From Caryophanales bacterium (GTDB lineage: Bacteria; Bacillota; Bacilli; Bacillales; Bacillaceae_J): a stretch of 64,000 nucleotides of DNA. Each line of letters starts with the position of its first letter. Positions within the stretch are counted from its first letter, which is position 1. The notes beneath the pieces were generated by a model, which saw only the letters and a list, made by a program, of their open reading frames with translations, searched no databases and had not been told where the DNA came from. Location: contig DULJ01000048.1 of assembly GCA_012840465.1 (NCBI GenBank), positions 1 to 64,000 on the forward strand, in the 5' to 3' direction. Shown one piece after another: positions 1-64,000 of the stretch. A program made the position numbers and the translations under genes.

Positions 1-416
1 GCAAATCCATGAAAATGCACCTCGCAAATTGGTATTTTTGGTGGTTTAGCCACTTCCATTTTACCACTTTTCGCTAAGGTGCATTTTTGTTTTTTGAAAA
101 ATTTTTGGACTTTTTGAACACGCTCTATATCATAATTATCAAATGTTTTAATTTTCCACTCCCCATCTACCTTTTTTAATGTGCAAGCGAATTGATGAAT
201 TTTACCTTTAGTATTTGTAATCGCGTAAAGAACAACAGCTTTATTTTCATTTTCAGTTAATAATTGCGTACCGATAAATTCCTCGAAATACTTCGCACCC
301 GCTATATAAAGCTTTTTCATAATGAAATTCGGTCCCTTTGCAAAATAAGACCAGTCCGGCTGTTTAGTTTGAATCAGATTCTCAAAATAGTCGATTACTA
401 CTTTTTCAGGACTCAT
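1..416 (-). CDS. Hypothetical protein, 3' end cut by the window edge
   Basis: Reading leftward from ATG 416 there is an open frame with no stop to base 1 (138 codons). The start follows GAGGGGTGAG at a short spacing. The product begins MSPEKVVIDYFENLIQ and has alternating charged and aromatic segments, with an FAKGPNF and a DGEWKIKTF stretch. This resembles small alpha+beta NTF2-like or lipocalin-like folds, but I do not recognise the family. The last 30 visible codons run through a 75-base inverted repeat (13-87), so the true C-terminus may be unusual. It is divergent from the antiporter gene at 569. The reading frame is certain; the function is unknown. Confidence 0.6.
   Translation of the reverse strand, partial: MSPEKVVIDYFENLIQTKQPDWSYFAKGPNFIMKKLYIAGAKYFEEFIGTQLLTENENKAVVLYAITNTKGKIHQFACTLKKVDGEWKIKTFDNYDIERVQKVQKFFKKQKCTLAKSGKMEVAKPPKIPICEVHFHGF
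13..94. repeat. Long-loop inverted repeat ending in a T run
   Basis: AAAATGCACCT (13-23) pairs with AGGTGCATTTT (77-87). The loop holds a small inner GTGG/CCAC hairpin, and T-rich sequence follows on the plus side. It could be a terminator for a plus-strand transcript entering from the left, but it lies inside the minus-strand reading frame. Confidence 0.4.
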
Positions 417-568
417 AGGCTCACCCCTCATAGCAGATTTTGCTATAGTAAGGTTTATACTGTTCTGTTTGGAATAATGACAGAAAAATAAAACATTATC
501 AGACAAAAAACAAACAACCCCCTTTGGTGATAATGCATCCACTTTATTGGCATACTAAGGAGTGATTT

Positions 569-2014
569 ATGCAATTTAGGAGGATGTTAGTGGCACATTC
601 GTGGGTTTCTTTATTGCCTTTTCTAATTGTGATTTCCATGTCCATTTGGTTAAAAGACATTTTACCAGGTCTTGTCGTTGGACTTCTTGTTGGTTCAATC
701 CTAGTGGCATCTGATGTTTTAGTCGGAACACAGCAATCTGTTTCCTACATTGTAACTACATTGTCGGATGATACAAATATTAAAATTGTCGGTTTCCTTT
801 ATTTATTTGGTGGCTTAGTTGGAATGATGAATATATCTGGTGGTATTAAAGGCTTCTCAGAGTGGGTCGGGAGAAAAATAAAAACAGAACAAGGAATACT
901 CGGACTTATATGGCTTACCCTTCCTTTTACGTTCATGATGCCTATGTTTCGGATTATGATGATCGGCCCGATTGTCAAATCATTAATCAATAAAATGAAC
1001 TTATCGAAGCAAAAGGTCGGAATGACGATGGATATTTCAACAGAATCAATCATCGTTCTTTTACCGGTTGCGACCGCATTTGTTGGTTTTATGGTATCAC
1101 TTGTAGAAGGCGGCATACGTGACCTTGATTTAGGAATGTCAGCCTACGAGGTATTTTTATTAAGTATATTGTTTAATTTTTATGCGATTATTATGTTAAT
1201 CATTGGGATTGTTCAAACCTTTTGGCCTTCAAAGAAAAAGGCTAATTCATCTAATCAACATCAAGCTAACATTGAGGATGAGGAACACGAATTTCATAGG
1301 GCTTGTATAACTAAAGAACTATCATTAGTAGACGCTCAACCATGGCATTTAATTGTCCCTGTCTTTTTACTCCTAGCATTATCTTTATTTCTTTTATGGA
1401 AAAACGGAACAGATTTAGGGGCTAAAACGGTATTTGAAGCCTTTTCGACGGCTGATGCCACTTTTGTCATGCTTCTCGCTGTTTTTATCACACTGATTTT
1501 CACATTTGTGTTTTATATTGTGCGGAAGCAAGAGTTAAACGAAATTCTGTATCATTTTTATGACGGCGGTAATCAAATGATGCAGGCGATCAGCATGCTG
1601 ATCCTGATTTGGGCACTTACAATGTCCGCAGAGGATCTTGGCTTTTCCGCATTTGTCAGTTCAACGTTGGGCGCTTTCTTACCAGCGTTTATGGTTCCGG
1701 CCACGATTTTTCTAATTGGTTCTGTTGTCGGTTATTTTATTGGATCATCATGGGGAACATGGGGATTATTTATGCCGCTTGGGATTGCGTTAGCGGTCTC
1801 TACCAATGCGTCCATCCCTTTAACAGTTGGTGCCGTTTTTGCCAGCGGTGCATTTGGAGCGTTAACCTCACCACTAGGTGATACAACGATAACGACCGCC
1901 TCCATTTTGGATATGGAGCTTGTCGATTATGCTCGCTATAAGTTAAAGCTGTCTGCAGTTGGTGCAGCCATCGCAGCGGTATTGTATATTGTATGTGGTT
2001 TGTTTTTTGTTTGA
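569..2014 (+). CDS. Na+/H+ antiporter, NhaC-like family
   Basis: A 481-residue integral membrane protein of about a dozen hydrophobic segments, broken by one charged loop at residues 220-250 (KKKANSSN...EDEEHEF). The repeated glycine-rich helices (SSWGTWGLFMPLG, GAFGALTSPLGDTT) match the NhaC/ion-transporter superfamily, which exchanges cytoplasmic Na+ for external H+ at the membrane. It stands alone, divergent from the gene at 416, and is closed by a terminator. Two starts are well placed: ATG 569 behind AAGGAG (557-562), and GTG 590 behind a second perfect AGGAGG (578-583), both with 6-base spacing. I kept the upstream ATG. The exact ion or amine substrate cannot be fixed, because MleN-type malate/lactate exchangers belong to the same superfamily. 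Confidence 0.85.
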   Translation: MQFRRMLVAHSWVSLLPFLIVISMSIWLKDILPGLVVGLLVGSILVASDVLVGTQQSVSYIVTTLSDDTNIKIVGFLYLFGGLVGMMNISGGIKGFSEWVGRKIKTEQGILGLIWLTLPFTFMMPMFRIMMIGPIVKSLINKMNLSKQKVGMTMDISTESIIVLLPVATAFVGFMVSLVEGGIRDLDLGMSAYEVFLLSILFNFYAIIMLIIGIVQTFWPSKKKANSSNQHQANIEDEEHEFHRACITKELSLVDAQPWHLIVPVFLLLALSLFLLWKNGTDLGAKTVFEAFSTADATFVMLLAVFITLIFTFVFYIVRKQELNEILYHFYDGGNQMMQAISMLILIWALTMSAEDLGFSAFVSSTLGAFLPAFMVPATIFLIGSVVGYFIGSSWGTWGLFMPLGIALAVSTNASIPLTVGAVFASGAFGALTSPLGDTTITTASILDMELVDYARYKLKLSAVGAAIAAVLYIVCGLFFV

Positions 2015-2018
2015 TAGA

Positions 2019-2066
2019 TAAAAAAGAAGCAGGAGTATGCGAAATGATTCTTGCTTCTTTTTTATA
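2019..2066. terminator. Bidirectional rho-independent terminator
   Basis: AAAAAAGAAGCA pairs with TGCTTCTTTTTT across a 20-base loop between two convergent genes, with A and T runs on both sides. Confidence 0.75.
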
Positions 2067-2071
2067 AAGAT

Positions 2072-2497
2072 TTACGTAAAAGATATTGTATAAGGGCCGT
2101 CAAGATCCGGATGACTAAGTAAGCGAATAAATTTGGGTTCACAACGAATGACAATATAATTTGGATCATCTGGTCCTGTTAAATATTTCAGAAAATTTTC
2201 ATGCCAAAGACGGTCCTTTAATTCTTTTTCATCATGTATTGTTGCAACTGCAACAATATCTATAAATGGATTTCCCAATCCACCACCTAACAGAACATGT
2301 ACTTTATTATTATTTTCGATATCCTGTACTTTTTCAGTCTGTTTGCTTGAAATTGTATAAAGAATATAGTCTTCCTCATCATTCCGAAAAATCATATAGC
2401 GGGAAAACGGCTGGTCCCCTTTCATCGTAGTTAACGTCCCCAAGCGATGTTCACCCATGATTCGTTTTATTTCACTTTTTATTTGAAGTTCATCCAA
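2072..2497 (-). CDS. Pyridoxamine 5'-phosphate oxidase family protein (general stress protein 26-like)
   Basis: About 141 residues with the split-barrel flavin-binding pattern: IMGEHRLGTLTTMKGDQPFSRYM at the N-terminus, then YILYTISSKQTEKVQDIENNNKVHVLL, the typical strand-helix-strand of FMN-binding GSP26-like proteins. These bind FMN or a related cofactor in the cytoplasm; the substrate is usually unknown. A longer reading starts at TTG 2530 inside the upstream gene but has no ribosome site. I chose TTG 2497, which lies 8 bases after AGAGGTG (2506-2512). It follows the luciferase-like gene and is probably co-transcribed with it, an arrangement that suggests a shared flavin-dependent role. 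Confidence 0.8.
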   Translation of the reverse strand: MDELQIKSEIKRIMGEHRLGTLTTMKGDQPFSRYMIFRNDEEDYILYTISSKQTEKVQDIENNNKVHVLLGGGLGNPFIDIVAVATIHDEKELKDRLWHENFLKYLTGPDDPNYIVIRCEPKFIRLLSHPDLDGPYTISFT

Positions 2498-2516
2498 GTT
2501 CTTTGCACCTCTTTTA

Positions 2517-3518
2517 CTATTTTCCTTCAACTATTTCTTTCAAAATCTCATAAGATCGTTTTTGTTTTTCGGGGTCGAAAATATAAGTTACGGCCATGAT
2601 TTCATCGACATTGTATGCCTCTTGGAATTTCGTTAACTGCTCACGGGTGGTATCTTTACTTCCTATTAATGAAATCCTAGTTCTTTCTAACTGCATTTGT
2701 TTTTCCAACGGGCTCCACAACTTCTCCATATTTTGGACAGGCGGCATTAATGGAGCTTGTGTTCTCCGGATGATATTCAGTCCAAATTGATGCATTGTTG
2801 TCGCTAAAAATTGGGCCTCTTCATCACTTTCAGCAGCAACGACATTCATACAAACCATCATATATGGCTTTTGTAAGTATTGTGATGGTTCGAAGCGGCT
2901 ACGATAGATAGTAATAGCTTCTTCCATGTAAGTAGGCGCAAAGTGTGATGCAAAGACATATGGTAAACCTAATCGTGCAGCTAAATAAGCTGATTCTGTC
3001 GAAGAACCAAGGATATAAATTGGAATGTTTGTGTCTATCCCCGGATAAGCTTTTACTACACCCTGTTTTTCATCTGGTCCAAAATAGTTTAGTAAGGCTT
3101 GAACGTCCTCAGGAAATGTATAGACGGAATCATGCTGTGAGCGTCTAAGAGCGTTGGCCGTCATCATGTCTGTTCCAGGTGCCCGACCAAGTCCAAGGTC
3201 CAGACGATTTGGATAGATTGTGGCCATCGTTCCAAATTGTTCGGCAACTACCAATGGTGAATGATTCGGCAGCATAATTCCGCCTGAACCAACACGAATA
3301 TGGTCTGTATGCTCCAATGTATGCTTAATTAAAATGGCAGTAGCTGAGCTTACAAGTTTTGATGTGTTATGATGTTCTGCAATCCAAAAACGTTCATAAC
3401 CCATTTTTTCAGTTGCCTGTGCCAAATCAACCATTGTATCAATGGCATCCCTTGCTTCCTCTTTCAGTCGTACCGGGACTAAACTTAAAACTGATACTGG
3501 TATATTAATATTTGCCAT
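2517..3518 (-). CDS. LLM-class flavin-dependent oxidoreductase (luciferase-like)
   Basis: A 333-residue TIM-barrel flavoprotein. It starts [17 protein letters not shown], has the RFWIAEHHN motif near residue 45, [22 protein letters not shown] near 80 and [12 protein letters not shown] near 110. These are the hallmark segments of the bacterial luciferase-like group 1 family (YceB/YhbW type), which uses reduced FMN from a separate reductase. ATG 3518 is preferred over TTG 3527, which sits too close to the GGAAAGGA ribosome site. It is first in a two-gene unit with the GSP26-like gene. The substrate is unknown. Confidence 0.87.
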
Positions 3519-3582
3519 CTTTATCAAGTTTCCTTTCCTATTTAATTCTATTCATAATTTGATAATAGCAATTTGTTGTTTT

Positions 3583-3614
3583 ACTAACAAACATAAAGGC
3601 TTATGCATACACTA
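3583..3614 (+). promoter_or_regulatory. Possible sigma-K-type promoter
   Basis: AACA at 3586-3589 and CATACACTA at 3606-3614 are 16 bases apart, fitting AC-N16-CATANNNTA, the late mother-cell pattern. It lies upstream of the repeat protein at 3644, whose composition suits a spore surface. Confidence 0.45.
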
Positions 3615-3643
3615 TTTCGATAAGATGAGGAGGCGAATTTAAT

Positions 3644-3910
3644 ATGGAAAGAATGTACGGTTTAAATCCTAATTTTGGATCCCAACAAGGGCTGGGAGGT
3701 TTTAATCCAAGCAATGTTTATCATCATGGACAAGGTGGCTTCTATCCAGGCCAGGGGTACCATCACGGGCATAGTGGCTATTATCCAGGGTATGGATTTC
3801 ATCATGGCCATAGCGGCTATTATCCTGGTTACGGTTTCCATCATGGTCATAGCGGCTATTACCCAGGGCAAGGTTTCCACCATGGCCAGGGCGGTTTTTA
3901 TCCGAGATAA
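3644..3910 (+). CDS. Gly/His/Tyr repeat protein, probable spore surface component
   Basis: An 88-residue protein made almost wholly of near-identical 13-residue units of the form GFHHGHSGYYPGY (four to five copies from about residue 26). It has no hydrophobic segment, signal peptide or cysteine. AGGAGG (3628-3633) precedes ATG 3644. Low-complexity His/Tyr/Gly proteins of this kind occur in Bacillus spore coats, where tyrosines can be cross-linked and histidines can bind metals. That role is inferred from composition and from the sigma-K-like box upstream; no homologue is recognised by name. Confidence 0.7.
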   Translation: MERMYGLNPNFGSQQGLGGFNPSNVYHHGQGGFYPGQGYHHGHSGYYPGYGFHHGHSGYYPGYGFHHGHSGYYPGQGFHHGQGGFYPR

Positions 3911-4062
3911 ATATTTAAGCAAGCCGATACTTCCTGCTTTTTTTCATAGTAACCATCATCGCATAAAATATATCGATTGCTACCACTTAGATATCTGATT
4001 TATATCTATTTGATATCTACCCAGTATCTAGTGCTATAAACGGGAAATCCTACCGATAAAAA

Positions 4063-4100
4063 AAGGAATAGACTAGCCATATAGCGTGTGTCTATTCCTT
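4063..4100 (-). terminator. Rho-independent terminator
   Basis: AAGGAATAGAC (4063-4073) pairs with GTCTATTCCTT (4090-4100). Read leftward it is followed by a run of seven T. It lies just downstream of the decayed symporter gene, so it is probably that gene's old terminator, now serving the genes upstream. Confidence 0.75.
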
Positions 4101-4115
4101 ATCCTAAGTTATAAC

Positions 4116-4292
4116 TTATCCTTCAACTATCTCTGTTTGTCGATATACTTCTTCATCAAATTCACCGGTAATTCTGCTTGTTAAAATTCCAGTCGTCATA
4201 CCTCCACTAACATTTAATGCAGTACGGCCCATATCAATTAATGGTTCAGCAGAGATTAACAAACCTGCAATTTCATAACTGGCGTTTTTTAT
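4116..4292 (-). pseudogene. 3' remnant of a cystine/dicarboxylate:cation symporter (TcyP-like)
   Basis: The minus strand in the frame ending TAA 4116-4118 encodes about 58 residues ending ...RQTEIVEG. It includes [29 protein letters not shown] and [15 protein letters not shown]. This is the last transmembrane hairpin and tail of the dicarboxylate/amino acid:cation symporter family (about 460 residues when intact). Nothing of the first 400 residues is present: the frame joins directly onto the stop codon of the hypothetical gene at 4293. It has no start and no ribosome site. It is a deletion remnant, not a functional gene. Confidence 0.8.
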
Positions 4293-4760
4293 TCACTCAG
4301 AGTATTCTGCGATAGCCGCAACCAACTCATGTAAAAAGGAAAAAATTAAACCATATGCTGCTCCAATCGTCATATCCTCTTTAAAACCAGTCACATGATT
4401 AAAAGTAAAATTCAAATCCCACAAGCCGTCCTCACCGTTAAATATTAGATCGAATTGCGCTTCTTCCGTTTCTAACTGTTTTCCAAGTTGTTCCTTTATT
4501 TTAGATGCATGCTTCTTTTGGAGTTTTAGACCTAACATCACGTCATAGGTGCCAAAAGCATCATCAACTTCAAAAGAAACAGCATCAGTCCTTACTTTAT
4601 CAAACGATTTCGATTCAACATACAGAAACTCATTTTTGTGTTTTTTGAAGTAATCAATCGGCTCTTTTAAAAATTCTATCGTTTCTTTCGCAAGAACTTC
4701 TTCCGTTTCTTTATCAATACGCTCAATATGAGCATCATCAAAATTTAAAATCGAATTCAT
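4293..4760 (-). CDS. Conserved hypothetical cytoplasmic protein
   Basis: 155 residues, acidic, with no membrane segment. A charged helical N-terminal half (IERIDKETEEVLAKETIEF) is followed by a beta-rich part (FDLIFNGEDGLWDLNFTFN) and a hydrophobic C-terminal helix (YGLIFSFLHELVAAIAEYSE). I do not recognise a family. ATG 4760 lies 7 bases after GGAGGT; the TTG six bases upstream is too close to that site. The stop codon abuts the symporter remnant, so the last residues could in principle derive from the deletion event. It lies 27 bases downstream of exoA and may be co-transcribed with it. Confidence 0.7.
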   Translation of the reverse strand: MNSILNFDDAHIERIDKETEEVLAKETIEFLKEPIDYFKKHKNEFLYVESKSFDKVRTDAVSFEVDDAFGTYDVMLGLKLQKKHASKIKEQLGKQLETEEAQFDLIFNGEDGLWDLNFTFNHVTGFKEDMTIGAAYGLIFSFLHELVAAIAEYSE

Positions 4761-4787
4761 TTCCAATACCTCCCATACCTTTTTGAC

Positions 4788-5543
4788 TTATAATTTCATA
4801 TCAAGACAAACCGGACAATGATCGCTTCCCATGATTTCTGTATGAATTTGTGAATCGACAACCAGGTTACTAACTCTCTTTGAAACGATAAAATAATCAA
4901 TTCTCCACCCGATATTTCTTTCCCTTACCTTATTCATGTAGCTCCACCAAGTATATACATCCCCCTTTTCAGGATATAGATATCTAAAACTGTCGACAAA
5001 CCCGGAATCAAGCATTCTTGTCATTTTTTCGCGTTCTTCATCTGTAAAACCGGAGTTCCCTCTATTAGTTTTATAATTTTTCAAATCAATTTCTTGATGA
5101 GCAACATTTAAATCCCCACATAAAATCACTGGCTTAACTTTGTCCAATTCTAATAAATAGTTACGTATATTGTCTTCCCATTCCAACCGGTAGCTTAGTC
5201 TCGCCAAATCCCGTTGTGAATTGGGGGTATATACATTAACAAGATAAAACGACGTAAACTCCAACGTGATCGCTCTACCTTCTTGGTCCTCCATATGATC
5301 CCCCAACCCGTACGCAACGGAAAGTGGCTTAATTTTTGTAAAAACGGCAGTCCCCGAATACCCCTTTTTCACAGCGTAATTCCAATACTGACTGTAGTTT
5401 TCAAGGTTTAAATCTATTTGTCCTTCCTGCAATTTAGTTTCTTGAATACAAAAAATATCCGTATCCATTTCATTAAAATAATCTAAAAATCCTTTTTGAA
5501 CACAAGCACGAAGTCCGTTCACATTCCATGATATTAGTTTCAT
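4788..5543 (-). CDS. exoA: Exodeoxyribonuclease III
   Basis: 251 residues, the usual length for ExoA/Xth. Motifs in order: KLISWNVNGLRA (start), FCIQETKLQ (catalytic Glu near 35), VNVYTPNSQ, PVILCGDLNVAH (active-site Asp and Asn), YTWWSY, GWRIDYF, and MGSDHCPV at the end with the catalytic Asp-His. This is a Mg2+-dependent AP endonuclease and 3'-5' exonuclease acting in base excision repair. ATG 5543 begins the conserved MKLISW; an AAAGGAG lies upstream at a rather long 14-base spacing. Confidence 0.96.
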   Translation of the reverse strand: MKLISWNVNGLRACVQKGFLDYFNEMDTDIFCIQETKLQEGQIDLNLENYSQYWNYAVKKGYSGTAVFTKIKPLSVAYGLGDHMEDQEGRAITLEFTSFYLVNVYTPNSQRDLARLSYRLEWEDNIRNYLLELDKVKPVILCGDLNVAHQEIDLKNYKTNRGNSGFTDEEREKMTRMLDSGFVDSFRYLYPEKGDVYTWWSYMNKVRERNIGWRIDYFIVSKRVSNLVVDSQIHTEIMGSDHCPVCLDMKL

Positions 5544-5632
5544 AATTGTTTTCTCTACTCCTTTAAATCCGTAACAATACATATTTTATTGTAAATATTA
5601 ATAATGTGCACGTCCATAAATTGCCTAAAAAG

Positions 5633-6778
5633 TTACATGCAAGTCCCTTCAAAAGTCCCAAGTACAGATCTTGTAATAATTTCAATAGCTATATAAAGAG
5701 CATCATGGTTAAATGTCATATTAGGATGATGTAGGCCAGGTGTTAAATCACAGCCAAGACCAAGCATCGTGGCTTTGATTGCGGGTCTTTCTTTCGTATA
5801 AAAATGAAAATCCTCTCCACCCGGTGTCATGATTGGACCAACAAGTCCTCCTGTTCCAAGGGTATCTTCTATGGCCTTTGCCAAAAGTCGTTCCGCTTGA
5901 GGATCAACTACTGCGGCATATACTTTGCTTTTCTGTTCAATCGTTAATTCACATTGGTATAAAGTAGCCAAACCCTTTATTATGCGATTGACCTTTTCAA
6001 TCAATTGCTCCATTGCCTCATTCGTTTGTGCACGTAAATCAAGACTGAACTTGGCTGAACCAGGAATAATATTCGCATTTGTACTGTTACCTGCAGAAAC
6101 ATGTGTCATTTTAACGGAATATGGTACAAGCGGATCCAGACGAATTCCTTTCATTTGTTCAACAATGGCTGCAATAACTTCAATAGCATTGACTGTTAAG
6201 TGTGGTTTGGCGGCATGTCCATCAAAACCATGAATCTCGCCTAATAATGTTGTAGTTGCCCCATGGATGATACCCGATGAAGCTTGACCGAACTTTAGTT
6301 CCTGAATGGGGCGTAGATGAACCCCGTAAAGGAAGTCAATATCTTCCATTACCTGTTTTTCTACCATTTTTAATGCGCCTTTCCCGACTTCTTCAGCTGG
6401 TTGAAAAATGAATTTTACTGTCCCAGGTATCGTGGCTTTCATTTTTTTCAATAGTAATAGAACACCTAAAACAATCGCCATATGAGCATCATGTCCACAA
6501 GAATGGTTAGCACGGAAGGTACCATTTACTTCCTGAAAAAGAGCATCCATATCGGATCTCACACCAACTGTAATATTATTTTCACTTTTCTTAGCTGACC
6601 ATATCCCGACGACTCCAGGGATATCATCAAACTGTTTAACCTCAAGTCCAGTCTTTTCAAGGATCTTTGCGATAAAATTTGTAGTTTGAAATTCCCTCCA
6701 GCTTATTTCAGGATTTTCATGTAAATGCTGAAATATGTTCAAAATCTCAGGTTTTAGTTCCCCAATTAATCTTTTCAT
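5633..6778 (-). CDS. amhX: M20 family amidohydrolase (AmhX-like)
   Basis: 381 residues of the M20D peptidase/aminoacylase type. Metal-binding and catalytic segments visible: RSDMDAL (near 75), NHSCGHDAHMA (near 92-100), FQPAEEVGKGA (catalytic Glu near 130), GVHLRP (near 155), and GGEDFHFY (near 325). Between 180 and 290 lies the dimerisation domain (GFDGHAAKPHLTVNAIE). Members hydrolyse N-acyl or aminobenzoyl-type amides, and the length matches B. subtilis AmhX. It has a good site, AGAGGA, 5 bases before ATG 6778, and follows the YitT-type gene by 14 bases, forming one unit. The natural substrate is not defined. Confidence 0.85.
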   Translation of the reverse strand: MKRLIGELKPEILNIFQHLHENPEISWREFQTTNFIAKILEKTGLEVKQFDDIPGVVGIWSAKKSENNITVGVRSDMDALFQEVNGTFRANHSCGHDAHMAIVLGVLLLLKKMKATIPGTVKFIFQPAEEVGKGALKMVEKQVMEDIDFLYGVHLRPIQELKFGQASSGIIHGATTTLLGEIHGFDGHAAKPHLTVNAIEVIAAIVEQMKGIRLDPLVPYSVKMTHVSAGNSTNANIIPGSAKFSLDLRAQTNEAMEQLIEKVNRIIKGLATLYQCELTIEQKSKVYAAVVDPQAERLLAKAIEDTLGTGGLVGPIMTPGGEDFHFYTKERPAIKATMLGLGCDLTPGLHHPNMTFNHDALYIAIEIITRSVLGTFEGTCM

Positions 6779-6792
6779 AATATTCCTCTTTC

Positions 6793-7662
6793 TTAATGAA
6801 TATCGTGCTTTTTGAAGTTCCCCCCCTTAACCTCCGTTACATCGTAGATCGCTACAAAGGCTCTAGGGTCAACTTCCTGGATAATTTCTTTCATTTTACT
6901 TTCTTCCAAGCGGTTAATGATGCAAGTAATTTCCTTGAATTGTTCATTTGAGTAACCGCCAAGTGCCAGTGAATACGTTGCTCCACGACCTAATCGGTCA
7001 CGTATCATTTCAACCATTAATTCCGGTTCCGTTGTTATAATCTTAAAGGCTTTCAAACCGCTTAAACCTTCCTCAACAATTGGAATCACTTTAGATGCGA
7101 TAAAGTAAGCAATTGCTGATAAAAAGGCACCTTGAAGACCAAAAACAGTCGATACAACTATAAATACAAACATATTCAAAAATAGGATTAAATCACTTGT
7201 TCCAAAAGGTAACTTTCTAGAAAGTAATACGGCTAACATGTCGATGCCATCTAATGCACCCCCATTACGTAAAGCCAACCCCATTCCAAAACCGATGATA
7301 ATCCCCCCAACAACAGTAATTAGCAGGGTATCACCTTGAATAATGGTGGGGATATGATGCATTAGACTGGTACTGACTGCCAGAGTAACAATACCAATTA
7401 CAGAATAAATAGCAAAACTTTTACCAATTTGTTTATAGCCTAAATAGATGAATGGGATATTTAATAAGGCAATTAAAAGACCTAGGGGTAATCCAAATAA
7501 TTGGGAACCAACAATACTAAGACCTGTCACACCACCATCTGATACACGGTTCGGGATTAAGACCGATTCTAATCCATATGCCGTTATAATGCCCCCCATG
7601 ATAACCAATAACGCTCGTGAAACTATCTTTAATTTATTAGTTTTTTGCTTTGTACTTGCCAT
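6793..7662 (-). CDS. YitT family membrane protein
   Basis: 289 residues. The N-terminal 200 contain five or six hydrophobic segments, including GLESVLIPNRVSDGGVTGLS and GGALDGIDMLAVLLSRK, which are signature stretches of the YitT/DUF161 family. The C-terminal 80 residues form the soluble DUF2179 domain (FKIITTEPELMVEMIRDRL, GGYSNEQFKEITCIINRLE). The family is membrane-embedded with no firmly established transport activity. It is first in an operon with the amidohydrolase 14 bases downstream, so a role in moving or sensing a small amide-type compound is possible but inferred only from that context. Confidence 0.88.
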   Translation of the reverse strand: MASTKQKTNKLKIVSRALLVIMGGIITAYGLESVLIPNRVSDGGVTGLSIVGSQLFGLPLGLLIALLNIPFIYLGYKQIGKSFAIYSVIGIVTLAVSTSLMHHIPTIIQGDTLLITVVGGIIIGFGMGLALRNGGALDGIDMLAVLLSRKLPFGTSDLILFLNMFVFIVVSTVFGLQGAFLSAIAYFIASKVIPIVEEGLSGLKAFKIITTEPELMVEMIRDRLGRGATYSLALGGYSNEQFKEITCIINRLEESKMKEIIQEVDPRAFVAIYDVTEVKGGNFKKHDIH

Positions 7663-7826
7663 ATCATTTTCCTCGTTTCAATTATCAACATAGTATTCCT
7701 TTATTTCTGTGGTTATTTTAACACAAAGGTGCCCACTTAGATTATATTATTTTGGCAATTTATACTTGTATATTTTGTGCTGTTTATCGAAAACTATAAT
7801 GAATATCATGAAGGAAGGGAATTTCG

Positions 7827-8576
7827 ATGCGTTTTATTCGTTGCTTTCTTATTATAGAGGTTCTTTTTATGGTGTTTGTAGGATTAGCTTGTTTTCCTAT
7901 TTCAGCCCATGCCACAAGCTACCCATTGCAAGCAAAGTATCCTGACATAATGATTTACAAGGCTCACACAACACAGAAGGTGATTGCTTTATCATTCGAT
8001 GACGGGCCTGATCAACGATTTACGCCGCTAATTTTAAATATTCTAAATAAATATGATGTGAAAGCAACTTTCTTTTTATTAGGAACAAGGGTTCAGACCT
8101 ATCCGAATATTGCAAAACGAATAAATGACGAAGGGCACGTAATTGGAAATCATACTTATTGGCACCCACAGCTGACAAAAACCGGTGTGAAAAATATGGT
8201 ATGGGAAATTGAAAAAAATGAAAAAGAAATTCTTTCTATTACAAATGTGAAAACAAATTTATTTCGAGCGCCCTATGGGGCTTTAAACGAAGAACTTGTT
8301 AAGCAACTGGATGAAATGGGCTATCGTGGGGCGGGGTGGTCTGTGGATTCAGAGGATTGGAAAAGTTTATCGTCTGTTAAAGTAAGAGAAAATATATTGA
8401 ACAATATTCACCCTGGAGCTATTATCCTAATGCATAGTGCTGGACATTGGACACAGGACTTAACTGGGACTGTTCTAGCTCTAAATGAACTCATACCCTA
8501 TTTGCAGGAGGAAGGATATACTTTTGTGACGATCCCGGAACTTTGGTCAATCGAACACGGGAATATAAACAAATAG
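7827..8576 (+). CDS. Secreted polysaccharide deacetylase (NodB domain)
   Basis: 249 residues: a signal peptide (hydrophobic 6-24, cleavage likely near AHA-TS) and a NodB domain from about residue 48. All five motifs are present: ALSFDDGPD (metal Asp), GNHTYWHPQ (metal His pair), RAPYG, AGWSVDSEDW and IILMHSAG. Such enzymes remove N-acetyl groups from peptidoglycan or chitin-like sugars outside the membrane, and several Bacillus relatives act in spore cortex or vegetative wall modification. GAAGGAAGGG precedes ATG 7827. It is monocistronic and closed by a strong terminator shared with the convergent SOD gene. Confidence 0.9.
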   Translation: MRFIRCFLIIEVLFMVFVGLACFPISAHATSYPLQAKYPDIMIYKAHTTQKVIALSFDDGPDQRFTPLILNILNKYDVKATFFLLGTRVQTYPNIAKRINDEGHVIGNHTYWHPQLTKTGVKNMVWEIEKNEKEILSITNVKTNLFRAPYGALNEELVKQLDEMGYRGAGWSVDSEDWKSLSSVKVRENILNNIHPGAIILMHSAGHWTQDLTGTVLALNELIPYLQEEGYTFVTIPELWSIEHGNINK

Positions 8577-8618
8577 CAGGAGCAAATTGGGGTTTCAATT
8601 GCCCTGCTATTTGTTTTG
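8569..8618. terminator. Bidirectional terminator between convergent genes
   Basis: ACAAATAGCAGG (8569-8580) pairs with CCTGCTATTTGT (8603-8614), between the deacetylase and sodC-like genes. Confidence 0.8.
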
Positions 8619-8620
8619 CG

Positions 8621-9262
8621 TTATTGTGGAATATTTCCACCTGCCACCCGATCTCCTGAATTACCGGCCGGTTCTGTTATTCCATCATCTTCTTTTGCGT
8701 GAATGATTAAAGATTTACCTAATATGCTATTATTTACGCCTTGGTCAAGCGATAGACCATCAAGCACTATGGCTTGATCAACTTTTCCATCTTGATCTAC
8801 AACAAGGTTCTGAATGTCACCAAGATGTGCCCCTTTAGGGTTATCATGTCCATGTTGTTTTCCAGTCGGATTAAAATGCCCGCCGGCTGTAGTAAAATCC
8901 CCGTTTGTTATCGGATTTTCATGAATGTGAAAACCGTGCTTACCAGGAGTTAGACCTCCAGCGTTGACTTTGACAATAACTTGCTTACCCATTTGTACTA
9001 AACCGGCAACTCCAATAACGTCACCTTTTGTGTTGTACAGTTCAAGATATGTAGTAATAAATTTATGCTGTTTACCGTTTGATGTAAAATATGTGTAAGA
9101 ATAATTGTAGGTCGATGGAGCAGGGAAACTCACTACATTCTTATTATCCTTAGCACCACTGTCTTTAGCTGCACCAATAAAATTATCAGGCAAGAATACA
9201 ACCGCCAGTAGCAGTAGGCCAACTATCAAAATTATGGAAGGTAATGCAAACTTTTTCATCAT
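8621..9262 (-). CDS. Cu/Zn superoxide dismutase family, membrane-anchored or secreted
   Basis: 213 residues with one N-terminal hydrophobic segment (8-28) and no lipobox. The SOD fold begins near residue 65. Ligand positions: H112 and H114 in GFHIHE, bridging H129 in GGHFNP, H137/H139, H146 and D149 in GAHLGD, and H188 in IIHAKEDD. All four copper ligands appear present. The B. subtilis relative YojM lacks two of them, from my memory of its sequence. The protein has no cysteine at all, so the usual intrasubunit disulfide is absent (GDRVAGG where a Cys is expected). It acts outside the membrane and, if active, dismutes superoxide. Confidence 0.9.
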   Translation of the reverse strand: MMKKFALPSIILIVGLLLLAVVFLPDNFIGAAKDSGAKDNKNVVSFPAPSTYNYSYTYFTSNGKQHKFITTYLELYNTKGDVIGVAGLVQMGKQVIVKVNAGGLTPGKHGFHIHENPITNGDFTTAGGHFNPTGKQHGHDNPKGAHLGDIQNLVVDQDGKVDQAIVLDGLSLDQGVNNSILGKSLIIHAKEDDGITEPAGNSGDRVAGGNIPQ

Positions 9263-9568
9263 TTTCGCTCACTTTCTTTTTAAAATAATTTTGGAATCTA
9301 TTCCATCAGTAACCTATTATGTCTTGATCATTAACTTGTCAAACCTGCAAATTTAATATTCCCCCCAAAAATCAGCAAATATTGATCAAATATGTTTACT
9401 ATAACTTTATTATGTAAACTAAATTGTTGGATTGTCCATAATAAAACTGCATAATCATCCTCCCTTACACAATTTTTAAGCTCAATCATCAATAATCTAG
9501 GGATTTATCCAGTTCAATTTTGGAAATCCCACATATGTTATTTTACAAATATAAGGAGGTGTTTTTCT
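9263..9568. other. AT-rich intergenic region between sodC-like and yjcZ-like genes
   Basis: No reading frame with a ribosome site was seen. The right end has CATATGTTA (9532-9540), a sigma-K-like -10 box without a clear -35, about 30 bases before the small gene at 9569. Confidence 0.5.
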
Positions 9569-9676
9569 ATGGATGGTGCAGCAGCAGGAGTAGGATATGG
9601 TGGTGGTTTTGCCTTAGTTGTTATATTGTTCATCCTATTAATAATTGTAGGGGCAGCTTACATTGGATGGTGCTAG
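9569..9676 (+). CDS. YjcZ-family sporulation mini-protein
   Basis: A 35-residue protein: a short glycine-rich head ([13 protein letters not shown]), then a single hydrophobic helix [20 protein letters not shown] ending in WC. This Gly-head plus [16 protein letters not shown] pattern is the YjcZ/SscA-type family of tiny Bacillus sporulation-associated membrane proteins. AAGGAGGTG precedes ATG 9569, and a strong terminator follows. It has the same helix as the 61-residue protein encoded at 10558. The role is unknown; members are thought to be needed for spore assembly or germination. Confidence 0.85.
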
Positions 9677-9709
9677 AAAAGAAATATAAAATAATTATCG
9701 TTTATTCAA

Positions 9710-9750
9710 CCCTTGGCAATGTCACTAGCGATGCCAAGGGTTTATTTTTG
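9710..9750 (+). terminator. Rho-independent terminator
   Basis: CCCTTGGCA (9710-9718) pairs with TGCCAAGGG (9732-9740), followed by TTTATTTTTG. Confidence 0.85.
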
Positions 9751-9767
9751 TGACCTAAGGTTCAAAA

Positions 9768-10481
9768 TCAAGTACAACATCTGAACACTCGAAAGCCAAG
9801 CATGTCCTTATAGACCAACATGAAGTATTCATGTTGGTCTAAAATTTCATAGCACGTTTCATCAATATTTTCTGAAAGTGAAAAATCAACTGCTAGTTGA
9901 ATTTCTTCTTCATCAAGCTGTTGATCGATTGAATCTACAGTTATATTTTTAAAACCAGCCTTTTGAAAATGGTCATACCATTCAGGTTCACTAAGAAGCT
10001 CAGTTACACCATAAAAATCGCGGATTGAATTTTGTTCCTGATCAGATAGTGGCTTTTCAAGTACCATTTCTATAGCCAGCAATACACCACCTGACTTTAG
10101 AACTCTTTTGTATTCCGGAATGGTTAAAGATAGGTCAGTGAATGCTGTTACCGATTCGGATAGAATAAAATCAAACGAATTTTCGGCAAAAGGAAGAGTT
10201 TCAGCATTTCCATGCCGAATTTCAATTGGTATTTTTAAAGATGAAAATCGTTGTCTCGCTTTTTCTACCATCATTTTGTTGTAATCTAAGGAAGTTACTT
10301 TACTTTTAAACTGTTTTGAGATGTAAGCGGAGGTTTGCCCAGTTCCACAGCCTACATCCAGAATCAACTTAGTTTCGTCCATTTTTTCTTTAGATAATAT
10401 ATATTTAGTTAAAGGAAGACTCCCGGGGTGTGCCCCCCCAACTCCAAAAAGAGCCAAACAATCTTGGTATGTGTAATTCAT
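9768..10481 (-). CDS. Class I SAM-dependent methyltransferase
   Basis: 237 residues. SAM-binding motif I is LILDVGCGTGQTSAYIS (near 39-55), with motif II SLDYNKMMVEKA, motif III PFAENSFDFILSES and YKRVLKSGGVLLAIEMV after it. This is the Methyltransf_11/25 fold, often ubiquinone/menaquinone-biosynthesis-like but without specific UbiE hallmarks. It is flanked by two YjcZ-like genes on opposite strands and is monocistronic. The substrate is unknown. Confidence 0.85.
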   Translation of the reverse strand: MNYTYQDCLALFGVGGAHPGSLPLTKYILSKEKMDETKLILDVGCGTGQTSAYISKQFKSKVTSLDYNKMMVEKARQRFSSLKIPIEIRHGNAETLPFAENSFDFILSESVTAFTDLSLTIPEYKRVLKSGGVLLAIEMVLEKPLSDQEQNSIRDFYGVTELLSEPEWYDHFQKAGFKNITVDSIDQQLDEEEIQLAVDFSLSENIDETCYEILDQHEYFMLVYKDMLGFRVFRCCT

Positions 10482-10516
10482 CCTCAGGCCTCCAAGGGTT
10501 GATCATTTTTTTATAA

Positions 10517-10547
10517 AAAGCGATACCCCATAAGGAAGTATCGCTTT
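10517..10547 (-). terminator. Rho-independent terminator
   Basis: AAAGCGATAC (10517-10526) pairs with GTATCGCTTT (10538-10547), and T-rich sequence follows when read leftward. It closes the small gene at 10558. Confidence 0.75.
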
Positions 10548-10557
10548 AAAGTTAATT

Positions 10558-10743
10558 TTAATATCCTCCGCAAGCAGCTGCGCCAACGATGATTAATAAA
10601 ATAAATAATACTACAATTAACGCAAATCCATTACCACGTGGCGGACAACAAGCTACCGGTTCTACGACTGGTCTTCGGCACCATGGTGCACCACCAAAAC
10701 CTCCACCGTATCCACCCATTCCATAACCACCATAACCAAACAT
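10558..10743 (-). CDS. YjcZ-family sporulation mini-protein with Cys/Pro linker
   Basis: 61 residues: a glycine/tyrosine head (MFGYGGYGMGGYGGGFGG), a Cys-Pro-rich linker (PWCRRPVVEPVACCPPR) and the C-terminal helix [23 protein letters not shown]. The helix is nearly identical to that of the 35-residue protein at 9569, so the two are paralogues. GGAGG lies 7 to 8 bases before ATG 10743. A sigma-K-like promoter upstream fits expression in the mother cell. The four cysteines could take part in coat disulfides; this is inference. Confidence 0.85.
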   Translation of the reverse strand: MFGYGGYGMGGYGGGFGGAPWCRRPVVEPVACCPPRGNGFALIVVLFILLIIVGAAACGGY

Positions 10744-10779
10744 GATTTTTCCTCCTTCAAAAGTTTTTTAATATCAATT

Positions 10780-10806
10780 TAATTTATGCTAATAGAAAAC
10801 TAATGT
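10780..10806 (-). promoter_or_regulatory. Possible sigma-K-type promoter
   Basis: On the minus strand AC (10806-10805), a 16-base gap and CATAAATTA (10788-10780) match AC-N16-CATANNNTA, about 37 bases before ATG 10743. Confidence 0.45.
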
Positions 10807-10839
10807 AAGGGCATATACCTTTTTTTGAGAACCCATTTC

Positions 10840-11091
10840 TTACCAAAAGAACCACGGAAGGATGGCTAATCCAGCGATGGCACCCAAAGCTATTCCGGCA
10901 CCAAATCCCCAGCCCCAGAAACCAAACCCGAATCCACCAAGGTTTCTCGGACCTCCAATTGGCTGTAAATATACATGGGTAGGGGTAACGCGGTGGATGA
11001 CCCCTCTATGGACTCTTCCATCATGGGTTCTGATTTCAACAGCCTTGCCCATATGTCTATGACACAATGCATGGTAATGTCCAACTGACAT
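10840..11091 (-). CDS. Small protein: N-terminal basic beta domain plus Gly-rich membrane tail
   Basis: 83 residues. The first 50 (GHYHALCHRHMGKAVEIRTHDGRVHRGVIHRVTPTHVYLQP) look like a small Sm/SH3-type beta barrel rich in His and Arg. The rest is a Gly/Phe/Trp hydrophobic tail (GFWGWGFGAGIALGAIAGLAILPWFFW) likely to sit in a membrane. GGAGGTG precedes ATG 11091. CATAAGTTA, a sigma-K-like -10, occurs on the minus strand near 11120-11130 without a convincing -35. I know of similar short proteins in Bacilli but no function; a spore envelope role is a guess. Confidence 0.7.
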   Translation of the reverse strand: MSVGHYHALCHRHMGKAVEIRTHDGRVHRGVIHRVTPTHVYLQPIGGPRNLGGFGFGFWGWGFGAGIALGAIAGLAILPWFFW

Positions 11092-11286
11092 TCTTTCACC
11101 TCCATTTCCGTCGTAACTTATGACATCTTATGCTTGGATACATACTTTCGAAAGGACGAATGAATCAGGGGAAAAGTGGAATACGAGCAAATTGATTTAT
11201 GTACAAATAATCAAATAGCCTATACACAATGCGTCCGCTTGGAATAAAAATAAAATGGATTAAATTATAATGTAGGAGGGAATGAA

Positions 11287-11502
11287 ATGTCAGAACGCAA
11301 AGAAGCTAAGGTAATTCACGTCGATAAGTTAATCATTCACGCAAAAGAAGTAGAAATTATTCACGAACGGAATGAGGAACAACAACATCATCACAGACCA
11401 AGAAGACCTAGAAGAGATCCATGGGGATTCTTTTGGGGTGGCCCACAAGCAGAACAAGACGTAAGCAATGAATCTCATGAAGAAAGGCATAATGATCAGT
11501 AA
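11287..11502 (+). CDS. Small charged His/Arg-rich protein
   Basis: 71 residues. The N-terminal half is beta-like and repetitive (KVIHVDKLIIHAKEVEIIHE). The middle is basic and histidine-rich (QQHHHRPRRPRRDPWGFFWGG), and the C-terminus is acidic. GTAGGAGGG precedes ATG 11287 and a clear terminator follows. There is no membrane segment. The IHVDKLIIHA and RDPWGFFWG segments look conserved-type, but I cannot name a family. Its location among spore-type mini-genes suggests a related setting. Confidence 0.65.
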   Translation: MSERKEAKVIHVDKLIIHAKEVEIIHERNEEQQHHHRPRRPRRDPWGFFWGGPQAEQDVSNESHEERHNDQ

Positions 11503-11522
11503 GAGTAAATAATGAAGCATTA

Positions 11523-11556
11523 AAAGACCCCTTTTTGTGCAGGGGTCTTCCTTCAA
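11523..11556 (+). terminator. Rho-independent terminator
   Basis: AAGACCCC (11524-11531) pairs with GGGGTCTT (11542-11549) downstream of the 71-residue gene. Confidence 0.75.
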
Positions 11557-11603
11557 CATTTTTGACCTCAAATAGATAGGAATTATCAACTTCAAAGAAT
11601 GAC

Positions 11604-13109
11604 CTAGCAATTATCTAGGTCAAAAATCTCTAGCTTCATCAATTCTTTTTTATCTATTTTCCCGACATGTGTTTTGGGGAGCTCCTCAACAAAAATAATT
11701 TTTTTCGGTACTTTGTAACCGCCTAACTTCTGTTGGCAAAATCTTTTTAATTCTTCTTCTGTAATTGAGTTCTCACTTTTCGGGGCAACATAGGCAACGA
11801 CTGTTTCACCCCACTTATCATGGCTTACACCAACAACAGCAACCTCACTGACGTTTTTATGCTCAGCTATAACATGCTCCACTTCCAATGGATACACGTT
11901 TTCGCCACCAGTGATGATCATATCTTTCTTGCGTCCCACAATATAAAAATATCCATCCTTGTCTTTTTTCGCTAAGTCACCAGTATAGAGCCAGCCGTTT
12001 ACCTTTGTTGCTTTTGTTTGTTCAGGATTGTTCCAATAATAGTCAAAAATATGGTACCCCTTAATTAGAAGTTCCCCAACTTCATCCGGGTCTGCTTCTG
12101 TTCCATCCTCTTTTATTAATAATGCCTCATTAAATAGCATTGGCTTTCCGACCGACCCCATTTTGTTCGGAACATTACTTGGATCAATATAAAAATTATT
12201 GGGGCCGGCTTCTGTCAAGCCATATCCTTCTTTAAATGTGAGCCTTTTTTGTTCATAAGCCTGATAGATTACATGGGAACAAGGAGCACCCCCTGACAAA
12301 AATGTGTGCATTGATGGAAATCCCGAATGTTGAAAGGCTCTAGTTTCGATAACCATTTGGTGCATCGTTGGTACAAGCAATACAATCGTACATAACTCCT
12401 CATTCAGTAGGGCAACCGTTTTCTCCGGATCAAATTTACTTGTAAAAACAACTTTTCCACCAATTTGCAAGAGCGGCATCGTTAAGGAAAAAAGCCCGCC
12501 CGTATGGAACATCGGTAAAACTGTTAATGTCGTATCCTTCGCATTTATATTCCAGCTTAAAATTGTATTCGTGGAATTGCAAAAGATCGATTGATGTGTG
12601 AGCACAACGCCTTTGGGTTTAGCGGTTGTTCCCCCAGTATAAATAATGGCTAAAGGATCCTCCTTTTGAATTGTATTCGTACATTGAAATTCCTTTTCAA
12701 AAAGTAAATGCTCATCGTAGCATTGGCTATCAACATTTAATATAGGGAAAGCCACAATATTTTCAATCAGTTCCTTCACATCCGAATGAAAGGCAATTAG
12801 ACTAGGCATACAATCACGTATAATATATTGTATTTCCGCATTCGATAATCTCCAATTCAAGGGAACAAAAATGGCCCCTATTTTTTCGCAAGCAAAATAT
12901 AAATCAAAATAACTAATATGATTAGGGGAAACTAAAACAATTCGATCCCCTTTCTGAATTCCTAAACTAAAAAAGTAAGCTGCAAGATGGTTGGCTCTAT
13001 CATTTAATTGGGCATACGTCCAACGTTCTTTCGTGTCACCATCAACTACTGCTATCCAATTTGGTGTAATTCTTGCTCTATTTTTCAGCCAATCTACTTC
13101 CCATGACAT
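11604..13109 (-). CDS. Acyl-CoA ligase (AMP-binding, long-chain fatty acid/OSB-CoA type)
   Basis: 501 residues of the adenylate-forming superfamily. Motifs: P-loop IIYTGGTTAKPKGV (near 165), VLPMFHTGG, the EGYGLTEAGP adenylation motif, WLYTGDLAKKDKDGYFYIVGRKKDMIITGGENVYP (hinge and A8), and the C-terminal lysine in KTHVGKIDKKEL. It activates a carboxylic acid with ATP and CoA in the cytoplasm. ATG 13109 lies 8 bases after AAAGGAG; a longer reading from 13133 runs through that site. It follows the alpha/beta hydrolase by 47 bases, so the pair may hydrolyse an ester and then activate the acid. A palindrome TGACCTAG/CTAGGTCA spans the stop codon. The substrate is not determinable. Confidence 0.88.
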   Translation of the reverse strand: MSWEVDWLKNRARITPNWIAVVDGDTKERWTYAQLNDRANHLAAYFFSLGIQKGDRIVLVSPNHISYFDLYFACEKIGAIFVPLNWRLSNAEIQYIIRDCMPSLIAFHSDVKELIENIVAFPILNVDSQCYDEHLLFEKEFQCTNTIQKEDPLAIIYTGGTTAKPKGVVLTHQSIFCNSTNTILSWNINAKDTTLTVLPMFHTGGLFSLTMPLLQIGGKVVFTSKFDPEKTVALLNEELCTIVLLVPTMHQMVIETRAFQHSGFPSMHTFLSGGAPCSHVIYQAYEQKRLTFKEGYGLTEAGPNNFYIDPSNVPNKMGSVGKPMLFNEALLIKEDGTEADPDEVGELLIKGYHIFDYYWNNPEQTKATKVNGWLYTGDLAKKDKDGYFYIVGRKKDMIITGGENVYPLEVEHVIAEHKNVSEVAVVGVSHDKWGETVVAYVAPKSENSITEEELKRFCQQKLGGYKVPKKIIFVEELPKTHVGKIDKKELMKLEIFDLDNC

Positions 13110-13156
13110 ATCAATCTCTCCTTTCCGGGACACAGTTCCCGACCCTCTGACCCAAT

Positions 13157-14044
13157 TTATTCATTTAAAAAGGTAACCATTTCATTTACTAACTGATCGA
13201 GGTCATCTATCAATGGGGAGTGACCACAGTTCCGCAAAACCATTAGTTTGGCATTTTCTCCGAGGTCCTTGATTATTTCTTTTGTCATTTTCTCAGTAAC
13301 AACTAGGTCTTTTTCACCCCATAATACAAGTGTTGGCACTTTAATACTCTTGACTTGATTCGTTCCTTCGTTTATTCCGTTATGATTTCCGCTTATGTTA
13401 AATAGATTTAAAGCTTGATAGACGTCAACTAAGTTTCTCTGAGTTAACATGTCTTCTAAATAATCATCGTAACGTACAGAATCCGGCTTGTTATTGTTAT
13501 AGATTACCAGGTCCCACATATTACGTAAAAATAATTTATCCCTGTTTTGATAAGCATGAAGGACGGGAATCGTTTTTGTGATGTCTTTTAAGATTTCCTC
13601 CTTTTTCGTTAAGCGAACTTGTTGTCCAAAAGCATTGACAGAATAAAACGGATAGCCTCTAGTGGAAGCCGATGCAAGCAGGATTATTTTATTTACAGCT
13701 TTAGGATAATCTACTGTATATTGCATAGCCACAGCCCCGCCTGTGGACCAGCCGGAGAGAGAAAAATCCTCAATTCCCAGTGCATCTACAAATTGTTGAA
13801 CATCATCGCTGAAATCCTTAATCGTTTCGATTGGTTTATTATAGGTTGAAATTCCAAAGCCTCGTAAATCAACCGCATATACTTTGATATTTTCCGGTAA
13901 TGCTTCAAGCACTAAATCCCAATGCTTTGAAGATGTCATGTTCCCATGGATTAATAAAAGTACATCCTCTCCTCCATCCCGCTCTCGATACCCCAGCGTT
14001 TCACCATTTGCAAGTTTTACTGTTTTCAAGTTTATTTCTCTCAT
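13157..14044 (-). CDS. Alpha/beta hydrolase
   Basis: 295 residues. The oxyanion-hole motif LLIHGNMTSSKHWD lies near residue 31, the nucleophile elbow GWSTGGA gives Ser near 98, the acid is in LVLWGEKDLVV (Asp near 245), and the His is in NCGHSPLID near 273. The fold is that of esterases, dienelactone hydrolases and haloperoxidase-like enzymes. GGAG precedes ATG 14044. It is the first gene of a two-gene unit with the acyl-CoA ligase. No signal peptide, so cytoplasmic. Confidence 0.87.
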   Translation of the reverse strand: MREINLKTVKLANGETLGYRERDGGEDVLLLIHGNMTSSKHWDLVLEALPENIKVYAVDLRGFGISTYNKPIETIKDFSDDVQQFVDALGIEDFSLSGWSTGGAVAMQYTVDYPKAVNKIILLASASTRGYPFYSVNAFGQQVRLTKKEEILKDITKTIPVLHAYQNRDKLFLRNMWDLVIYNNNKPDSVRYDDYLEDMLTQRNLVDVYQALNLFNISGNHNGINEGTNQVKSIKVPTLVLWGEKDLVVTEKMTKEIIKDLGENAKLMVLRNCGHSPLIDDLDQLVNEMVTFLNE

Positions 14045-14297
14045 TTTTTCATCTCCAAACCAGCCTTTTGTTTTGCAACATCAAGTGTGACTTCAAGTGA
14101 ATGACCTGATACCCGAGGGATTCTACTCGGTGTTCATTTTCATCACTGTAATAATCACCTCTTTATTAATGAATATGTGGGAACCTAAAAAACTTATGCA
14201 ATGAATCAACAAAGAATTATATTTTGTAGTATAATTTGTACTATTACAAAAAATGAAATGTTAATAATCTTATAAAATTATTGAAAGGAGAGCTTTC

Positions 14298-16337
14298 ATG
14301 AATACATATGCTAGTCAGAAGGACGGGGTTTTTCCATCAGTCTGCTCCCTTGATTGCCCAGATCAATGTGGACTCTTAATCCATAAAAAAGATGGAAAAA
14401 TAATTAAAGTTGAGGGCGATCCAAACCACCCTGTTACGAAAGGAAACATATGTAATAAAGTGAGAAATGTCGCTGAAAGGCTGTATGACGAGAAGCGATT
14501 ACAATACCCACTTAAGCGTATTGGTAAAAAAGGAGAAGGAAAATTTGAGCGGATTAGCTGGAACGAAGCGATCCAAACGATTACTTTTCATTGGAAACAG
14601 CTTATCGAAACAGATGGTCCTGAGAGTATCATTCCTTACAGCTTCTATGGAAATATGGGGAATCTCAATGCTGAAGGAATGGACCGCCGCTTCTTTAACC
14701 GGTTAGGCGCCACCCGGCTTGATCGAACGATTTGCAGTACAGCAGGTGCCGTTGGTTATAAATATACAATGGGCGGTAGCTTTGGAGTGGACCCGGTGGA
14801 TACAATTCATGCAAAACTGTTCATCTTCTGGGGCATCAACGCGGTCAGTACGAATATGCATCAATGGGCAATTGCCCAAAAAGCTCGCAAAAACGGCGCC
14901 AAAATTGTGGTCATAGATGTCCATAAAAACCAAACTGGTAGAATGGCAGATTGGTTTATTCCAATTTTACCCGGAACTGATACAGCACTAGCCTTAGGAA
15001 TCATGCATATTTTGTTCGCTGAAAAACTGGAAGATGAAGCATTTTTACAGGACTATACAATTGGTCATGAAAAGCTTAGAGCTCATGTCGTTCAATATGA
15101 TCCACAAACTGTTTCAGAAATTACCGGGGTTCCAGAAGAGGATATTTATGGGCTTGCAAGAATGTATGCTGAAGCCTCTCCTTCCTTTATTCGAATTGGA
15201 AACGGCATTCAGCACCATGATAATGGCGGCATGTGCGTAAGAACGATCGCCTGCCTCCCCGCTTTAACAGGTCAATGGCTGAATAAAGGCGGCGGCGTAA
15301 TTAAATCTAATTCTGGTTATTTAGGCTATAATGAAACATGGTTGCAAAGACCTGATTTATTAAAAAATAAGAATGCTCGCATTATTAATATGAATGCTAT
15401 TGGTGAGGCACTGCTTTCATTAGAGAAACCGATTATGTCCATGTACGTTTACCAGTGTAACCCAGCCGTAGTCGCTCCTTCCGGAAATAAAGTTCGTAAG
15501 GGGCTTGAGCGGGATGATTTATTTTTAGTCGTTCATGATTTATTTTTAACGGAAACGGCTAAATACGCAGATATTATACTACCTGCGACATCCTCTTATG
15601 AAAATACGGATTTTTATTGTTCCTATTGGCATAATCACATTCAAATCCAGGAACCAGTCATGGAAGCGTACGGCGAATCTAAATCTAATACGGACGTATT
15701 CAGGCTATTAGCAAAAGGAATGGGTTTTGACGACCCAGCCCTTTTTGAAACAGATGTAGAACTGATTGCAGGTGCGCTAGTAAACTCGAATAATCCTTAT
15801 ATAGAAGGCATCACGTATGAAATGTTGGCGAAAAAGAAATACGTGAAAGCAAACATAAAACCATTAATCCCCGGAAAACTGGAAACATCAAGCGGGAAAA
15901 TAGAACTTTACTCACAAAAAATGGAGCAAATGGGGTTACCACCATTACCAACCTATATCCCATTATGCGATGAAGGAGAATTTCCATTCCAATTTGTGCC
16001 GGCGCCAAATCATAATTTCTTAAACTCTACTTTTTCTAACAATGAAAAACATGTGAGTTTGGAAAAGGAACCCAAATTGCACATGAATTTTCAGGATGCA
16101 TTGTCAAGAAATATTGAGGATGGGGATTTAGTCCGGGTTTGGAATAATCGTGGTAAATGTGAATTGAAAGTAGCTGTAGGTGAAAATGTACTACCAGGAG
16201 TAGTTGCCACCCAAGGATTGTGGAGTGACCAACCTGGTTCGAAGCATCATTTCAACTCTCTCACACCTGACCGCATCGCAGATGTTGGCGGTGGTGCAAC
16301 ATTCTTCTCAGGACGGGTGGATGTGGAAAAGATATAG
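14298..16337 (+). CDS. Molybdopterin oxidoreductase with 4Fe-4S cluster (YoaE-like)
   Basis: 679 residues of the DMSO-reductase family. Cluster cysteines C16, C20, C24 and C52 (CSLDCPDQCG ... GNICNK) follow C-x3-C-x3-C-x27-C. Then come the bis-MGD domains: ICSTAGAVGYKYTMG, FWGINAVSTNMHQW, DVHKNQTGRMADWFIPILPGTD, and the C-terminal cap (VVATQGLWSDQPGSKHHFNSLTPDRIADVGGG). There is no Tat leader, so it is cytoplasmic. The length and overall pattern match B. subtilis YoaE. No separate electron-transfer subunit is adjacent. Reaction unknown; formate- or polysulfide-type chemistry is possible. Confidence 0.88.
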   Translation: MNTYASQKDGVFPSVCSLDCPDQCGLLIHKKDGKIIKVEGDPNHPVTKGNICNKVRNVAERLYDEKRLQYPLKRIGKKGEGKFERISWNEAIQTITFHWKQLIETDGPESIIPYSFYGNMGNLNAEGMDRRFFNRLGATRLDRTICSTAGAVGYKYTMGGSFGVDPVDTIHAKLFIFWGINAVSTNMHQWAIAQKARKNGAKIVVIDVHKNQTGRMADWFIPILPGTDTALALGIMHILFAEKLEDEAFLQDYTIGHEKLRAHVVQYDPQTVSEITGVPEEDIYGLARMYAEASPSFIRIGNGIQHHDNGGMCVRTIACLPALTGQWLNKGGGVIKSNSGYLGYNETWLQRPDLLKNKNARIINMNAIGEALLSLEKPIMSMYVYQCNPAVVAPSGNKVRKGLERDDLFLVVHDLFLTETAKYADIILPATSSYENTDFYCSYWHNHIQIQEPVMEAYGESKSNTDVFRLLAKGMGFDDPALFETDVELIAGALVNSNNPYIEGITYEMLAKKKYVKANIKPLIPGKLETSSGKIELYSQKMEQMGLPPLPTYIPLCDEGEFPFQFVPAPNHNFLNSTFSNNEKHVSLEKEPKLHMNFQDALSRNIEDGDLVRVWNNRGKCELKVAVGENVLPGVVATQGLWSDQPGSKHHFNSLTPDRIADVGGGATFFSGRVDVEKI

Positions 16338-16365
16338 TAGACTTTTTATGATTTGATTACTCTGG

Positions 16366-16416
16366 GGCTTCCAATAAGTTGATTTCTCGACTATTGGAAG
16401 CCTTAATTGTACTTTT
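16366..16416 (+). terminator. Rho-independent terminator
   Basis: GGCTTCCAATA (16366-16376) pairs with TATTGGAAGCC (16392-16402), followed by a mixed T-rich stretch. Confidence 0.75.
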
Positions 16417-16571
16417 ATCCAAAATGAGTGATTTTTTTCTGATTCGTCTATCCCAAGTTTGCTTAATAAAATCAATCCTATATCGAAAGAAAATTTAGAG
16501 CAAATAAATTAAAAACAGTCAATATATTTCAGCTGAAAGCCTACCTTATTTTAAGATATACGACAGAATTG

Positions 16572-16600
16572 TTGTTATTTCGACACAATTTCGTTATACT
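16572..16600 (+). promoter_or_regulatory. Sigma-A-type promoter for the NDH-2-like gene
   Basis: TTGTTA (16572-16577), a 17-base spacer and TATACT (16595-16600). The remaining bases between 16417 and 16691 show no reading frame; the leader of about 85 bases is AT-rich. Confidence 0.5.
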
Positions 16601-16691
16601 TTCTTTGATATAAAAAACTTTTAAATATAAAAAATATCTATGAAGTGCAATTCATTTTATTTTAAAAGAGAAACGTAAAGGGGACTAAAAA

Positions 16692-17759
16692 ATGAAAAAT
16701 CTCGTGGTTGTCGGTGGCGGTTACGGTGGTATGAAGATACTTGCCCGTTTTTTGCCTAATCAACTTCCTGACGACGTAACAATTACTCTCATTGATCGAA
16801 ATCCTTATCATTGCTTAAAAACAGAATATTATGCCTTGGCGGCAGGTACGATTTCAGATCAAGACGTACGTGTGGATTTTCCTGAACACCCTGGGTTGGA
16901 AATAACCTATGGCGAAATAATCGGTTTTGATTTAAATGAGAAAAAGGTGCTTGTGAAAGACATGAAACCTATTCAATATGATGATCTGATTATTGGATTG
17001 GGCTGTGAAGATAATTACCATAATGTACCTGGTGCAGCGGAGAACACCCTTAGTATCCAGTCCATTGAAAAATCGCGTGAAACGTACAAAGTTCTGAATG
17101 ATTTGGCACCGGGTTCGACCGTCAGCATTGTTGGTGCTGGATTAAGCGGTGTTGAGTTAGCTAGTGAACTTCGTGAAAGCCGTTCAGATTTGAACATTAA
17201 ATTATTCGATCGTGGTAAACACATTTTATCCTCCTATCCCATTCGTTTAAGTAAATATGTGGAAGAGTGGTTCAATACAAATGGTGTTGAAATCGTAAGT
17301 GAATCAAATATAACAAAAGTTGAACCAAATTTACTGTACAATCATGACGAAGCCATTAACTGTGATGCTATTGTCTGGACTGCCGGTGTTCAACCAAATG
17401 TCGTTGTTAGAGAAATGCCAGTAGAAAAAGATAGTCATGACCGTATAGTAATTACACCACATCATAATATTCCTAATAATGAGCATGTGTACGTAGTTGG
17501 CGACTGTGCAAGTCTACCTCATGCACCAAGCGCGCAATTGGCAGAAGGACAAGCTGAACAAATTGTTGAAATCTTATTAAAGCGCTGGAATAATGAGGAA
17601 TTACCAGAATCAATGCCCACGATCAAACTAAAAGGAATTCTTGGATCTCTAGGAAAAAAACATGGATTTGGCTTAGTAGCAGAACGTCCGGTTACGGGAA
17701 GATTTGCCCGTTTTATCAAATCTGGTATTCTTTGGTTGTATAAATATCATAATGCCTAG
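16692..17759 (+). CDS. NAD(P)/FAD-dependent oxidoreductase, NDH-2-like (YumB type)
   Basis: 355 residues. The FAD Rossmann motif is LVVVGGGYGGMKI (3-15), the NADH motif is SIVGAGLSGVELASEL (near 143-158), and the late FAD motif is VYVVGDCASLPHA (near 262). TAGVQPN precedes it. This is the type II NADH dehydrogenase/YumB family, which passes electrons from NADH to menaquinone or another acceptor. The C-terminal part is short and ends in an amphipathic segment (FARFIKSGILWLYKYHNA) that could bind the membrane face. Monocistronic with its own promoter and terminator. Confidence 0.87.
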   Translation: MKNLVVVGGGYGGMKILARFLPNQLPDDVTITLIDRNPYHCLKTEYYALAAGTISDQDVRVDFPEHPGLEITYGEIIGFDLNEKKVLVKDMKPIQYDDLIIGLGCEDNYHNVPGAAENTLSIQSIEKSRETYKVLNDLAPGSTVSIVGAGLSGVELASELRESRSDLNIKLFDRGKHILSSYPIRLSKYVEEWFNTNGVEIVSESNITKVEPNLLYNHDEAINCDAIVWTAGVQPNVVVREMPVEKDSHDRIVITPHHNIPNNEHVYVVGDCASLPHAPSAQLAEGQAEQIVEILLKRWNNEELPESMPTIKLKGILGSLGKKHGFGLVAERPVTGRFARFIKSGILWLYKYHNA

Positions 17760-17790
17760 TCTTATTAGTTGAAAGTCAACAATTTTATTG

Positions 17791-17827
17791 AAAAGAACGT
17801 ACACGGCGGCTTGTATGTTCTTTTTTT
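17791..17827 (+). terminator. Rho-independent terminator
   Basis: AAGAACGTACA pairs with TGTATGTTCTT, followed by seven T. Confidence 0.85.
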
Positions 17828-17868
17828 GTCTGGATTTTAGACGATACCCGGAAATTACCGAAGTCATA

Positions 17869-17905
17869 AATAATCGGTGCAAAATATAAGTTCGCACCGA
17901 TTATT
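17869..17905 (-). terminator. Rho-independent terminator of thrC
   Basis: AATAATCGGTGC (17869-17880) pairs with GCACCGATTATT (17894-17905), just past the thrC stop when read leftward. The T tract is short. Confidence 0.65.
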
Positions 17906-17924
17906 CTGAAAATTTATTAGGCTT

Positions 17925-19337
17925 TTATTTTACATCAGCCTCAGCAGAATTAAAAAGTTTCTCTAATCGACGAGCGATTACCTCATTTTCCGCCTTAACT
18001 ACTTCTAAGTATTGTGGTTTATCGAACAAACGTTGAATTTGTTCAGGGTATGTCTGTTCAATATCACATAGTTCTATTGCTTCATTAAATTTTGCTGGAT
18101 GTGCTGTTGATAGAGTGACGCATACTTCATCAGGTGCACTTGATTTTTCATAAGCAGCAACCCCGCAAGATGTATGCGGATCAAGTAAATAATTTGTATC
18201 AGCATAGTATGTCTTAATCGTTTGTAGACATTCTTCATTTTTCACGCCATGGGCTGCAAAATCTGCTTGTACTTGACGAAGAAGCTCTTCATTCACAACA
18301 ATTTTTCCTTCTGACTTGAATTGATCCATTAGCTCTCTTACTGCGCTAGGATTTTCGTCAAGCAAATAATATAGATAACGCTCGAAGTTGCTTGCAACTT
18401 GAATATCCATTGACGGGCTGTATGTTCCGCGGAATTCCCCTGGCTGGTACACTCCATCGTTGATAAAACGTTCTAAAATATTGTTCTCGTTTGTAGCTAC
18501 GATAAGTTTTCCTACAGGAAGACCCATTCTTTTCGCTAAATAACCTGCAAAGATGTCACCAAAGTTACCAGTTGGCACACTGAAGTTTAAACTTTTGATA
18601 TTCTTCTCTTTTGCTACTTGGAAATACGCATAGAAATAGTAAACTGTTTGCGCTAAAATACGAGCAAAGTTAATCGAATTAATCGCACGTAAATGATATT
18701 TATTTTTGAAATCTAAATCTGCGAAGATGTCCTTTATAATTCTTTGTCCATCGTCAAACGTTCCTTCAATCGCTAAATTTAAAACTGTTGGATCATTGAT
18801 AGTCGTCATTTGTAGCTCTTGGACTTTACTTACTTTTCCATAGGGATGCAAAATACAAATACGAATTCCTTCTTTTCCTCTTACACCTTCAATCGCAGAA
18901 GCACCTGTATCCCCTGAAGTTGCGCCAAGAATATTAATCGTTACGCCTGTTTTCTTAGCGATATAAGCATATAAGTTACCTAAAAATTGCAGTGCTACAT
19001 CTTTAAAAGCAAAAGTTGGACCATGGAATAATTCAAGCACATACATGTTATCTTTAATCCTTTGAACAGGTGTCACCTCTGGATGACGGAACGTTCCATA
19101 GCTTGTATTGATTAATTCTTTAAGATCATTTTCTGGAATTTCCCCATCAACATAATGGGAAATAATTTCGTATGCTAATTCCTGATAAGATAATTGGGAC
19201 ATTGCCTGTAACTTTTCAGCAGGAATTTGCGGGACTTTTTCAGGAACTAAAAGTCCACCATCTGTTGCAAGTCCCATTAAAACTGTATCAATAAAACCAA
19301 TTTCATTTACATTGCCACGTGTACTAATGTATTTCAT
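17925..19337 (-). CDS. thrC: Threonine synthase (long form)
   Basis: 470 residues. It starts MKYISTRGN and has FHGPTFAFKDVALQFLGN (PLP lysine near 110), ILGATSGDTGASAIEG (phosphate-binding SGDTG) and LSTAHPAKF near the end. This pyridoxal-phosphate enzyme converts O-phosphohomoserine to threonine. The length and the long N- and C-terminal domains are those of the long threonine synthase class rather than the roughly 350-residue form encoded in the B. subtilis hom-thrC-thrB operon. ATG 19337 lies 5 bases after GGAGG; a TTG overlapping that site is unlikely. It stands alone without hom or thrB. Confidence 0.93.
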   Translation of the reverse strand: MKYISTRGNVNEIGFIDTVLMGLATDGGLLVPEKVPQIPAEKLQAMSQLSYQELAYEIISHYVDGEIPENDLKELINTSYGTFRHPEVTPVQRIKDNMYVLELFHGPTFAFKDVALQFLGNLYAYIAKKTGVTINILGATSGDTGASAIEGVRGKEGIRICILHPYGKVSKVQELQMTTINDPTVLNLAIEGTFDDGQRIIKDIFADLDFKNKYHLRAINSINFARILAQTVYYFYAYFQVAKEKNIKSLNFSVPTGNFGDIFAGYLAKRMGLPVGKLIVATNENNILERFINDGVYQPGEFRGTYSPSMDIQVASNFERYLYYLLDENPSAVRELMDQFKSEGKIVVNEELLRQVQADFAAHGVKNEECLQTIKTYYADTNYLLDPHTSCGVAAYEKSSAPDEVCVTLSTAHPAKFNEAIELCDIEQTYPEQIQRLFDKPQYLEVVKAENEVIARRLEKLFNSAEADVK

Positions 19338-19441
19338 AATAGCCTCCAACAAAAAAATAAAATATATTACTATCCTTACCTAGAATTAGCTTGGAGTCAA
19401 TAAGGAATTCGAAAAAATTAGACAACTTTTTTATTTGCCTA

Positions 19442-19639
19442 CTATTCTTCGGGTGTTTGAATGGAATTTTTCACGTTCTTGCCATCGGTATTACTATAAA
19501 TTTCAGTGCCACATCCACCTGAAGTCTTCGCCAGCCATTCTTTGACTTGATTATAGGACATGCCTGAGTTTTCATTTTGACTTTTCACCTCATTAATATT
19601 TGTTCCAACCACTGTATAGGCATCTTGATTATTTTTCAT
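19442..19639 (-). CDS. Gamma-type small acid-soluble spore protein
   Basis: 65 residues, hydrophilic, with an imperfect two-part repeat (GTNINEVKSQNENSG ... GTEIYSNTDGKNVKNSIQ) typical of gamma-type SASP. These proteins are an amino-acid store in the spore core, degraded by Gpr protease at germination. GGGGAGG lies 7 bases before ATG 19639. Expression from a sigma-G promoter is expected from the family, but I could not find a convincing box. A single cysteine (GGCGTE) is unusual for a SASP. Confidence 0.85.
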   Translation of the reverse strand: MKNNQDAYTVVGTNINEVKSQNENSGMSYNQVKEWLAKTSGGCGTEIYSNTDGKNVKNSIQTPEE

Positions 19640-19806
19640 GAAAAAACCTCCCCTTCTTATTTACCCTTTATTTTTCATCAAAAATGAAAAATTAATCTAC
19701 TTAATTGAAAATCAGCAAAATTCGGCAACACTCTACATTTTTCGATAAAATTGCTATAAAATCAAAATCATCCCATAAATTTTTCGGATAAATTTGGATA
19801 TATTGA

Positions 19807-19835
19807 TTGACAAATTCCAAATTATTTATAATAAT
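19807..19835 (+). promoter_or_regulatory. Sigma-A promoter of ahpC
   Basis: TTGACA (19807-19812), 17-base spacer, AATAAT (19830-19835). A degenerate PerR-like sequence overlaps the -10 (19826-19840). Confidence 0.65.
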
Positions 19836-19845
19836 AAATATTGTA

Positions 19846-19860
19846 TTATAATTATTATAA
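19846..19860 (+). promoter_or_regulatory. PerR box (operator) of ahpCF
   Basis: TTATAATTATTATAA is an exact match to the PerR consensus TTATAATNATTATAA and covers the predicted transcription start. The metal-dependent repressor PerR would block ahpCF until peroxide oxidises it. Confidence 0.85.
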
Positions 19861-19901
19861 TTAACTGATAATAGTTTATGAAAATGAGGAGGAATTTAAT
19901 T

Positions 19902-20465
19902 ATGTCTTTAATCGGAAAAGAAGTACAACCATTTAAAGCGCAAGCATTCCATAACGGAGAATTCATTGAAGTAACTGAGCAAAATTTCAAAGGTAAATGG
20001 AGCGTTGTTTGCTTTTATCCGGCGGACTTCACTTTCGTTTGCCCAACAGAACTTGAAGACCTTCAAAATAACTATGCAACTTTAAAAGAACTCGGAGCTG
20101 AAGTATATTCTGTTTCAACAGATACACATTTCACTCATAAAGCATGGCATGATACTTCAGATACTATTAAGAAAATCGAGTATATTATGATCGGTGACCC
20201 TTCTCACCAACTTAGCTGCAACTTTGATGTCCTAATTGAAGAAGATGGTTTAGCTGACCGCGGTACTTTCATCATCGATCCTGACGGTGTTGTTCAAGCA
20301 CTTGAAATTAATGCTGGTGGTATCGGTCGTGACGCTAATACGGTTGTTAGCAAAATTAAAGCTGCTCAATATGTTCGCAACAATCCAGGCGAAGTTTGCC
20401 CTGCTAAATGGCAAGAAGGTGCAAAAACACTTAAACCAAGCCTAGACCTTGTAGGTAAGATCTAA
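19902..20465 (+). CDS. ahpC: Alkyl hydroperoxide reductase, peroxiredoxin subunit
   Basis: 187 residues, the normal AhpC length. The peroxidatic cysteine is in DFTFVCPTE and the resolving cysteine in GEVCPAKW near the C-terminus. It reduces H2O2, alkyl peroxides and peroxynitrite, and is itself reduced by AhpF. ATG 19902 follows GAGGAGG at 9 bases; an in-frame ATG at 19878 lies ahead of that site and is rejected. It is under PerR control and separated from ahpF by a hairpin that would lower read-through. Confidence 0.97.
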
Positions 20466-20483
20466 TATATTGAATCATTTTGA

Positions 20484-20527
20484 AAATCACTCTACTAGTT
20501 TTAAATATTGTAGAGTGATTTTTTTAT
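20484..20527 (+). terminator. Intra-operon terminator between ahpC and ahpF
   Basis: AAATCACTCTAC (20484-20495) pairs with GTAGAGTGATTT (20510-20521), followed by a T run. It probably makes ahpC mRNA more abundant than ahpCF mRNA. Confidence 0.8.
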
Positions 20528-20575
20528 GATAAAAGTATTTTTAAATTAGGATAATTAAGGAAGGAGTGCATGTAA

Positions 20576-22105
20576 ATGATTTTAGATGCCGATATAAAAG
20601 CGCAATTAAATCAATATCTTCAACTAATGGAAAATGATATTCTTCTTAAAGTTAGCGTAGGTTCTGACGAGGTTTCGAAAGATATGCTGGCTTTGATGGA
20701 AGAACTAGCCACTATGTCATCGAGGATTAAGATAGAGCACACAAAATTAGAAAGAACTCCCAGCTTTAGTGTTAATCGGATCGGCGAAGATACGGGCATT
20801 ACTTTTGCCGGGATCCCTCTGGGTCACGAATTCACCTCTTTAGTATTGGCTCTTTTACAGGTCAGCGGCAGAGCTCCAAAGGTTGATCAACAGGTCATAG
20901 AGCAAATTAAAAGTATGAAAGGCGAATATCGCTTCGAAACATTTGTTAGCCTAAGTTGCCACAACTGCCCTGATGTTGTCCAGGCATTGAATATCATGAG
21001 TGTACTCAACACGAATATTTCACATACAATGATTGACGGTGCAGCCTATAAAGAAGAGGTCGAAAGCAGAAATGTAATGGCCGTACCAACGGTATTTCTT
21101 AACAGGGAAACATTCGGAGGCGGACGCATGTCGCTTGAAGAAATTCTAGCTAAACTGGGCTCTGCTCCAGATGCATCAGAATTTGCTGATAAAGAGCCGT
21201 TTGACGTTCTTGTTGTCGGCGGTGGACCTGCAGGTGCTAGTGCAGCGATCTATGCAGCGCGTAAAGGCATTCGTACCGGAATTGTCGCTGAACGCTTTGG
21301 CGGTCAAATTATGGATACATTAGGCATTGAAAACTTTATCAGTGTTAAGCACACAGAAGGCCCAAAACTTGCTGCAAGTCTTGAAGAACATGTTAAAGAA
21401 TACAATGTTGATATTATGAATTTGCAGCGTGCTAAGCGCTTAGAAAAGAAAGATCTAATTGAAGTTGAGCTGGAAAACGGTGCAATTCTAAAAAGCAAAA
21501 CGGTCATCCTTTCAACCGGTGCCCGCTGGCGCAATGTTGGTGTTCCAGGCGAAGCTGAATATAAGAACAAGGGAGTAGCTTACTGCCCTCACTGTGATGG
21601 CCCATTGTTCGAAGGCAAACACGTTGCCGTTATTGGCGGTGGTAATTCCGGGATTGAAGCGGCCATCGACCTTGCAGGCATTGTAAAGCATGTAACTGTT
21701 CTTGAGTTTATGCCAGAGCTGAAGGCAGATTCAGTCCTTCAAGATCGTCTGTACAGTCTTCCAAATATAACTGTTCTTAAGAATGTACAAACAAAGGCAA
21801 TCACGGGAACGGATAAGGTTAATGGTATTACCTATATTAAACGGGACACAGGTGAAGAGAAGCATATCGAGTTGGCAGGAGTATTTGTTCAAATCGGTCT
21901 TGTGCCAAATACAGATTGGCTTGAAGGAACGGTTGAACGCAATCGTATGGGTGAAATTGCCGTTGATAATCGCGGTGCAACGAATATACCTGGTGTTTTC
22001 GCCGCTGGAGACTGCACAACAAACCCATATAAACAAATCGTCATTTCAATGGGATCAGGTGCTACAGCAGCCTTAGGGGCGTTTGACTATTTGATTAGAA
22101 ATTAA
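20576..22105 (+). CDS. ahpF: Alkyl hydroperoxide reductase, flavoprotein subunit
   Basis: 509 residues. The N-terminal tandem thioredoxin-like domain carries SCHNCPD (CxxC near 129). From residue 210 it is a thioredoxin-reductase-like flavoprotein: [21 protein letters not shown] (FAD), [10 protein letters not shown] (redox CxxC near 340), [17 protein letters not shown] (NAD), and [11 protein letters not shown]. It passes electrons from NADH to AhpC. Start at ATG 20576 behind AAGGAAGGAG. Downstream partner of ahpC in the PerR-controlled unit. Confidence 0.97.
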
Positions 22106-22118
22106 TTATTAATGAAAA

Positions 22119-22165
22119 AACCTCCATCACTAAAACTGAGTTTTAGTGATGGAGGTTCTTATTTT
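22119..22165. terminator. Strong bidirectional terminator
   Basis: An 18-base stem, AACCTCCATCACTAAAAC (22119-22136) with its complement at 22140-22157, and a 3-base loop. It separates convergent ahpF and the ABC binding-protein gene. Confidence 0.85.
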
Positions 22166-22181
22166 GTTAAATTAAACTGAC

Positions 22182-23069
22182 TTATTGTTGAGCTACTCCT
22201 TCAACAACAACATCATCTGCACTGATTTCTTCACCAAAATGGGATTTAAGTGTTTCATCATATGCTTTATGGAAGAATTGTTCTTGGCCTAATGTTTCTA
22301 ATTCATTATTAAGCCAGTCTAATAATTCTTTATTTCCTTTTTTCACTGCTGGTGCAATGTAATCAAGGCTGCCAAGTTCTTTAATAGCAACCGTAAAATC
22401 AGGATTTTCTTTTACCCATGCATATAATAATGTATTATCATGCGCCAACGCTGATCCACGGCCATCCTTTAAAGCTTCAAAGGTTTCTGTATTTTGATCG
22501 TATTTGACTTGCTCTACACCTGGATGATTTTTCATAAAATATGTTTCTGCTGTCGTTCCTTTATTGATTAATAGCTTTTGACCTTCTAATTGTTCAACTG
22601 ATGTAATTGGAGCATTTTTTGGTGAAGCAACACCAATTGCTACCTTCATGTATGGATTTGCAAAATCGACTTGTTCCGAACGTTCTGGTGTTACTGTAAA
22701 ATTAGCTAATGTAATATCAACTTTATCTGATTTAAGAACATCTACACGATTTTGTGCTTCTGTAAGAACAAACTCCACTTTTGATTCGTCACCAAGTAAA
22801 TCTTTTGCGATGCGTTTAGCCAATACAATATCGTACCCTTGGCTTTGACCATTTTCATCAATGTAACCAAATGGCGGTTTGTCACTGAATACAGCAACTC
22901 TTACAACGCCTCTTTCTTTAATAGCATCTATTGAAGACTGAGCGGTTTTCTCCGCAGTTTTTTCTGGAGCTGCTTCGTTTGTTGCACTGTTCCCACAAGC
23001 AGCTAAGGCTAATACTAGAATAGCAAGACTCACAATAGCAAAGCCTTTTTTAAGGAATCCCTTTTTCAT
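22182..23069 (-). CDS. Amino-acid ABC transporter substrate-binding lipoprotein
   Basis: 295 residues. A lipoprotein signal peptide (hydrophobic 10-23, lipobox LAAC at about 22-25) is followed by a low-complexity linker rich in Glu, Ala and Thr, then an SBP_bac_3 domain: GVVRVAVFSDKPPFGYIDENGQSQGYDI, ANFTVTPERSEQVDFANPYM, and LLINKGTTAETYFM. It binds a polar amino acid outside the membrane and delivers it to the two permeases. It is the last gene of its operon, preceded by AGGAGGAG. The ligand (glutamate, glutamine, cystine or other) is not resolvable. Confidence 0.92.
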   Translation of the reverse strand: MKKGFLKKGFAIVSLAILVLALAACGNSATNEAAPEKTAEKTAQSSIDAIKERGVVRVAVFSDKPPFGYIDENGQSQGYDIVLAKRIAKDLLGDESKVEFVLTEAQNRVDVLKSDKVDITLANFTVTPERSEQVDFANPYMKVAIGVASPKNAPITSVEQLEGQKLLINKGTTAETYFMKNHPGVEQVKYDQNTETFEALKDGRGSALAHDNTLLYAWVKENPDFTVAIKELGSLDYIAPAVKKGNKELLDWLNNELETLGQEQFFHKAYDETLKSHFGEEISADDVVVEGVAQQ

Positions 23070-23092
23070 TTCTACATTCTCCTCCTAAAATT

Positions 23093-23836
23093 TTAATATT
23101 GTAATATATTTAAAAACTGTTTCGCACGATCCGTTTGTGGATTGGTGAAAAAGTTTTCAGGCTCCCCTGTCTCACAAATTTGACCTTTATCCATAAAGAT
23201 AATCTCATCAGCTACTAATCTAGCAAAATTCATTTCATGCGTAACGATAATCATTGTCATGCCTTGCTTTGCCAGTTGCAAAATTACATCCAATACTTCC
23301 CGTACCATTTCGGGATCAAGTGATGCAGTCACTTCGTCAAAAAGCATAATTTCAGGATTCATACATAAAGATCGGACAATCGCAATTCTTTGTTTTTGTC
23401 CCCCTGATAATTGTCTTGGATAATCATTTCCTCTATCAGCTAAACCTACACGATCAAGAAGCTGTCTCGCTTGCTCTAGTACTTCCTTTCTATCTCGCTT
23501 TTGTACTTTTAGAGGTCCTAATAGAATATTTTCAATAACCGTCATATTTGGAAATAAATCGTAGCTTTGAAAAACCATTCCGATTTTTTGGCGAATTTTT
23601 TGCCATGATACTTTATTCTTCGTTAAATTGTCACCATCTAAAATAATCTCTCCACCTTGAATCTCTTCAAGTCCATTCAAACAGCGCAAAAATGTACTTT
23701 TCCCACAACCAGACGGCCCTAGGATTACGATCACTTTCCCTTTTGGAACAGCAAGGTCAACTTCATTTAGAATGGTTTTATCACCGAATTTTTTTGTTAA
23801 TTTTTCGACCTGCAGTAAGGCTTGTTCATCACTCAT
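23093..23836 (-). CDS. Amino-acid ABC transporter ATP-binding protein
   Basis: 247 residues. Walker A GPSGCGKST (near 40), Q-loop VFQSYDLFPNMTV, signature LSGGQKQR, Walker B IMLFDEVTASLDPE and H-loop IVTHEMNFA. DEVTASLDP replaces the more usual DEPTSALDP. It belongs to the GlnQ/HisP subgroup and powers import with the two permeases upstream. The spacing to the flanking genes is 13 and 23 bases, so translation is probably coupled. Confidence 0.94.
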   Translation of the reverse strand: MSDEQALLQVEKLTKKFGDKTILNEVDLAVPKGKVIVILGPSGCGKSTFLRCLNGLEEIQGGEIILDGDNLTKNKVSWQKIRQKIGMVFQSYDLFPNMTVIENILLGPLKVQKRDRKEVLEQARQLLDRVGLADRGNDYPRQLSGGQKQRIAIVRSLCMNPEIMLFDEVTASLDPEMVREVLDVILQLAKQGMTMIIVTHEMNFARLVADEIIFMDKGQICETGEPENFFTNPQTDRAKQFLNILQY

Positions 23837-23849
23837 TAAAGCACCCTCC

Positions 23850-24527
23850 TCATGAAGTCCACTTTCTCTCTAATTTCTGCGAAAGTTTAGATAGTGGATA
23901 ACAAATTATGAAATACATGAAAAAGATAAATCCATATACCCAGAAAGAGGCTGTTGGATTTTTAAAATTTGCAAGCTCGATAATTTGTTGACCCACTTTA
24001 ATCACTTCAATTACACCAATCATGACAAGCAATGCAGTAGTCTTAACCATTCTTGTTGCTAAATTAATAGCACCAGGAATCGTCCGCTTGATTGCTTGCG
24101 GAATTAAAACGTACCAATATAATTGAAATGTACTCAAACCAAGTGCCTTCCCTGATTCTAGTTGGTGCTTTGGCAGAGAAATGATCGAACCACGAACAAT
24201 ATCACTCATTTCTGCAGCACCCCAAAGACTGAATACAATAATCGAGACGACTTCCGCGTCTAAATTAATATTAAAATCGGCAGGAAGGACAAAATAAAAA
24301 ATAAACAGCCAGACAAGTATCGGAATAATGCGGAACAATTCCAAATAGATTCGAAGTATAAAAGCTAGTATCTTAGATTTTGATGTGCGAATAACCCCGA
24401 TGAAAATACCTAGCACACAGCCAATGGCAATTGATACAATCGCAATTCTAACAGTTACCCACAGCCCCACAAGTAAACGTTGCATATTCATGCCATCGAA
24501 GAGTACACTAATTCCCGAATTCAGCAT
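23850..24527 (-). CDS. Amino-acid ABC transporter permease
   Basis: 225 residues with about five transmembrane helices and the HisMQ-type EAA loop: SLPKHQLESGKALGLSTFQLYWYVLIPQAI near 118-148. Start ATG 24527 behind GAGGAG; its first 20 bases overlap the end of the other permease gene, a sign of coupled translation. It forms a heterodimeric membrane channel with that permease. Confidence 0.92.
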   Translation of the reverse strand: MLNSGISVLFDGMNMQRLLVGLWVTVRIAIVSIAIGCVLGIFIGVIRTSKSKILAFILRIYLELFRIIPILVWLFIFYFVLPADFNINLDAEVVSIIVFSLWGAAEMSDIVRGSIISLPKHQLESGKALGLSTFQLYWYVLIPQAIKRTIPGAINLATRMVKTTALLVMIGVIEVIKVGQQIIELANFKNPTASFWVYGFIFFMYFIICYPLSKLSQKLERKWTS

Positions 24528-25173
24528 GACGCACTCTCCTCTCCAGCCATGTTAAAAATAATGAAAGAGGTAAAAGGATAATCAGGTAACCAATCACTAG
24601 CATCAATAGTGACTCATTTGTTTTATAAAACATTCCGATTAGATCTCTTGTTGTATTTGTTAATTCAAGAATGGCAATACCACTAAAAATGGATGTTTCT
24701 TTTAACAAAAAAATACAATTCGCTCCAAGTGATGGCACACTGAAAGAAAGTGCCTGGGGCAACACAATATAGCGTGTTAATTGTAAATTACTTAGGCCTA
24801 TTGACTTTCCAGCTTCAATTTGTGTCTTGGGCACCGCCTCAAAACCTGCCCTAAAAGCTTCAGACATATAGCTTCCACCTAAAAAAGACAAGCCAATAAT
24901 CGCACAGGCTTCCGCATCAAACATAATCCCCATTTTCGGTAGACCATAATATAAAAAGTATAATTGAATAAGTAAGGGTGTATTTCTTGATAACTCTATG
25001 TAGCCTTGAACTACTTTTTTCAAAATACTAATTTGATAGAATTGGATAATACTACAAATAAGACCAATGATAATGGATAGCACAATTCCCCAAAAACCCA
25101 ATTTCAATGTTAGCCACATTGCCTTTTCATATAGTGGAATTGAATCCACCATATAACCCCAATCAAAATTCAT
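24508..25173 (-). CDS. Amino-acid ABC transporter permease
   Basis: 221 residues with about five transmembrane helices. The conserved start region RNTPLLIQLYFLYYGLP and the EAA loop (AVPKTQIEAGKSIGLSNLQL) identify the polar amino-acid permease family. It is the first gene of a four-gene import operon whose promoter lies about 95 bases upstream. Confidence 0.92.
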   Translation of the reverse strand: MNFDWGYMVDSIPLYEKAMWLTLKLGFWGIVLSIIIGLICSIIQFYQISILKKVVQGYIELSRNTPLLIQLYFLYYGLPKMGIMFDAEACAIIGLSFLGGSYMSEAFRAGFEAVPKTQIEAGKSIGLSNLQLTRYIVLPQALSFSVPSLGANCIFLLKETSIFSGIAILELTNTTRDLIGMFYKTNESLLMLVIGYLIILLPLSLFLTWLERRVRHAEFGN

Positions 25174-25266
25174 GCCTAGCCTTCTTTCATTTGTAATAAC
25201 TTGTCAAAATATTAATGCAAGCAAATACCCAAGTATTTGTATCTGAATAGTATGACCTTGTTTAAT

Positions 25267-25295
25267 ATCATAGCATAGTATTTTTTTGGAAACAA
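25267..25295 (-). promoter_or_regulatory. Sigma-A-type promoter of the amino-acid ABC operon
   Basis: On the minus strand TTGTTT (25295-25290), a 17-base spacer and TATGAT (25272-25267). No S-box, T-box or other riboswitch was seen in the leader. Confidence 0.5.
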
Positions 25296-25339
25296 GTCGA
25301 AATTTATAAAACAATGAAAAGTATAACTTAATACAAAAA

Positions 25340-25380
25340 AACCTCTTACTAGATTTTGAAAATCCAGAGAAAGAGGTCGT
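25340..25380 (-). terminator. Rho-independent terminator
   Basis: AACCTCTT (25340-25347) and AAGAGGT (25371-25377), with an inner ATTTT/AAAAT stem and a T run when read leftward. It ends the transcript of the dehydrogenase remnant and the Mo-hydroxylase operon. Confidence 0.7.
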
Positions 25381-25452
25381 TTTAATATTTGATGGTTAAT
25401 TCTAATTACGTTCTTTATTATTTCGTACAAATTAAGGCATATTTCATATTTT

Positions 25453-25775
25453 TTATTCCATTTGTTTTTCGGACCCATATTTATCCGCATTCAATCTCCT
25501 TTTTGGTGCACCAGCAATGAAAGCTTGAATATCCTCAATAGCCTCGCCAAAATATGTGCGGTAATTTCTTTCCGAAACATAGCCCAGATGTGGCAATGCT
25601 AAAACGTTGTCAAATTGACGGAAAATATGATCCTGCGGCAGTGGTTCTTGTTCATATACGTCGAGTCCCACACCACAAATCCATTTTTCCTCAAGTGCAG
25701 TAACAAGAGCTTCTTGATCAATAATAGCAGCTCGTGAGTATTCACTAAAAAGGCATGGGATTGTGAGCCACAGGG
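25453..25775 (-). pseudogene. 3' remnant of a D-isomer 2-hydroxyacid dehydrogenase, with frameshift
   Basis: The minus strand encodes the last 100 or so residues of a 2-hydroxyacid/phosphoglycerate dehydrogenase: AFLVNT in one frame, then SRAAIIDQEALVTALEEKW, ICGVGLDVYEQEPLP and LALPHLGYVSERNYRTYF in the next. Joining them needs a one-base shift near 25738. The catalytic Glu (DVYEQEP) and His (LPHLG) are there, but the N-terminal NAD-domain start and substrate domain are missing. It begins 18 bases after the stop of the 2Fe-2S subunit gene, so a deletion joined the two. Confidence 0.82.
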
Positions 25776-25792
25776 TCGGGTACAGTGGTCCA

Positions 25793-26266
25793 CTACACTC
25801 TGTTTTCTATAACCTCTAACAATGCTTCTTCGATTTCCTCGTAACACGTGCACCGACATATATTGGAAGAGAGCCATTCTTTGATTACTTCATAAGTGGG
25901 ATGAGGATGCTTTTGCAGTAAAGCATGGCAATTCATAATAAAGCCTGGTGTACAATAGCCACATTGGAACGCAAAATGGTTAACAAATGCTTTTTGAATG
26001 GGTGTATCATATAAACCCTCAATCGTCGTGATTTTTGAGTCAATCGCCTCCATCGCAAGCATGATACATGATTTATACACTTTATCATTGACAATAACGG
26101 AGCAAGCGCCACAATCACCGGTCAGACATCCTGGTTTAGCTCCTGTTAATGAAAGCTCATTACGCAGTACATTAAGAAGCGTATCTGCCGGGCGAATTTG
26201 TACTTGGTGGGATTCCCCATTGACTTCCAACGGAATGCTTATTTTTGTGTACGGCATCTGTGTCAC
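25793..26266 (-). CDS. Mo-hydroxylase 2Fe-2S subunit (XdhC/PucE/CoxS type)
   Basis: 157 residues. The plant-type 2Fe-2S cluster cysteines are in KPGCLTGDCGACSV and KSC (residues about 46-68). The second, all-helical 2Fe-2S domain has QCGYCTPGF and NICRCTCY. In the last motif the usual Gly of CRCTGY is Cys. It carries electrons from the molybdenum centre to FAD. The GTG start at 26266 shares one base with the stop of the FAD-subunit gene, and GGAGG lies upstream. Last intact gene of the operon. Confidence 0.92.
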   Translation of the reverse strand: MTQMPYTKISIPLEVNGESHQVQIRPADTLLNVLRNELSLTGAKPGCLTGDCGACSVIVNDKVYKSCIMLAMEAIDSKITTIEGLYDTPIQKAFVNHFAFQCGYCTPGFIMNCHALLQKHPHPTYEVIKEWLSSNICRCTCYEEIEEALLEVIENRV

Positions 26267-27099
26267 TACTTCCCCTCCATTTTCAAAATGATATTTCTCA
26301 AGGTGTTTTTTAGGACAAATAATCGATATTCCTTCGAACCTTCAACATCATCAAGGATTGGTTTAGGGAGATGCTCGAGTGCTTGCTTAATACGTGAATC
26401 TAGCGGTAAACCGGATTGATTTATGGCGGTCTCAAGTTCCTTTGACCGAAAAGGAAACGGGCATAATCCACTAAAGGCGAAACGAATTTCGTTTGCAACT
26501 TTTATAGAGGCAACTGTTATTAAGGGATAGCCAGTCTCCCATTGCTGGTATTTTTTTATACTTATAAATGGTAGATTAATATATCTCTTTTCCGTAAGGA
26601 GCTGAATGAGAAACTGCCCTTCTTTAAGCTGAAAGGTATGTTGAAAAATTTCAGCAATCGGAACCGCTGCAACTCTGTCATTAGCTACGACGATGACCTT
26701 GCTATCACAAAGTAAAAACGGCAGCACAGCTTCTCGGTAAAAAATTGTTCCACATAGATTTCCACCAAGTGTAATCTTATTCCGGGTCGTATGATCAGCA
26801 ATTCCCTTTGATGCTTCGCTTAACAGAGGAAATAAATTTTTTTCTTCGATAAAGGTTAGTGGAAGGGCGGCTCCGGCAATTAACCAATCATCTATAAACT
26901 CAAAAGAATGACATTCTTCAATCCCTTTTATGTCAATGAGAGCTTTTGTCTTAAATATATCGAAGCGGCCAAGTGTCAATATTTCTGTACCTCCAGCATA
27001 ATAAAGAGGTATTTTATTTTTTTCTTTTAAAGCAAAAAAGAGCTCCACGGCCTCGTTCAAGGTTGTGGGCTTGTAATATTCGATATTACCTGAAAGCAT
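26266..27099 (-). CDS. Mo-hydroxylase FAD-binding subunit
   Basis: 277 residues of the medium-chain xanthine dehydrogenase family: EYYKPTTLNEAVELFFALKE at the start, YYAGGTEILTLGRF (FAD pyrophosphate loop), and the second loop TTRNKITLGGNLCG. ATG 27099 begins MLSGNIEYYKP and is 5 bases past the end of the large-subunit gene; a longer frame from 27246 overlaps that gene and is rejected. It receives electrons from the iron-sulfur subunit and passes them to an acceptor. Confidence 0.91.
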   Translation of the reverse strand: MLSGNIEYYKPTTLNEAVELFFALKEKNKIPLYYAGGTEILTLGRFDIFKTKALIDIKGIEECHSFEFIDDWLIAGAALPLTFIEEKNLFPLLSEASKGIADHTTRNKITLGGNLCGTIFYREAVLPFLLCDSKVIVVANDRVAAVPIAEIFQHTFQLKEGQFLIQLLTEKRYINLPFISIKKYQQWETGYPLITVASIKVANEIRFAFSGLCPFPFRSKELETAINQSGLPLDSRIKQALEHLPKPILDDVEGSKEYRLFVLKNTLRNIILKMEGK

Positions 27100-27103
27100 A
27101 TAT

Positions 27104-29422
27104 TCACCCGCCCTCTTTGATCTTCCACAGTAGCTCCGGAATGATCGGTAGGTAGTTAATATGTGCTGACAAGACATTAGATAAAGCGTTACCAAGAGCA
27201 GCTGGCATTCCGATGAGACCGTGCTCACCAATCCCTCTCCCCCCATAAGGAGCCTCGACGTGTGGAGTTTCTACAAACTCCACCTCATATTTGGGTTGTT
27301 CACCAAACCGAATTGGCCGATACGTCCGTAATTGTGGATTAAGGACCCTTCCTTGAGCATTAAAGTGAAAGGTTTCCCGGCCAGCGAATGATAACCCCAT
27401 ACTCATGGCACCTTTGACTTGACCAGTGGCACCCATTCTATTAAGAACCTTCCCTATATCAAATACAGAGACGGCTTTCAATAATTTATACGTATAGTCT
27501 TTCGTATCAAGTTCAACTTCCACGCCTTGGGCCCCTACCGTCCATTCAGGCCCCGGTTTCCCAGCCCCTGTCTCTTTGTCAAGAAGAGTAAGCCCCCTTG
27601 TCATGTGGTTGCCCTTTCCAATGATTTGCCCTCCGATGGAATTTCCATTTGGATAAGTATAGCCGTAAGCAATATCTTTAATTGGAATAAACGTATCCGG
27701 ATTCGATCGTAAGGAAACCTTCCCATGACCTACCTCCAAGTCATCTGCAGATGCACGTAAGACGATGGCGGCAATCGCTTTTAACTGGTGAATCACATCA
27801 TCTGCCGCTTCGAGCACTGCTCTTCCGGCCATAAAAGTTCCTCTACTTGCGACCGTTTTCCAATGTTCCGGTGTATTTAGTGTATCAACAGTAAATTGAA
27901 CATGGATATCATTGATGTCCATTTTTAATTTTTCAGCCAATATTTGGGCAAGTACTGTTTTGGTTGCTGTTCCAATTTCGACAACGCCTGAAATCAGATT
28001 GACACTACCGTCGTTATTATATAGTAAAATAACGCCAGAGGTTCCATTGGGGTCAATAGTTGACGTTTTCCAGACACAGGCAATTCCTTTCGCCCGAACT
28101 TTGTGTTCATCAAGTTGAATAACTTGACCTTCCTCCCAATTTATCAGCTCCTTTAATTTACTTATGCATTTTGGTAAATTTCCAACCAAACTGGAATTCA
28201 ACAAAACTTGCGTTGGAGTCAAATCCCCCGGCAAAATCGCATTTTTTCGTCTAAACTCAAGGGGATCGAGATTTATCTTTTTCGCTAGTTCATCCATTGT
28301 TCTTTCAAAAGCGAAATGAACCTCAGAATGGCTGAATCCCCGGAATGGGCCCGGATATGGATGATTTGTATACATACAATATGAATTACACCAAATATGT
28401 TCAATATTGTAAGGTCCCGTACAATCAACTGCTCCAGCGCGGCTTAAATCAATCGATTTATCTGAATAAGCCCCGCCATCCCAAAGGTAATGAAGCTCGG
28501 CAACCTTTAACACCCCATCCTTTGTCGAGCCAAGCCGTATGGTTGCTTCAAGACCAACGTGACCCGGTGAGGTAAGCATATCTTCTTCACGCCTATTCAA
28601 AATTTTTACCCGTCTACCATTGACTGCTTTGGTAGCCAAATAAGCTAATATTTCGAGTTGTGTAGATGCTTTCCCGCCATAAGCACCCCCCACAAGGGGA
28701 GTACTAACCCTAATATTTCCAGTGGGAATACCAAAATAAAGACCCATTAATTTTTTAATCATAAAGGGTGCTTGTGATGATGACATGATTTCAACGATTC
28801 CATCTTTGTGTATTTGTGCAAAAGAACATCTTGTTTCCATTGCCGCATGATCAGAAGGTCTAAAGGCGAATTTTTCTTCAACAATCACTTCACTTTCCGC
28901 CCATCCCTTTTCCCGGTCTCCTTTTCGAATCTTGGTTAAAGTCGCAATATTAGTTCCTGATACAGGATAAACCATAGGCCCTTTTTCATATTCTTCCATT
29001 CGCGGATGCAAGAGTGGTGCCTCAGGCTTCAATGCCTCAGAAGGGGAATTAACTACAGGAAGCGGTTCATATTCAACATGAATTGCTTTGACCCCTTGCT
29101 CCGCTTGATACACAGTATCAGCTACCACCATAGCCACGACCTCACCATGGAAACGAACCCGTTCGGTTGCAATCGGTGGTCGGTCGCGCATTTCTTCTCC
29201 TGTAAGGGGTAGATTCACCCCCGTAACAACCGCCCTAACGCCAGGCAGTTTTTCTGCCGCTGATACATCTAATCGTTTAATTAATGCATGGGCATGCGGG
29301 CTGATCAACAGACGTCCATGAAGCGTCTCCTTTATATAATGATCCCCTGTATACTTCGCATAACCGGTCACTTTTTCAAAAGATTCTTTACGAATGACTC
29401 CCTTTCCAAGGATATGCAACAA
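27104..29422 (-). CDS. Mo-hydroxylase large (molybdopterin) subunit
   Basis: 772 residues with the Ald_Xan_dh_C and MoCoBD domains. Segments: VTGYAKYTGDH, FHGEVVAMVVADT, FRPSDHAAMETR, VGGAYGGKAST, PYPGPFRGFSHSEVHFAFE, and EAPYGGRGIGEHGLIGMPAALGNAL, where the active-site Glu of the family lies in GIGEHG. It hydroxylates a substrate at the Mo centre using water. TTG 29422 follows GGGGTG. Neighbouring XdhC and MobA-like genes would sulfurate and mature the cofactor. The B. subtilis puc cluster has the same five functions, but no purine permease or regulator is nearby, so the substrate is open. Confidence 0.92.
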   Translation of the reverse strand: MLHILGKGVIRKESFEKVTGYAKYTGDHYIKETLHGRLLISPHAHALIKRLDVSAAEKLPGVRAVVTGVNLPLTGEEMRDRPPIATERVRFHGEVVAMVVADTVYQAEQGVKAIHVEYEPLPVVNSPSEALKPEAPLLHPRMEEYEKGPMVYPVSGTNIATLTKIRKGDREKGWAESEVIVEEKFAFRPSDHAAMETRCSFAQIHKDGIVEIMSSSQAPFMIKKLMGLYFGIPTGNIRVSTPLVGGAYGGKASTQLEILAYLATKAVNGRRVKILNRREEDMLTSPGHVGLEATIRLGSTKDGVLKVAELHYLWDGGAYSDKSIDLSRAGAVDCTGPYNIEHIWCNSYCMYTNHPYPGPFRGFSHSEVHFAFERTMDELAKKINLDPLEFRRKNAILPGDLTPTQVLLNSSLVGNLPKCISKLKELINWEEGQVIQLDEHKVRAKGIACVWKTSTIDPNGTSGVILLYNNDGSVNLISGVVEIGTATKTVLAQILAEKLKMDINDIHVQFTVDTLNTPEHWKTVASRGTFMAGRAVLEAADDVIHQLKAIAAIVLRASADDLEVGHGKVSLRSNPDTFIPIKDIAYGYTYPNGNSIGGQIIGKGNHMTRGLTLLDKETGAGKPGPEWTVGAQGVEVELDTKDYTYKLLKAVSVFDIGKVLNRMGATGQVKGAMSMGLSFAGRETFHFNAQGRVLNPQLRTYRPIRFGEQPKYEVEFVETPHVEAPYGGRGIGEHGLIGMPAALGNALSNVLSAHINYLPIIPELLWKIKEGG

Positions 29423-29425
29423 GCT

Positions 29426-30040
29426 TCACCCCTTTTTCAAAGCCTCTTCATATTCTTCCATTGTGTCAATATCCAAAAACAGCTTTTCATTATCATAAGG
29501 TATGACCCTTCCGTTAATGGATTGATTTCCTGTTAACAATTTCTTTGCACCCTCATCCCCTTTTAATTGTTGTAAAAGCGGGAATAACTGTTTCCCAATA
29601 AGAAATGGTGGCCTACTAATATTGTTAAAGCTTGATGCAACAAAATCAACTTCTTCCTGTTGAAATACGTTTATGAGACTATTAATCATTTCAAACTGAA
29701 TAAAGGGCTGATCAGCCAATAAAATAACCGCTGCTTGAAAGCCGATAGCATTGGCAGATTGAACCCCGGATTTCAGAGAATAAGAGAGTCCTAGATGCGA
29801 ATTTGGACATTGAATAGCGGTGATTTTTTTTGTAAAATAAGGTTTTAATGCTTTAAGTGTCGATTCTTCATCTGGTATAACCACGATGAGATGGTCAAGT
29901 TTCGATTGTAGCGCGGTTCGAAGGGCGTGACTCCCTAAAGGGTGATTTCCGAATGGAAGGACAAGTTTATTTCGACCCATTCTTGAACTCCGACCTGCCG
30001 CCAAATAGATGCCTACGATGGAATGTTGATCCATCATCAT
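29426..30040 (-). CDS. MobA-like nucleotidyltransferase for Mo cofactor maturation (PucB/MocA type)
   Basis: 204 residues. The nucleotide-binding signature VGIYLAAGRSSRMGRNKLVLPFG is at the N-terminus, with VILLADQPFI near 105 giving the metal-binding Asp. This family makes the cytidylylated molybdopterin form used by Mo-hydroxylases. Its ATG overlaps the stop of the XdhC gene (ATGA), and it ends just before the large-subunit start, so the three are translationally linked. Confidence 0.9.
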   Translation of the reverse strand: MMMDQHSIVGIYLAAGRSSRMGRNKLVLPFGNHPLGSHALRTALQSKLDHLIVVIPDEESTLKALKPYFTKKITAIQCPNSHLGLSYSLKSGVQSANAIGFQAAVILLADQPFIQFEMINSLINVFQQEEVDFVASSFNNISRPPFLIGKQLFPLLQQLKGDEGAKKLLTGNQSINGRVIPYDNEKLFLDIDTMEEYEEALKKG

Positions 30041-31038
30041 TTCGAATGGCTCCGTCTAAATAATTGAATGATTTCCGCCATAATCGAAACAGCAATTTCC
30101 TCACTTCCTTCTGCCCCAATAGACAGACCGATCGGGAAATAAAGATTGTTTTTATACTCTTTACCTTTCAGTAACCGCTTAGTTCTAACCTCGGAACCTA
30201 ATATTCCAATATAGCGTACATCACAGTTTATTATATTTTTTAGGAACTCTTCATCCTTTGAAAAATTATGACTCATGATTACGACAAAGTCGTTTTTTGA
30301 AAGGGAGATTTGATCCATGATTTTTTGTGGGTATCCAATATAGAATTGATTAGCAGAAGGGAAATGATATTCGTTGCAAAGACCAGGTCTCCAATCACAT
30401 AGTTTTACAAAGAAACCGATTTTGACAGCTAACATAACAAGCGGCTTTGCGTCTTCACCTGCGCCGAATATAAGAAGAACCGGAGGTGGCGTAAATAGAT
30501 AAGTATATTTGAAGCCTTCCTGGATGTGGGTAATATTATCTTTTTTAATAATTTCTTGTCCTCGTTCCATCTCAAACGAATAGGATTTTAACAAGGAGTC
30601 GTCTGAAAATTCCTTTTCATGCAGGATAGTATGTCCGTTTTCTAAGGCGTTTTTTAAAAATAATAGCTCCTTTCTTAACTTTTCATCAACTGGTTCCAAA
30701 AGGATGGTAAGGATCCCGTTGCAACCTATACCCTGCCCCCATCCTAGGTCATCAATACTTCTTAAATCATACGTAACCGTTTGTGGACGTTTTGATAAGA
30801 ATAATTCTTTACACCTTAAAACGAGATCCTCCTCTAAGCATCCTGGCGAAATCATCCCCACCGTTTGACCACTTTCCAATATTAGCATCAATGTGCCTTC
30901 TTTTAAGTACGCTGAACCATCAACTTTAATAATCGTGGCAATGATGCATTTTTCTGTTGAATTTTGAACAACTTCCAAAATCCGCAAAAGCTTTTGCATG
31001 TTTTTCAACTCCGCAGGGAAACTTGGTCCTGTTTCCAA
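30037..31038 (-). CDS. XdhC/PucA-type Mo-cofactor insertion and sulfuration protein
   Basis: 333 residues. The N-terminal XdhC_CoxI domain has CIIATIIKVDGSAYLKEGTLMLI and MISPGCLEEDL; the C-terminal Rossmann domain has LLIFGAGEDAKPLVMLAVKIGFFV and YIGILGSEVRTKRLL. These proteins bind, sulfurate and deliver the cofactor to the large subunit. Two starts are possible: TTG 31038 behind GGAGAGG, and ATG 30999 behind CGGAG. I keep the longer one. It is the first full gene of the operon, about 105 bases after the promoter. Confidence 0.9.
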   Translation of the reverse strand: METGPSFPAELKNMQKLLRILEVVQNSTEKCIIATIIKVDGSAYLKEGTLMLILESGQTVGMISPGCLEEDLVLRCKELFLSKRPQTVTYDLRSIDDLGWGQGIGCNGILTILLEPVDEKLRKELLFLKNALENGHTILHEKEFSDDSLLKSYSFEMERGQEIIKKDNITHIQEGFKYTYLFTPPPVLLIFGAGEDAKPLVMLAVKIGFFVKLCDWRPGLCNEYHFPSANQFYIGYPQKIMDQISLSKNDFVVIMSHNFSKDEEFLKNIINCDVRYIGILGSEVRTKRLLKGKEYKNNLYFPIGLSIGAEGSEEIAVSIMAEIIQLFRRSHSK

Positions 31039-31100
31039 AATGATTTACCTCTCCGCTTAAGATTTATGAAGCTATGACGAAAAAAATGCCCCAATTTCAT
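31005..31100 (-). CDS. Possible leader ORF of the Mo-hydroxylase operon
   Basis: A 31-codon frame MKLGHFFRHSFINLKRRGK... begins at ATG 31100, 7 bases after a strong TGGAGG, and ends TGA 31005-31007, overlapping the start of the XdhC gene out of frame. The product is basic with no known motif. The ribosome site is better than that of the following gene, so it may couple translation. An unexpressed chance frame is equally possible. Confidence 0.35.
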   Translation of the reverse strand: MKLGHFFRHSFINLKRRGKSFWKQDQVSLRS

Positions 31101-31143
31101 TATTAATCCTCCAGTATGTAATTTAAGACACCTCCTTGTATTG

Positions 31144-31171
31144 TTTATACTGAAATGAATCAACTTGTCCA
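31144..31171 (-). promoter_or_regulatory. Sigma-A-type promoter of the Mo-hydroxylase operon
   Basis: Minus strand TGGACA (31171-31166), 16-base spacer, TATAAA (31149-31144). An AAGGAGGTG follows at about 31128-31137, with no start at the right distance. Confidence 0.45.
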
Positions 31172-31172
31172 C

Positions 31173-31481
31173 TTAATATATAAATAGCTCAACAACAAAT
31201 ACAGCTAAGCACGCTAGTATAGAAACCTTGATCAAACTACCGCCCAGATAAGCTAGAATAATAGCAACAACAAATCCGATTAAAGCCGACCACTGGGAAG
31301 CCGTTGCATCCAATATAGCTGGAAAAATCATGACTGCCAATGTTACATAAGGTACATAATACAAAAATGATTTAATAAACGTATTTTTGATTTCTTTTCT
31401 GATCAGTGTTAACGGCAGTACCCTAATAAGATAGGTTACCGTGGCCATCATCAAAATGTATAAAACAACACTAGCTTTCAT
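31173..31481 (-). CDS. azlD: Branched-chain amino acid exporter small subunit
   Basis: 102 residues with three to four hydrophobic helices (YILMMATVTYLIRVLPLTLI, YYVPYVTLAVMIFPAIL). This is the AzlD family, the small partner of AzlC in exporting branched-chain amino acids or analogues. ATG 31481 lies 6 bases after AGGAGG; the gene overlaps the end of azlC by 11 bases. Confidence 0.9.
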   Translation of the reverse strand: MKASVVLYILMMATVTYLIRVLPLTLIRKEIKNTFIKSFLYYVPYVTLAVMIFPAILDATASQWSALIGFVVAIILAYLGGSLIKVSILACLAVFVVELFIY

Positions 31482-32187
31482 GTGCAACCTCCTTTACGGG
31501 AAACAGAGCTGCCGCAATCCCGGCTATTATTATAGTTAACACAATAATTTTTACTCCAGAAGATATAGTGTGAAGAACCAGAAGTTTTGCGCACAGTAGA
31601 CTTGCCACCATCGAAACCAGGATAACACCAGAAAGTAATTTGTTTCCTTTGGCCGGTGGAATGATGACAGCGATTAACATTCCATAGAGTGCAATGCTTA
31701 ACGCACTCGTTGCTCTAGGAGGTAAAATACTCCCGGAAACCACTCCTAAAAATGTACCCAATGCCCATCCCGGCATCGCTACACTAACTAATCCGTAAAC
31801 ATAATAGGGACTTAATTTCCCCTTTGTTGCCATTGACGCACCGAAAACTTCATCTGTTATTCCGTATGCCATTAGCATTCTATGAAACAATGAAGTATTG
31901 GGGTCAATTTTCTGGGACAAGGCAAAAGACATGAGAATATATCTTGAATTTATGATGAGTTGTGTAACAGCAATTTCCACCATCGTTGCCATTGCGGCAA
32001 TCAACGTAAGTCCGGCAAATTGTCCGGCAGAAGTTAAATTTGTCGCCGACATGAAAACAGCTTCATAAGGATTTAACCCTGCTTGTTTCGCAATAATTCC
32101 AAACGTGAAAGAGACTGCCAAATAGCCCAGCGCAATTGGAATGCCGTCCTTAACACCCCTTTTCCATTCTTTAAAATTCGAATTCAT
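31471..32187 (-). CDS. azlC: Branched-chain amino acid exporter large subunit
   Basis: 238 residues, about seven transmembrane helices. The start MNSNFKEWKRGVKDGIPIALGYLAVSFTFG and the LTSAGQFAGL segment are typical of AzlC. ATG 32187 follows GGGGGA at 7 bases; TTG 32202 is rejected. With AzlD it forms an efflux system (azaleucine resistance in B. subtilis). It is divergent from the LysR-type gene at 32319, which is its likely regulator. Confidence 0.92.
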   Translation of the reverse strand: MNSNFKEWKRGVKDGIPIALGYLAVSFTFGIIAKQAGLNPYEAVFMSATNLTSAGQFAGLTLIAAMATMVEIAVTQLIINSRYILMSFALSQKIDPNTSLFHRMLMAYGITDEVFGASMATKGKLSPYYVYGLVSVAMPGWALGTFLGVVSGSILPPRATSALSIALYGMLIAVIIPPAKGNKLLSGVILVSMVASLLCAKLLVLHTISSGVKIIVLTIIIAGIAAALFPVKEVAHES

Positions 32188-32318
32188 CTTATTGTCCCCC
32201 AAATCGTCAAATCTAGTAAATTATTCTGATATTATCACATAGTTTGACAATAAGTAAAATTAATATATATGATTGAAGTATTAGCAAATCTAATGCTAAG
32301 ACGGAGGTTAAGGTAGGG

Positions 32319-33179
32319 ATGAAACACTACGAAGCATTTATGAAAGTGATTGAAAAAGGGAGTTTTACGAAAGCAGCTGAAGAATTGGGTTATACACAAT
32401 CGGCTGTTAGCCAACTGGTCCAATCTCTGGAGGACGAACTTTCTACCACATTAATATTCCGTTCCAGAAAAGGGATCAGCCTGACCCCCGACGGTGAACA
32501 GTTTTTACCTTATATAACGAACATAAGTAATGCCTATTGGGAGCTTTTAGAGAAGAACAAAGAAATGCAAGGGCTGGAAGGTGGTCTCATTCGCATTGGT
32601 ACTTTCTCAAGTGTATCCTGCAATTGGCTTCCCCGGTTAATCAAAGACTTTAAAGTGATGTATCCATCCGTTCACTTTCAACTGCAACAGGGGGAATATA
32701 CAAGTATTATAAAAAGCATTAAGGATGGGAGTGTCGATTTTGGTTTCGTAAATCCTGATGCGGTAACAGATCTGCCAACGGTTTCTTTAAAAGATGACGA
32801 AATGTTGGCTGTCTTACCATGCAATCATCCACTGGCATCTAGGGAAAATGTTACTTTAAAAGAATTATCACACGAGCCATTTATCTTGTTGGATGAAGGT
32901 GAATTGAGCGAACCGCTTGAAATTTTCAAGCAAAACGAATTACAACCGAATACCCAATACCGGGTTCACGATGACTATACAATTATGTCCATGGTCGAAA
33001 ACGGTCTTGGTATTTCCATCCTCCCAGAGCTCGTCCTGAATCGGGTCAGTTACAAATTAGTGAAAAAGAAAATCTCTCCGCCAATCATCCGAACAATTGG
33101 GATCGCCTATAAAAACAAAAAAATCCTGCCCGTTTCAAGCAGGTATTTTATTGAATTTATGATTGAGAGATTTGCTTAA
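32319..33179 (+). CDS. LysR-type transcriptional regulator
   Basis: 286 residues. The N-terminal winged helix-turn-helix is FMKVIEKGSFTKAAEELGYTQSAVSQLVQSLEDEL; the effector domain runs from about residue 90 (IRIGTFSSVSCNWLPRLIKDF). It is divergent from azlCD across a 130-base region, the usual LysR layout, so it probably activates or represses azlCD in response to an amino acid. GGAGG lies 11 bases before ATG, slightly long. Confidence 0.9.
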   Translation: MKHYEAFMKVIEKGSFTKAAEELGYTQSAVSQLVQSLEDELSTTLIFRSRKGISLTPDGEQFLPYITNISNAYWELLEKNKEMQGLEGGLIRIGTFSSVSCNWLPRLIKDFKVMYPSVHFQLQQGEYTSIIKSIKDGSVDFGFVNPDAVTDLPTVSLKDDEMLAVLPCNHPLASRENVTLKELSHEPFILLDEGELSEPLEIFKQNELQPNTQYRVHDDYTIMSMVENGLGISILPELVLNRVSYKLVKKKISPPIIRTIGIAYKNKKILPVSSRYFIEFMIERFA

Positions 33180-33183
33180 ATCG

Positions 33184-33225
33184 AAAAGGCGTTACTAATA
33201 TTTCTCGATTAGCAACGCTTTTTAA
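33184..33225 (+). terminator. Rho-independent terminator
   Basis: AAAGGCGTTACTAAT and ATTAGCAACGCTTTTT form an imperfect stem after the LysR gene. Confidence 0.8.
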
Positions 33226-33330
33226 CAGTCAACTAGAACAGCAGAATCGCTGGCCTTCCTAATTATATCAAGGCTTATTTGCCGATTTCACTCTGTGAAA
33301 GTTGATATTCTATACTATTGAAAAAACAAA

Positions 33331-33377
33331 AAGCAATACCCCGTTATACCAAAATTCTCTGTATTCGGGGGTTGCTT
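33331..33377 (-). terminator. Rho-independent terminator
   Basis: AAGCAA..CCCCG and CGGGGGTTGCTT pair; read leftward they are followed by TTTTTGTTTTTT. It ends the transcript of the gene at 33406. Confidence 0.8.
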
Positions 33378-33405
33378 CATTATTGTAGCTTTTCAACCAA
33401 TACGA

Positions 33406-33711
33406 CTACTTAAGTGGTCCATGATTAATTTTTGTTAATTCCTCATTCACCTCAAAAATTTTAGCGTTAACAGGTTCAATGCCAAAGCCTTTTAACCTTT
33501 CCGTATGCATATTTAAATATTTTTGAGCTGTTTCTTTCGTTTCAAACAAATAAATGCCGCCAGCTTCTTTTGTCTCGCTGTTCTCAGTCCAAATTTTCCA
33601 CAATAAACCGTCTTCTTCATTAATACTCTTCGCAAGATCAGCGAACCCTTTCGCCATCTCTAGACCAAACGGTCCATCCATTTTGAAATCAACCTGCAAA
33701 ATAATAGCCAT
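33406..33711 (-). CDS. YdhR-type putative mono-oxygenase
   Basis: 101 residues of the dimeric alpha+beta barrel kind: MAIILQVDF strand, then LLWKIWTENSETKEAGGIYLFETKETAQKYLNMH, the signature of the YdhR putative mono-oxygenase family. No cofactor motif is visible, as is usual for this family. ATG 33711 lies 9 bases after AAGGAG; a TTG overlapping that site is rejected. It follows the coiled-coil gene by 13 bases and is probably co-transcribed with it. Confidence 0.82.
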   Translation of the reverse strand: MAIILQVDFKMDGPFGLEMAKGFADLAKSINEEDGLLWKIWTENSETKEAGGIYLFETKETAQKYLNMHTERLKGFGIEPVNAKIFEVNEELTKINHGPLK

Positions 33712-33724
33712 ATCTAACAACTCC

Positions 33725-34189
33725 TTATTTAATTCTTTTTAATTCCCTCAATTCCGTTTCTTGCTCAAGCGAGCGCATCGCTAAAGATTCAAGAATTTTA
33801 TCCTGCCGTTCTTGTCCTTCTTTAAGCGATGAAAGTTCACCACGCATCAAATGCATGTCCATCGTAAGGTTTTCTAATTTTGCGTCTGTTTCATCTTGAC
33901 GATGATGAAGGGCTTTTAATAATTGGGTATTCTCATCTAGTTGAGATTTGATACTTTGATTATCTTCTTGTAGAGCTTTAACATCGACTTTTAGACCTGT
34001 AACGTCTTCTTTCAGACTTGTGACATCAACTTTTAGACCTGTAACATCTTCTTTCAGACTTGTGACATCGACTTTTAGACCTGTAATGTCTTCTTTCAGA
34101 CTTGCGACATCAACTTTCAGACCTGTAATATCTTCTTTCATTCCTCTTATTTCAGTCATTAATTCCTTAAACATTTGTTCCGTAGTCAT
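33725..34189 (-). CDS. Repeat coiled-coil protein
   Basis: 154 residues predicted to be one long coiled coil. From about residue 15 to 75 it is built of 14-residue units of the form SLKEDVTGLKVDVT, four to five copies in tandem, each two heptads. The second half is a non-repetitive coil (QLDENTQLLKALHHRQDETDAKLENL, LKEGQERQDKILESL). No membrane segment or enzyme motif. Such proteins occur in Bacillus but without a known function; the perfect heptad phase suggests a rod or oligomeriser. It has a good ribosome site before ATG 34189. Confidence 0.75.
   Translation of the reverse strand: MTTEQMFKELMTEIRGMKEDITGLKVDVASLKEDITGLKVDVTSLKEDVTGLKVDVTSLKEDVTGLKVDVKALQEDNQSIKSQLDENTQLLKALHHRQDETDAKLENLTMDMHLMRGELSSLKEGQERQDKILESLAMRSLEQETELRELKRIK
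33976..34145. repeat. 42-base tandem repeats inside the coiled-coil gene
   Basis: Successive 42-base units (TCTTTCAGACTTGTGACATC ... ACTTTTAGACCTGTAA type) encode the 14-residue units. They are nearly identical in DNA, so copy number can change by slippage or recombination. Confidence 0.75.
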
Positions 34190-34524
34190 CTAATTCTCTC
34201 CTTTCAATATACAAATTTTCTAATCTGGAAGATTGTGCCGTTGATATTTTCTCCATTGTACCATGAATAGTTTTAAATCAAATACTAGAATTCAAAATGG
34301 TTGCTGCATTGGCAGTGCTCCGAATCTTCTTAATATAAAAAAATAAATGGTGTACGTCTGTTTCAGAGTGAAATAGCAGATACTAGTTAAGATGAAATTG
34401 AAGTGTTTTGGTAAGTCGGCAATGGGGAATTTTTTAAGATATATAAGATTATATCAATTTTTAATTTTCATAATACATATATTCGACATTTATCTAAAAA
34501 ATCCTGCTTTCAGTTTTCATATGC
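34190..34524. other. Intergenic region left of the SRP RNA
   Basis: AT-rich, no reading frame with a ribosome site and no clear hairpin apart from the SRP RNA terminator at its right edge. The promoter of the coiled-coil gene must lie here, but I see no strong -35/-10 pair. Confidence 0.5.
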
Positions 34525-34550
34525 AAAAAAACACACCGTTAAAGTGTGCA
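34525..34550 (-). terminator. Terminator of the SRP RNA
   Basis: CACAC (34532-34536) pairs with GTGTG (34544-34548), followed by seven T when read leftward, about 15 bases after the RNA's closing stem. Confidence 0.7.
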
Positions 34551-34565
34551 TATCTAAATATGTAA

Positions 34566-34842
34566 AACCGTGGACCTATCATTGATATGGCAATATAAGT
34601 GTTACTTATGCAGCAAGCTCATTCAGAGCAACCCTTCGGCACACAGAAATTAACCACTTATGGCTGCTTCGTTCCCGACCTGACCAATTTCATGAGTTTC
34701 CGTTGCGAGGACTCCAAAGGTCAACACCGCTTGCAAAAGGCAAACCTTACATTGTCATACCGCAGAATAGGAATTCAGCCTCGCTAAAGCGGATTGCAAG
34801 TTACAGGGCACCGCTGACTCCCCGCCTACCACGGTATGTACT
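34566..34842 (-). ncRNA. ffs: Signal recognition particle RNA (long Bacillus type, scRNA)
   Basis: The minus strand contains GGTCAGGTCGGGAACGAAGC, the SRP RNA domain IV core: the GGAA tetraloop is closed by compensatory C-G/G-C pairs instead of the usual CC/GG, and the symmetric-loop AGCAGCC side follows. The 5' half has GGCGGGGAGTCAGCGGTGCC and CTGTAACTTGCAATCCGC, as in the B. subtilis scRNA Alu domain. The ends pair (ACCGTGG with CCACGGT), giving about 277 bases. A -10 TATAAT lies at 34855-34850 and a terminator follows. It scaffolds Ffh for co-translational membrane targeting. Usually it lies near dnaX; here it does not. Confidence 0.85.
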
Positions 34843-34908
34843 TAGAATCATTATAAAATTATGTCGTTAGAAAAAGTTGAGTCCCACCTATGCCGTATCC
34901 CAAATTGT

Positions 34909-35250
34909 TTTAAAAACCCGCTCTCGCAGGTGGGTTTCCGCAGTCTGACCTGTCTGCGATCCTGAAAAACAGGCATGGCATCAGTCAATTCATATAGGAA
35001 TCCTGAAAAAATAGTACGGTTTAAAACAAGAATGGGTTACGTACAATGCAGGAATCAAATTCGCCTTGGCGTATTTGCGCCCAGATTTTATCGAGCCCGC
35101 TCGATAATTACCTTTAAAAATCTGTGGCATCCGCCGGAGGCTTTAACTTTATTCAGCAGGGGTTTGTACCCCCACTGAATTTAAAATACTAATTTGCATT
35201 CATCTCACCGCTTATGGAAGGGGGAGACTTCTGCTGAATGAAGTTAAAAG
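34909..35250 (-). other. Hairpin-rich structured intergenic element, possible small RNA
   Basis: No coding potential was found. It contains at least five stems: TTATCGAG/CTCGATAA (35088-35107) inside AGATTT/AAATCT; GGGGT/ACCCC with CAG/CTG flanks (about 35152-35181); an 18-base long-range stem (35142-35159 with 35231-35248, one G-T wobble) that excludes the previous hairpin; CGCAG/CTGCG (34939-34958); and AAACCC/GGGTTT with a T run when read leftward (34914-34937), resembling a terminator. It sits directly upstream of the SRP RNA promoter. I suspect a repeated Bacillaceae element or a regulatory RNA but cannot name it. Confidence 0.45.
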
Positions 35251-35355
35251 ATATTTCCGGCGATAATGTGTGTCATTCGTATCGCGTAAATAAAATATAA
35301 CATGAAAATATGTAGCTTTGAACCTGTAAATACTTGTAAGTTTGGTACTTTTGAC

Positions 35356-35513
35356 CTAAAAATTCATCTTTGATTGACCACCATCAACATTAAGGCTTGC
35401 TCCAACAATCCAAGATGCTTTCTCAGAAGCAAGAAAAACCACGACATTAGCAACTTCTTCAACTGTACCAAAACGACCTGCGGGTATTTCATTCTCCACA
35501 AACGCCTTTATTT
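35356..35513 (-). pseudogene. 3' remnant of an SDR family oxidoreductase
   Basis: The minus strand encodes the final 52 residues of a short-chain dehydrogenase: [21 protein letters not shown] then [18 protein letters not shown] and stop (TAG 35358-35356). This is the classical SDR C-terminal signature (PxGRxGxxEEVA, GxxxNVDGG). Upstream the frame meets a stop codon within a few residues, and the Rossmann fold and YxxxK site are missing. It has no start or ribosome site. Confidence 0.82.
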
Positions 35514-35562
35514 TCTAATTTCAATAATATAGATATTGAACTTTTGGTCAGGTGAGCTGTGT

Positions 35563-36252
35563 CTAACCCTTAATCCATTTAACTGCCATGAATCCTGCCT
35601 CTTCAATTGGATGGAATGCCCTCCGTTTCAGCTCTAATTCCATTGCTTGTATTTCGTTAAGAAATTCTTCACTATCAATATATAAACCAAATAATAGATT
35701 ATCGGGTTTATATTTATAAAGGGAATTAATATCTTCAGGAGTAAAAAACACAGCCTTTGAAAATACACTGTTTGAATCACTTTCCCCCTTTTTTTGATAA
35801 ATTTTTCCCCAAGAGCTGTGTTTTCCTATAAATCCTGCTACAAAACATCCTCCCGTTTTTAAAACCCGCATTGCTTCGGATACCACACGCTTTGGATCAT
35901 CCGCAAACTCTAGGGTGATATTCGTTATTACAAGGTCAAACACCTCATCCTCAAATGGTAGTGTATGAAAATCGCCACTAATCAAATCTAAGTCATACCC
36001 GCTTTGGATGGCTTTTTTTCTAGCTTGTTTTAACATTTCTTCTGAAATATCCATGCCAGTAACTTTCAAACCTTTTTTTGCAAGTTCCAGTGAATAAATT
36101 CCAGTACCACAGCCTAAATCAAGAACCGTTTCATTACGTTTTGGGTCTGCCAACGTCATCATCAACTCTTTTTCCAATCTGTCAACGAAACTACCTAGCG
36201 GAGTTTGACACCAATTATCATAGGTTCCCGCTGAATTATCAAATAAAGCCAC
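35563..36252 (-). CDS. Class I SAM-dependent methyltransferase
   Basis: 229 residues. Motif I is VLDLGCGTGIYSLELAKKG (near 43-61), followed by GMDISEEMLKQARKKA, PFEDEVFDLVITNITLEF and AMRVLKTGGCFVAGFIGK. It is a UbiE-like methyltransferase fold with unknown substrate. GTG 36252 lies 6 bases after GGGGGA. Monocistronic. It is not closely similar to the methyltransferase at 9768. Confidence 0.87.
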   Translation of the reverse strand: MALFDNSAGTYDNWCQTPLGSFVDRLEKELMMTLADPKRNETVLDLGCGTGIYSLELAKKGLKVTGMDISEEMLKQARKKAIQSGYDLDLISGDFHTLPFEDEVFDLVITNITLEFADDPKRVVSEAMRVLKTGGCFVAGFIGKHSSWGKIYQKKGESDSNSVFSKAVFFTPEDINSLYKYKPDNLLFGLYIDSEEFLNEIQAMELELKRRAFHPIEEAGFMAVKWIKG

Positions 36253-36545
36253 CGCCCATCCCCCTTATTTATTTTCTCAACTATTTTTTTATAACCTAAA
36301 AAAATGCAATCGTTCGTCCAACAGAAAACTTAGTTCCAACCCTAAATGTACATGATAAAATCATAGCATTGTTTTAGCACTATTTAAAGTTGCTGAGGGA
36401 CCGTGAAAAAATCATTTTAGCTTTGTTAAAAAAGGCAAGGTATTTACGATTTCACTTTTATTGACAATTGCTAGTTGCTTCATTCAGCGTCCAAAATTGG
36501 AGTATGTTAATATTCATGTATTGGTTAGTTTATTTACTTTAAAGC
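36253..36545. other. Intergenic region without recognisable gene
   Basis: AT-rich bases between the methyltransferase and the helicase terminator. No reading frame with a ribosome site, and no repeat. Confidence 0.5.
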
Positions 36546-36581
36546 AAAAATTAGCGAACAGTAACCGTGACTGTTCGCTAA
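36546..36581 (-). terminator. Rho-independent terminator of the SNF2 helicase gene
   Basis: TTAGCGAACAGT (36551-36562) pairs with ACTGTTCGCTAA (36570-36581), followed by a T run when read leftward. Confidence 0.85.
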
Positions 36582-36638
36582 AATGGTGTTGGAGCACTGG
36601 TCCAATCATAGAAACAAGGTGCCTTATCTCAATCCCAG

Positions 36639-39600
36639 CTAACTTAACAATTCCCGGATATCTTCTTCTGTCAGCGTCCCCAAGTGTTCATTTTTTGGAT
36701 CAATGACTTCCTCTATCAGATGTCGCTTTCTATCTTGCAATTCATTCATCTTTTCCTCAATCGTCCCTTTGGCTACAAGCTTGATTACCTGAACCGTTTG
36801 TTTTTGGCCGATCCGATGCGCGCGGTCAGCAGCTTGCTCTTCAACGGCAGGATTCCACCAGCTATCGTAAAAAATTACGGTGTCTGCACCGGTTAGATTA
36901 AGCCCGGTCCCACCTGCTTTTAAGGAAATCAGAAATATGTCACGTTCGCCGGCATTATACTTACTACACAACTCCACTCGTTCCTCTGATGGAGTCTGCC
37001 CATCTAAATAGAAATATGAAATCTCCCGCACTACTAGTTCTTGCCCTATCATTTGCAACATCTTCGTAAATTGAGAGAAGATCAATAGTCGATGACCAGA
37101 ACGTCTCGCATCTTCAACAATTTGCATAAGCTGTTCAAATTTGGCCGAAGTCCCTTCATATCCATCTACAAACAGTCTAGGATGACAGCAAATTTGACGC
37201 AGTCGCGTTAAACCCGCTAGGATTTTAATTCGATTTTTCCTTATTGTTTCCTTGTCCAAATGTTTTAGCGTTTTATGACGAAGCTTGGCCAAATGGGCGG
37301 CGTACAGTTTCTTCTGTTCTGGTAGTAATTCACTCCGTTCCAATGCTTCCTTCTTCTCAGGAAGGTCACCAAGAACATCCTCCTTGATCCTACGCAGCAT
37401 AAAAGGGCGAATCCTCCTGGCGATCTGCTTATTCGTTAATTCACTGTACTCCCTTAATCCTAGAAATAACTCGGGAAATACGACATGAAAGATAGACCAC
37501 AGTTCCTCTAATGTGTTCTCCATTGGTGTGCCTGTTAAGGCAAAACGATGATCTGCCTGGAGTTTTTTTACTGCACGAGCAGTTTGGGTTAAGGGATTTT
37601 TAAACACTTGCGCTTCGTCGAAAAATACGACATGAAATTCCTGTTCCTCATACCACCTCACATCTCTGCGAAGTAAAGGATAGCTTGTGATGAGCACGTC
37701 TATACCGTCAAGTTCGGTTTGAAGTTTGTCTCGTTCAGACTTGGTCCCATCCATGATTATCATCTGAATATCGGGCGCAAATTTCATAATTTCGCTTTGC
37801 CAGTTGTACGTAACAGATGAAGGACATACAATCAATCCCGGTCGTCGTTTTTCACGTATAATAGGAAGTTCTGATAAAATAAAGGCGATACTTTGAACAG
37901 TCTTCCCAAGTCCCATATCGTCTGCTAAAATTCCCCCAAATCGATAACTAGCAAGAGTTTTCATCCATTTAAATCCGTGTTTTTGATAGTTTCGCAAAAC
38001 GCCTTCTAGCTGTGGCGGAACATGACACTGCAGTCGATCTGGATGTTGAAGTTTCCCTAGAAACTCACGAAAAGATGCTTCGTGTGATACGACATCACTA
38101 TCCTCAAAATAATTAAGTAGCCTAAGCCCCTCGACAACAGGCACTTCGAAGCGCTTTTCCCATTCATCATCTTGAACCGGGACAGCATGCAAGAAACGCT
38201 TGATTTCTTCCATCTCTTTCGTCTCTAAGGAAAGCAATGCACCATCGCGCAGCCGGTAGTACCTCCGCTTTTCTTCCAGTGCTGCTAAAACTTCTTTGAT
38301 CTCAGTCCCCGGAATACCGTCAATCTTAAACGAAAACTCAAGCAAGTGGTTCCGTTCCTTATAATGCCTCACCTTGATTTTCGGTATCGTAGTTTTTGGA
38401 ACAATCCGCATCCGTATGGCAGTAGTCGCATATACTTGAACAACTTGCTGCAATATCGGTAATTGATGGTATAAAAAGTTATATTCTAATTCTTCATTTT
38501 GTAAAAAGTAGCCACTCTCCGTTTGGTTAAACCGGCTCTCCCCCATCAGTTGAAGAATGGCTTCTTCCTTCTCCATATCTCGAATAATCAATGAACCTAC
38601 CTTGGGTTGCCGGTAATCTAGTGGATTGATAACGACATTTTCATAATGAAACTCTAGTCCAGCTAACAGGCGATTTTTCACACGATCTAAATAGAGCTTT
38701 GCCTGCAATGGGGTTTTATGGAGCTGCGTGGTAATTTCCCCAGATAAATGGACCTCACCCATTCTTCTTAAAGATGGCAATAGTTTTTCAATATAATATT
38801 TCAATTGATGACTAGGTATTGGAATTTCATTCGTTCCTGAATTCTCCAGCATTCTACTTAATTCATAGAGACGTTCCGCTTCTCCTCTTTTTATAACAAC
38901 AACTTTCCCACTCGAAAGGACGGTGTCATATTCTTTTAAAATCATCATCTCACTTAGACCGTGAATTATGAGTTGATATCCCTTTTCTTCCGTACCCGTA
39001 AATTCAAATGTTAACGGCAACGGTTCGTCAGAAACACGGAAATGATGAAAGCTTTTTCCAATATATTGTAAGATTACTTGTGGAGCACGCACTAATAGCG
39101 GTTCGACGTTTTTCCAGTAGGATGCCAGAACGAGTAGCATCCTTTTGTCCTGATGTAACTCAGTTTGTATTACACGGCGATACATTTTTTCATCATCCAT
39201 AACGACCATGAGTTGACCAATAACGGCATCGGTTACGTTGTCAAAGCAATGCTTCGTTGGATCGTATAGGAATTCGTTTGAGAGGGCATGACTTCTCCCT
39301 GCCTTAACGCTTTCAAGAAAATCACGAATATCGTCTATTCTATGCGATGCAACGGAAATTTCGATACCAAAGCGGGCATTCCCCTCAATGGTTACTCCTT
39401 TACAGAAAAAAGTGGTATCCAGTACGTGTCTATTTTCAAAATGGAGTTGTTCGCCACTTTTAAAGGGTTGTTTCGACTCAAATAATCGAAGGAATCCTTC
39501 CGATAGCTTTCCCCTTGTCTGAGCAGTGGTTTGTTCATCCGGTTTCATCTCTAGTTGTTGATGCTGCCAAGCAATTAATGCCGCGGCAATATGTTGGCAA

Positions 39601-39830
39601 TCTTTATCAACAGAAGAAAGCGATGGACAGCTACAGGTCGCCTGAAAACCGTCCAGATCTTTTTCGAGTTGAACTTGGAAATCCTCAACCCCTTGGACTA
39701 TAGCTTGTATAGAATTAGGAGTTATTTCTTCTATCGTTACTTTTCCGTTACGATAAAAGGCCTCTCCTCTTTTAAAGGAGACAGCCCCACAGCGTTCTTT
39801 AATAACTTTTTGATTGAGTTTAATTTGCAT
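36639..39830 (-). CDS. SNF2-family helicase with SWIM zinc finger
   Basis: 1063 residues. A SWIM zinc finger is at the N-terminus (C66, C68, C78, H80), followed by a long all-bacterial DUF3670/SNF2-associated region to about 600. The helicase core follows: ILADDMGLGKT (Walker A), FFDEAQVF (motif II), ALTGTPMENTLEELW (motif III), then the C-domain LIFSQFTKML, SLKAGGTGLNLTGADTVIFYD and QAADRAHRIGQ (motifs V and VI). It is a DNA-dependent ATPase of the YwqA/YqhH (RapA/HepA-like) kind that remodels protein-nucleic acid complexes. No nearby nuclease or methylase, so no sign of a defence island. Confidence 0.92.
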   Translation of the reverse strand: MQIKLNQKVIKERCGAVSFKRGEAFYRNGKVTIEEITPNSIQAIVQGVEDFQVQLEKDLDGFQATCSCPSLSSVDKDCQHIAAALIAWQHQQLEMKPDEQTTAQTRGKLSEGFLRLFESKQPFKSGEQLHFENRHVLDTTFFCKGVTIEGNARFGIEISVASHRIDDIRDFLESVKAGRSHALSNEFLYDPTKHCFDNVTDAVIGQLMVVMDDEKMYRRVIQTELHQDKRMLLVLASYWKNVEPLLVRAPQVILQYIGKSFHHFRVSDEPLPLTFEFTGTEEKGYQLIIHGLSEMMILKEYDTVLSSGKVVVIKRGEAERLYELSRMLENSGTNEIPIPSHQLKYYIEKLLPSLRRMGEVHLSGEITTQLHKTPLQAKLYLDRVKNRLLAGLEFHYENVVINPLDYRQPKVGSLIIRDMEKEEAILQLMGESRFNQTESGYFLQNEELEYNFLYHQLPILQQVVQVYATTAIRMRIVPKTTIPKIKVRHYKERNHLLEFSFKIDGIPGTEIKEVLAALEEKRRYYRLRDGALLSLETKEMEEIKRFLHAVPVQDDEWEKRFEVPVVEGLRLLNYFEDSDVVSHEASFREFLGKLQHPDRLQCHVPPQLEGVLRNYQKHGFKWMKTLASYRFGGILADDMGLGKTVQSIAFILSELPIIREKRRPGLIVCPSSVTYNWQSEIMKFAPDIQMIIMDGTKSERDKLQTELDGIDVLITSYPLLRRDVRWYEEQEFHVVFFDEAQVFKNPLTQTARAVKKLQADHRFALTGTPMENTLEELWSIFHVVFPELFLGLREYSELTNKQIARRIRPFMLRRIKEDVLGDLPEKKEALERSELLPEQKKLYAAHLAKLRHKTLKHLDKETIRKNRIKILAGLTRLRQICCHPRLFVDGYEGTSAKFEQLMQIVEDARRSGHRLLIFSQFTKMLQMIGQELVVREISYFYLDGQTPSEERVELCSKYNAGERDIFLISLKAGGTGLNLTGADTVIFYDSWWNPAVEEQAADRAHRIGQKQTVQVIKLVAKGTIEEKMNELQDRKRHLIEEVIDPKNEHLGTLTEEDIRELLS

Positions 39831-40006
39831 CAGGTTTGCCTCCTTTCTTTTAAAACAGCCCTTATTTTCTTCTATAAATTTATCACGAAGAATAATTTCT
39901 CGCTAGATCAACATTAATGAAACGCTCTTAATCATTTTAATGATATAGTAATACTATTATATTTAAACACTTACGAAAAAAATATATTGAGTAAAATTGC
40001 GGAAAT

Positions 40007-40021
40007 ATTTATCAGAAAATT
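40007..40021 (+). promoter_or_regulatory. CodY-like box 1 upstream of brnQ
   Basis: ATTTATCAGAAAATT matches the CodY consensus AATTTTCWGAAAATT at 13 of 15 positions. Confidence 0.6.
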
Positions 40022-40049
40022 GTTATTATTGGTATTTTTATATAATTCG

Positions 40050-40064
40050 ATTTTTCTGAAATCT
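40050..40064 (+). promoter_or_regulatory. CodY-like box 2 upstream of brnQ
   Basis: ATTTTTCTGAAATCT matches 12 of 15 consensus positions and ends one base before the -35 of the brnQ promoter. A third, weaker copy (11 of 15) is at 40144-40158. Confidence 0.55.
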
Positions 40065-40065
40065 A

Positions 40066-40094
40066 TTGCATAACCGTTATATGCGTGATATATT
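40066..40094 (+). promoter_or_regulatory. Sigma-A-type promoter of brnQ
   Basis: TTGCAT (40066-40071), 17-base spacer, TATATT (40089-40094). A second possible start, TTGTCA (40146-40151) and TATAAT (40167-40172), has a short 15-base spacer. The rest of 39831-40230 is AT-rich with no T-box features. Confidence 0.55.
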
Positions 40095-40230
40095 CTAATC
40101 AAAGGAAAATCAAAAAAATATTCTAACAAAATAATATCAATATTATTGTCAGAAGAGTAAAATTACTATAATGTTCTTTGTATATTAAAATTGTTGAATA
40201 TTATTTGTAAAAATAGTGGAGGTCTTATAT

Positions 40231-41577
40231 ATGTCATCGAGAAATTCATTCTCATTTATTGTTTCAGTTGGATTTATGCTATTTGCTTTATTCTTTGGAG
40301 CAGGAAACTTAATATTCCCTGTAATGCTTGGACAAATGGCAGGAGAAAATGTTTGGGCTGCAAATGCCGGCTTTATCGTCACCGGAGTTGGATTACCCAT
40401 TCTAGGTGTATTAGCATTGGGATTTTCAGGGAAGAATGACTTGCAATCTCTAGCAAGTAGAGTTCATCCGATATATGGAATTTTATTCACATGTGCCCTT
40501 TATCTATCAATTGGACCACTTTTTGCAATACCTAGAACGGCTACAGTATCTTATGAAATCGGAATAAAACCTTTCTTTGGAGAAAATGTAGGCTTCTTAC
40601 CTTTACTAATTTTTTCAATTGTCTTTTTTGCTATTACTTTATTCTTTTCATTGAAATCTTCTAAATTGGTTGACATTGTTGGAAAAGTATTAACACCTTT
40701 ATTGCTACTTTCCATTGGTGTTCTTATCGCAGTTGTATTCCTTAATCCAATTGGGAAAATTCAAGCCCCAACTGAAAATTATCTAAACAATGCCTTTTTC
40801 AAAGGATTTCAAGAAGGATATTTAACAATGGATGCACTTGCTGCATTTGTATTTGGGATCATTATCATCAATACAATGAAAAATAGTGGTGCAGTTACAA
40901 AGAAAGAAATTATGGCTTCTAGTTTGAAAGTTGCACTTATAGCTGGTGGATTACTAGCTGCTATCTATTCTTCCCTTGCCTACATGGGGGCAACAAGTGC
41001 GTCAGAACTAGGCATGGTAGATAATGGAGGCGCCATTCTTGCGGCAGTTTCCGCTCATTATTTTGGATCATATGGAAATGCGTTACTTTCTGTTATAGTC
41101 ATCGCTGCTTGTTTAACAACTAGTATTGGCTTGATCACATCATGTTCAGCATATTTCAACAAGTTAGTGCCCAGTATTTCATATACAAGATGGGCAGTCC
41201 TTTTCACAATTTTTAGTACAAGCATTGCAAATTTTGGTTTATCAAAATTAATTTCTATTTCAGTACCAGTATTAGTCGCACTTTATCCATTAGCTATTTG
41301 TTTATTAGTGCTAACATTCCTTCACCCGCTTTTTAAAGGTAAAAAAGAGGTTTATCAAGTTAGCATATTATTAACCGGCATTGTAAGTGCATTTGATGGA
41401 TTAAATGCAGCTGGTCTTAAGGTACAAGTCATCAATGATCTATTTACAACTATTCTTCCACTGCATTCGGTTGGATTGGGCTGGATTTTGCCAGCGATTA
41501 TTGGTGGAGTCATTGGATTTATCATTAATGTAGTAAAAAAAGCGAATCATCAAGTATCGCCTGTTGAAAATAATTAA
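40231..41577 (+). CDS. brnQ: Branched-chain amino acid:cation symporter
   Basis: 448 residues with about twelve transmembrane helices. The start SFIVSVGFMLFALFFGAGNLIFPVMLGQMAG is the LIVCS/BrnQ signature, and FGIIIINTMKNSG and PLHSVGLGWILPAIIGG lie later. It imports leucine, isoleucine and valine with Na+ or H+. ATG 40231 lies 8 bases after GGAGGT; a GTG upstream overlaps that site. CodY-like boxes at the promoter fit repression when branched-chain amino acids are plentiful. Confidence 0.94.
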   Translation: MSSRNSFSFIVSVGFMLFALFFGAGNLIFPVMLGQMAGENVWAANAGFIVTGVGLPILGVLALGFSGKNDLQSLASRVHPIYGILFTCALYLSIGPLFAIPRTATVSYEIGIKPFFGENVGFLPLLIFSIVFFAITLFFSLKSSKLVDIVGKVLTPLLLLSIGVLIAVVFLNPIGKIQAPTENYLNNAFFKGFQEGYLTMDALAAFVFGIIIINTMKNSGAVTKKEIMASSLKVALIAGGLLAAIYSSLAYMGATSASELGMVDNGGAILAAVSAHYFGSYGNALLSVIVIAACLTTSIGLITSCSAYFNKLVPSISYTRWAVLFTIFSTSIANFGLSKLISISVPVLVALYPLAICLLVLTFLHPLFKGKKEVYQVSILLTGIVSAFDGLNAAGLKVQVINDLFTTILPLHSVGLGWILPAIIGGVIGFIINVVKKANHQVSPVENN

Positions 41578-41580
41578 AAT

Positions 41581-41628
41581 AAAGCCCAGATTTCCACGAC
41601 TAATGGTCACGGGGATTCTGGGTTTTTC
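41581..41628 (+). terminator. Rho-independent terminator of brnQ
   Basis: AGCCCAGA..TCC and GGA..TCTGGGTT pair across the intergenic region, followed by TTTTT. Confidence 0.8.
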
Positions 41629-41801
41629 AATGAAACCTTTATAATTTTAAAAAAGTGAGGTTATAAAGAAGGACATTTACATCTTGTATATTGAATATAA
41701 TATAAAAACTATTTTGTATTTTCAAAAAATAAAGCTAGAATTATTTGAACAAACGCAGTATATTATAATTATGGTATAAATTAACGGGGGTGATTGCCAT
41801 T

Positions 41802-42053
41802 ATGGTTAAAAGAATTTGGAGCACATTTTGGTATCAAAACGGAAAAGTAAGACAACGTATTTGGCTTGACGATGATAGATATATTGTTTCTTCTACGATT
41901 AGTAATGTAACCGCTTACAACTATGGAAGTACTCCTGAAATCGCAAAAGAATCGTCTCTTTATAAACTGCAAAAAGTCTTAAATAAAAAAGAAAAGAATC
42001 GCAAATACATTACCAGAGGGAACGACTATGTTGTATTATATCGAGTTAAATGA
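41802..42053 (+). CDS. Small hypothetical protein
   Basis: 83 residues beginning MVKRIWSTFWYQNGKVRQRIW, basic and aromatic, without membrane segment or known motif. ATG 41802 lies about 9 bases after a GGGGGTG; GTG 41790 is an alternative but overlaps that site. It lies alone between brnQ and the malonate operon and is followed by a long-loop inverted repeat. I do not recognise it. Confidence 0.55.
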   Translation: MVKRIWSTFWYQNGKVRQRIWLDDDRYIVSSTISNVTAYNYGSTPEIAKESSLYKLQKVLNKKEKNRKYITRGNDYVVLYRVK

Positions 42054-42061
42054 GATTTACG

Positions 42062-42122
42062 GTGACGGTTCAAAACACTGAAAAAGTCCCGATTTTTTTC
42101 GATACTATTCAAGAACCGTCAC
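42062..42122. repeat. Long-loop inverted repeat
   Basis: GTGACGGTTC (42062-42071) and GAACCGTCAC (42113-42122) with a 41-base loop containing TTTTTTT. It lies between convergent genes and may act as a weak terminator in both directions. Confidence 0.5.
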
Positions 42123-42155
42123 TATATATCCTTCACTTTAAATCCTGCCAATGTT

Positions 42156-42779
42156 TCATTTCTTAAGCCCAAGTATACTAACCCTTTTTAACATTGGTCC
42201 GTTTGCTGTTCGCAGTAATATTGACTTCCCTTCTGATTGAATATATTCAATTAACGAAAATGCACCTTCCTCAAATTCCACTTGAACATCGGGACGATAA
42301 GGTATGTTATCAAACTCTTGCTTTATTTCTTTAGCGATTTCCAATGGCAGACCCTCAGTAGTGTGAATGATGATATCGACGTCACTTTTTTCTGTGACGG
42401 TGTCTTTCCCGCTTGCCAGTTCAAAGCCTACGCTTCCGGCTGGTCCCCATGATAATGAATATTTCTTCAGTATGTTATCAATTTGATCCAGACAACGAAA
42501 AATTTCTTTCGTGTTGTTCTTCCAATTTCTTTCGTCCACTAACTGTTCTGGTTTAATACGTTTTACGATCTTGTTAATGTCCAAAAAGGCACCAAAGCGC
42601 TCACTTCTAGTTGACCCACGTACACCAATGGCACATAATCCTTTTGGAGCATGAACTCTTCGCACAACTACAAAAGGTGCATTGTTTAAGGCCCCTTCTA
42701 CCCATTCCGGGATAGTTGTATAGGAAATCAAATCTGTAACTTCCTTTATTTGCAATAAGTCATGCGGGTTTAATTCCAT
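42156..42779 (-). CDS. mdcG: Malonate decarboxylase holo-ACP synthase
   Basis: 207 residues of the MdcG/CitX-like phosphoribosyl-dephospho-CoA transferase family. N-terminal NPHDLLQIK, middle VRRVHAPKGLCAIGVRGSTRSERFGAFL, and the nucleotidyltransferase pair SDVDIIIHT with an Asp-x-Asp. It attaches the 2'-(5''-triphosphoribosyl)-3'-dephospho-CoA group to the MdcC serine. Its start overlaps the end of the fused mdcDE gene by 10 bases. Last gene of the operon. Confidence 0.92.
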   Translation of the reverse strand: MELNPHDLLQIKEVTDLISYTTIPEWVEGALNNAPFVVVRRVHAPKGLCAIGVRGSTRSERFGAFLDINKIVKRIKPEQLVDERNWKNNTKEIFRCLDQIDNILKKYSLSWGPAGSVGFELASGKDTVTEKSDVDIIIHTTEGLPLEIAKEIKQEFDNIPYRPDVQVEFEEGAFSLIEYIQSEGKSILLRTANGPMLKRVSILGLKK

Positions 42780-44458
42780 TGTTCTTCCATCATCTTTATA
42801 ACTAAGTTTGATGCCTTTCGTCCAACACTTTTTGCTAAAGACGATGTTAAACGAACACTTAAATCTGTATTTCCACTATCCTCAATATCTTTAATTGCAC
42901 GAATTATTTCATTATTAATTAAGTCTAAATCTTCCTGTCCTGGGCGCTCCGCCTCGACCCCATCAACCAATGAAAATAATGCACCTAGCTTTTCAAAGGA
43001 TTCAATATCATAGGCCATTGCAGGTATCTTTTTCGTAGCAGCTTCTAGTTCTTCTAAACTTCTCAATGTAATACGTGCAGCTGACTTTTTCGACATGACA
43101 TGTACATTTACACCTGAGTCACGAAGTGCTATTAAACGATTGGATTGCATTCCATGTGATAAAAAAGCGCCAGATATTGCATTCCCTGGAATGAATGAGA
43201 CAACTGGATGACCAGCTAATCTCGCAGAAGCATACGCATACACTGCAGCAGCACATGCTTGGTGAATTCCAAGTAGTTCTTCATGATACCCATAGGCCTG
43301 ACTAGGAACGTCAACAATAGCGACAATAGCACGCTTTTCACTATCTTGGTCTAATTCGATAGCTTCACGAACATGCTTTGCAATTGTCCATCCTTCCAGT
43401 AATCCAACTTCACCTTTTTTAGCACGCGGAAAACGATTATGAGTGTCTGGGACAACTGCAATGTAACGAACCTTTTGATCTCCAATCATACTATCTGCAA
43501 CTCGAACGGAAGGAAGGGTTCCTATTTCCTCCGCACCATTACGGAGTAAATTAAACCACGTTTGACCTCTGCCAGCTGATTTTTCATATTCAGGATTTTT
43601 CTTCTCTTTTTTCATGTTTATGTTGGTAGCCTGATTGCACAACTTACGTGCTTCTTCAGGTGTCATACGTTCCGTTGGGTTAACGCTCTCTAGTATAGAT
43701 AAATATCTGTCCACTTGTTTTGTTCTTTCTTGGAGAACATATTCACCACATATAATAGAAGAAACTGCTTCTTTAATCAAGGCGGTATCATCTTCAGTTA
43801 GTATATCCGCATATCCGATAAGAGTTCTTTGGTTTCCACCAATGGTCCCCCAGATTAGTTGGCGATTTTTCGAATCAAACTCACGGACGCCCGCTTCCTG
43901 TTCAATTACTTCCGGTCCATTTAATCCAAGACGTCCCTGACGTGTCATAATCAAGGCACTACAAAGACCGGCTGTAATTGACATGCCACCAAACGCACCA
44001 ATGTTTCCTGGAATGATGCCTATAACAGGTACATACTGGCGTAAAGCTACAATCGCTGCCCCAATTTCGGCGATGGATAACAAACCATAATTTGCTTCTT
44101 GTAGCCTTACACCACCAGAATCAAACAAAATGATGGGAATCGTTTTTACTCCATTTTCACAATCCCTGCGTGCCATTTCAAGAGCACTGGAAATTTTCGC
44201 TCCAGATACCTCTCCGATACCCCCACCTTGGAAATTCCCTTCAATCGAAATAACTACTACGGATTGGGTATTCAGTGTTCCCTTTGCAATAATAACTCCA
44301 TCATCACTTTGGGGTACAATTCCTTGTGGCTCTAAATGAGGAGATTCAATCCCAGCGAAAGGACCCATTAATTCACGAAAAGTCCCATTATCTAATAACT
44401 GCTTGGCACGTTCACGACCGTTACATTCCACGATACTTTGTCTTACTGTTTTAATCAT
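42770..44458 (-). CDS. mdcDE: Malonate decarboxylase beta-gamma fusion protein
   Basis: 562 residues. Residues 1 to about 275 are the beta subunit (MdcD) carboxyltransferase: IEGNFQGGGIGEVSGAKI, FDSGGVRLQEANYG, GNIGAFGGMSITAG. A charged linker (MKKEKKNPEYEKS, near 282-294) leads to the gamma subunit (MdcE): FPRAKKGEVGLLEGW, VDVPSQAYGYHEELLG, PVVSFIPGNAISGAFLSHG. In Klebsiella and Pseudomonas these are two proteins. Together they decarboxylate malonyl-S-ACP to acetyl-S-ACP. GGAGGTGAG precedes ATG 44458, which overlaps mdcC by 8 bases. The fusion is read in one uninterrupted frame. Confidence 0.94.
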   Translation of the reverse strand: MIKTVRQSIVECNGRERAKQLLDNGTFRELMGPFAGIESPHLEPQGIVPQSDDGVIIAKGTLNTQSVVVISIEGNFQGGGIGEVSGAKISSALEMARRDCENGVKTIPIILFDSGGVRLQEANYGLLSIAEIGAAIVALRQYVPVIGIIPGNIGAFGGMSITAGLCSALIMTRQGRLGLNGPEVIEQEAGVREFDSKNRQLIWGTIGGNQRTLIGYADILTEDDTALIKEAVSSIICGEYVLQERTKQVDRYLSILESVNPTERMTPEEARKLCNQATNINMKKEKKNPEYEKSAGRGQTWFNLLRNGAEEIGTLPSVRVADSMIGDQKVRYIAVVPDTHNRFPRAKKGEVGLLEGWTIAKHVREAIELDQDSEKRAIVAIVDVPSQAYGYHEELLGIHQACAAAVYAYASARLAGHPVVSFIPGNAISGAFLSHGMQSNRLIALRDSGVNVHVMSKKSAARITLRSLEELEAATKKIPAMAYDIESFEKLGALFSLVDGVEAERPGQEDLDLINNEIIRAIKDIEDSGNTDLSVRLTSSLAKSVGRKASNLVIKMMEEQWN

Positions 44459-44747
44459 TACTACTCACCTCCAATGCTTGGGCCAGACGAATTGCCACTA
44501 CACCAGGTGTTGCACCAAAGTCATTAATTTTAATTTGAGCTGAGACATCATGCTGGGTAAAAAATCGTTCCAAAACTGCTTCCCATGTCCGATTAAATCC
44601 TTTAATACCTGTTCGAATCGTTACTTCTGCCACCAATTTGTCGGAAGGCTCCATAACAATCTCTAAATCACCTGAACCTACAACACCTACATGGGCTGGA
44701 CGGTCAATATTCTTTGTTGCTGGAAATATATATTCCATTCTTTCCAC
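44451..44747 (-). CDS. mdcC: Malonate decarboxylase acyl carrier protein (delta subunit)
   Basis: 98 residues, the standard MdcC length. HVGVVGSGDLEIVME near residue 25 carries the serine that receives the prosthetic group, and DFGATPGVVAIRLAQALE closes the protein. GTG 44747 is chosen because it lies 6 bases after GGAGGTG; ATG 44762 lies inside the end of mdcB at that same site. It carries acetyl or malonyl groups between MdcA, MdcH and MdcDE. Confidence 0.93.
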   Translation of the reverse strand: MERMEYIFPATKNIDRPAHVGVVGSGDLEIVMEPSDKLVAEVTIRTGIKGFNRTWEAVLERFFTQHDVSAQIKINDFGATPGVVAIRLAQALEVSSND

Positions 44748-44748
44748 A

Positions 44749-45609
44749 TCAAACACCTCCATTTATTGTGTAACATTCATCGTCAATCGAAACTTCTATT
44801 TTATCTGCCTGAATTTTATCTAAAAGAAGTGTAGCGGCCAGTAGATCAGCACTACCCCCGGGAGATATATTACGCCTTGTAAACTCTTTATCTAGTTTTT
44901 TCAACGTTTCAAGTTTACCGGTTTTTAACAAGGCGATGGCTTGTTGTTTAGCATATGATAGTGCTTCTAAGCCCCCCCTATGTAAAATACATGTGTCATC
45001 CAGATGGGCCATTAATGATAGTAGCGTCATCAAACGGGCGAATTCTTCTGTCAATCCAAATGCACGTGCCTTCTTAAGCATCGGTATTGAGAATCTTATA
45101 ATATGGGGAAAACCTTGCTGGGCCTCCCCTTTTGCTCCATTGACTCCAAACTTGTTAATCACTTTTGAGCCATTGGTAGCGGCAACTGGACAATATCGGT
45201 CTGAAAACCGGGCAATTGCGCCAGAAGTTGAGGCAATTTCCTCAATGGAAAAAGTCCCTTTATCCATTGCTGAAGCTGATACAAGGAGCCCAAGTGCCCA
45301 TATCGCGCCTTTATGTGTATTGACACCATTTGTAGCTTGTAACATCCTCTTTTCACCTTCTCGGCCTATGGCTGCAATTTTTTCCCGGATTGATTGAGAA
45401 GGCTCCAGTCCATGGCTAATGTAGGCTATTTCTACAAATGTTTCTTTTAATGATTCCGCAGACTTTTTCATTAGTTCTACCGTTAAATCGTGGTGGGCTC
45501 CGGTGTTAGCCATGTCTACTAGCCCAGGCTTCGGTGTTAACTCTACTTCTTCAATTAAAGATTGAACGGCTGCTTCACCAACATAGTGACTGAAAGAATA
45601 CTTATCCAC
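44749..45609 (-). CDS. mdcB: Triphosphoribosyl-dephospho-CoA synthase
   Basis: 286 residues of the CitG/MdcB family: AAVQSLIEEVELTPKPGLVD, NTGAHHDLTVELM, GVNTHKGAIWALGLL, HLDDTCILHRGG and ISPGGSADLLAATLLL are all family segments. It joins dephospho-CoA to ATP-derived ribose to make the prosthetic-group precursor. GTG 45609 lies 6 bases after AGGAGG, 13 bases past the mdcA stop; longer readings run into mdcA. Confidence 0.93.
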   Translation of the reverse strand: MDKYSFSHYVGEAAVQSLIEEVELTPKPGLVDMANTGAHHDLTVELMKKSAESLKETFVEIAYISHGLEPSQSIREKIAAIGREGEKRMLQATNGVNTHKGAIWALGLLVSASAMDKGTFSIEEIASTSGAIARFSDRYCPVAATNGSKVINKFGVNGAKGEAQQGFPHIIRFSIPMLKKARAFGLTEEFARLMTLLSLMAHLDDTCILHRGGLEALSYAKQQAIALLKTGKLETLKKLDKEFTRRNISPGGSADLLAATLLLDKIQADKIEVSIDDECYTINGGV

Positions 45610-45622
45610 TTCACTCCTCCTT

Positions 45623-47284
45623 TTACCAGCTTCTGAATTTTGCTGGCGGTTCATATAATCCCTCTGACCATTCAACGAGATCCTCAATGCTTTTTGCGGC
45701 CAGTAATGAGCGTTTAGCATCGGTGCGGCGAATATTCAAATCCTCCGGAAGTGCTATTAGCCCTTCTTGACGCATTTTATCGACTTTTTTCACATCATGA
45801 GTTAAACCAACAGATGTTACTCCGGCCACAGCAGCAATCAATTCTCTTCGTTTTTCTAAGCTGTCTGTTTTATATAAATAAGCAATACCTTCCTCTGTAA
45901 CAACATGTGTTACATCCTCACCATAAATCATGACCGGTGCCGTCGCGAGTCCAGCATCTTTTTTCACATCAATTGCATCCAATGACTCCACAAAAACCGG
46001 TTTGTTTCCAGCCTGAAATGTTTCAACTACCTGTACAACTAATTTCCTTCCCCGTGCTAACGGGTCTTTCGATGTCATCATATTTAACCATGCTGGAGTA
46101 GAATGGCGACGTCCACCTGGATTATGTCCCATATTTGGGGCTCCACCGAATCCTGCTAATCGACCACGTGTTACTGTGGATGAATTTCCGTAAGGATCCA
46201 TTTGTAATGTTGAGCCAATGAATAAGTCAACAGCGTATTGTCCTGCCAATTGTGATAATGTCCGATTTGAACGTAAACTGCCATCACGCCCGGTAAAAAA
46301 AACATCACGGCGAGAAGCAATGTATTTCTCCATTCCTACTTCGCCACCAAAACAATGGATACTTTCAACCCAACCACTTTCAATAGCCGGAATCATCGTT
46401 GGATGAGGATTTAATGCCCAGTGTTTGCAAATTTTCCCTTTTAGACCTAACGACTCACCATATGTTGGCAGCAACAATTCAATCGCAGCCGTATTAAAAC
46501 CAATTCCATGGTTTAATGACTGGACGTTATGTTTTTCGTAAACCCCTCGAATGACCATCATTGCCTGTAAAATATGTATATCAGTGATATGGCGAGGGTC
46601 CCTTGTAAATAGTGGCTCCAGTTCAGATGGCTTATCAGCTACCACGATAAAATCAACCCATGAACCTGGAATATCAACTCGTGGGAGTTCCTCACATAAT
46701 TCATTCACCTGTACAATCACAATGCCATCTCGGAATGCGGCAGCTTCAACTAAAGTAGGTGTTTCTTCCGTATTCGGCCCAGTATAAAGATTTCCTTGAT
46801 AATCGGCTTTGTCCGCAGCTACAAGTGCAACAGATGGAATCAAATCAACAAAAAGACGTCCATAGAGTTCAATATAAGTATGGATTTCCCCCATCGTGAG
46901 CTTACCATCTTCGAGCATCTGTGCCATCCGAAGGCTTTGCGGACCAGCGTAAGCAAAATCGATTTTACTAGCAATTCCTTTCTCAAATATATCAAGATGT
47001 TCCGGTCTTGAAATACTTGAAATGATCATGTGCAAGTCATGCAACTTACTCGGATTAGTTTGCGCAAGTGCCTCAGAAAGAAATGAAGCCTGTTTTTGGT
47101 TATTCCCTTCCAAAACAACACGGTCACCTGGTCTAATCAGTTTTTCCATTACTTCCACAATGCGATCTGTAGGGATGACCATTCCTTCTACAAGTCCCCG
47201 TATACTTTCAATTCGCTTCGTCTTCGCATCAAGTCTTGTTGCCCAAGACTTTTTTCGATTTATCGTTTGTACACTATTTTCCAT
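45623..47284 (-). CDS. mdcA: Malonate decarboxylase alpha subunit (acyl-carrier-protein transferase)
   Basis: 553 residues, the expected MdcA length. Segments RPGDRVVLEGNNQKQASFL, YAGPQSLRMAQMLEDG, DPRHITDIHILQAMMVIRGVYEKH, and FGGAPNMGHNPGGRRH place it in the CoA-transferase-like family. It exchanges acetyl-S-ACP for malonyl-S-ACP. Start ATG 47284 behind AGGGAG, 22 bases after mdcH. Confidence 0.95.
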   Translation of the reverse strand: MENSVQTINRKKSWATRLDAKTKRIESIRGLVEGMVIPTDRIVEVMEKLIRPGDRVVLEGNNQKQASFLSEALAQTNPSKLHDLHMIISSISRPEHLDIFEKGIASKIDFAYAGPQSLRMAQMLEDGKLTMGEIHTYIELYGRLFVDLIPSVALVAADKADYQGNLYTGPNTEETPTLVEAAAFRDGIVIVQVNELCEELPRVDIPGSWVDFIVVADKPSELEPLFTRDPRHITDIHILQAMMVIRGVYEKHNVQSLNHGIGFNTAAIELLLPTYGESLGLKGKICKHWALNPHPTMIPAIESGWVESIHCFGGEVGMEKYIASRRDVFFTGRDGSLRSNRTLSQLAGQYAVDLFIGSTLQMDPYGNSSTVTRGRLAGFGGAPNMGHNPGGRRHSTPAWLNMMTSKDPLARGRKLVVQVVETFQAGNKPVFVESLDAIDVKKDAGLATAPVMIYGEDVTHVVTEEGIAYLYKTDSLEKRRELIAAVAGVTSVGLTHDVKKVDKMRQEGLIALPEDLNIRRTDAKRSLLAAKSIEDLVEWSEGLYEPPAKFRSW

Positions 47285-47306
47285 GATTCATTCTCCCTTC
47301 ACTTTT

Positions 47307-48239
47307 TCACCCGTTTTGCATTTCCTTTTCTACCATAAATAGACAATCGGCAAAACCATTATCTGCAATAGACATCACTCTTGCACCGGGAAATGCCTTT
47401 GTTGCTAGCCGTGCCAGAACATTCCCTGGAGGCATTTCAATAAATAATCTTGCTCCTTTTTCATAAAGAATAGAGGAAGCATCATGCCATTTAACCGAAT
47501 GGGCTACACTTTCAGCGAGATCCCTACGAATGTCTTCGGGACCATACAGAAGACGCGCACTTTGATTGCTGACATATGGAATAAGAGGCTTATGAAAAGA
47601 AATTTTATTAAGCGCATTTGAAAGTTCCTCAGCTACAGAATCAAGGAGGGAGCAGTGTGATGGGACGCTAACGTTTAATAATGAAGTACATCTTGCCCCT
47701 TTTTGTTCTGCTCCTTTTAATACATTATTTATTGAAGAAAGTGCTCCCGAAATTGTAATTTGGTCAGGTGAATTTTTGTTTGCCAAATAAACAGGGTACT
47801 GTTCATCATTATTTTGATTGATGATGCTCTGCAAATCATATTCATCCAGACCCAAAACAACTCCCATCCCATAGCCCTCTGGGTAGGCATTTTCCATTAA
47901 CTCACCCCGAAGTTCAACTAATTCCACAGCATCTTCCATATCAATGACTCCCGACGCAACCGCGGCACCGAAAGCACCAACAGAATGTCCAGCAACAAAG
48001 TCCGGCTTCACCCCTTCTTCCTCGAAAGCCTTAAAAGTTGCGATACCAGCAATCAATAAAGAAAGCTGAACTGCTTTTGTTGAGCGAAGGGCCTCCGCTG
48101 TATGAAAACAAAATACATCTTCATCCAATAGTTGACTTATGGTAGTTAGGACTTTTTGTACTGCGGGAGTTTCTGGTAAATCATGCAATAGTCCAGGTTT
48201 TTGAGAGCCTTGGCCTGGAAACAAAAAAGCAGTCTTCAC
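47307..48239 (-). CDS. mdcH: Malonate decarboxylase epsilon subunit (malonyl transferase)
   Basis: 310 residues of the malonyl-CoA:ACP transacylase fold: FLFPGQGSQKPGLL at the N-terminus, the active-site serine in GHSVGAFGAA near 92, and the His in SVPSHCSLL near 200. It loads malonate onto MdcC from malonyl-CoA to start the cycle. GTG 48239 follows AAGGAG. It is second in the transcript after the GntR regulator gene (30 bases). Confidence 0.92.
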   Translation of the reverse strand: MKTAFLFPGQGSQKPGLLHDLPETPAVQKVLTTISQLLDEDVFCFHTAEALRSTKAVQLSLLIAGIATFKAFEEEGVKPDFVAGHSVGAFGAAVASGVIDMEDAVELVELRGELMENAYPEGYGMGVVLGLDEYDLQSIINQNNDEQYPVYLANKNSPDQITISGALSSINNVLKGAEQKGARCTSLLNVSVPSHCSLLDSVAEELSNALNKISFHKPLIPYVSNQSARLLYGPEDIRRDLAESVAHSVKWHDASSILYEKGARLFIEMPPGNVLARLATKAFPGARVMSIADNGFADCLFMVEKEMQNG

Positions 48240-48269
48240 GATAATCTCCTTCTCTCTAAGATCACTAAT

Positions 48270-48920
48270 TTATGAATCTAGTTCTTTTTGAATACTTCCG
48301 ATTACATCTTCATTATGTTTTACTAAAAGCTCTTTTAATTTAACTAAATTTCCTTCATATAAAAGTTGAATGATCATTTCATGTTCTTTCATTGATTTTT
48401 TTATATTTCCTTCACGTGAAAAGGACAAACCTTGTATTCTTAATAGTGGCTTTCCTAGGCGTAAATACATATCTTTTATCGTTTCACTTTTACTCATTCT
48501 AATAAGGCACATATGAAAAGAATGATTTAACTGAGTATAGTCCAATACATTCTCTGACGTTTTCATTTTTTCTAGGAGTTGATTCATTTCCTCTAAAAGT
48601 TTGGGATTGATTCCATTTGTTTCAATTCGTTTTAGTGCCATATTTTCTAACATATTTCTTATTTCAAGCAAATCATATATTTCATTTTTTCCGTATTCTT
48701 TTACAATTGCACCTTTTCGTGGAATTCTTTCAACGAGCCCTTCTGTTGCAAGCAGGTAAATTGCTTCCCGAACTGGAGCTCTACTCGTGCCAAATTCTTC
48801 AGCATATTCTATTTCAACTAATTTTTCATTTGGTTTTAGTTCACCTGAAATGATCTGTGATGTAATCTGTTCTGCAATAGAATTGGATAAAGAGTTATCC
48901 GTAAATCTACTTGACTCCAA
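48270..48920 (-). CDS. GntR-family (FCD) regulator of malonate genes
   Basis: 216 residues. Winged helix: NSIAEQITSQIISGELKPNEKLVEIEYAEEFGTSRAPVREAIYLLATEGLVERIPRKGAIV. The FCD effector domain follows with metal-ligand-type residues (LEIRNMLENMA, NHSFHMCLIRM, HEMIIQLL). The Acinetobacter mdc repressor MdcY is also a GntR protein, so control by malonate or malonyl-CoA is likely. TTG 48920 lies 6 bases after GGGGGA. It is the first gene of the mdc operon and divergent from madLM, and both promoters carry the same operator sequence. Confidence 0.9.
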   Translation of the reverse strand: MESSRFTDNSLSNSIAEQITSQIISGELKPNEKLVEIEYAEEFGTSRAPVREAIYLLATEGLVERIPRKGAIVKEYGKNEIYDLLEIRNMLENMALKRIETNGINPKLLEEMNQLLEKMKTSENVLDYTQLNHSFHMCLIRMSKSETIKDMYLRLGKPLLRIQGLSFSREGNIKKSMKEHEMIIQLLYEGNLVKLKELLVKHNEDVIGSIQKELDS

Positions 48921-48945
48921 ATTAAGTCCCCCTTATTGCAATTTT

Positions 48946-48967
48946 GAATATTGTCGACTGTCGATTT
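48946..48967 (-). promoter_or_regulatory. Operator 1 of the malonate regulator
   Basis: GTCGACTGTCGATTT core (48953-48967), with GAATA five bases further out. It lies directly after the mdc promoter (TTGAGT 49001-48996, 16-base spacer, TATAAT 48979-48974), so a bound repressor would cover the start of transcription. Confidence 0.6.
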
Positions 48968-48973
48968 AATTTC

Positions 48974-49001
48974 ATTATACAATTACTTTTTGAAAACTCA
49001 A
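48974..49001 (-). promoter_or_regulatory. Sigma-A-type promoter of the mdc operon
   Basis: Minus strand TTGAGT, 16-base spacer, TATAAT, about 55 bases before the TTG start of the regulator gene. Confidence 0.55.
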
Positions 49002-49080
49002 TACTTTCAAAAAATAAATTATCAAAATTTTATAAAAAATGTTTGATTTTTTGTCATGACCCGATTATTATAAGTTTTAA

Positions 49081-49102
49081 GAATACAGTCGACTGTCAAT
49101 TT
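49081..49102 (+). promoter_or_regulatory. Operator 2 of the malonate regulator, in front of madL
   Basis: GTCGACTGTCAATTT core (49088-49102), preceded by GAATA: 19 of 22 positions match operator 1. A -10-like TATAAG lies at 49069-49074 just upstream, so the layout mirrors that of the mdc promoter. Confidence 0.6.
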
Positions 49103-49162
49103 CTAGTAGTGTTATCGCTTTCTGTTAAACATTTTTACAAAAAAATATTGAGGTGAGAGACA

Positions 49163-49558
49163 ATGGTTATTTTTGGTGTATCCCTATTAGCTGTCTGTAT
49201 GTTGGTTGGCGTGTTTTTAGGAGAATTGTTTGGTCTTGCACTTGGAGTTCAAGCAAATATCGGCGGTGTTGGTATAGCCATGCTAATGCTTGTTCTGATT
49301 GTGGACTATCTTAATAAAAGAAATAAACTTAGTAAGCCTGCCCAGGAAGGTCTTAGTTTCTGGAGTGCCATGTACATTCCAATCGTAATTGCCATGGCAG
49401 CCAGCCAAAATGTAGCCGGAGCACTTGATGGTGGTCCACTAGCTATCGTGGCAGGAGTGGCTTGTGTATTTATCAGCTGGTCTCTCGTTCCACTATTAAG
49501 TAAAGGTGGAAGTAAAGATAGTCTCTATGAAGAAATAGAACAAGAAAAAGTTATCTAA
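49163..49558 (+). CDS. madL: Malonate transporter small subunit
   Basis: 131 residues with four hydrophobic helices: VIFGVSLLAVCMLVGVFLGELFG, ANIGGVGIAMLMLVLIVDY and SFWSAMYIPIVIAMAASQNV, with a charged tail. It matches MadL, which with MadM imports malonate by Na+ symport. GAGGTGAG precedes ATG 49163. It is transcribed away from the mdc operon but shares its operator. Confidence 0.92.
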   Translation: MVIFGVSLLAVCMLVGVFLGELFGLALGVQANIGGVGIAMLMLVLIVDYLNKRNKLSKPAQEGLSFWSAMYIPIVIAMAASQNVAGALDGGPLAIVAGVACVFISWSLVPLLSKGGSKDSLYEEIEQEKVI

Positions 49559-49571
49559 TGGGGGAAAGCAA

Positions 49572-50336
49572 ATGTTTGAAATAATCAGTAAGGTTTTTAC
49601 AGATAATCCATTAATCGTATCTTTTGCTATAGTTGGCGCCACCATGTATATCGCTTATTTTCTATCTAATAAACTTACAAAAGGGCGGATTCATGGGTCA
49701 GCGATTGCTATCATTCTAGGTTTAATGCTTGCTTACATTGGTGGAGTCTCAACTGGTGGCACAAAAGGATTGTCCGATATTAGCATTTTTGCCGGAATTG
49801 GTTTAATGGGTGGCGGGATGCTCCGTGATTTTGCCATTGTCGCTACCTCTTTCGGTGCTAGTTTCGATGAAATTAAAAAGGCGGGATTTTCAGGAGTGGC
49901 CTCATTATTCATCGGAGTTGTATTATCTTTTGTCATAGGTGTTATCATTGCATTAATGTTTGGTTATACAGATGCTGTTAGTCTTACAACTATTGGTGCT
50001 GGAACTGCTACTTATATTGTTGGTCCTGTAACCGGAGCGGCTATTGGTGCCTCCTCTGAAGTCATTACCATTAGTATCGCAGCCGGTCTAGTTAAATCCA
50101 TCTTAACAATGATTGGAACACCCATGGTTGCAAAATATATTGGTCTAAATAATCCACGTTCTGCCATGGTTTACGGTGGACTACTGGGAACAACAAGCGG
50201 TGTAGCCGGTGGCCTAGCAGCAACAGATCCTAAACTTGTACCTTACGGAGCAGTTACAGCAACATTTTATACAGGCCTTGGATGTTTAATGGCCCCTTCT
50301 GTGCTATTTTTAATGACAAAAGCAATTTTTGGTTAA
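49572..50336 (+). CDS. madM: Malonate transporter large subunit
   Basis: 254 residues with about eight transmembrane helices. Conserved segments KGRIHGSAIAIILGLMLAYIGG, AGIGLMGGGMLRDFAIVATSFG, and GGLLGTTSGVAGGLAATDPKLVPYGA fit MadM. It starts 14 bases after madL behind GGGGGAAAG and forms the transporter with MadL. Confidence 0.93.
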   Translation: MFEIISKVFTDNPLIVSFAIVGATMYIAYFLSNKLTKGRIHGSAIAIILGLMLAYIGGVSTGGTKGLSDISIFAGIGLMGGGMLRDFAIVATSFGASFDEIKKAGFSGVASLFIGVVLSFVIGVIIALMFGYTDAVSLTTIGAGTATYIVGPVTGAAIGASSEVITISIAAGLVKSILTMIGTPMVAKYIGLNNPRSAMVYGGLLGTTSGVAGGLAATDPKLVPYGAVTATFYTGLGCLMAPSVLFLMTKAIFG

Positions 50337-50404
50337 AACCATTATTAAGTACATGCCAACTTGAATCCAACATCAAATGAATCCTGTTAATCTTTAAATC
50401 TTAG

Positions 50405-50486
50405 AACCCATCTTGTGTCATATTTTTATCGTATTTTAAGTTCATTCTTACTACCATAATTCCTCCAACAAGATGGGTTTTTCCAT
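50405..50486 (+). terminator. Terminator-like inverted repeat with a long loop
   Basis: AACCCATCTTGT (50405-50416) and ACAAGATGGGTT (50468-50479) pair across a 51-base loop and are followed by TTTTTCC. The rest, to 50641, has no reading frame with a ribosome site and no clear signal. Confidence 0.6.
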
Positions 50487-50641
50487 TTATAATCGAAATA
50501 GTTTTGCAAAACTGATTAAACTCCATCCGCTCGGAATATCGTCTATTTAGCCTGAATAAGTGGATAGCAATGTTTATTGTTTCGCACGCTTTGGCGAGCT
50601 CAACAGACTAAAGTCGTAAATGATGATATATAATGAAGTTT

Positions 50642-51781
50642 CTACTGAACAATATCCATTTTCCTTTCCCATTTCCAAAGAAGGATTATGAATAGTACAC
50701 CCACAGCAATTAATATACAGAAGCTTGTAGGAACTAACCATTTAGGAAGACCATAGCTAATAATGCGATTGATTAAATAACTTAATCCGAAAGCGAGCAT
50801 TGAAAATACGATTGGAATTTGAACGCCAATCAGTGCAATGAAATTCGGAGCAATAGTTGAAACGGACATGGACAGTAATGCAAATGCTATTCCCAGTATA
50901 TAAATGGCTATCACCGTTAACACAATGTATTGGATAAACGAAAGATCATACCAATAGTAATCACCGATAAAGGTATAAATGGGTACTGGAAAGAACATTG
51001 CTGTATTATTTAAAGAATAAATACTAAAATAGACGGCCAAAAGTACTGTGATTACTGTCAATGTAGAGAGCAATCCAGCAACTGCTTTCTTTTTATAAAG
51101 CGACCTTCCAGTTTTCGTAGTATATTGCAGGTCGATTAATTGCCGAGAACGATCCTTAATAAAGATAGGTGACAGCACTATAACTACACTAACAATAATC
51201 ACTATCGTGACATTCAATATGAATTCCTTAAAATTAGAAAATGCGGTTTCTGGGTAAACATCATAACTTCCATTTGCTTTTATTTCTTCTAATCTTTCCT
51301 TTTGCCTCGGGCTCGCAACACTAATAGAGCTATCTATGATTTCTTTATTCTCATCATGAAACTCTATTAATCTTTCCCGTTCTTGAAGCTCCCAGAACAC
51401 ATCTACTTTTTCATCGAAGAATATTTTATCCCGAAGTGCATATTGTTCTTTATTTTCAGTATCCATATTTCTGAATGCCTTATAAGAACTTATACCAGCT
51501 TCTCTGAACTCTTTCCTTGATTGTAAAAACTGGTCTGCTACCTTCACTTGATTGTTATACGTCTTTTGGAAATCAGCCATCTCTACTCCATCCATGGTTG
51601 TTCCGTATCTTCCAATCATTTCTACACCAATATTGTATGAATCCAAAGCGGGTCGTCCATTAGGGAAGTACTTAATATGAAAATCAATCAGCAAATAATA
51701 CAAAATTGCATTGACAAGAAAGAGGACTAAAATCATTTTCCAATTCAGGATTTTCTTTATTTCATTTATGATAATTTGCAT
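50642..51781 (-). CDS. ABC-2 type transporter permease
   Basis: 379 residues: one N-terminal membrane segment, a long charged extracytoplasmic region (residues about 40-170), then five hydrophobic helices. This is the ABC-2 architecture with a big first loop, as in lantibiotic/bacitracin-type exporters and YxlG-like proteins. ATG 51781 lies 7 bases after AAGGAG; a longer frame extends into the previous gene. Last gene of the sigma-factor operon. The exported substrate is unknown. Confidence 0.82.
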   Translation of the reverse strand: MQIIINEIKKILNWKMILVLFLVNAILYYLLIDFHIKYFPNGRPALDSYNIGVEMIGRYGTTMDGVEMADFQKTYNNQVKVADQFLQSRKEFREAGISSYKAFRNMDTENKEQYALRDKIFFDEKVDVFWELQERERLIEFHDENKEIIDSSISVASPRQKERLEEIKANGSYDVYPETAFSNFKEFILNVTIVIIVSVVIVLSPIFIKDRSRQLIDLQYTTKTGRSLYKKKAVAGLLSTLTVITVLLAVYFSIYSLNNTAMFFPVPIYTFIGDYYWYDLSFIQYIVLTVIAIYILGIAFALLSMSVSTIAPNFIALIGVQIPIVFSMLAFGLSYLINRIISYGLPKWLVPTSFCILIAVGVLFIILLWKWERKMDIVQ

Positions 51782-51792
51782 TGAAATTCTCC

Positions 51793-53055
51793 TTATATAA
51801 TTGCCTGTTTTTTGAATCTTTTTAAACAAAATATACATAACACAACAATAATCACTGTCCACACAAAGACCGTAATGAGTTCATAATGCTTAAACAAAAG
51901 CAGTCCTTTATTAACCATAAACCATGAATATGGATTTAACACAAGCGTAGATAGGTTGAAACCAGTAATAAAAATCAATTTAGACGAAGTGGGCACGAAT
52001 CCTTGTAGCAAGAAAAGAACCACAAAAATAGCTCCAAAGAGAATAAATGTGTAATAACTGTTTTTAATAATGACTGAAATAGCGAAGGTAAAGGCAGAAA
52101 ATAAGAGCATACAAGCATAACTAAGCACGATTCCCAAAAATAAATAGGTCAAAAACGATATATTCCACCATGATACATTAGGGAAGCTATACTCCCAATT
52201 AAACCCACTACTTATTGCAGTTTTTAATAAATGCGAGTAATCGAACACCATAAAAAACGCTCCAAGCGTAATCATGAGTAAAAATGAAGTTATACCCGTT
52301 GCGGCAATTAAGGATGCTGCCAATTTATCTGCCATTAACAGCCGGCCCCTTTTTGTTGCGTACGTGACAAGATGCGTTCTATTTTCAAACTCATAATTCG
52401 TAATCAAAGCCGTTGTCAGCACAATCAATATAATAGATTCAAGAATCATATGCATAAATACAGTCTTAAATAGTAGTCTGTGCATGAAGTATTGTTTTCC
52501 GAAGAAAAACCATTGTTTATGTTCCCTGTTTTCTTGCAATTTATCAAATCGGTCGGCAAATTGAATATATTGTTTTCGCAACGTATCAGCGGCTGTATCA
52601 CTTAATCCATATTTACTTATTTCTGTTTCTCCCATACGTTCAATATCGAATTTTTTATAAGATGCATCGATTGTTTTCGCCATTCTGGCATACATTTCTT
52701 TTAAGTACACATTATGAAAAAAACTTATTTCATCTTTTGTATACAGTTCTTGATCTTCAAACCGTAGCTGATTAAAAAACTCGGCAGCACTACCAAATGT
52801 CTGAGACGATTTTTTCTCCGTTATCATGTTAATTTCAGCTAGATCTTTTTTTAGATCCTGATCTAACTTCGAAAGCGATTCGTCCGTGATGTTTACTCCA
52901 TATGTTTCAGCCAATTCATTGGCAACATGCAATTCTTCTTTAAAATAAGAAGAGTTATAGATTAAATAAATATTATAAGCACAAAACAAAATCAACAAAG
53001 CTAGAATAATAGGTGAAGTGAATGCCTTTTTACATTCGTGAAAAATAATTCTCAT
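51793..53055 (-). CDS. ABC-2 type transporter permease
   Basis: 420 residues with the same architecture as its neighbour: N-terminal helix MRIIFHECKKAFTSPIILALLILFC, a charged loop with coiled-coil character (residues about 35-185), and six later helices. The two permeases probably form a heterodimer. ATG 53055 starts just after the ATPase gene; GTG 53064 overlapping that stop is a possible coupled start. Substrate unknown. Confidence 0.82.
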   Translation of the reverse strand: MRIIFHECKKAFTSPIILALLILFCAYNIYLIYNSSYFKEELHVANELAETYGVNITDESLSKLDQDLKKDLAEINMITEKKSSQTFGSAAEFFNQLRFEDQELYTKDEISFFHNVYLKEMYARMAKTIDASYKKFDIERMGETEISKYGLSDTAADTLRKQYIQFADRFDKLQENREHKQWFFFGKQYFMHRLLFKTVFMHMILESIILIVLTTALITNYEFENRTHLVTYATKRGRLLMADKLAASLIAATGITSFLLMITLGAFFMVFDYSHLLKTAISSGFNWEYSFPNVSWWNISFLTYLFLGIVLSYACMLLFSAFTFAISVIIKNSYYTFILFGAIFVVLFLLQGFVPTSSKLIFITGFNLSTLVLNPYSWFMVNKGLLLFKHYELITVFVWTVIIVVLCIFCLKRFKKQAII

Positions 53056-53060
53056 GGCGA

Positions 53061-53936
53061 TCACAGATCCGTCAGCAATTCATCACGGTATTCATAAAGG
53101 AATACATCTTCCAAATGGGGATTTGCTGGAATCCAGTCTGCCTCCGGTTTTCCCTTTTGGACAAACCGGACAATCATATCTCCATGTTCCTGCTTTTCAG
53201 AAAGAAGAACATATTGTTTGCGGAAAGATTCCAGGCGTTCATAGCTAATTGACGTTTCATAAACATGCCCATATAGCGTATTACAAATGTTTTCAACGGA
53301 GTCTTTATATAATAATTGCTGATTTTTAATCATAATCACCTCATTGGCAATCGATTCAATGTCAGAGACAATATGAGTAGAAATAATGACAATTCTTTCT
53401 CTCGCAAGCCCTGTAAGCAGCTGTCGAAAACGTGCACGTTCCTTTGGATCGAGACCGGCTGTCGGCTCATCCAGAATTAAAATTTTGGGATCATTTAAGA
53501 GAGCTTGTGCAATTCCTACCCTTTGTATCATGCCTCCAGAAAACTTTTTCATTTTTTTATTAGCAACATCTGTTAAAGCCACTTTTTCTAATAACTCAGA
53601 TATTTTTTCTAATGTGCTCTTTTTGTCAAGGCCTTTTAACGCTGCTAAATATAATAAATATTGCTTCGGAGAATAGTTTTTATAATAGCCAAACTGCTGC
53701 GGCAAATATCCAAGGATATCGCGATAGTCCTCATCCAAATCAACGATATTTGTTCCGTTATATAAAATTTCTCCTTTACTTGGCGAAATTAATGTCACAA
53801 TCATTTTGATTAAAGTTGTTTTGCCAGCGCCATTTGGTGCTAGAAGCCCATAGACACCATCGCTAAACTCCAGATTCATATTTTTTAATGCAGAAAATTT
53901 CCCATATTGTTTACTTACATCTTTGACGACTAACAT
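53061..53936 (-). CDS. ABC transporter ATP-binding protein
   Basis: 291 residues. Walker A APNGAGKTTL (near 34), Q-loop LPQQFGYYKNYS, signature FSGGMIQRVG, Walker B ILILDEPTAGLDP, and H-loop ISTHIVSD. The first half of the Walker A is LLAPNGAGKTT, Ala in place of the usual Gly or Pro. The last 70 residues form an extra C-terminal domain typical of ABC-2 export ATPases. It powers the two permeases downstream; GGAGGG precedes ATG 53936. Confidence 0.92.
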   Translation of the reverse strand: MLVVKDVSKQYGKFSALKNMNLEFSDGVYGLLAPNGAGKTTLIKMIVTLISPSKGEILYNGTNIVDLDEDYRDILGYLPQQFGYYKNYSPKQYLLYLAALKGLDKKSTLEKISELLEKVALTDVANKKMKKFSGGMIQRVGIAQALLNDPKILILDEPTAGLDPKERARFRQLLTGLARERIVIISTHIVSDIESIANEVIMIKNQQLLYKDSVENICNTLYGHVYETSISYERLESFRKQYVLLSEKQEHGDMIVRFVQKGKPEADWIPANPHLEDVFLYEYRDELLTDL

Positions 53937-53937
53937 A

Positions 53938-54690
53938 TTACCTGACTCCCTCCGATGGTTTTAAGTACACCAACTTGCTTAAATATTTGATATAGATAGA
54001 AATGCTTATAATTAGAACAAACACATAAACGGGAATGGGTGCCTTCATTAGAAATCCTTCATATAAATGACTGTCTAATAACCTAAAGCCGAAATTTATT
54101 ACAACCCAACTGCCTATCACCAAGGTGGCACTAGTTACAGACTGCTTTTTCATACAGGCAAACAGAAAGAGAACGGAAAACAAAAACAAGGATGTAATTG
54201 ATATTATCAGCGCTCTAAAAAAGTTAATATCGTCGTACATCATAACAAGGAATGAGATGCTGATGATATTAATAAAAATTGAGATCACACTTAAAGCCAA
54301 CATTCGAAATGCTGCAATCTGATAGAGATTATATTTGCAAACCATTTCTACTTCATAGGTAGCCATTTGAACTTTTTGTGCAAAATGATAAACGGAAAGA
54401 GACATATAGAGCAAAGGCGAAAGGAGAAAGGGAAAGGCGTAGAGGTCCTGTTCTCGAATTCCTTTCGCTTCACTTGATAGGAAAATCAAAATTGCCATGG
54501 CGGATACAATGATGCAAATTTCTTCCCAACGTATTGGGAGTAAATTTTTCATTCCAATTTGTTTGTATAGCTTATATAAATAGGAAGGGAAAGGCTCCTT
54601 TTGTTTCACTCCGATAGCGACAATATTCTTGATCTCCGATTGAATTGTCTGTTCGTCGGGCATAGGAATATGAAATTTTTCTTTACTCAT
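53938..54690 (-). CDS. Six-helix membrane protein, possible anti-sigma factor
   Basis: 250 residues. The first 55 are soluble and charged (MPDEQTIQSEIKNIVAIGVKQKEP), followed by six hydrophobic helices. It lacks the HxxxCxxC of zinc anti-sigma factors. It overlaps the sigma gene by 8 bases and has AAGGAG before ATG 54690. A cytoplasmic head plus membrane part directly behind an ECF sigma gene suggests that it holds the sigma factor, but it could instead be a third transporter subunit. Recognition is by context only. Confidence 0.7.
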   Translation of the reverse strand: MSKEKFHIPMPDEQTIQSEIKNIVAIGVKQKEPFPSYLYKLYKQIGMKNLLPIRWEEICIIVSAMAILIFLSSEAKGIREQDLYAFPFLLSPLLYMSLSVYHFAQKVQMATYEVEMVCKYNLYQIAAFRMLALSVISIFINIISISFLVMMYDDINFFRALIISITSLFLFSVLFLFACMKKQSVTSATLVIGSWVVINFGFRLLDSHLYEGFLMKAPIPVYVFVLIISISIYIKYLSKLVYLKPSEGVR

Positions 54691-55237
54691 ATCGATGCTC
54701 CTTCATTTCTTTTTTTATCAGTTTCAACGCAGCATAGTACCTTGTTTTAACTGTTGATTGGGGAATTTGTACAATTGCAGCAATTTCCCGCAACGTATAT
54801 TCTCCAAATAGCTTAAGTCGAACAATCTGCTGTGAGCTGGACCCCAACTGGTTAACGATTAAAGTAATTTTTTTAACATCTTCCTTGTACTCCAGAGAAA
54901 CTGTCATATCCTCCTCATCCTCAAAATCATAAACATCAAAGGACTCTGAAAGCTGCTTATATTTATAGTGTTTCGACCTGTAGTAATCGACTAGTCGGTT
55001 AGATGCCAGCCTATAAAGCCATGTTCTAAATGAAGCCTTATGAGAATCAAAGTGCTTGATCGACTTTAGGACACTAATAAAAATTTCTTGCGTTAAATCG
55101 AGTGATAGGTCGGTATCCAGCGTTTGCTTGTACACAAATGCATACATTTCCTTGTAATACTTGGATATTAATTTATTTGCTGCTTCGCTGCTGGCATTTT
55201 TCTTTACTTTTTTGATCCACTGCTTTTCTTGATCCAT
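54683..55237 (-). CDS. ECF-type RNA polymerase sigma factor
   Basis: 184 residues. Region 2: EMYAFVYKQTLDTDLSLDLTQEIFISVLKSIKHFDSHKASFRTWLYRLASNRLVDYYR (residues about 30-87). Region 4: LGEYTLREIAAIVQIPQSTVKTRYYAALKLIKKEM-like helix-turn-helix (near 140-178). An acidic linker, DFEDEEDMT, lies between them. It starts the five-gene operon with the membrane protein and the ABC exporter, the same general plan as the B. subtilis sigY-yxl operon. Likely autoregulated. Confidence 0.9.
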   Translation of the reverse strand: MDQEKQWIKKVKKNASSEAANKLISKYYKEMYAFVYKQTLDTDLSLDLTQEIFISVLKSIKHFDSHKASFRTWLYRLASNRLVDYYRSKHYKYKQLSESFDVYDFEDEEDMTVSLEYKEDVKKITLIVNQLGSSSQQIVRLKLFGEYTLREIAAIVQIPQSTVKTRYYAALKLIKKEMKEHRYE

Positions 55238-55278
55238 ATTTTCACCACATAATTCGCATATTGCTGCCTCTATTTATA

Positions 55279-55307
55279 TATTCGAAAAGAAGATAGAAAA
55301 AGTTTTA
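55279..55307 (-). promoter_or_regulatory. Possible ECF-type promoter of the sigma operon
   Basis: Minus strand AAAAC (about 55306-55302) and CGAATA (55284-55279), about 17 bases apart, resembling AAC-N16/17-CG. It is 45 bases before ATG 55237. Weak. Confidence 0.3.
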
Positions 55308-55427
55308 ATAAAACAGAAAACACTAAAATATAATTGCTCTTATCATTTTAGTTTGTTCAATATCCTTACAAAAACTAAAAATCATAATATTAATATTGAG
55401 ACTGATTTAATTTAATATAAACGTAAA

Positions 55428-55478
55428 CGTCAAATAGTCCTCACCTATTAATCAGATGGGGACTATTTGACGCTTACT
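55428..55478. terminator. Bidirectional terminator-like hairpin
   Basis: CGTCAAATAGTCC (55428-55440) pairs with GGACTATTTGACG (55460-55472) downstream of the small gene at 55488, with T-rich flanks. Confidence 0.65.
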
Positions 55479-55487
55479 TTTTCTACT

Positions 55488-55772
55488 TTACTTAAAAATT
55501 TCTTTATGTTCCTCCTGTATAGTCTTAAGCGTATCCTCAATCGACATATTCTCTTGATTAAGCTTGAAACTGCGCAGACTTCGGACGGAATCAGATTTGC
55601 CGTTCGCATAAAAAATATGTATGAGTTCCTCTGTTCCAGCATTCCATTCTTCTATATATTTATCCTTAAAAAAGGCCTTAACCTTTTCAAATTTTTCATA
55701 AACAACGAAATAGTTTATTTTTGTTTCATTTACAAAATATTGTTTCGTATTAACTAAATTTTGAATAACCAT
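55488..55772 (-). CDS. Small hypothetical protein
   Basis: 94 residues, charged, alpha/beta: KINYFVVYEKFEKVKAFFKDKYIEEW then TLKTIQEEHKEIFK. No membrane segment or known motif. GAGGAG lies 12 bases before ATG 55772. Monocistronic. I do not recognise a family. Confidence 0.55.
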   Translation of the reverse strand: MVIQNLVNTKQYFVNETKINYFVVYEKFEKVKAFFKDKYIEEWNAGTEELIHIFYANGKSDSVRSLRSFKLNQENMSIEDTLKTIQEEHKEIFK

Positions 55773-56109
55773 TTTAATTTAAAACTCCTCATCATGAATT
55801 ATTTTAGATATCAAATTAAAACACTCAATAGATTACGCATGATTTTTTTGTTATTCATTTTATAGATGACTTTTATATCAACCTCCCATTCATTTTTATT
55901 AGTAAGGTTCATATTTTATAGATTTATTATAAAATACCAACATGGTTAATTAAACCATAGGGCAATATGAAATACAATAAAATATGTACGCCAATAACAG
56001 ACAAAACTTGTCGGAGTATTTCGACATGTAGAAACTTTTAACTTATTGTTACCTTTATTTTTTAAGATATATAATGATGTTAGTACTAGAAGCTATTGGA
56101 GGGACCAAC
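55773..56109. other. Intergenic region before the YkvA-like gene
   Basis: AT-rich; contains a small ATGGTT/AACCAT hairpin (about 55939-55956) and no reading frame with a ribosome site until TTG 56110. Confidence 0.45.
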
Positions 56110-56598
56110 TTGAAATTTTCAAGATATAAAGTAGACAAGAAAACTGAAGAAAATTCTTTGAAACCGGAATTAAACAAAACAAATGCAGATATCGAAAAAT
56201 ATTCAATAGAAGAAATTGAACAACAAATGGAATTTACATCCGAACACTTTTCCGATAAAAAGTTATGGGAAAAGTTAAAGGTTTTTGCCAAAAAAGCTGG
56301 TTCTTCCATTGTGTATATTGTATTACTACTATACTTCACACTACAAAAACCAGAGCTTCCAGTAAAGGCAAAAGGAACCATTATTGGAGCATTGGGGTAT
56401 TTTATTCTTCCCATCGACTTAATCCCAGATGCTTTGATTGGATTAGGGTATACCGATGATTTAAGTGCAGTTGGATTGGCATTGTTGCAAGTGGCAATAT
56501 ATATTGATGAAGATATTAAAAACAAAGCAAAAGCAAAATTGCAAGAATGGTTTGGAGAAAGTGTAGACACATCTGAGATTGATTCGAAAATTGATTGA
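56110..56598 (+). CDS. YkvA family (DUF1232) membrane protein
   Basis: 162 residues. A charged N-terminal half with coiled-coil character (IEEIEQQMEFTSEHFSDKKLWEKLKVF), a hydrophobic helix SSIVYIVLLLYFTL, then the DUF1232 signature GALGYFILPIDLIPDALIGLGYTDDLSAVGLAL. The family has no established function. TTG 56110 lies 7 bases after GGAGG; ATG 56074 upstream lacks a site. Followed by a strong terminator. Confidence 0.82.
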   Translation: MKFSRYKVDKKTEENSLKPELNKTNADIEKYSIEEIEQQMEFTSEHFSDKKLWEKLKVFAKKAGSSIVYIVLLLYFTLQKPELPVKAKGTIIGALGYFILPIDLIPDALIGLGYTDDLSAVGLALLQVAIYIDEDIKNKAKAKLQEWFGESVDTSEIDSKID

Positions 56599-56622
56599 TG
56601 GGCTTTCTGGGTTCTCGTAAAT

Positions 56623-56660
56623 AGGGCGTGAAATCATACTAGTTTTCACGCCCTGCCTTT
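56623..56660 (+). terminator. Rho-independent terminator
   Basis: AGGGCGTGAAA (56623-56633) pairs with TTTCACGCCCT (56644-56654), followed by a short T-rich stretch. Confidence 0.75.
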
Positions 56661-56747
56661 CTTAACATTGAGCTTTAAACCAAGCTCCCAAGCTCTTGCC
56701 AACATTTTTACCGCTATTTTCCCGATTTAATTTCTTGATTTATTTAT

Positions 56748-57428
56748 TTATTGTTTAACTGGCCATTCTTCTTTTTTCTCCGCCATATCCCAAAACATAT
56801 ATTCGAAGTAACTTGTTTTAACAACAATCGCCTCGAGTTCAGCTAATTCTCGTTCGGGTTTTCCCACTGCAATTTCATTCATTAGATTTTTACAATCCTC
56901 AGCTAACTCGGTAAATTCATCAGAAGAATACATTTTCACCCATTCACCATATAAGTCATGTTCGATTGCACCCGGCCATGTTGCCAGTTCTTTACCGATA
57001 AAGCTATAGCTCCATGCACATGCAAGGACGGATGCGACAACATTTTCAATTCCACCAAGTTGAGCTACATTCAGCATGTAACTTGTATAGGCTGTGGTTG
57101 TTGCTCCTGCTTCTGTTGCTTCGAGCTCATCATGGGAAATACCGAATTGAGCGGCATATTGACGATGAAGATCCATTTCCATATCCAGCGTGCCATGAAG
57201 AAGCTTTGCAAATGTCGTCATTGTTTTTAAGTCCTGTGCTTTCGCACTCCCCAAGGCAAAAAGCCGGCAATATTCGATCAAATACACATAGTCCTGCTTC
57301 ATATAATGCTTGAATTTATCCTTTTCTAACCAGCCCTCTCCAAGCCCTTTCACAAAAGGATGGAACAAATATGAATTCCAAATAGGCTCTACCCGCTTCC
57401 ATAATCGATCTGTAAATAAATTACTCAT
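56748..57428 (-). CDS. tenA: Aminopyrimidine aminohydrolase / thiaminase II
   Basis: 226 residues of the TenA fold. Segments FHPFVKGLGEGWLEKDKFKHYMKQDYVYL, FAKLLHGTLDMEMDLHRQYAAQFG (active-site Glu and Asp region), the CAWSYSFIGKEL cysteine motif near 135, and YFEYMFWDMA at the C-terminus. It recycles the pyrimidine part of damaged thiamine (formylaminopyrimidine salvage). It stands alone, with no TPP riboswitch or thi genes visible. AGGAG precedes ATG 57428. Confidence 0.93.
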   Translation of the reverse strand: MSNLFTDRLWKRVEPIWNSYLFHPFVKGLGEGWLEKDKFKHYMKQDYVYLIEYCRLFALGSAKAQDLKTMTTFAKLLHGTLDMEMDLHRQYAAQFGISHDELEATEAGATTTAYTSYMLNVAQLGGIENVVASVLACAWSYSFIGKELATWPGAIEHDLYGEWVKMYSSDEFTELAEDCKNLMNEIAVGKPERELAELEAIVVKTSYFEYMFWDMAEKKEEWPVKQ

Positions 57429-57462
57429 TTAATTTTCTCCTGTCTATTTGAGGCTTTTGTTT

Positions 57463-58302
57463 TTAAAACTTTCTTCCGCCACCACCGGATCGGCTGCCAC
57501 CGGAACCAAAAGAAGATCCCATGCTCCCACCGCTGCCTGTATTCCTTTGAATTTTTTGCTGTGTCACCATTGTACGAACGTATTGATCTTCTGTATTTGT
57601 AACAACAAAGGAGTTATTTTCTAAATATGTTCTTGCATTTACTGTTGAGCGGCCACGATTATTCATGGCCATAATACCAACTGTAACAACACCTAATCCC
57701 ATGGATATAAGTAAATAAATGGTGAGCTCTTTTATCAACTCTGAATCACTAGATGCATGAACTGTCTCAACCGTTGTGCCCGGAATTTGGCTTGTTGGTC
57801 GTTCGTTAACGGCACCAATCGGCAGTCCCTCTTGCATTACTTTTTCCACTTCATCTAAAAAAACATCCGCACTTTCACTATATTTTCCTTCACCCAAATA
57901 TGGATAAACCTCATCAAGCGTTGCTTCAATTTTCGTATCTGGAAAAAAATCAACAATTCGGTCTCTTGTAAAAATATAAACTTCCCGGCTATCCATATTT
58001 AGGAGATACAAAATACCATCAGACGTTCCCGCAAATCCAAAACCCTGGTCCTTGTAAAAATCATCTGCATATTGTCTAGACGTTTTTCCTTCATTATCAT
58101 TGATTGTAACAATGATAATGTCCATTTCTAATTGTTCACTAAGTAAGGCTGACTTTTCCTGCAACTCATTCTTTTGTGCCTCAGTAAATAAACTAGCAAA
58201 ATCGTAAACTTTGTTTTCCGATGCGAATACACTAGTTCCCAATGTTAAAATCATCAACATGATCACCAATATTATAAAGAGCGGCCTTTTACAAATCACC
58301 AT
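57463..58302 (-). CDS. ydjH: TPM-domain membrane protein (YdjH-like)
   Basis: 279 residues: a signal-type helix (about 7-24), the TPM_phosphatase domain (VYDFASLFTEAQKNELQEKSALLSEQLEMDIIIVT, DDFYKDQGFGFAGTSDGILYLLN), one membrane helix near 195-215, and a glycine/serine-rich tail (GSGGSMGSSFGSGGSRSGGGGRKF). It lies with ydjG and ydjI, as in B. subtilis ydjGHI. ATG 58302 follows AGGAGGG and overlaps the ydjG end by 7 bases. The role is in membrane or envelope stress; the exact function is unknown. Confidence 0.88.
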   Translation of the reverse strand: MVICKRPLFIILVIMLMILTLGTSVFASENKVYDFASLFTEAQKNELQEKSALLSEQLEMDIIIVTINDNEGKTSRQYADDFYKDQGFGFAGTSDGILYLLNMDSREVYIFTRDRIVDFFPDTKIEATLDEVYPYLGEGKYSESADVFLDEVEKVMQEGLPIGAVNERPTSQIPGTTVETVHASSDSELIKELTIYLLISMGLGVVTVGIMAMNNRGRSTVNARTYLENNSFVVTNTEDQYVRTMVTQQKIQRNTGSGGSMGSSFGSGGSRSGGGGRKF

Positions 58303-59375
58303 AGGAAAAGCCCTCCTAACGAAAGAACTGCAAAAGCAGCACCTGATATCATGCCAAACCATGAAGCAGCTCTTCCTATACTAATCGGCAAGCGTCCTGC
58401 AATTTTTCCAGTCTGTCCATTCATGGCAAAAAAGTAGGTTTTCCCTTTAAATTGATACGTGAATACCCAAACTGGCAATAAAACATATGTTGCATTGACC
58501 TCTTTAAGTTGGACATGTGAATGCTGTATACGAACGGTACTATATCCTTGAATTGTTTCCCGCAGTAATGAGCCCATATTCTTTCGAATGATCTCAGAAA
58601 CTCTACCGTAAACAGCATTTTGGTCCATATCATATTTTTCTGCTAAATAACCAGATAAATAGGACATCGAAAAATCAGTTAAATCCTCGTAATGATAGGG
58701 TTCAAGTATAGTCATGAGCTCATCATCCATTTTTCTTGATCCATCTGCTGGGACGGCTTCGAATCTGGCCTTCCCTTCCCTTTTGACATGATAAAATCTA
58801 GTTTCCGTATATCGGGTATCGCCCCTGGTGTAAATCCTGACCTTCGTTGCCTCCCCAGCAACTTCCCCATTTGGATTACAATCAAATAGCCAATATGGAA
58901 CATAAATCCCTGATAGCTTCTCAAGCTGCGAGTTGGATGTAAACTTTTTTGGGAGAAGCCGTTTTCTTTTACACCAGTTCACAAATAATTCAGTAGCTTT
59001 CTCACGATTTAACTTAAACGGTATGACTTTCTTTGGTCTAAATTCACCTTCCAAGCGCCTTGGGATGATAGTTGGATTATGACAAAAATAACAAAAAGTT
59101 GCTGCTGTTGTGTCATCTGTCACGATTTCTGCCCCACAACTATTACAAATAAACCCGACCGCTTTTTCTTCAAATTCTTGATCCAGCTGTTTCTTTTCTT
59201 GGTGGACCTCATCACCCATCATTGATTCAATCGCCGATTGTTCGTTATTAATAAAAGCTTGAACTTCCTGTTCGGTAAATTCACTTAAACAATAATCACA
59301 TGTCCAGTTTTGCGTTTCAGCCTTAAATGCAAGAGGGCCTCCGCAATTAATACACTTGTAAACAACCACTTCCAA
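58296..59375 (-). CDS. ydjG: Zinc-ribbon membrane protein (YdjG-like)
   Basis: 359 residues. Two zinc ribbons at the N-terminus (CINCGG ... CDYC; CNSCGA ... CYFC) and a C-terminal membrane helix (FGMISGAAFAVLSLGGLFLW). The middle (YWLFDCNPNGEVAGEATKVR, YTETRFYHVKREGKARFEAVPADGS) matches the YdjG kind of TFIIB-type zinc finger proteins. TTG 59375 lies 5 bases after GAGGTGG; GTG 59384 sits inside that site. Second gene of the ydjI-ydjG-ydjH unit. Confidence 0.87.
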   Translation of the reverse strand: MEVVVYKCINCGGPLAFKAETQNWTCDYCLSEFTEQEVQAFINNEQSAIESMMGDEVHQEKKQLDQEFEEKAVGFICNSCGAEIVTDDTTAATFCYFCHNPTIIPRRLEGEFRPKKVIPFKLNREKATELFVNWCKRKRLLPKKFTSNSQLEKLSGIYVPYWLFDCNPNGEVAGEATKVRIYTRGDTRYTETRFYHVKREGKARFEAVPADGSRKMDDELMTILEPYHYEDLTDFSMSYLSGYLAEKYDMDQNAVYGRVSEIIRKNMGSLLRETIQGYSTVRIQHSHVQLKEVNATYVLLPVWVFTYQFKGKTYFFAMNGQTGKIAGRLPISIGRAASWFGMISGAAFAVLSLGGLFLW

Positions 59376-59419
59376 GCTGACCACCTCATTCTTTGTTTAG
59401 CAAATGTAAGGATTTATCG

Positions 59420-60727
59420 TCAAAACTTATTTCCACATTCAGGACAGAATTTCACTGCTTCGTCAGAAGATGGTGTAAATCCGCAATTATTACATTTTAA
59501 TTTATTTTCTTCTTCAGGCCGTTTCATGCCACAATTCGCACAAAACTTCCCGTTATTTTGATGTCCACATTGGCAGTTCCATCTATCCTGCTCTGGTTTT
59601 TGCTTTGGAGAACCACATTCTGAACAGAAACTGCCGGTGTTACTTTGTCCACACTGGCAGTTCCACTGTTCAGATGGAGCACTTATAGGCTGTTGTTTTT
59701 GTAGGTTTTGTTGCGCTTGTCGTTGCATTTGGTATCTATTTGCTTCTGAGGCTGCTCCCATAAACCCGCCTGCACCTTGCATCCCCATCCCCATACCCAT
59801 ACCCAAGAATCCTTGCATAGCCCCACTTTCATTGGATCCAGCGGCTTCTAATCCCCTGGCAATCGCACCCTGTACATAACCTTCTCTTACTGTTGGGTCT
59901 TGCAACATAGCACCTTGATTTCTCATATTGATTAGCTTTTGAGATTGTTCATCATAAGAAATACTGTTGATTCCGACTGACTCTACCTGCATCCCGCGCA
60001 TTCTTGTCCAGTCTTCATCTAATATAGTTGACATATATTTTGCAAGTTCCATTCCCTTTGAAGGAACAAAGGAAATCCGGATTCCATTGCTTGACATTTG
60101 GTTAATGGCCGTTTGCAGCGCATTCATAAATTCAGATAGGTACTGTTCATTGATTTCGTTTATATCGACAAACGATTTATTTCTCGGTATTGCTTCGACA
60201 AAAAACTTAAGCGGGTCCACAATTTTGATTGAGTACGTACCATGCGTTCTCAAAAATAATTCGGCATTATAAAAGTTGTCAAAGTAATTAATCGGATTAC
60301 GAGTCCCAAACTTGATCCCTTTTATCTCTTGAAGGTTTATAAAATAAACTTTTTGAGCAGAAGATGGTACTCCGCCAAATTTTATTCTGTTAAATGTTTC
60401 ATGTAATACTTCTCCAAATTCACCATTAAATAACGATGGCATCGAAGAATTTTCAACTTTGTAATACCCTTCTTCTGCAGTATAATCAATTATTTTTCCA
60501 CCATCCACCAACATCATAAATTGATTTGGATTAACGTGAATAACGGAGCCATTAGAAACCGTTGTATCTGTGCCTTTGAAATTATTATTCCTTTTATCCT
60601 TTGCTCTTACTTTAACACCAACTGACATAACCGTTGTATCACTCATGGCTTGCGGCTCGATAACCTCCAGCCATTGATCCGCAAGACCACCTTTTACAGC
60701 ATTCAAAGTAGCTTTAATAATCCCCAT
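59420..60727 (-). CDS. ydjI: SPFH-domain protein with C-terminal zinc ribbons (YdjI-like)
   Basis: 435 residues. N-terminal SPFH/virion-core-like region (DGGKIIDYTAEEGYYKVENSSMPSLF, GVPSSAQKVYFINLQEIKGIKFGT), a Gly/Met/Gln-rich linker (GFLGMGMGMGMQGAGGFMG), then three zinc ribbons: CQCGQSNTGSFCSECG, CQCGHQNNGKFCANCG and CNNCGFTPSSDEAVKFCPECG. B. subtilis YdjI (about 320 residues) seems to have fewer. ATG 60727 lies 6 bases after GGAGG. It is the first gene of the unit; relatives act with PspA-type envelope stress proteins, but no pspA is adjacent here. Confidence 0.88.
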   Translation of the reverse strand: MGIIKATLNAVKGGLADQWLEVIEPQAMSDTTVMSVGVKVRAKDKRNNNFKGTDTTVSNGSVIHVNPNQFMMLVDGGKIIDYTAEEGYYKVENSSMPSLFNGEFGEVLHETFNRIKFGGVPSSAQKVYFINLQEIKGIKFGTRNPINYFDNFYNAELFLRTHGTYSIKIVDPLKFFVEAIPRNKSFVDINEINEQYLSEFMNALQTAINQMSSNGIRISFVPSKGMELAKYMSTILDEDWTRMRGMQVESVGINSISYDEQSQKLINMRNQGAMLQDPTVREGYVQGAIARGLEAAGSNESGAMQGFLGMGMGMGMQGAGGFMGAASEANRYQMQRQAQQNLQKQQPISAPSEQWNCQCGQSNTGSFCSECGSPKQKPEQDRWNCQCGHQNNGKFCANCGMKRPEEENKLKCNNCGFTPSSDEAVKFCPECGNKF

Positions 60728-60891
60728 TGTATACCTCCACAATAGATTTCTTCTTCAATTATAACATTTGTTTTTATTAGCAATCTCGAAAATACGCACT
60801 TTCCAAAAAAATACAGGCCTATGACTAGACCCCTATATTGGATCAGAGTCATTTTCCCTATGTATCCTCATGTAAAACAAGTGAAAAACAA

Positions 60892-60922
60892 AAACAGGAG
60901 AACCAACCGATTCTCCTGTTTC
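60892..60922 (-). terminator. Rho-independent terminator of dacC
   Basis: AAACAGGAGAA (60892-60902) pairs with TTCTCCTGTTT (60911-60921); read leftward it is followed by TTTGTTTTTC. Confidence 0.85.
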
Positions 60923-60923
60923 T

Positions 60924-62384
60924 TTAATGATTTGCTATTATTTCAACAATTTTGTCCTCTATTACTTTCCCATTATCATCCTCAAGTAGATTATTTATGA
61001 GAATAGAAAAAATAAGCGTCTCTCCTTTTTTCGATCCGACATAACCGGATAAAGAAGAAACAGTAGTAATGGTGCCCGTTTTTGCGTTAACATGTAAGCC
61101 TATCATTCTTTTCCTCAAAGTTCCTCCTACCATCTTTTCACTGGCCCCGGCAACCGGCAAAGATTCAAAGAATGTAGGAAACCACCTTTCCTTTTGAATA
61201 TGAAACAAAAGCATGGAAATTTCATTAGCGGGAACTAAATTCACATGTGAAATTCCTGAACCATCCCTAATTACTAAGTTTTTCGTATTCATCCCTAATT
61301 TCGGCAACTCCTCATATAATACTTCCAACCCTTTTTCCCAACTGCCCTCTCCCTTCTTCACCTTCCCCATTTCTTTCACCAAGACTTCCGCGTGTCCGTT
61401 ATTACTCAGCTTCATGAATGGGATAAATAGCTGAGACAATGGGATGGATTGATGACTAGTAAGAACCTCGGCATCCAGTGGTGTCCCACCGACCCTGGAG
61501 GTCCCCGTATATTTAATCCCTTGTTCCTTTAATTCTTGCTTAAAAAGATCAAGAACGTATTGTGTTGGCTCCCAAACGGCTATCCATTCTTTTTTAGTCT
61601 TCGCTCCAATGGGAATAAACCCATTCACGATGATCGTATTTGTCCCGTGTTCCCGCTTGATCGACAACTCCGTCTTTCCATCAGGTGCAATGGTCATTGT
61701 TTGATTAATGATTTTTACATAGTTGGTTTTATGTGACAATTGTATTTGTGCTGCTTCCCCTACTTTTTTACCTGGGTCTACCTTAATCTGGATAGTACCA
61801 GAATGATAATCTTTATTCGGAGAAATTGTAAGTGCGGAAACTTGAGACCCATAGTAAGCAAATTCATCACTCCAAACTAAATCAGGAGATAATCGAACAT
61901 CATCATACCAGCTGTCGTCGGCAATTAAGTCACCATCAATAACCGTTAATCCGGCATTCGCAATTGCCTTCGCCATTTGGGTAAGGTCCTCAATTAACAG
62001 TGTTGGGTCCCCATAGCCTTTTAAGTAGAGATTTCCTTTAAGTGTATTTCCGTCACGCTTACCTTTAGTGCTGATTTCAGTTTTAAACCGATAGTCTTCA
62101 CCTAAAACCTTTAGAGCCGTTGCCGCAGTTAGGTTCTTTAAGTTTGAAGCTGGCCTCATGCGGACATTCCCATCGTGCTCATACAAAATTTCCCCTGTCT
62201 TAGCTGCTCGGATACTTATACCTACAAGCCCTCCTTTTAAAGTCGGCTCATTCTGTAAAAAGTAATCAAGCTCAGCCTTCAGAGGTTGTTCTACTTCATT
62301 GGCATTCGAGTTTGAAAAAGGCAGTAAAAAGGCGACTAAAATTAAAACAATTAATATATGTAAACGTTTCTGTAAAATCTTCAA
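60924..62384 (-). CDS. dacC: D-alanyl-D-alanine carboxypeptidase/endopeptidase (PBP4a type)
   Basis: 486 residues of peptidase family S13. Signal peptide (hydrophobic 9-23, cleavage near SNA-NE). Active-site motifs: SxxK in PASNLKNLT (near 80), SxN in MKLSNNGHAE (near 330) and KTG in VNAKTGTITT (near 440). The long insert between the first two motifs is the family's domains II and III. It trims or opens peptidoglycan cross-links outside the membrane; B. subtilis DacC (about 490 residues) is the closest model. Divergent from cotA. Confidence 0.93.
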   Translation of the reverse strand: MKILQKRLHILIVLILVAFLLPFSNSNANEVEQPLKAELDYFLQNEPTLKGGLVGISIRAAKTGEILYEHDGNVRMRPASNLKNLTAATALKVLGEDYRFKTEISTKGKRDGNTLKGNLYLKGYGDPTLLIEDLTQMAKAIANAGLTVIDGDLIADDSWYDDVRLSPDLVWSDEFAYYGSQVSALTISPNKDYHSGTIQIKVDPGKKVGEAAQIQLSHKTNYVKIINQTMTIAPDGKTELSIKREHGTNTIIVNGFIPIGAKTKKEWIAVWEPTQYVLDLFKQELKEQGIKYTGTSRVGGTPLDAEVLTSHQSIPLSQLFIPFMKLSNNGHAEVLVKEMGKVKKGEGSWEKGLEVLYEELPKLGMNTKNLVIRDGSGISHVNLVPANEISMLLFHIQKERWFPTFFESLPVAGASEKMVGGTLRKRMIGLHVNAKTGTITTVSSLSGYVGSKKGETLIFSILINNLLEDDNGKVIEDKIVEIIANH

Positions 62385-62479
62385 TTCATTCCACTTCCAA
62401 AATCTTTTTAGTATCTATCTTAGCCAAACTGTCCCCATGTTATAATGTTGGACTAGTGCCCCTTTCCAGATTGCAATTT

Positions 62480-62494
62480 TTGCATATCTTATAA
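62480..62494 (+). promoter_or_regulatory. Possible sigma-K-type -10 of cotA
   Basis: CATATCTTA (62483-62491) matches CATANNNTA. No convincing -35 was found. It lies about 33 bases before the GTG start of cotA, a mother-cell gene in B. subtilis. Confidence 0.35.
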
Positions 62495-62523
62495 TATACG
62501 TAACTATATAGGAGTTGAATAAA

Positions 62524-64000
62524 GTGAATCGAAAGCTTAAAAAATTTGTGGACCGACTCCCAATTTTGAAAACCCTAAAGCCCAAACGAAAAGAAAAAAA
62601 TGGAGATTATTATGAAGTGAGGATGGTAGAGTTCGAACAGAAGTTGCATCGCGATTTAAACCCAACTAAACTATGGGGATATAATGCTCGTTTTCCAGGT
62701 CCTTTATTTGATGTAAATCAAGGAAACCCAATACAAGTAAAGTGGATAAACGATCTACCAGACAAACACCTTCTCCCGATCGATCGTTCAATCCTTCATC
62801 ACGATATACCGGACGTACGCACTGTCGTTCATTTGCATGGTAGTGAAACACAATCAGATAGTGATGGATATCCGGAGGCTTGGTATACGAAAAATTTCAA
62901 AAGTGTTGGTGAATTTTTCACAAGAAAAGTTTATGAATATCCGAATCATCAAAGGGGGGCAACGCTATGGTATCATGATCATGCGATGGGGATAACAAGA
63001 TTGAATGTATATGCCGGACTAGCGGGAATGTATATTATTCGTGATAAACAAGAAACGACTTTAAATTTACCAAAAGACCAATATGAAATTCCTCTCATGA
63101 TTATTGACCGCTCATTTAATGAGGATGGCTCCCTTTCTTACCCCTCACAGCCAAATAACCCACAAGAATCCCTGCCCAATCCTTCTATCATTCCTTTTTT
63201 CCTTGGCGACACAATATTAGTAAATGGAAAGGTTTGGCCATTCTTAGAAGTGGAGCCGAGAAAATATCGTTTTCGTATCCTAAATGCCTCGAACTCAAGA
63301 GGCTATCAGTTGTATTTTGACTCTGGGCAGTCTTTTTATCAGATTGGCACAGATGGTGGCCTATTAGAAAAGACTGTAAAAGTAAACAAATTAGCGATTG
63401 AGCCTGCAGAACGTGCCGACGTCATTATCGACTTTTCAAACTTTAGTGGCCAAACTATTCTTTTAAAGAACGATCTTGGTCCAAATGCCTCACCAGATGA
63501 TGAAACAGGCGATGTAATGCAATTTAAGGTTTCCTTACCACTTACTGGTGAAGATAAAAGCTCGATTCCACAATATTTATCAACGATCCCTCCATTGACT
63601 CAAAATAACATCACAACATTTAGAAATTTAAAACTTGTTGGTTCAGTCGATCAATATGGGCGACCGTTGTTATTGCTTAATAATAAAAAATGGATGGATC
63701 CCGCCACTGAAAAACCCCATTTCGGCGCAACTGAAATTTGGTCGATTATGAATACGATGGGATTTCCTCACCCAATTCATATTCATCTAATCCAGTTTCA
63801 TATTTTAAACCGTCAGCCATTTGATCTTGACCTTTATAACAAAGATGGCACAATTATCTTTACTGGACCACCCGTACCACCCGAAGCAAATGAACGTGGA
63901 TGGAAAGACACTGTCACCGTACCCCCTGCAACTATTACACGTTTAATCATGAAATTCGCACCTTATACCGGACAGTATGTCTGGCATTGCCACATTCTTG
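62524..64000 (+). CDS. cotA: Spore coat laccase CotA, 3' end beyond the window
   Basis: 492 codons are visible, about 20 short of the usual 513. All copper motifs but the last ligands are present: H103 and H105 in HLHG, H151 and H153 in WYHDHAMG, H416, H419 and H421 in HPIHIHLIQFHIL, and WHCH with H488, C489 and H490 just before the window edge. The fourth axial region would lie outside. The N-terminus VNRKLKKFVDRLPI has no signal peptide, as expected for a coat protein laid down in the mother cell. It oxidises phenolics and makes brown spore pigment. GTG 62524 lies 9 bases after AGGAG. Confidence 0.95.
   Translation, partial: MNRKLKKFVDRLPILKTLKPKRKEKNGDYYEVRMVEFEQKLHRDLNPTKLWGYNARFPGPLFDVNQGNPIQVKWINDLPDKHLLPIDRSILHHDIPDVRTVVHLHGSETQSDSDGYPEAWYTKNFKSVGEFFTRKVYEYPNHQRGATLWYHDHAMGITRLNVYAGLAGMYIIRDKQETTLNLPKDQYEIPLMIIDRSFNEDGSLSYPSQPNNPQESLPNPSIIPFFLGDTILVNGKVWPFLEVEPRKYRFRILNASNSRGYQLYFDSGQSFYQIGTDGGLLEKTVKVNKLAIEPAERADVIIDFSNFSGQTILLKNDLGPNASPDDETGDVMQFKVSLPLTGEDKSSIPQYLSTIPPLTQNNITTFRNLKLVGSVDQYGRPLLLLNNKKWMDPATEKPHFGATEIWSIMNTMGFPHPIHIHLIQFHILNRQPFDLDLYNKDGTIIFTGPPVPPEANERGWKDTVTVPPATITRLIMKFAPYTGQYVWHCHIL

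Follow-up and report, generated by a model that had tools for sequence, protein, structure and literature searches.

What is the hairpin-rich sequence that lies beside the SRP RNA gene, between positions 34909 and 35250, in a 64,000-nucleotide stretch of Bacillaceae DNA (the window)? An earlier sequence-only reading had treated it as a single element with two mutually exclusive stems and a terminator, resembling a riboswitch or a regulated small RNA. Here the stretch is found to be made of two unrelated features, the start of an ordinary 6S RNA gene and one copy of a repeat with edges at 35054 and 35243. Our analysis shows that the repeat is dispersed and present in high copy number, that it has precise ends and stems with compensatory changes and that its orientation is coupled to replication. 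It is probably a non-autonomous, non-coding Bacillaceae element which moves, like IS200/IS605, as single-stranded DNA, with a Y1 HUH transposase provided in trans. Papers are cited by PMC number, from the portions of their text that were available.

6S RNA, SRP RNA and the repeat

The features are listed below in window coordinates; LE and RE are the left and right ends of the repeat, and no strand is assigned where none is given.

34568..34834, minus strand: SRP RNA (scr), large bacterial type (RF01854, 187.3 bits); a neighbour, outside the repeat
34877..35053, minus strand: 6S RNA (SsrS) gene (RF00013, 69.1 bits, gathering score 46.4; relatives L265, L266 and L267)
35054..35243, minus strand in the putative LE-to-RE transposition sense: mobile repeat of ~190 bp (edges, empty sites, copy number)
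35054, minus strand: RE of the repeat, ..AATTTGAT (edges over 213/174 copies)
35056..35077: RE-proximal 9-bp hairpin CAAATNCGC-CTTG-GCGNATTTG (head alignment)
35082..35124: helix CAGATTTT / AAAATCTG around the inner domain (head alignment)
35088..35107: short-form inner hairpin TTATCGAGC/GCTCGATAA (sequence; the RF01690 domain is here in long copies)
35126..35141: conserved block GGCATCCGCCGGAGGC (head alignment)
35142..35159: internal arm TTTAACTTTATTCAGCAG of the terminal stem (sequence, covariation)
35204..35226, minus strand: LE-proximal hairpin CTCCC..GTGAG (fold prediction)
35231..35248: outer arm CTGCTGAATGAAGTTAAA, whose last 5 bases are the target-side TTAAA (sequence, covariation)
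35243, minus strand: LE of the repeat, CTTCATTCAGCAG.. (edges over 213/174 copies)
35244..35247: TTAA, LE-side target tetranucleotide (7 other copies have TTAA in their empty comparison sites and an eighth has CTAA)
35260..35514: upstream block, 86% identical in S. azotoformans

The Rfam 6S match spans 34877-35057 on the minus strand, and the part common to relatives begins at TCCTGC (35053). RF00013 is also found in the three relatives (56.7-74.6 bits) and the 6S-SRP pair is kept in all three. The AAACCC/GGGTTT stem with its T run, previously read as a terminator, and a CGCAG/CTGCG hairpin are both inside the 6S alignment, which continues to 34877. No named RNA family had been recognized in the stretch; about half of it is 6S RNA, and RF01690 is carried by long-form sister copies of the repeat. 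In relatives L265 and L267 tmRNA is located upstream of 6S RNA on the same strand, with tRNA-Leu between them in L267; it was not found in the S. azotoformans locus carrying 6S RNA. A 154-aa ORF at 33725-34189 of the window, minus strand, contains tandem repeats (ITGLKVDVTSLKED).

Between the 6S alignment and the block at 35260-35514 there are 8 bases in S. azotoformans and 206, repeat included, in the window. Insertion of the repeat appears to have parted the window 6S gene from the sequence that adjoins 6S RNA in S. azotoformans. A promoter-like pair is present on the minus strand (35276-35248) at the junction between repeat and upstream sequence, such matches being at chance level (4 against 2.5 expected), and a minus-strand transcript might run through the repeat into 6S RNA. 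Terminator-like matches number 3 against 0.9 expected; two such sites are inside the repeat on the plus strand, as expected of palindromes with nearby T runs.

Copy number and distribution

In its own genome, a 3.94-Mb draft, the repeat has at least 40 long blastn places as well as 9 short pieces (40 of 197 candidates scored). This genome is taken to be of the Schinkia group, being in one genus with records whose loci mark them as Schinkia azotoformans and an Alkalihalobacillus macyae MAG. A motif for the RE-proximal part (the head) has 99 matches, with 0 for a reversed-pattern control, and a motif for the terminal part has 143, where both arms of one copy can match. Several head matches lie no more than about 160 bases from a contig start (e.g. 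C69:130, C70:4 and C82:130). The draft seems to break at copies, so that the copy number may be underestimated. Among the matches listed, the repeat also occurs at dozens of loci in Siminovitchia terrae and is present in Fredinandcohnia, Bacillus norwichensis, Lederbergia, Peribacillus and others. With stricter filters, a covariance model of the head matches in 13 of 299 genomes of the order, from 6 of 116 genera. Plasmids and phages gave no repeat match at E 1e-5, and three viral contigs have one.

Frames over the 190-bp repeat do not exceed 67 aa; there is no transposase-sized frame, and they are too short for a transposase. Seven of 35 copies examined in the own genome overlap a predicted frame of at least 130 codons. 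B. subtilis has a repeated 190-bp element, on which the literature searched yielded no paper. No earlier description of the present repeat was found in the literature searched, subscription journals lying outside the search. A minimal copy of ~52 bases occurs in L427 (minus frame near 2498), in which the LE arm is joined almost directly to the RE hairpin; in the available text of PMC3119063, terminal-only elements of Haloquadratum are 52 bp, a similar size.

Ends, target and empty sites

Comparison of 213 left ends with one another, and of 174 right ends, shows sharp edges. The bases of ATCAAAT, which is outside the motif used for finding copies, are each conserved at 97-99%. TTAA is conserved at 97-99% and the right end GTTAA at 95-99%, partly by construction since GTTAA lies within the motif that found the copies; the next A is at 86% and conservation then falls near background. 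None of 174 copies has a target duplication of 5 bases or more, four share 4 flank bases (1.3 expected) and shorter matches are near expectation. The sequence-only reading had named many genomic copies and target duplications as marks of a mobile element: copies are indeed many, as the 99 head matches attest, and duplications are absent (0/174), as is expected for a single-stranded-DNA type of transposition.

Comparison of 79 copies with 1.37 Mb of S. azotoformans provided seven empty sites. The junction carries TTAA for L010, L021, L039 and L056 (one extra T) and CTAA for L025, while L023 and L024 are too diverged at the junction. A wider comparison of 258 copies with all sequences collected yielded 11 with an empty site, several of them already counted; L156 is newly TTAA. 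L023 has TTAA at the empty junction of L185, from another genus. L178 is nested in a host repeat, of which the paralogue L183 reads TTAAA at the site and three further paralogues (L184, L190 and L164) read differently. This gives TTAA in seven copies and CTAA in one. TTAA is absent or unclear at six loci: the window copy, L143, L162/L426 (one locus), L195, L210/L166 and L024. The window copy is absent in S. azotoformans (L266), where GCAGGA is followed across the junction by TAATTTTT, with TAAT at the junction. That of L143, whose left end is degenerate, reads TTAG, and the comparison of L210 with L166 gives TTTGAA.

Where the site is exactly readable, insertion took place 5′ of a pre-existing TTAA, with neither duplication nor loss. 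The seven TTAA and one CTAA empty sites point to TTAA as most likely part of the target and to ATCAAAT...GAAG as the mobile part.

The 18-bp arms could suggest a classical MITE, limited to the 107-bp part 35142-35248 and moved by a DDE transposase acting on these arms as terminal inverted repeats. The arms do exist, but one is terminal and the other internal, and the two outer termini carry no inverted repeats (ATCAAAT.. and ..AAGTTAAA). The mobile unit includes the head: both the edges and the empty sites place its other boundary at ATCAAAT. Together with the lack of target duplications and the replication-coupled orientation described below, this makes a MITE extremely improbable.

Covariation of the stems

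The two stems first noted in the sequence are both present: the arms 35142-35159 and 35231-35248 of the 18-nt stem are 94% complementary, and those of the local hairpin using the same bases (35151-35163 and 35168-35180) are 85% complementary. The separate TTATCGAGC/GCTCGATAA hairpin was also found at 35088-35107. None of 200 shuffles folds as well as 35138-35250 folded as DNA (z -6.15) or as the repeat folded as RNA, plus strand (z -6.67).

The head alignment includes 51 sequences, 50 of the 56 representatives at 95% and the window copy. In all, 94.9% of its cells are paired, compared to 24-45% in slid versions, and 7 pairs have changes on both sides; a single pair accounts for 19 of the 27 double-changed cells. 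None of 500 shuffles was as high on four of five measures, and 65 were on further pair types. In the hairpin 35056-35077, 93.7% of cells are paired with changes on both sides in 3 of 9 pairs, and in the helix 35082-35124, 98.8%, with AU replaced by GC in 3 rows and GC by AU in one. Long-form heads (20 sequences) are 96.8% paired and also have 7 pairs changed on both sides, most double changes being in three rows of one genome (G013); of 500 shuffles, 4 reached this level on pairs, 1 did so on pair types and none on the other three measures.

The terminal stem was examined in long tails, found by the outer-arm motif (50 representatives of 199), where 94.4% of cells are paired and 7 of 16 pairs are changed on both sides. 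In the short variant, 9 of 15 pairs are so changed both in 16 copies chosen by eye (96.6% paired) and in all 27 (92.9%). No shuffle of 500 equalled the long tails, or the full set of 27, on any measure. The competing local hairpin is 80.0% paired, against 79.9% in shuffles, with no excess of covariation. The long-range 18-bp stem is therefore real, and a two-stem switch is unsupported since the long stem covaries and the competing hairpin does not. A riboswitch or attenuator was rejected as an explanation, as the local hairpin is not above shuffles and the proposed terminator is inside the 6S match.

Wobble pairs are asymmetric in the heads, with 45 GU and 27 AC cells in the main alignment (27 of the 45 GU from one pair) and 30 GU and 6 AC cells in the long forms (20 of the 30 from one pair). 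Because two sites drive these counts, they are indecisive both for the strand and for RNA versus single-stranded DNA.

Interchangeable inner domains and the Bacillaceae-1 family

The repeat has two interchangeable inner domains, one of which is shown to be the Rfam family Bacillaceae-1 (RF01690). This family was described in 2010 (PMC2864571) and is of unknown function according to the available text of PMC4333381. Its Rfam class is sRNA and its model has 67 positions. The 162 distinct heads comprise 142 short and 20 long ones. In all four long-form loci searched (L039, L112, L119 and L214) the insert is RF01690, with 72.3-78.1 bits, on the strand opposite to the head-to-tail frame. This link to long-form copies of a mobile repeat (four of four loci) is new: in the portions available of the RF01690 literature (PMC2864571, PMC4333381, PMC8208703 and PMC5764928), we found no connection with a mobile element. 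The window copy has a TCGAGC hairpin at the corresponding place, and no RF01690 match at the gathering score (35 bits) or at E up to 1. An inner AGGA-loop hairpin has 49 matches in the own genome, one of which looks unrelated, against 99 heads; with copies compared in bulk, this suggests that about half are of the long form.

RF01690 is distributed more broadly than the repeat (147 of 299 genomes of the order). In 29 of 30 loci (L277-L306) inspected by eye, it was seen in several unrelated repeat scaffolds, sometimes in tandem. The RF01690 hairpins of G134 show no clear replichore bias among the matches listed. Eight Bacillaceae-1 structures are given for B. subtilis (PMC8208703) and ten for Brevibacillus reuszeri (PMC5764928) in the portions available.

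In the text available of PMC4333381, CsrA binding is proposed for the reverse complement of Bacillaceae-1, and the discoverers of the family are said not to have been confident of the strand. CsrA-type AGGA loops are present in long copies, while some long copies have ACGAG or ACGAT loops instead. Given that proposal, the link between AGGA loops and CsrA is not a new idea.

The compensatory changes could instead stem from an RNA function, and a structured cis-regulatory RNA or sRNA, riboswitch-like and repeated by chance, would agree with these stems, with the filing of Bacillaceae-1 as an sRNA and with the CsrA proposal (PMC4333381, available portion). Such an RNA would nevertheless have about a hundred copies with the edges and empty sites of a mobile element, its alternative stem is unsupported, its window copy has no Bacillaceae-1 match and its supposed terminator is 6S RNA sequence. 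We consider it very unlikely. Of the structural claims first made, covariation bears out the long stem (0/500 shuffles) and leaves the local hairpin at shuffle level, and the regulated RNA with exclusive stems and a terminator is not supported.

Orientation and replication

In the own genome, 19 of the 35 copies examined are antiparallel to both flanking genes in the head-to-tail frame and one is parallel. Orientation was analysed further in Bacillus sp. FJAT-29790 (G064), with 130 matches, 67 of them among the matches listed on its 3.17-Mb scaffold. Of these listed matches, 31 of 33 before 1.16 Mb are on the minus strand and 30 of 34 after 1.70 Mb on the plus strand, with none between 1.16 and 1.70 Mb (Fisher p 2e-12). 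The sampled GC skew of the scaffold switches sign between 1.13 and 1.28 Mb; the coding strand mostly tracks the skew, with exceptions near the switch.

Sixty regions read around FJAT-29790 copies include 70 copies. With the TTAA side taken as the left end, 64 of the 70 point along the replication fork and six are exceptions. Copies with convergent or divergent neighbours follow the fork in 13 of 18 cases, as do both copies whose two neighbouring genes run against it, giving 15 of 20 together; four more, with an unassigned side, all follow it. Most genes themselves run in the direction of replication, so that transcription as the cause of the orientation is excluded only in part. The local GC skew of 16 genome groups, FJAT-29790 loci included and loci with an absolute skew below 0.03 or fewer than 2900 bases dropped, agrees with replication for 113 of 120 copies (seven exceptions). 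In the window, the skew of -0.089 agrees with the orientation of the copy.

According to a review, IS200/IS605 members are oriented in keeping with the direction in which their host DNA is replicated (PMC5371812, available portion). A target on the left-end side and this orientation are two separate expectations of the IS200/IS605 mechanism, and both were found for the repeat.

Search for a mobilising transposase

Y1 transposases were searched for in 14 distinct genomes, 30 of the 44 matches having a locus, and TnpB in the own genome only. No autonomous element with the ends of the repeat was found in loci L091-L097 of the own genome, nor in 28 further Y1 loci, where only ordinary copies are present nearby (L252, L257 and L264). 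Fredinandcohnia quinoae (G063) has the head motif and no Y1_Tnp match. The resemblance between LE and sequence upstream of an IS605-type tnpA (L237) is not significant: 15 regions were tested and 8 of 200 shuffles reach it. Twenty regions of the own genome have an LE-type arm with no listed head; the sequence adjoining the arm looked truncated, diverged or complete, and no own-genome Y1 or TnpB match lies within these regions. As the loci examined yielded no transposase whose ends match, we do not claim membership of the IS200/IS605 family. The proposal of a decayed transposon end or repeated intergenic element holds as to a repeated, mobile sequence; the element is intact, not decayed.

The repeat might be a REP-type element moved by RAYT (TnpA_REP), the domesticated Y1 branch, instead of an IS200/IS605 TnpA. 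RAYT-like ORFs are present in own and related genomes (L096, L248, L249, L257 and L264), and in L257 and L264 such an ORF has copies of the window type ~0.8 kb away, a proximity which is not evidence by itself. A Bacillaceae-1 copy in L292 (1501-1567) is directly upstream of a RAYT-like ORF, but L292 was chosen for holding RF01690, and repeat copies are absent from the RAYT loci L096, L248 and L249. The flanks of RAYT carry other short repeats: in L096, GGGGACAGGCACC repeats are located upstream of the RAYT-like ORF, of 204 aa. The gene adjoining this ORF is one which we take to be comM-like. Finally, the head rows do not conserve the canonical GT[AG]G foot (PMC6006769, portion available): 7 of 51 have CTACC, which reads GGTAG on the opposite strand. 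Mobilisation by RAYT seems unlikely.

A possible mode of transposition

For single-stranded-DNA transposition by an IS200/IS605-type enzyme, the preferred reading, a Y1 transposase would recognise the ends as folded in the template of the lagging strand, joining LE 3′ of TTAA, and the hairpins would be retained because folded ends are needed for transposition.

The target may in addition be chosen by pairing between the internal arm (TTTAA..) and the target-side TTAA, in such a way that a changed arm leads to a changed target, Bacillaceae-1 being a swappable cargo or recognition domain; this extension is tentative and we would not expect it to hold. In diverged copies, the outermost pairs of the stem change together (e.g. 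TAGAAC/GTTCTA, TATAAT/ATTATA, TTTTAC/GTAAAA and GTAAAT/ATTTAC), including bases which the empty sites of other copies assign to the target. No empty site of a variant-arm copy was found among the copies compared, and the outer-pair changes may postdate insertion.

Relationship to known systems

The data replace a presumed riboswitch by a mobile element with a clear replication-coupled footprint in Bacillaceae and provide the Bacillaceae-1 RNA with a genomic setting. If Bacillaceae-1 indeed travels in single-stranded-DNA transposons, its annotation as an sRNA by pipelines needs a caveat, the CsrA binding proposed for it can be tested as a property of a mobile element, and its conservation would be at least partly that of folded single-stranded DNA. 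The terminal stem provides a testable model for target choice guided by pairing.

The Rfam model RF01690 covers only the inner domain of long copies, the repeat being larger than its 67 positions. In size, the repeat is similar to bcr1 of the B. cereus group, another mobile repeat, from Bacillus (147-167 bp; PMC2267715, available portion). In the text available of PMC3733652, bcr1 is listed among MITEs with terminal inverted repeats, a description which sets it apart.

Like IS200/IS605 members such as IS608 and ISDra2, the repeat inserts 3′ of a tetranucleotide without duplication, is oriented with replication and has subterminal hairpins; unlike them, it carries neither tnpA nor tnpB. The hairpin and tetranucleotide scheme of the family is set out in PMC6006769, and the long terminal stem of the repeat, which includes target bases, differs from the guide geometry in the portion available.

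The PATEs (palindrome-associated transposable elements) of Haloquadratum, as described in the available text of PMC3119063, are also non-coding, present in many copies and sharp-ended, with no target duplication. Both they and the repeat have near-terminal palindromes and no inverted repeats at the outer ends; in the repeat, these palindromes are 35056-35077 and the terminal stem with the hairpin 35204-35226. In contrast to PATEs, the repeat is found in Bacillaceae and not haloarchaea, has compensatory internal structure and an interchangeable Bacillaceae-1 domain, and no parent IS605 was found for it. A demonstrated parent excepted, the element fits the published description of PATEs and, by analogy, would work like IS200/IS605.
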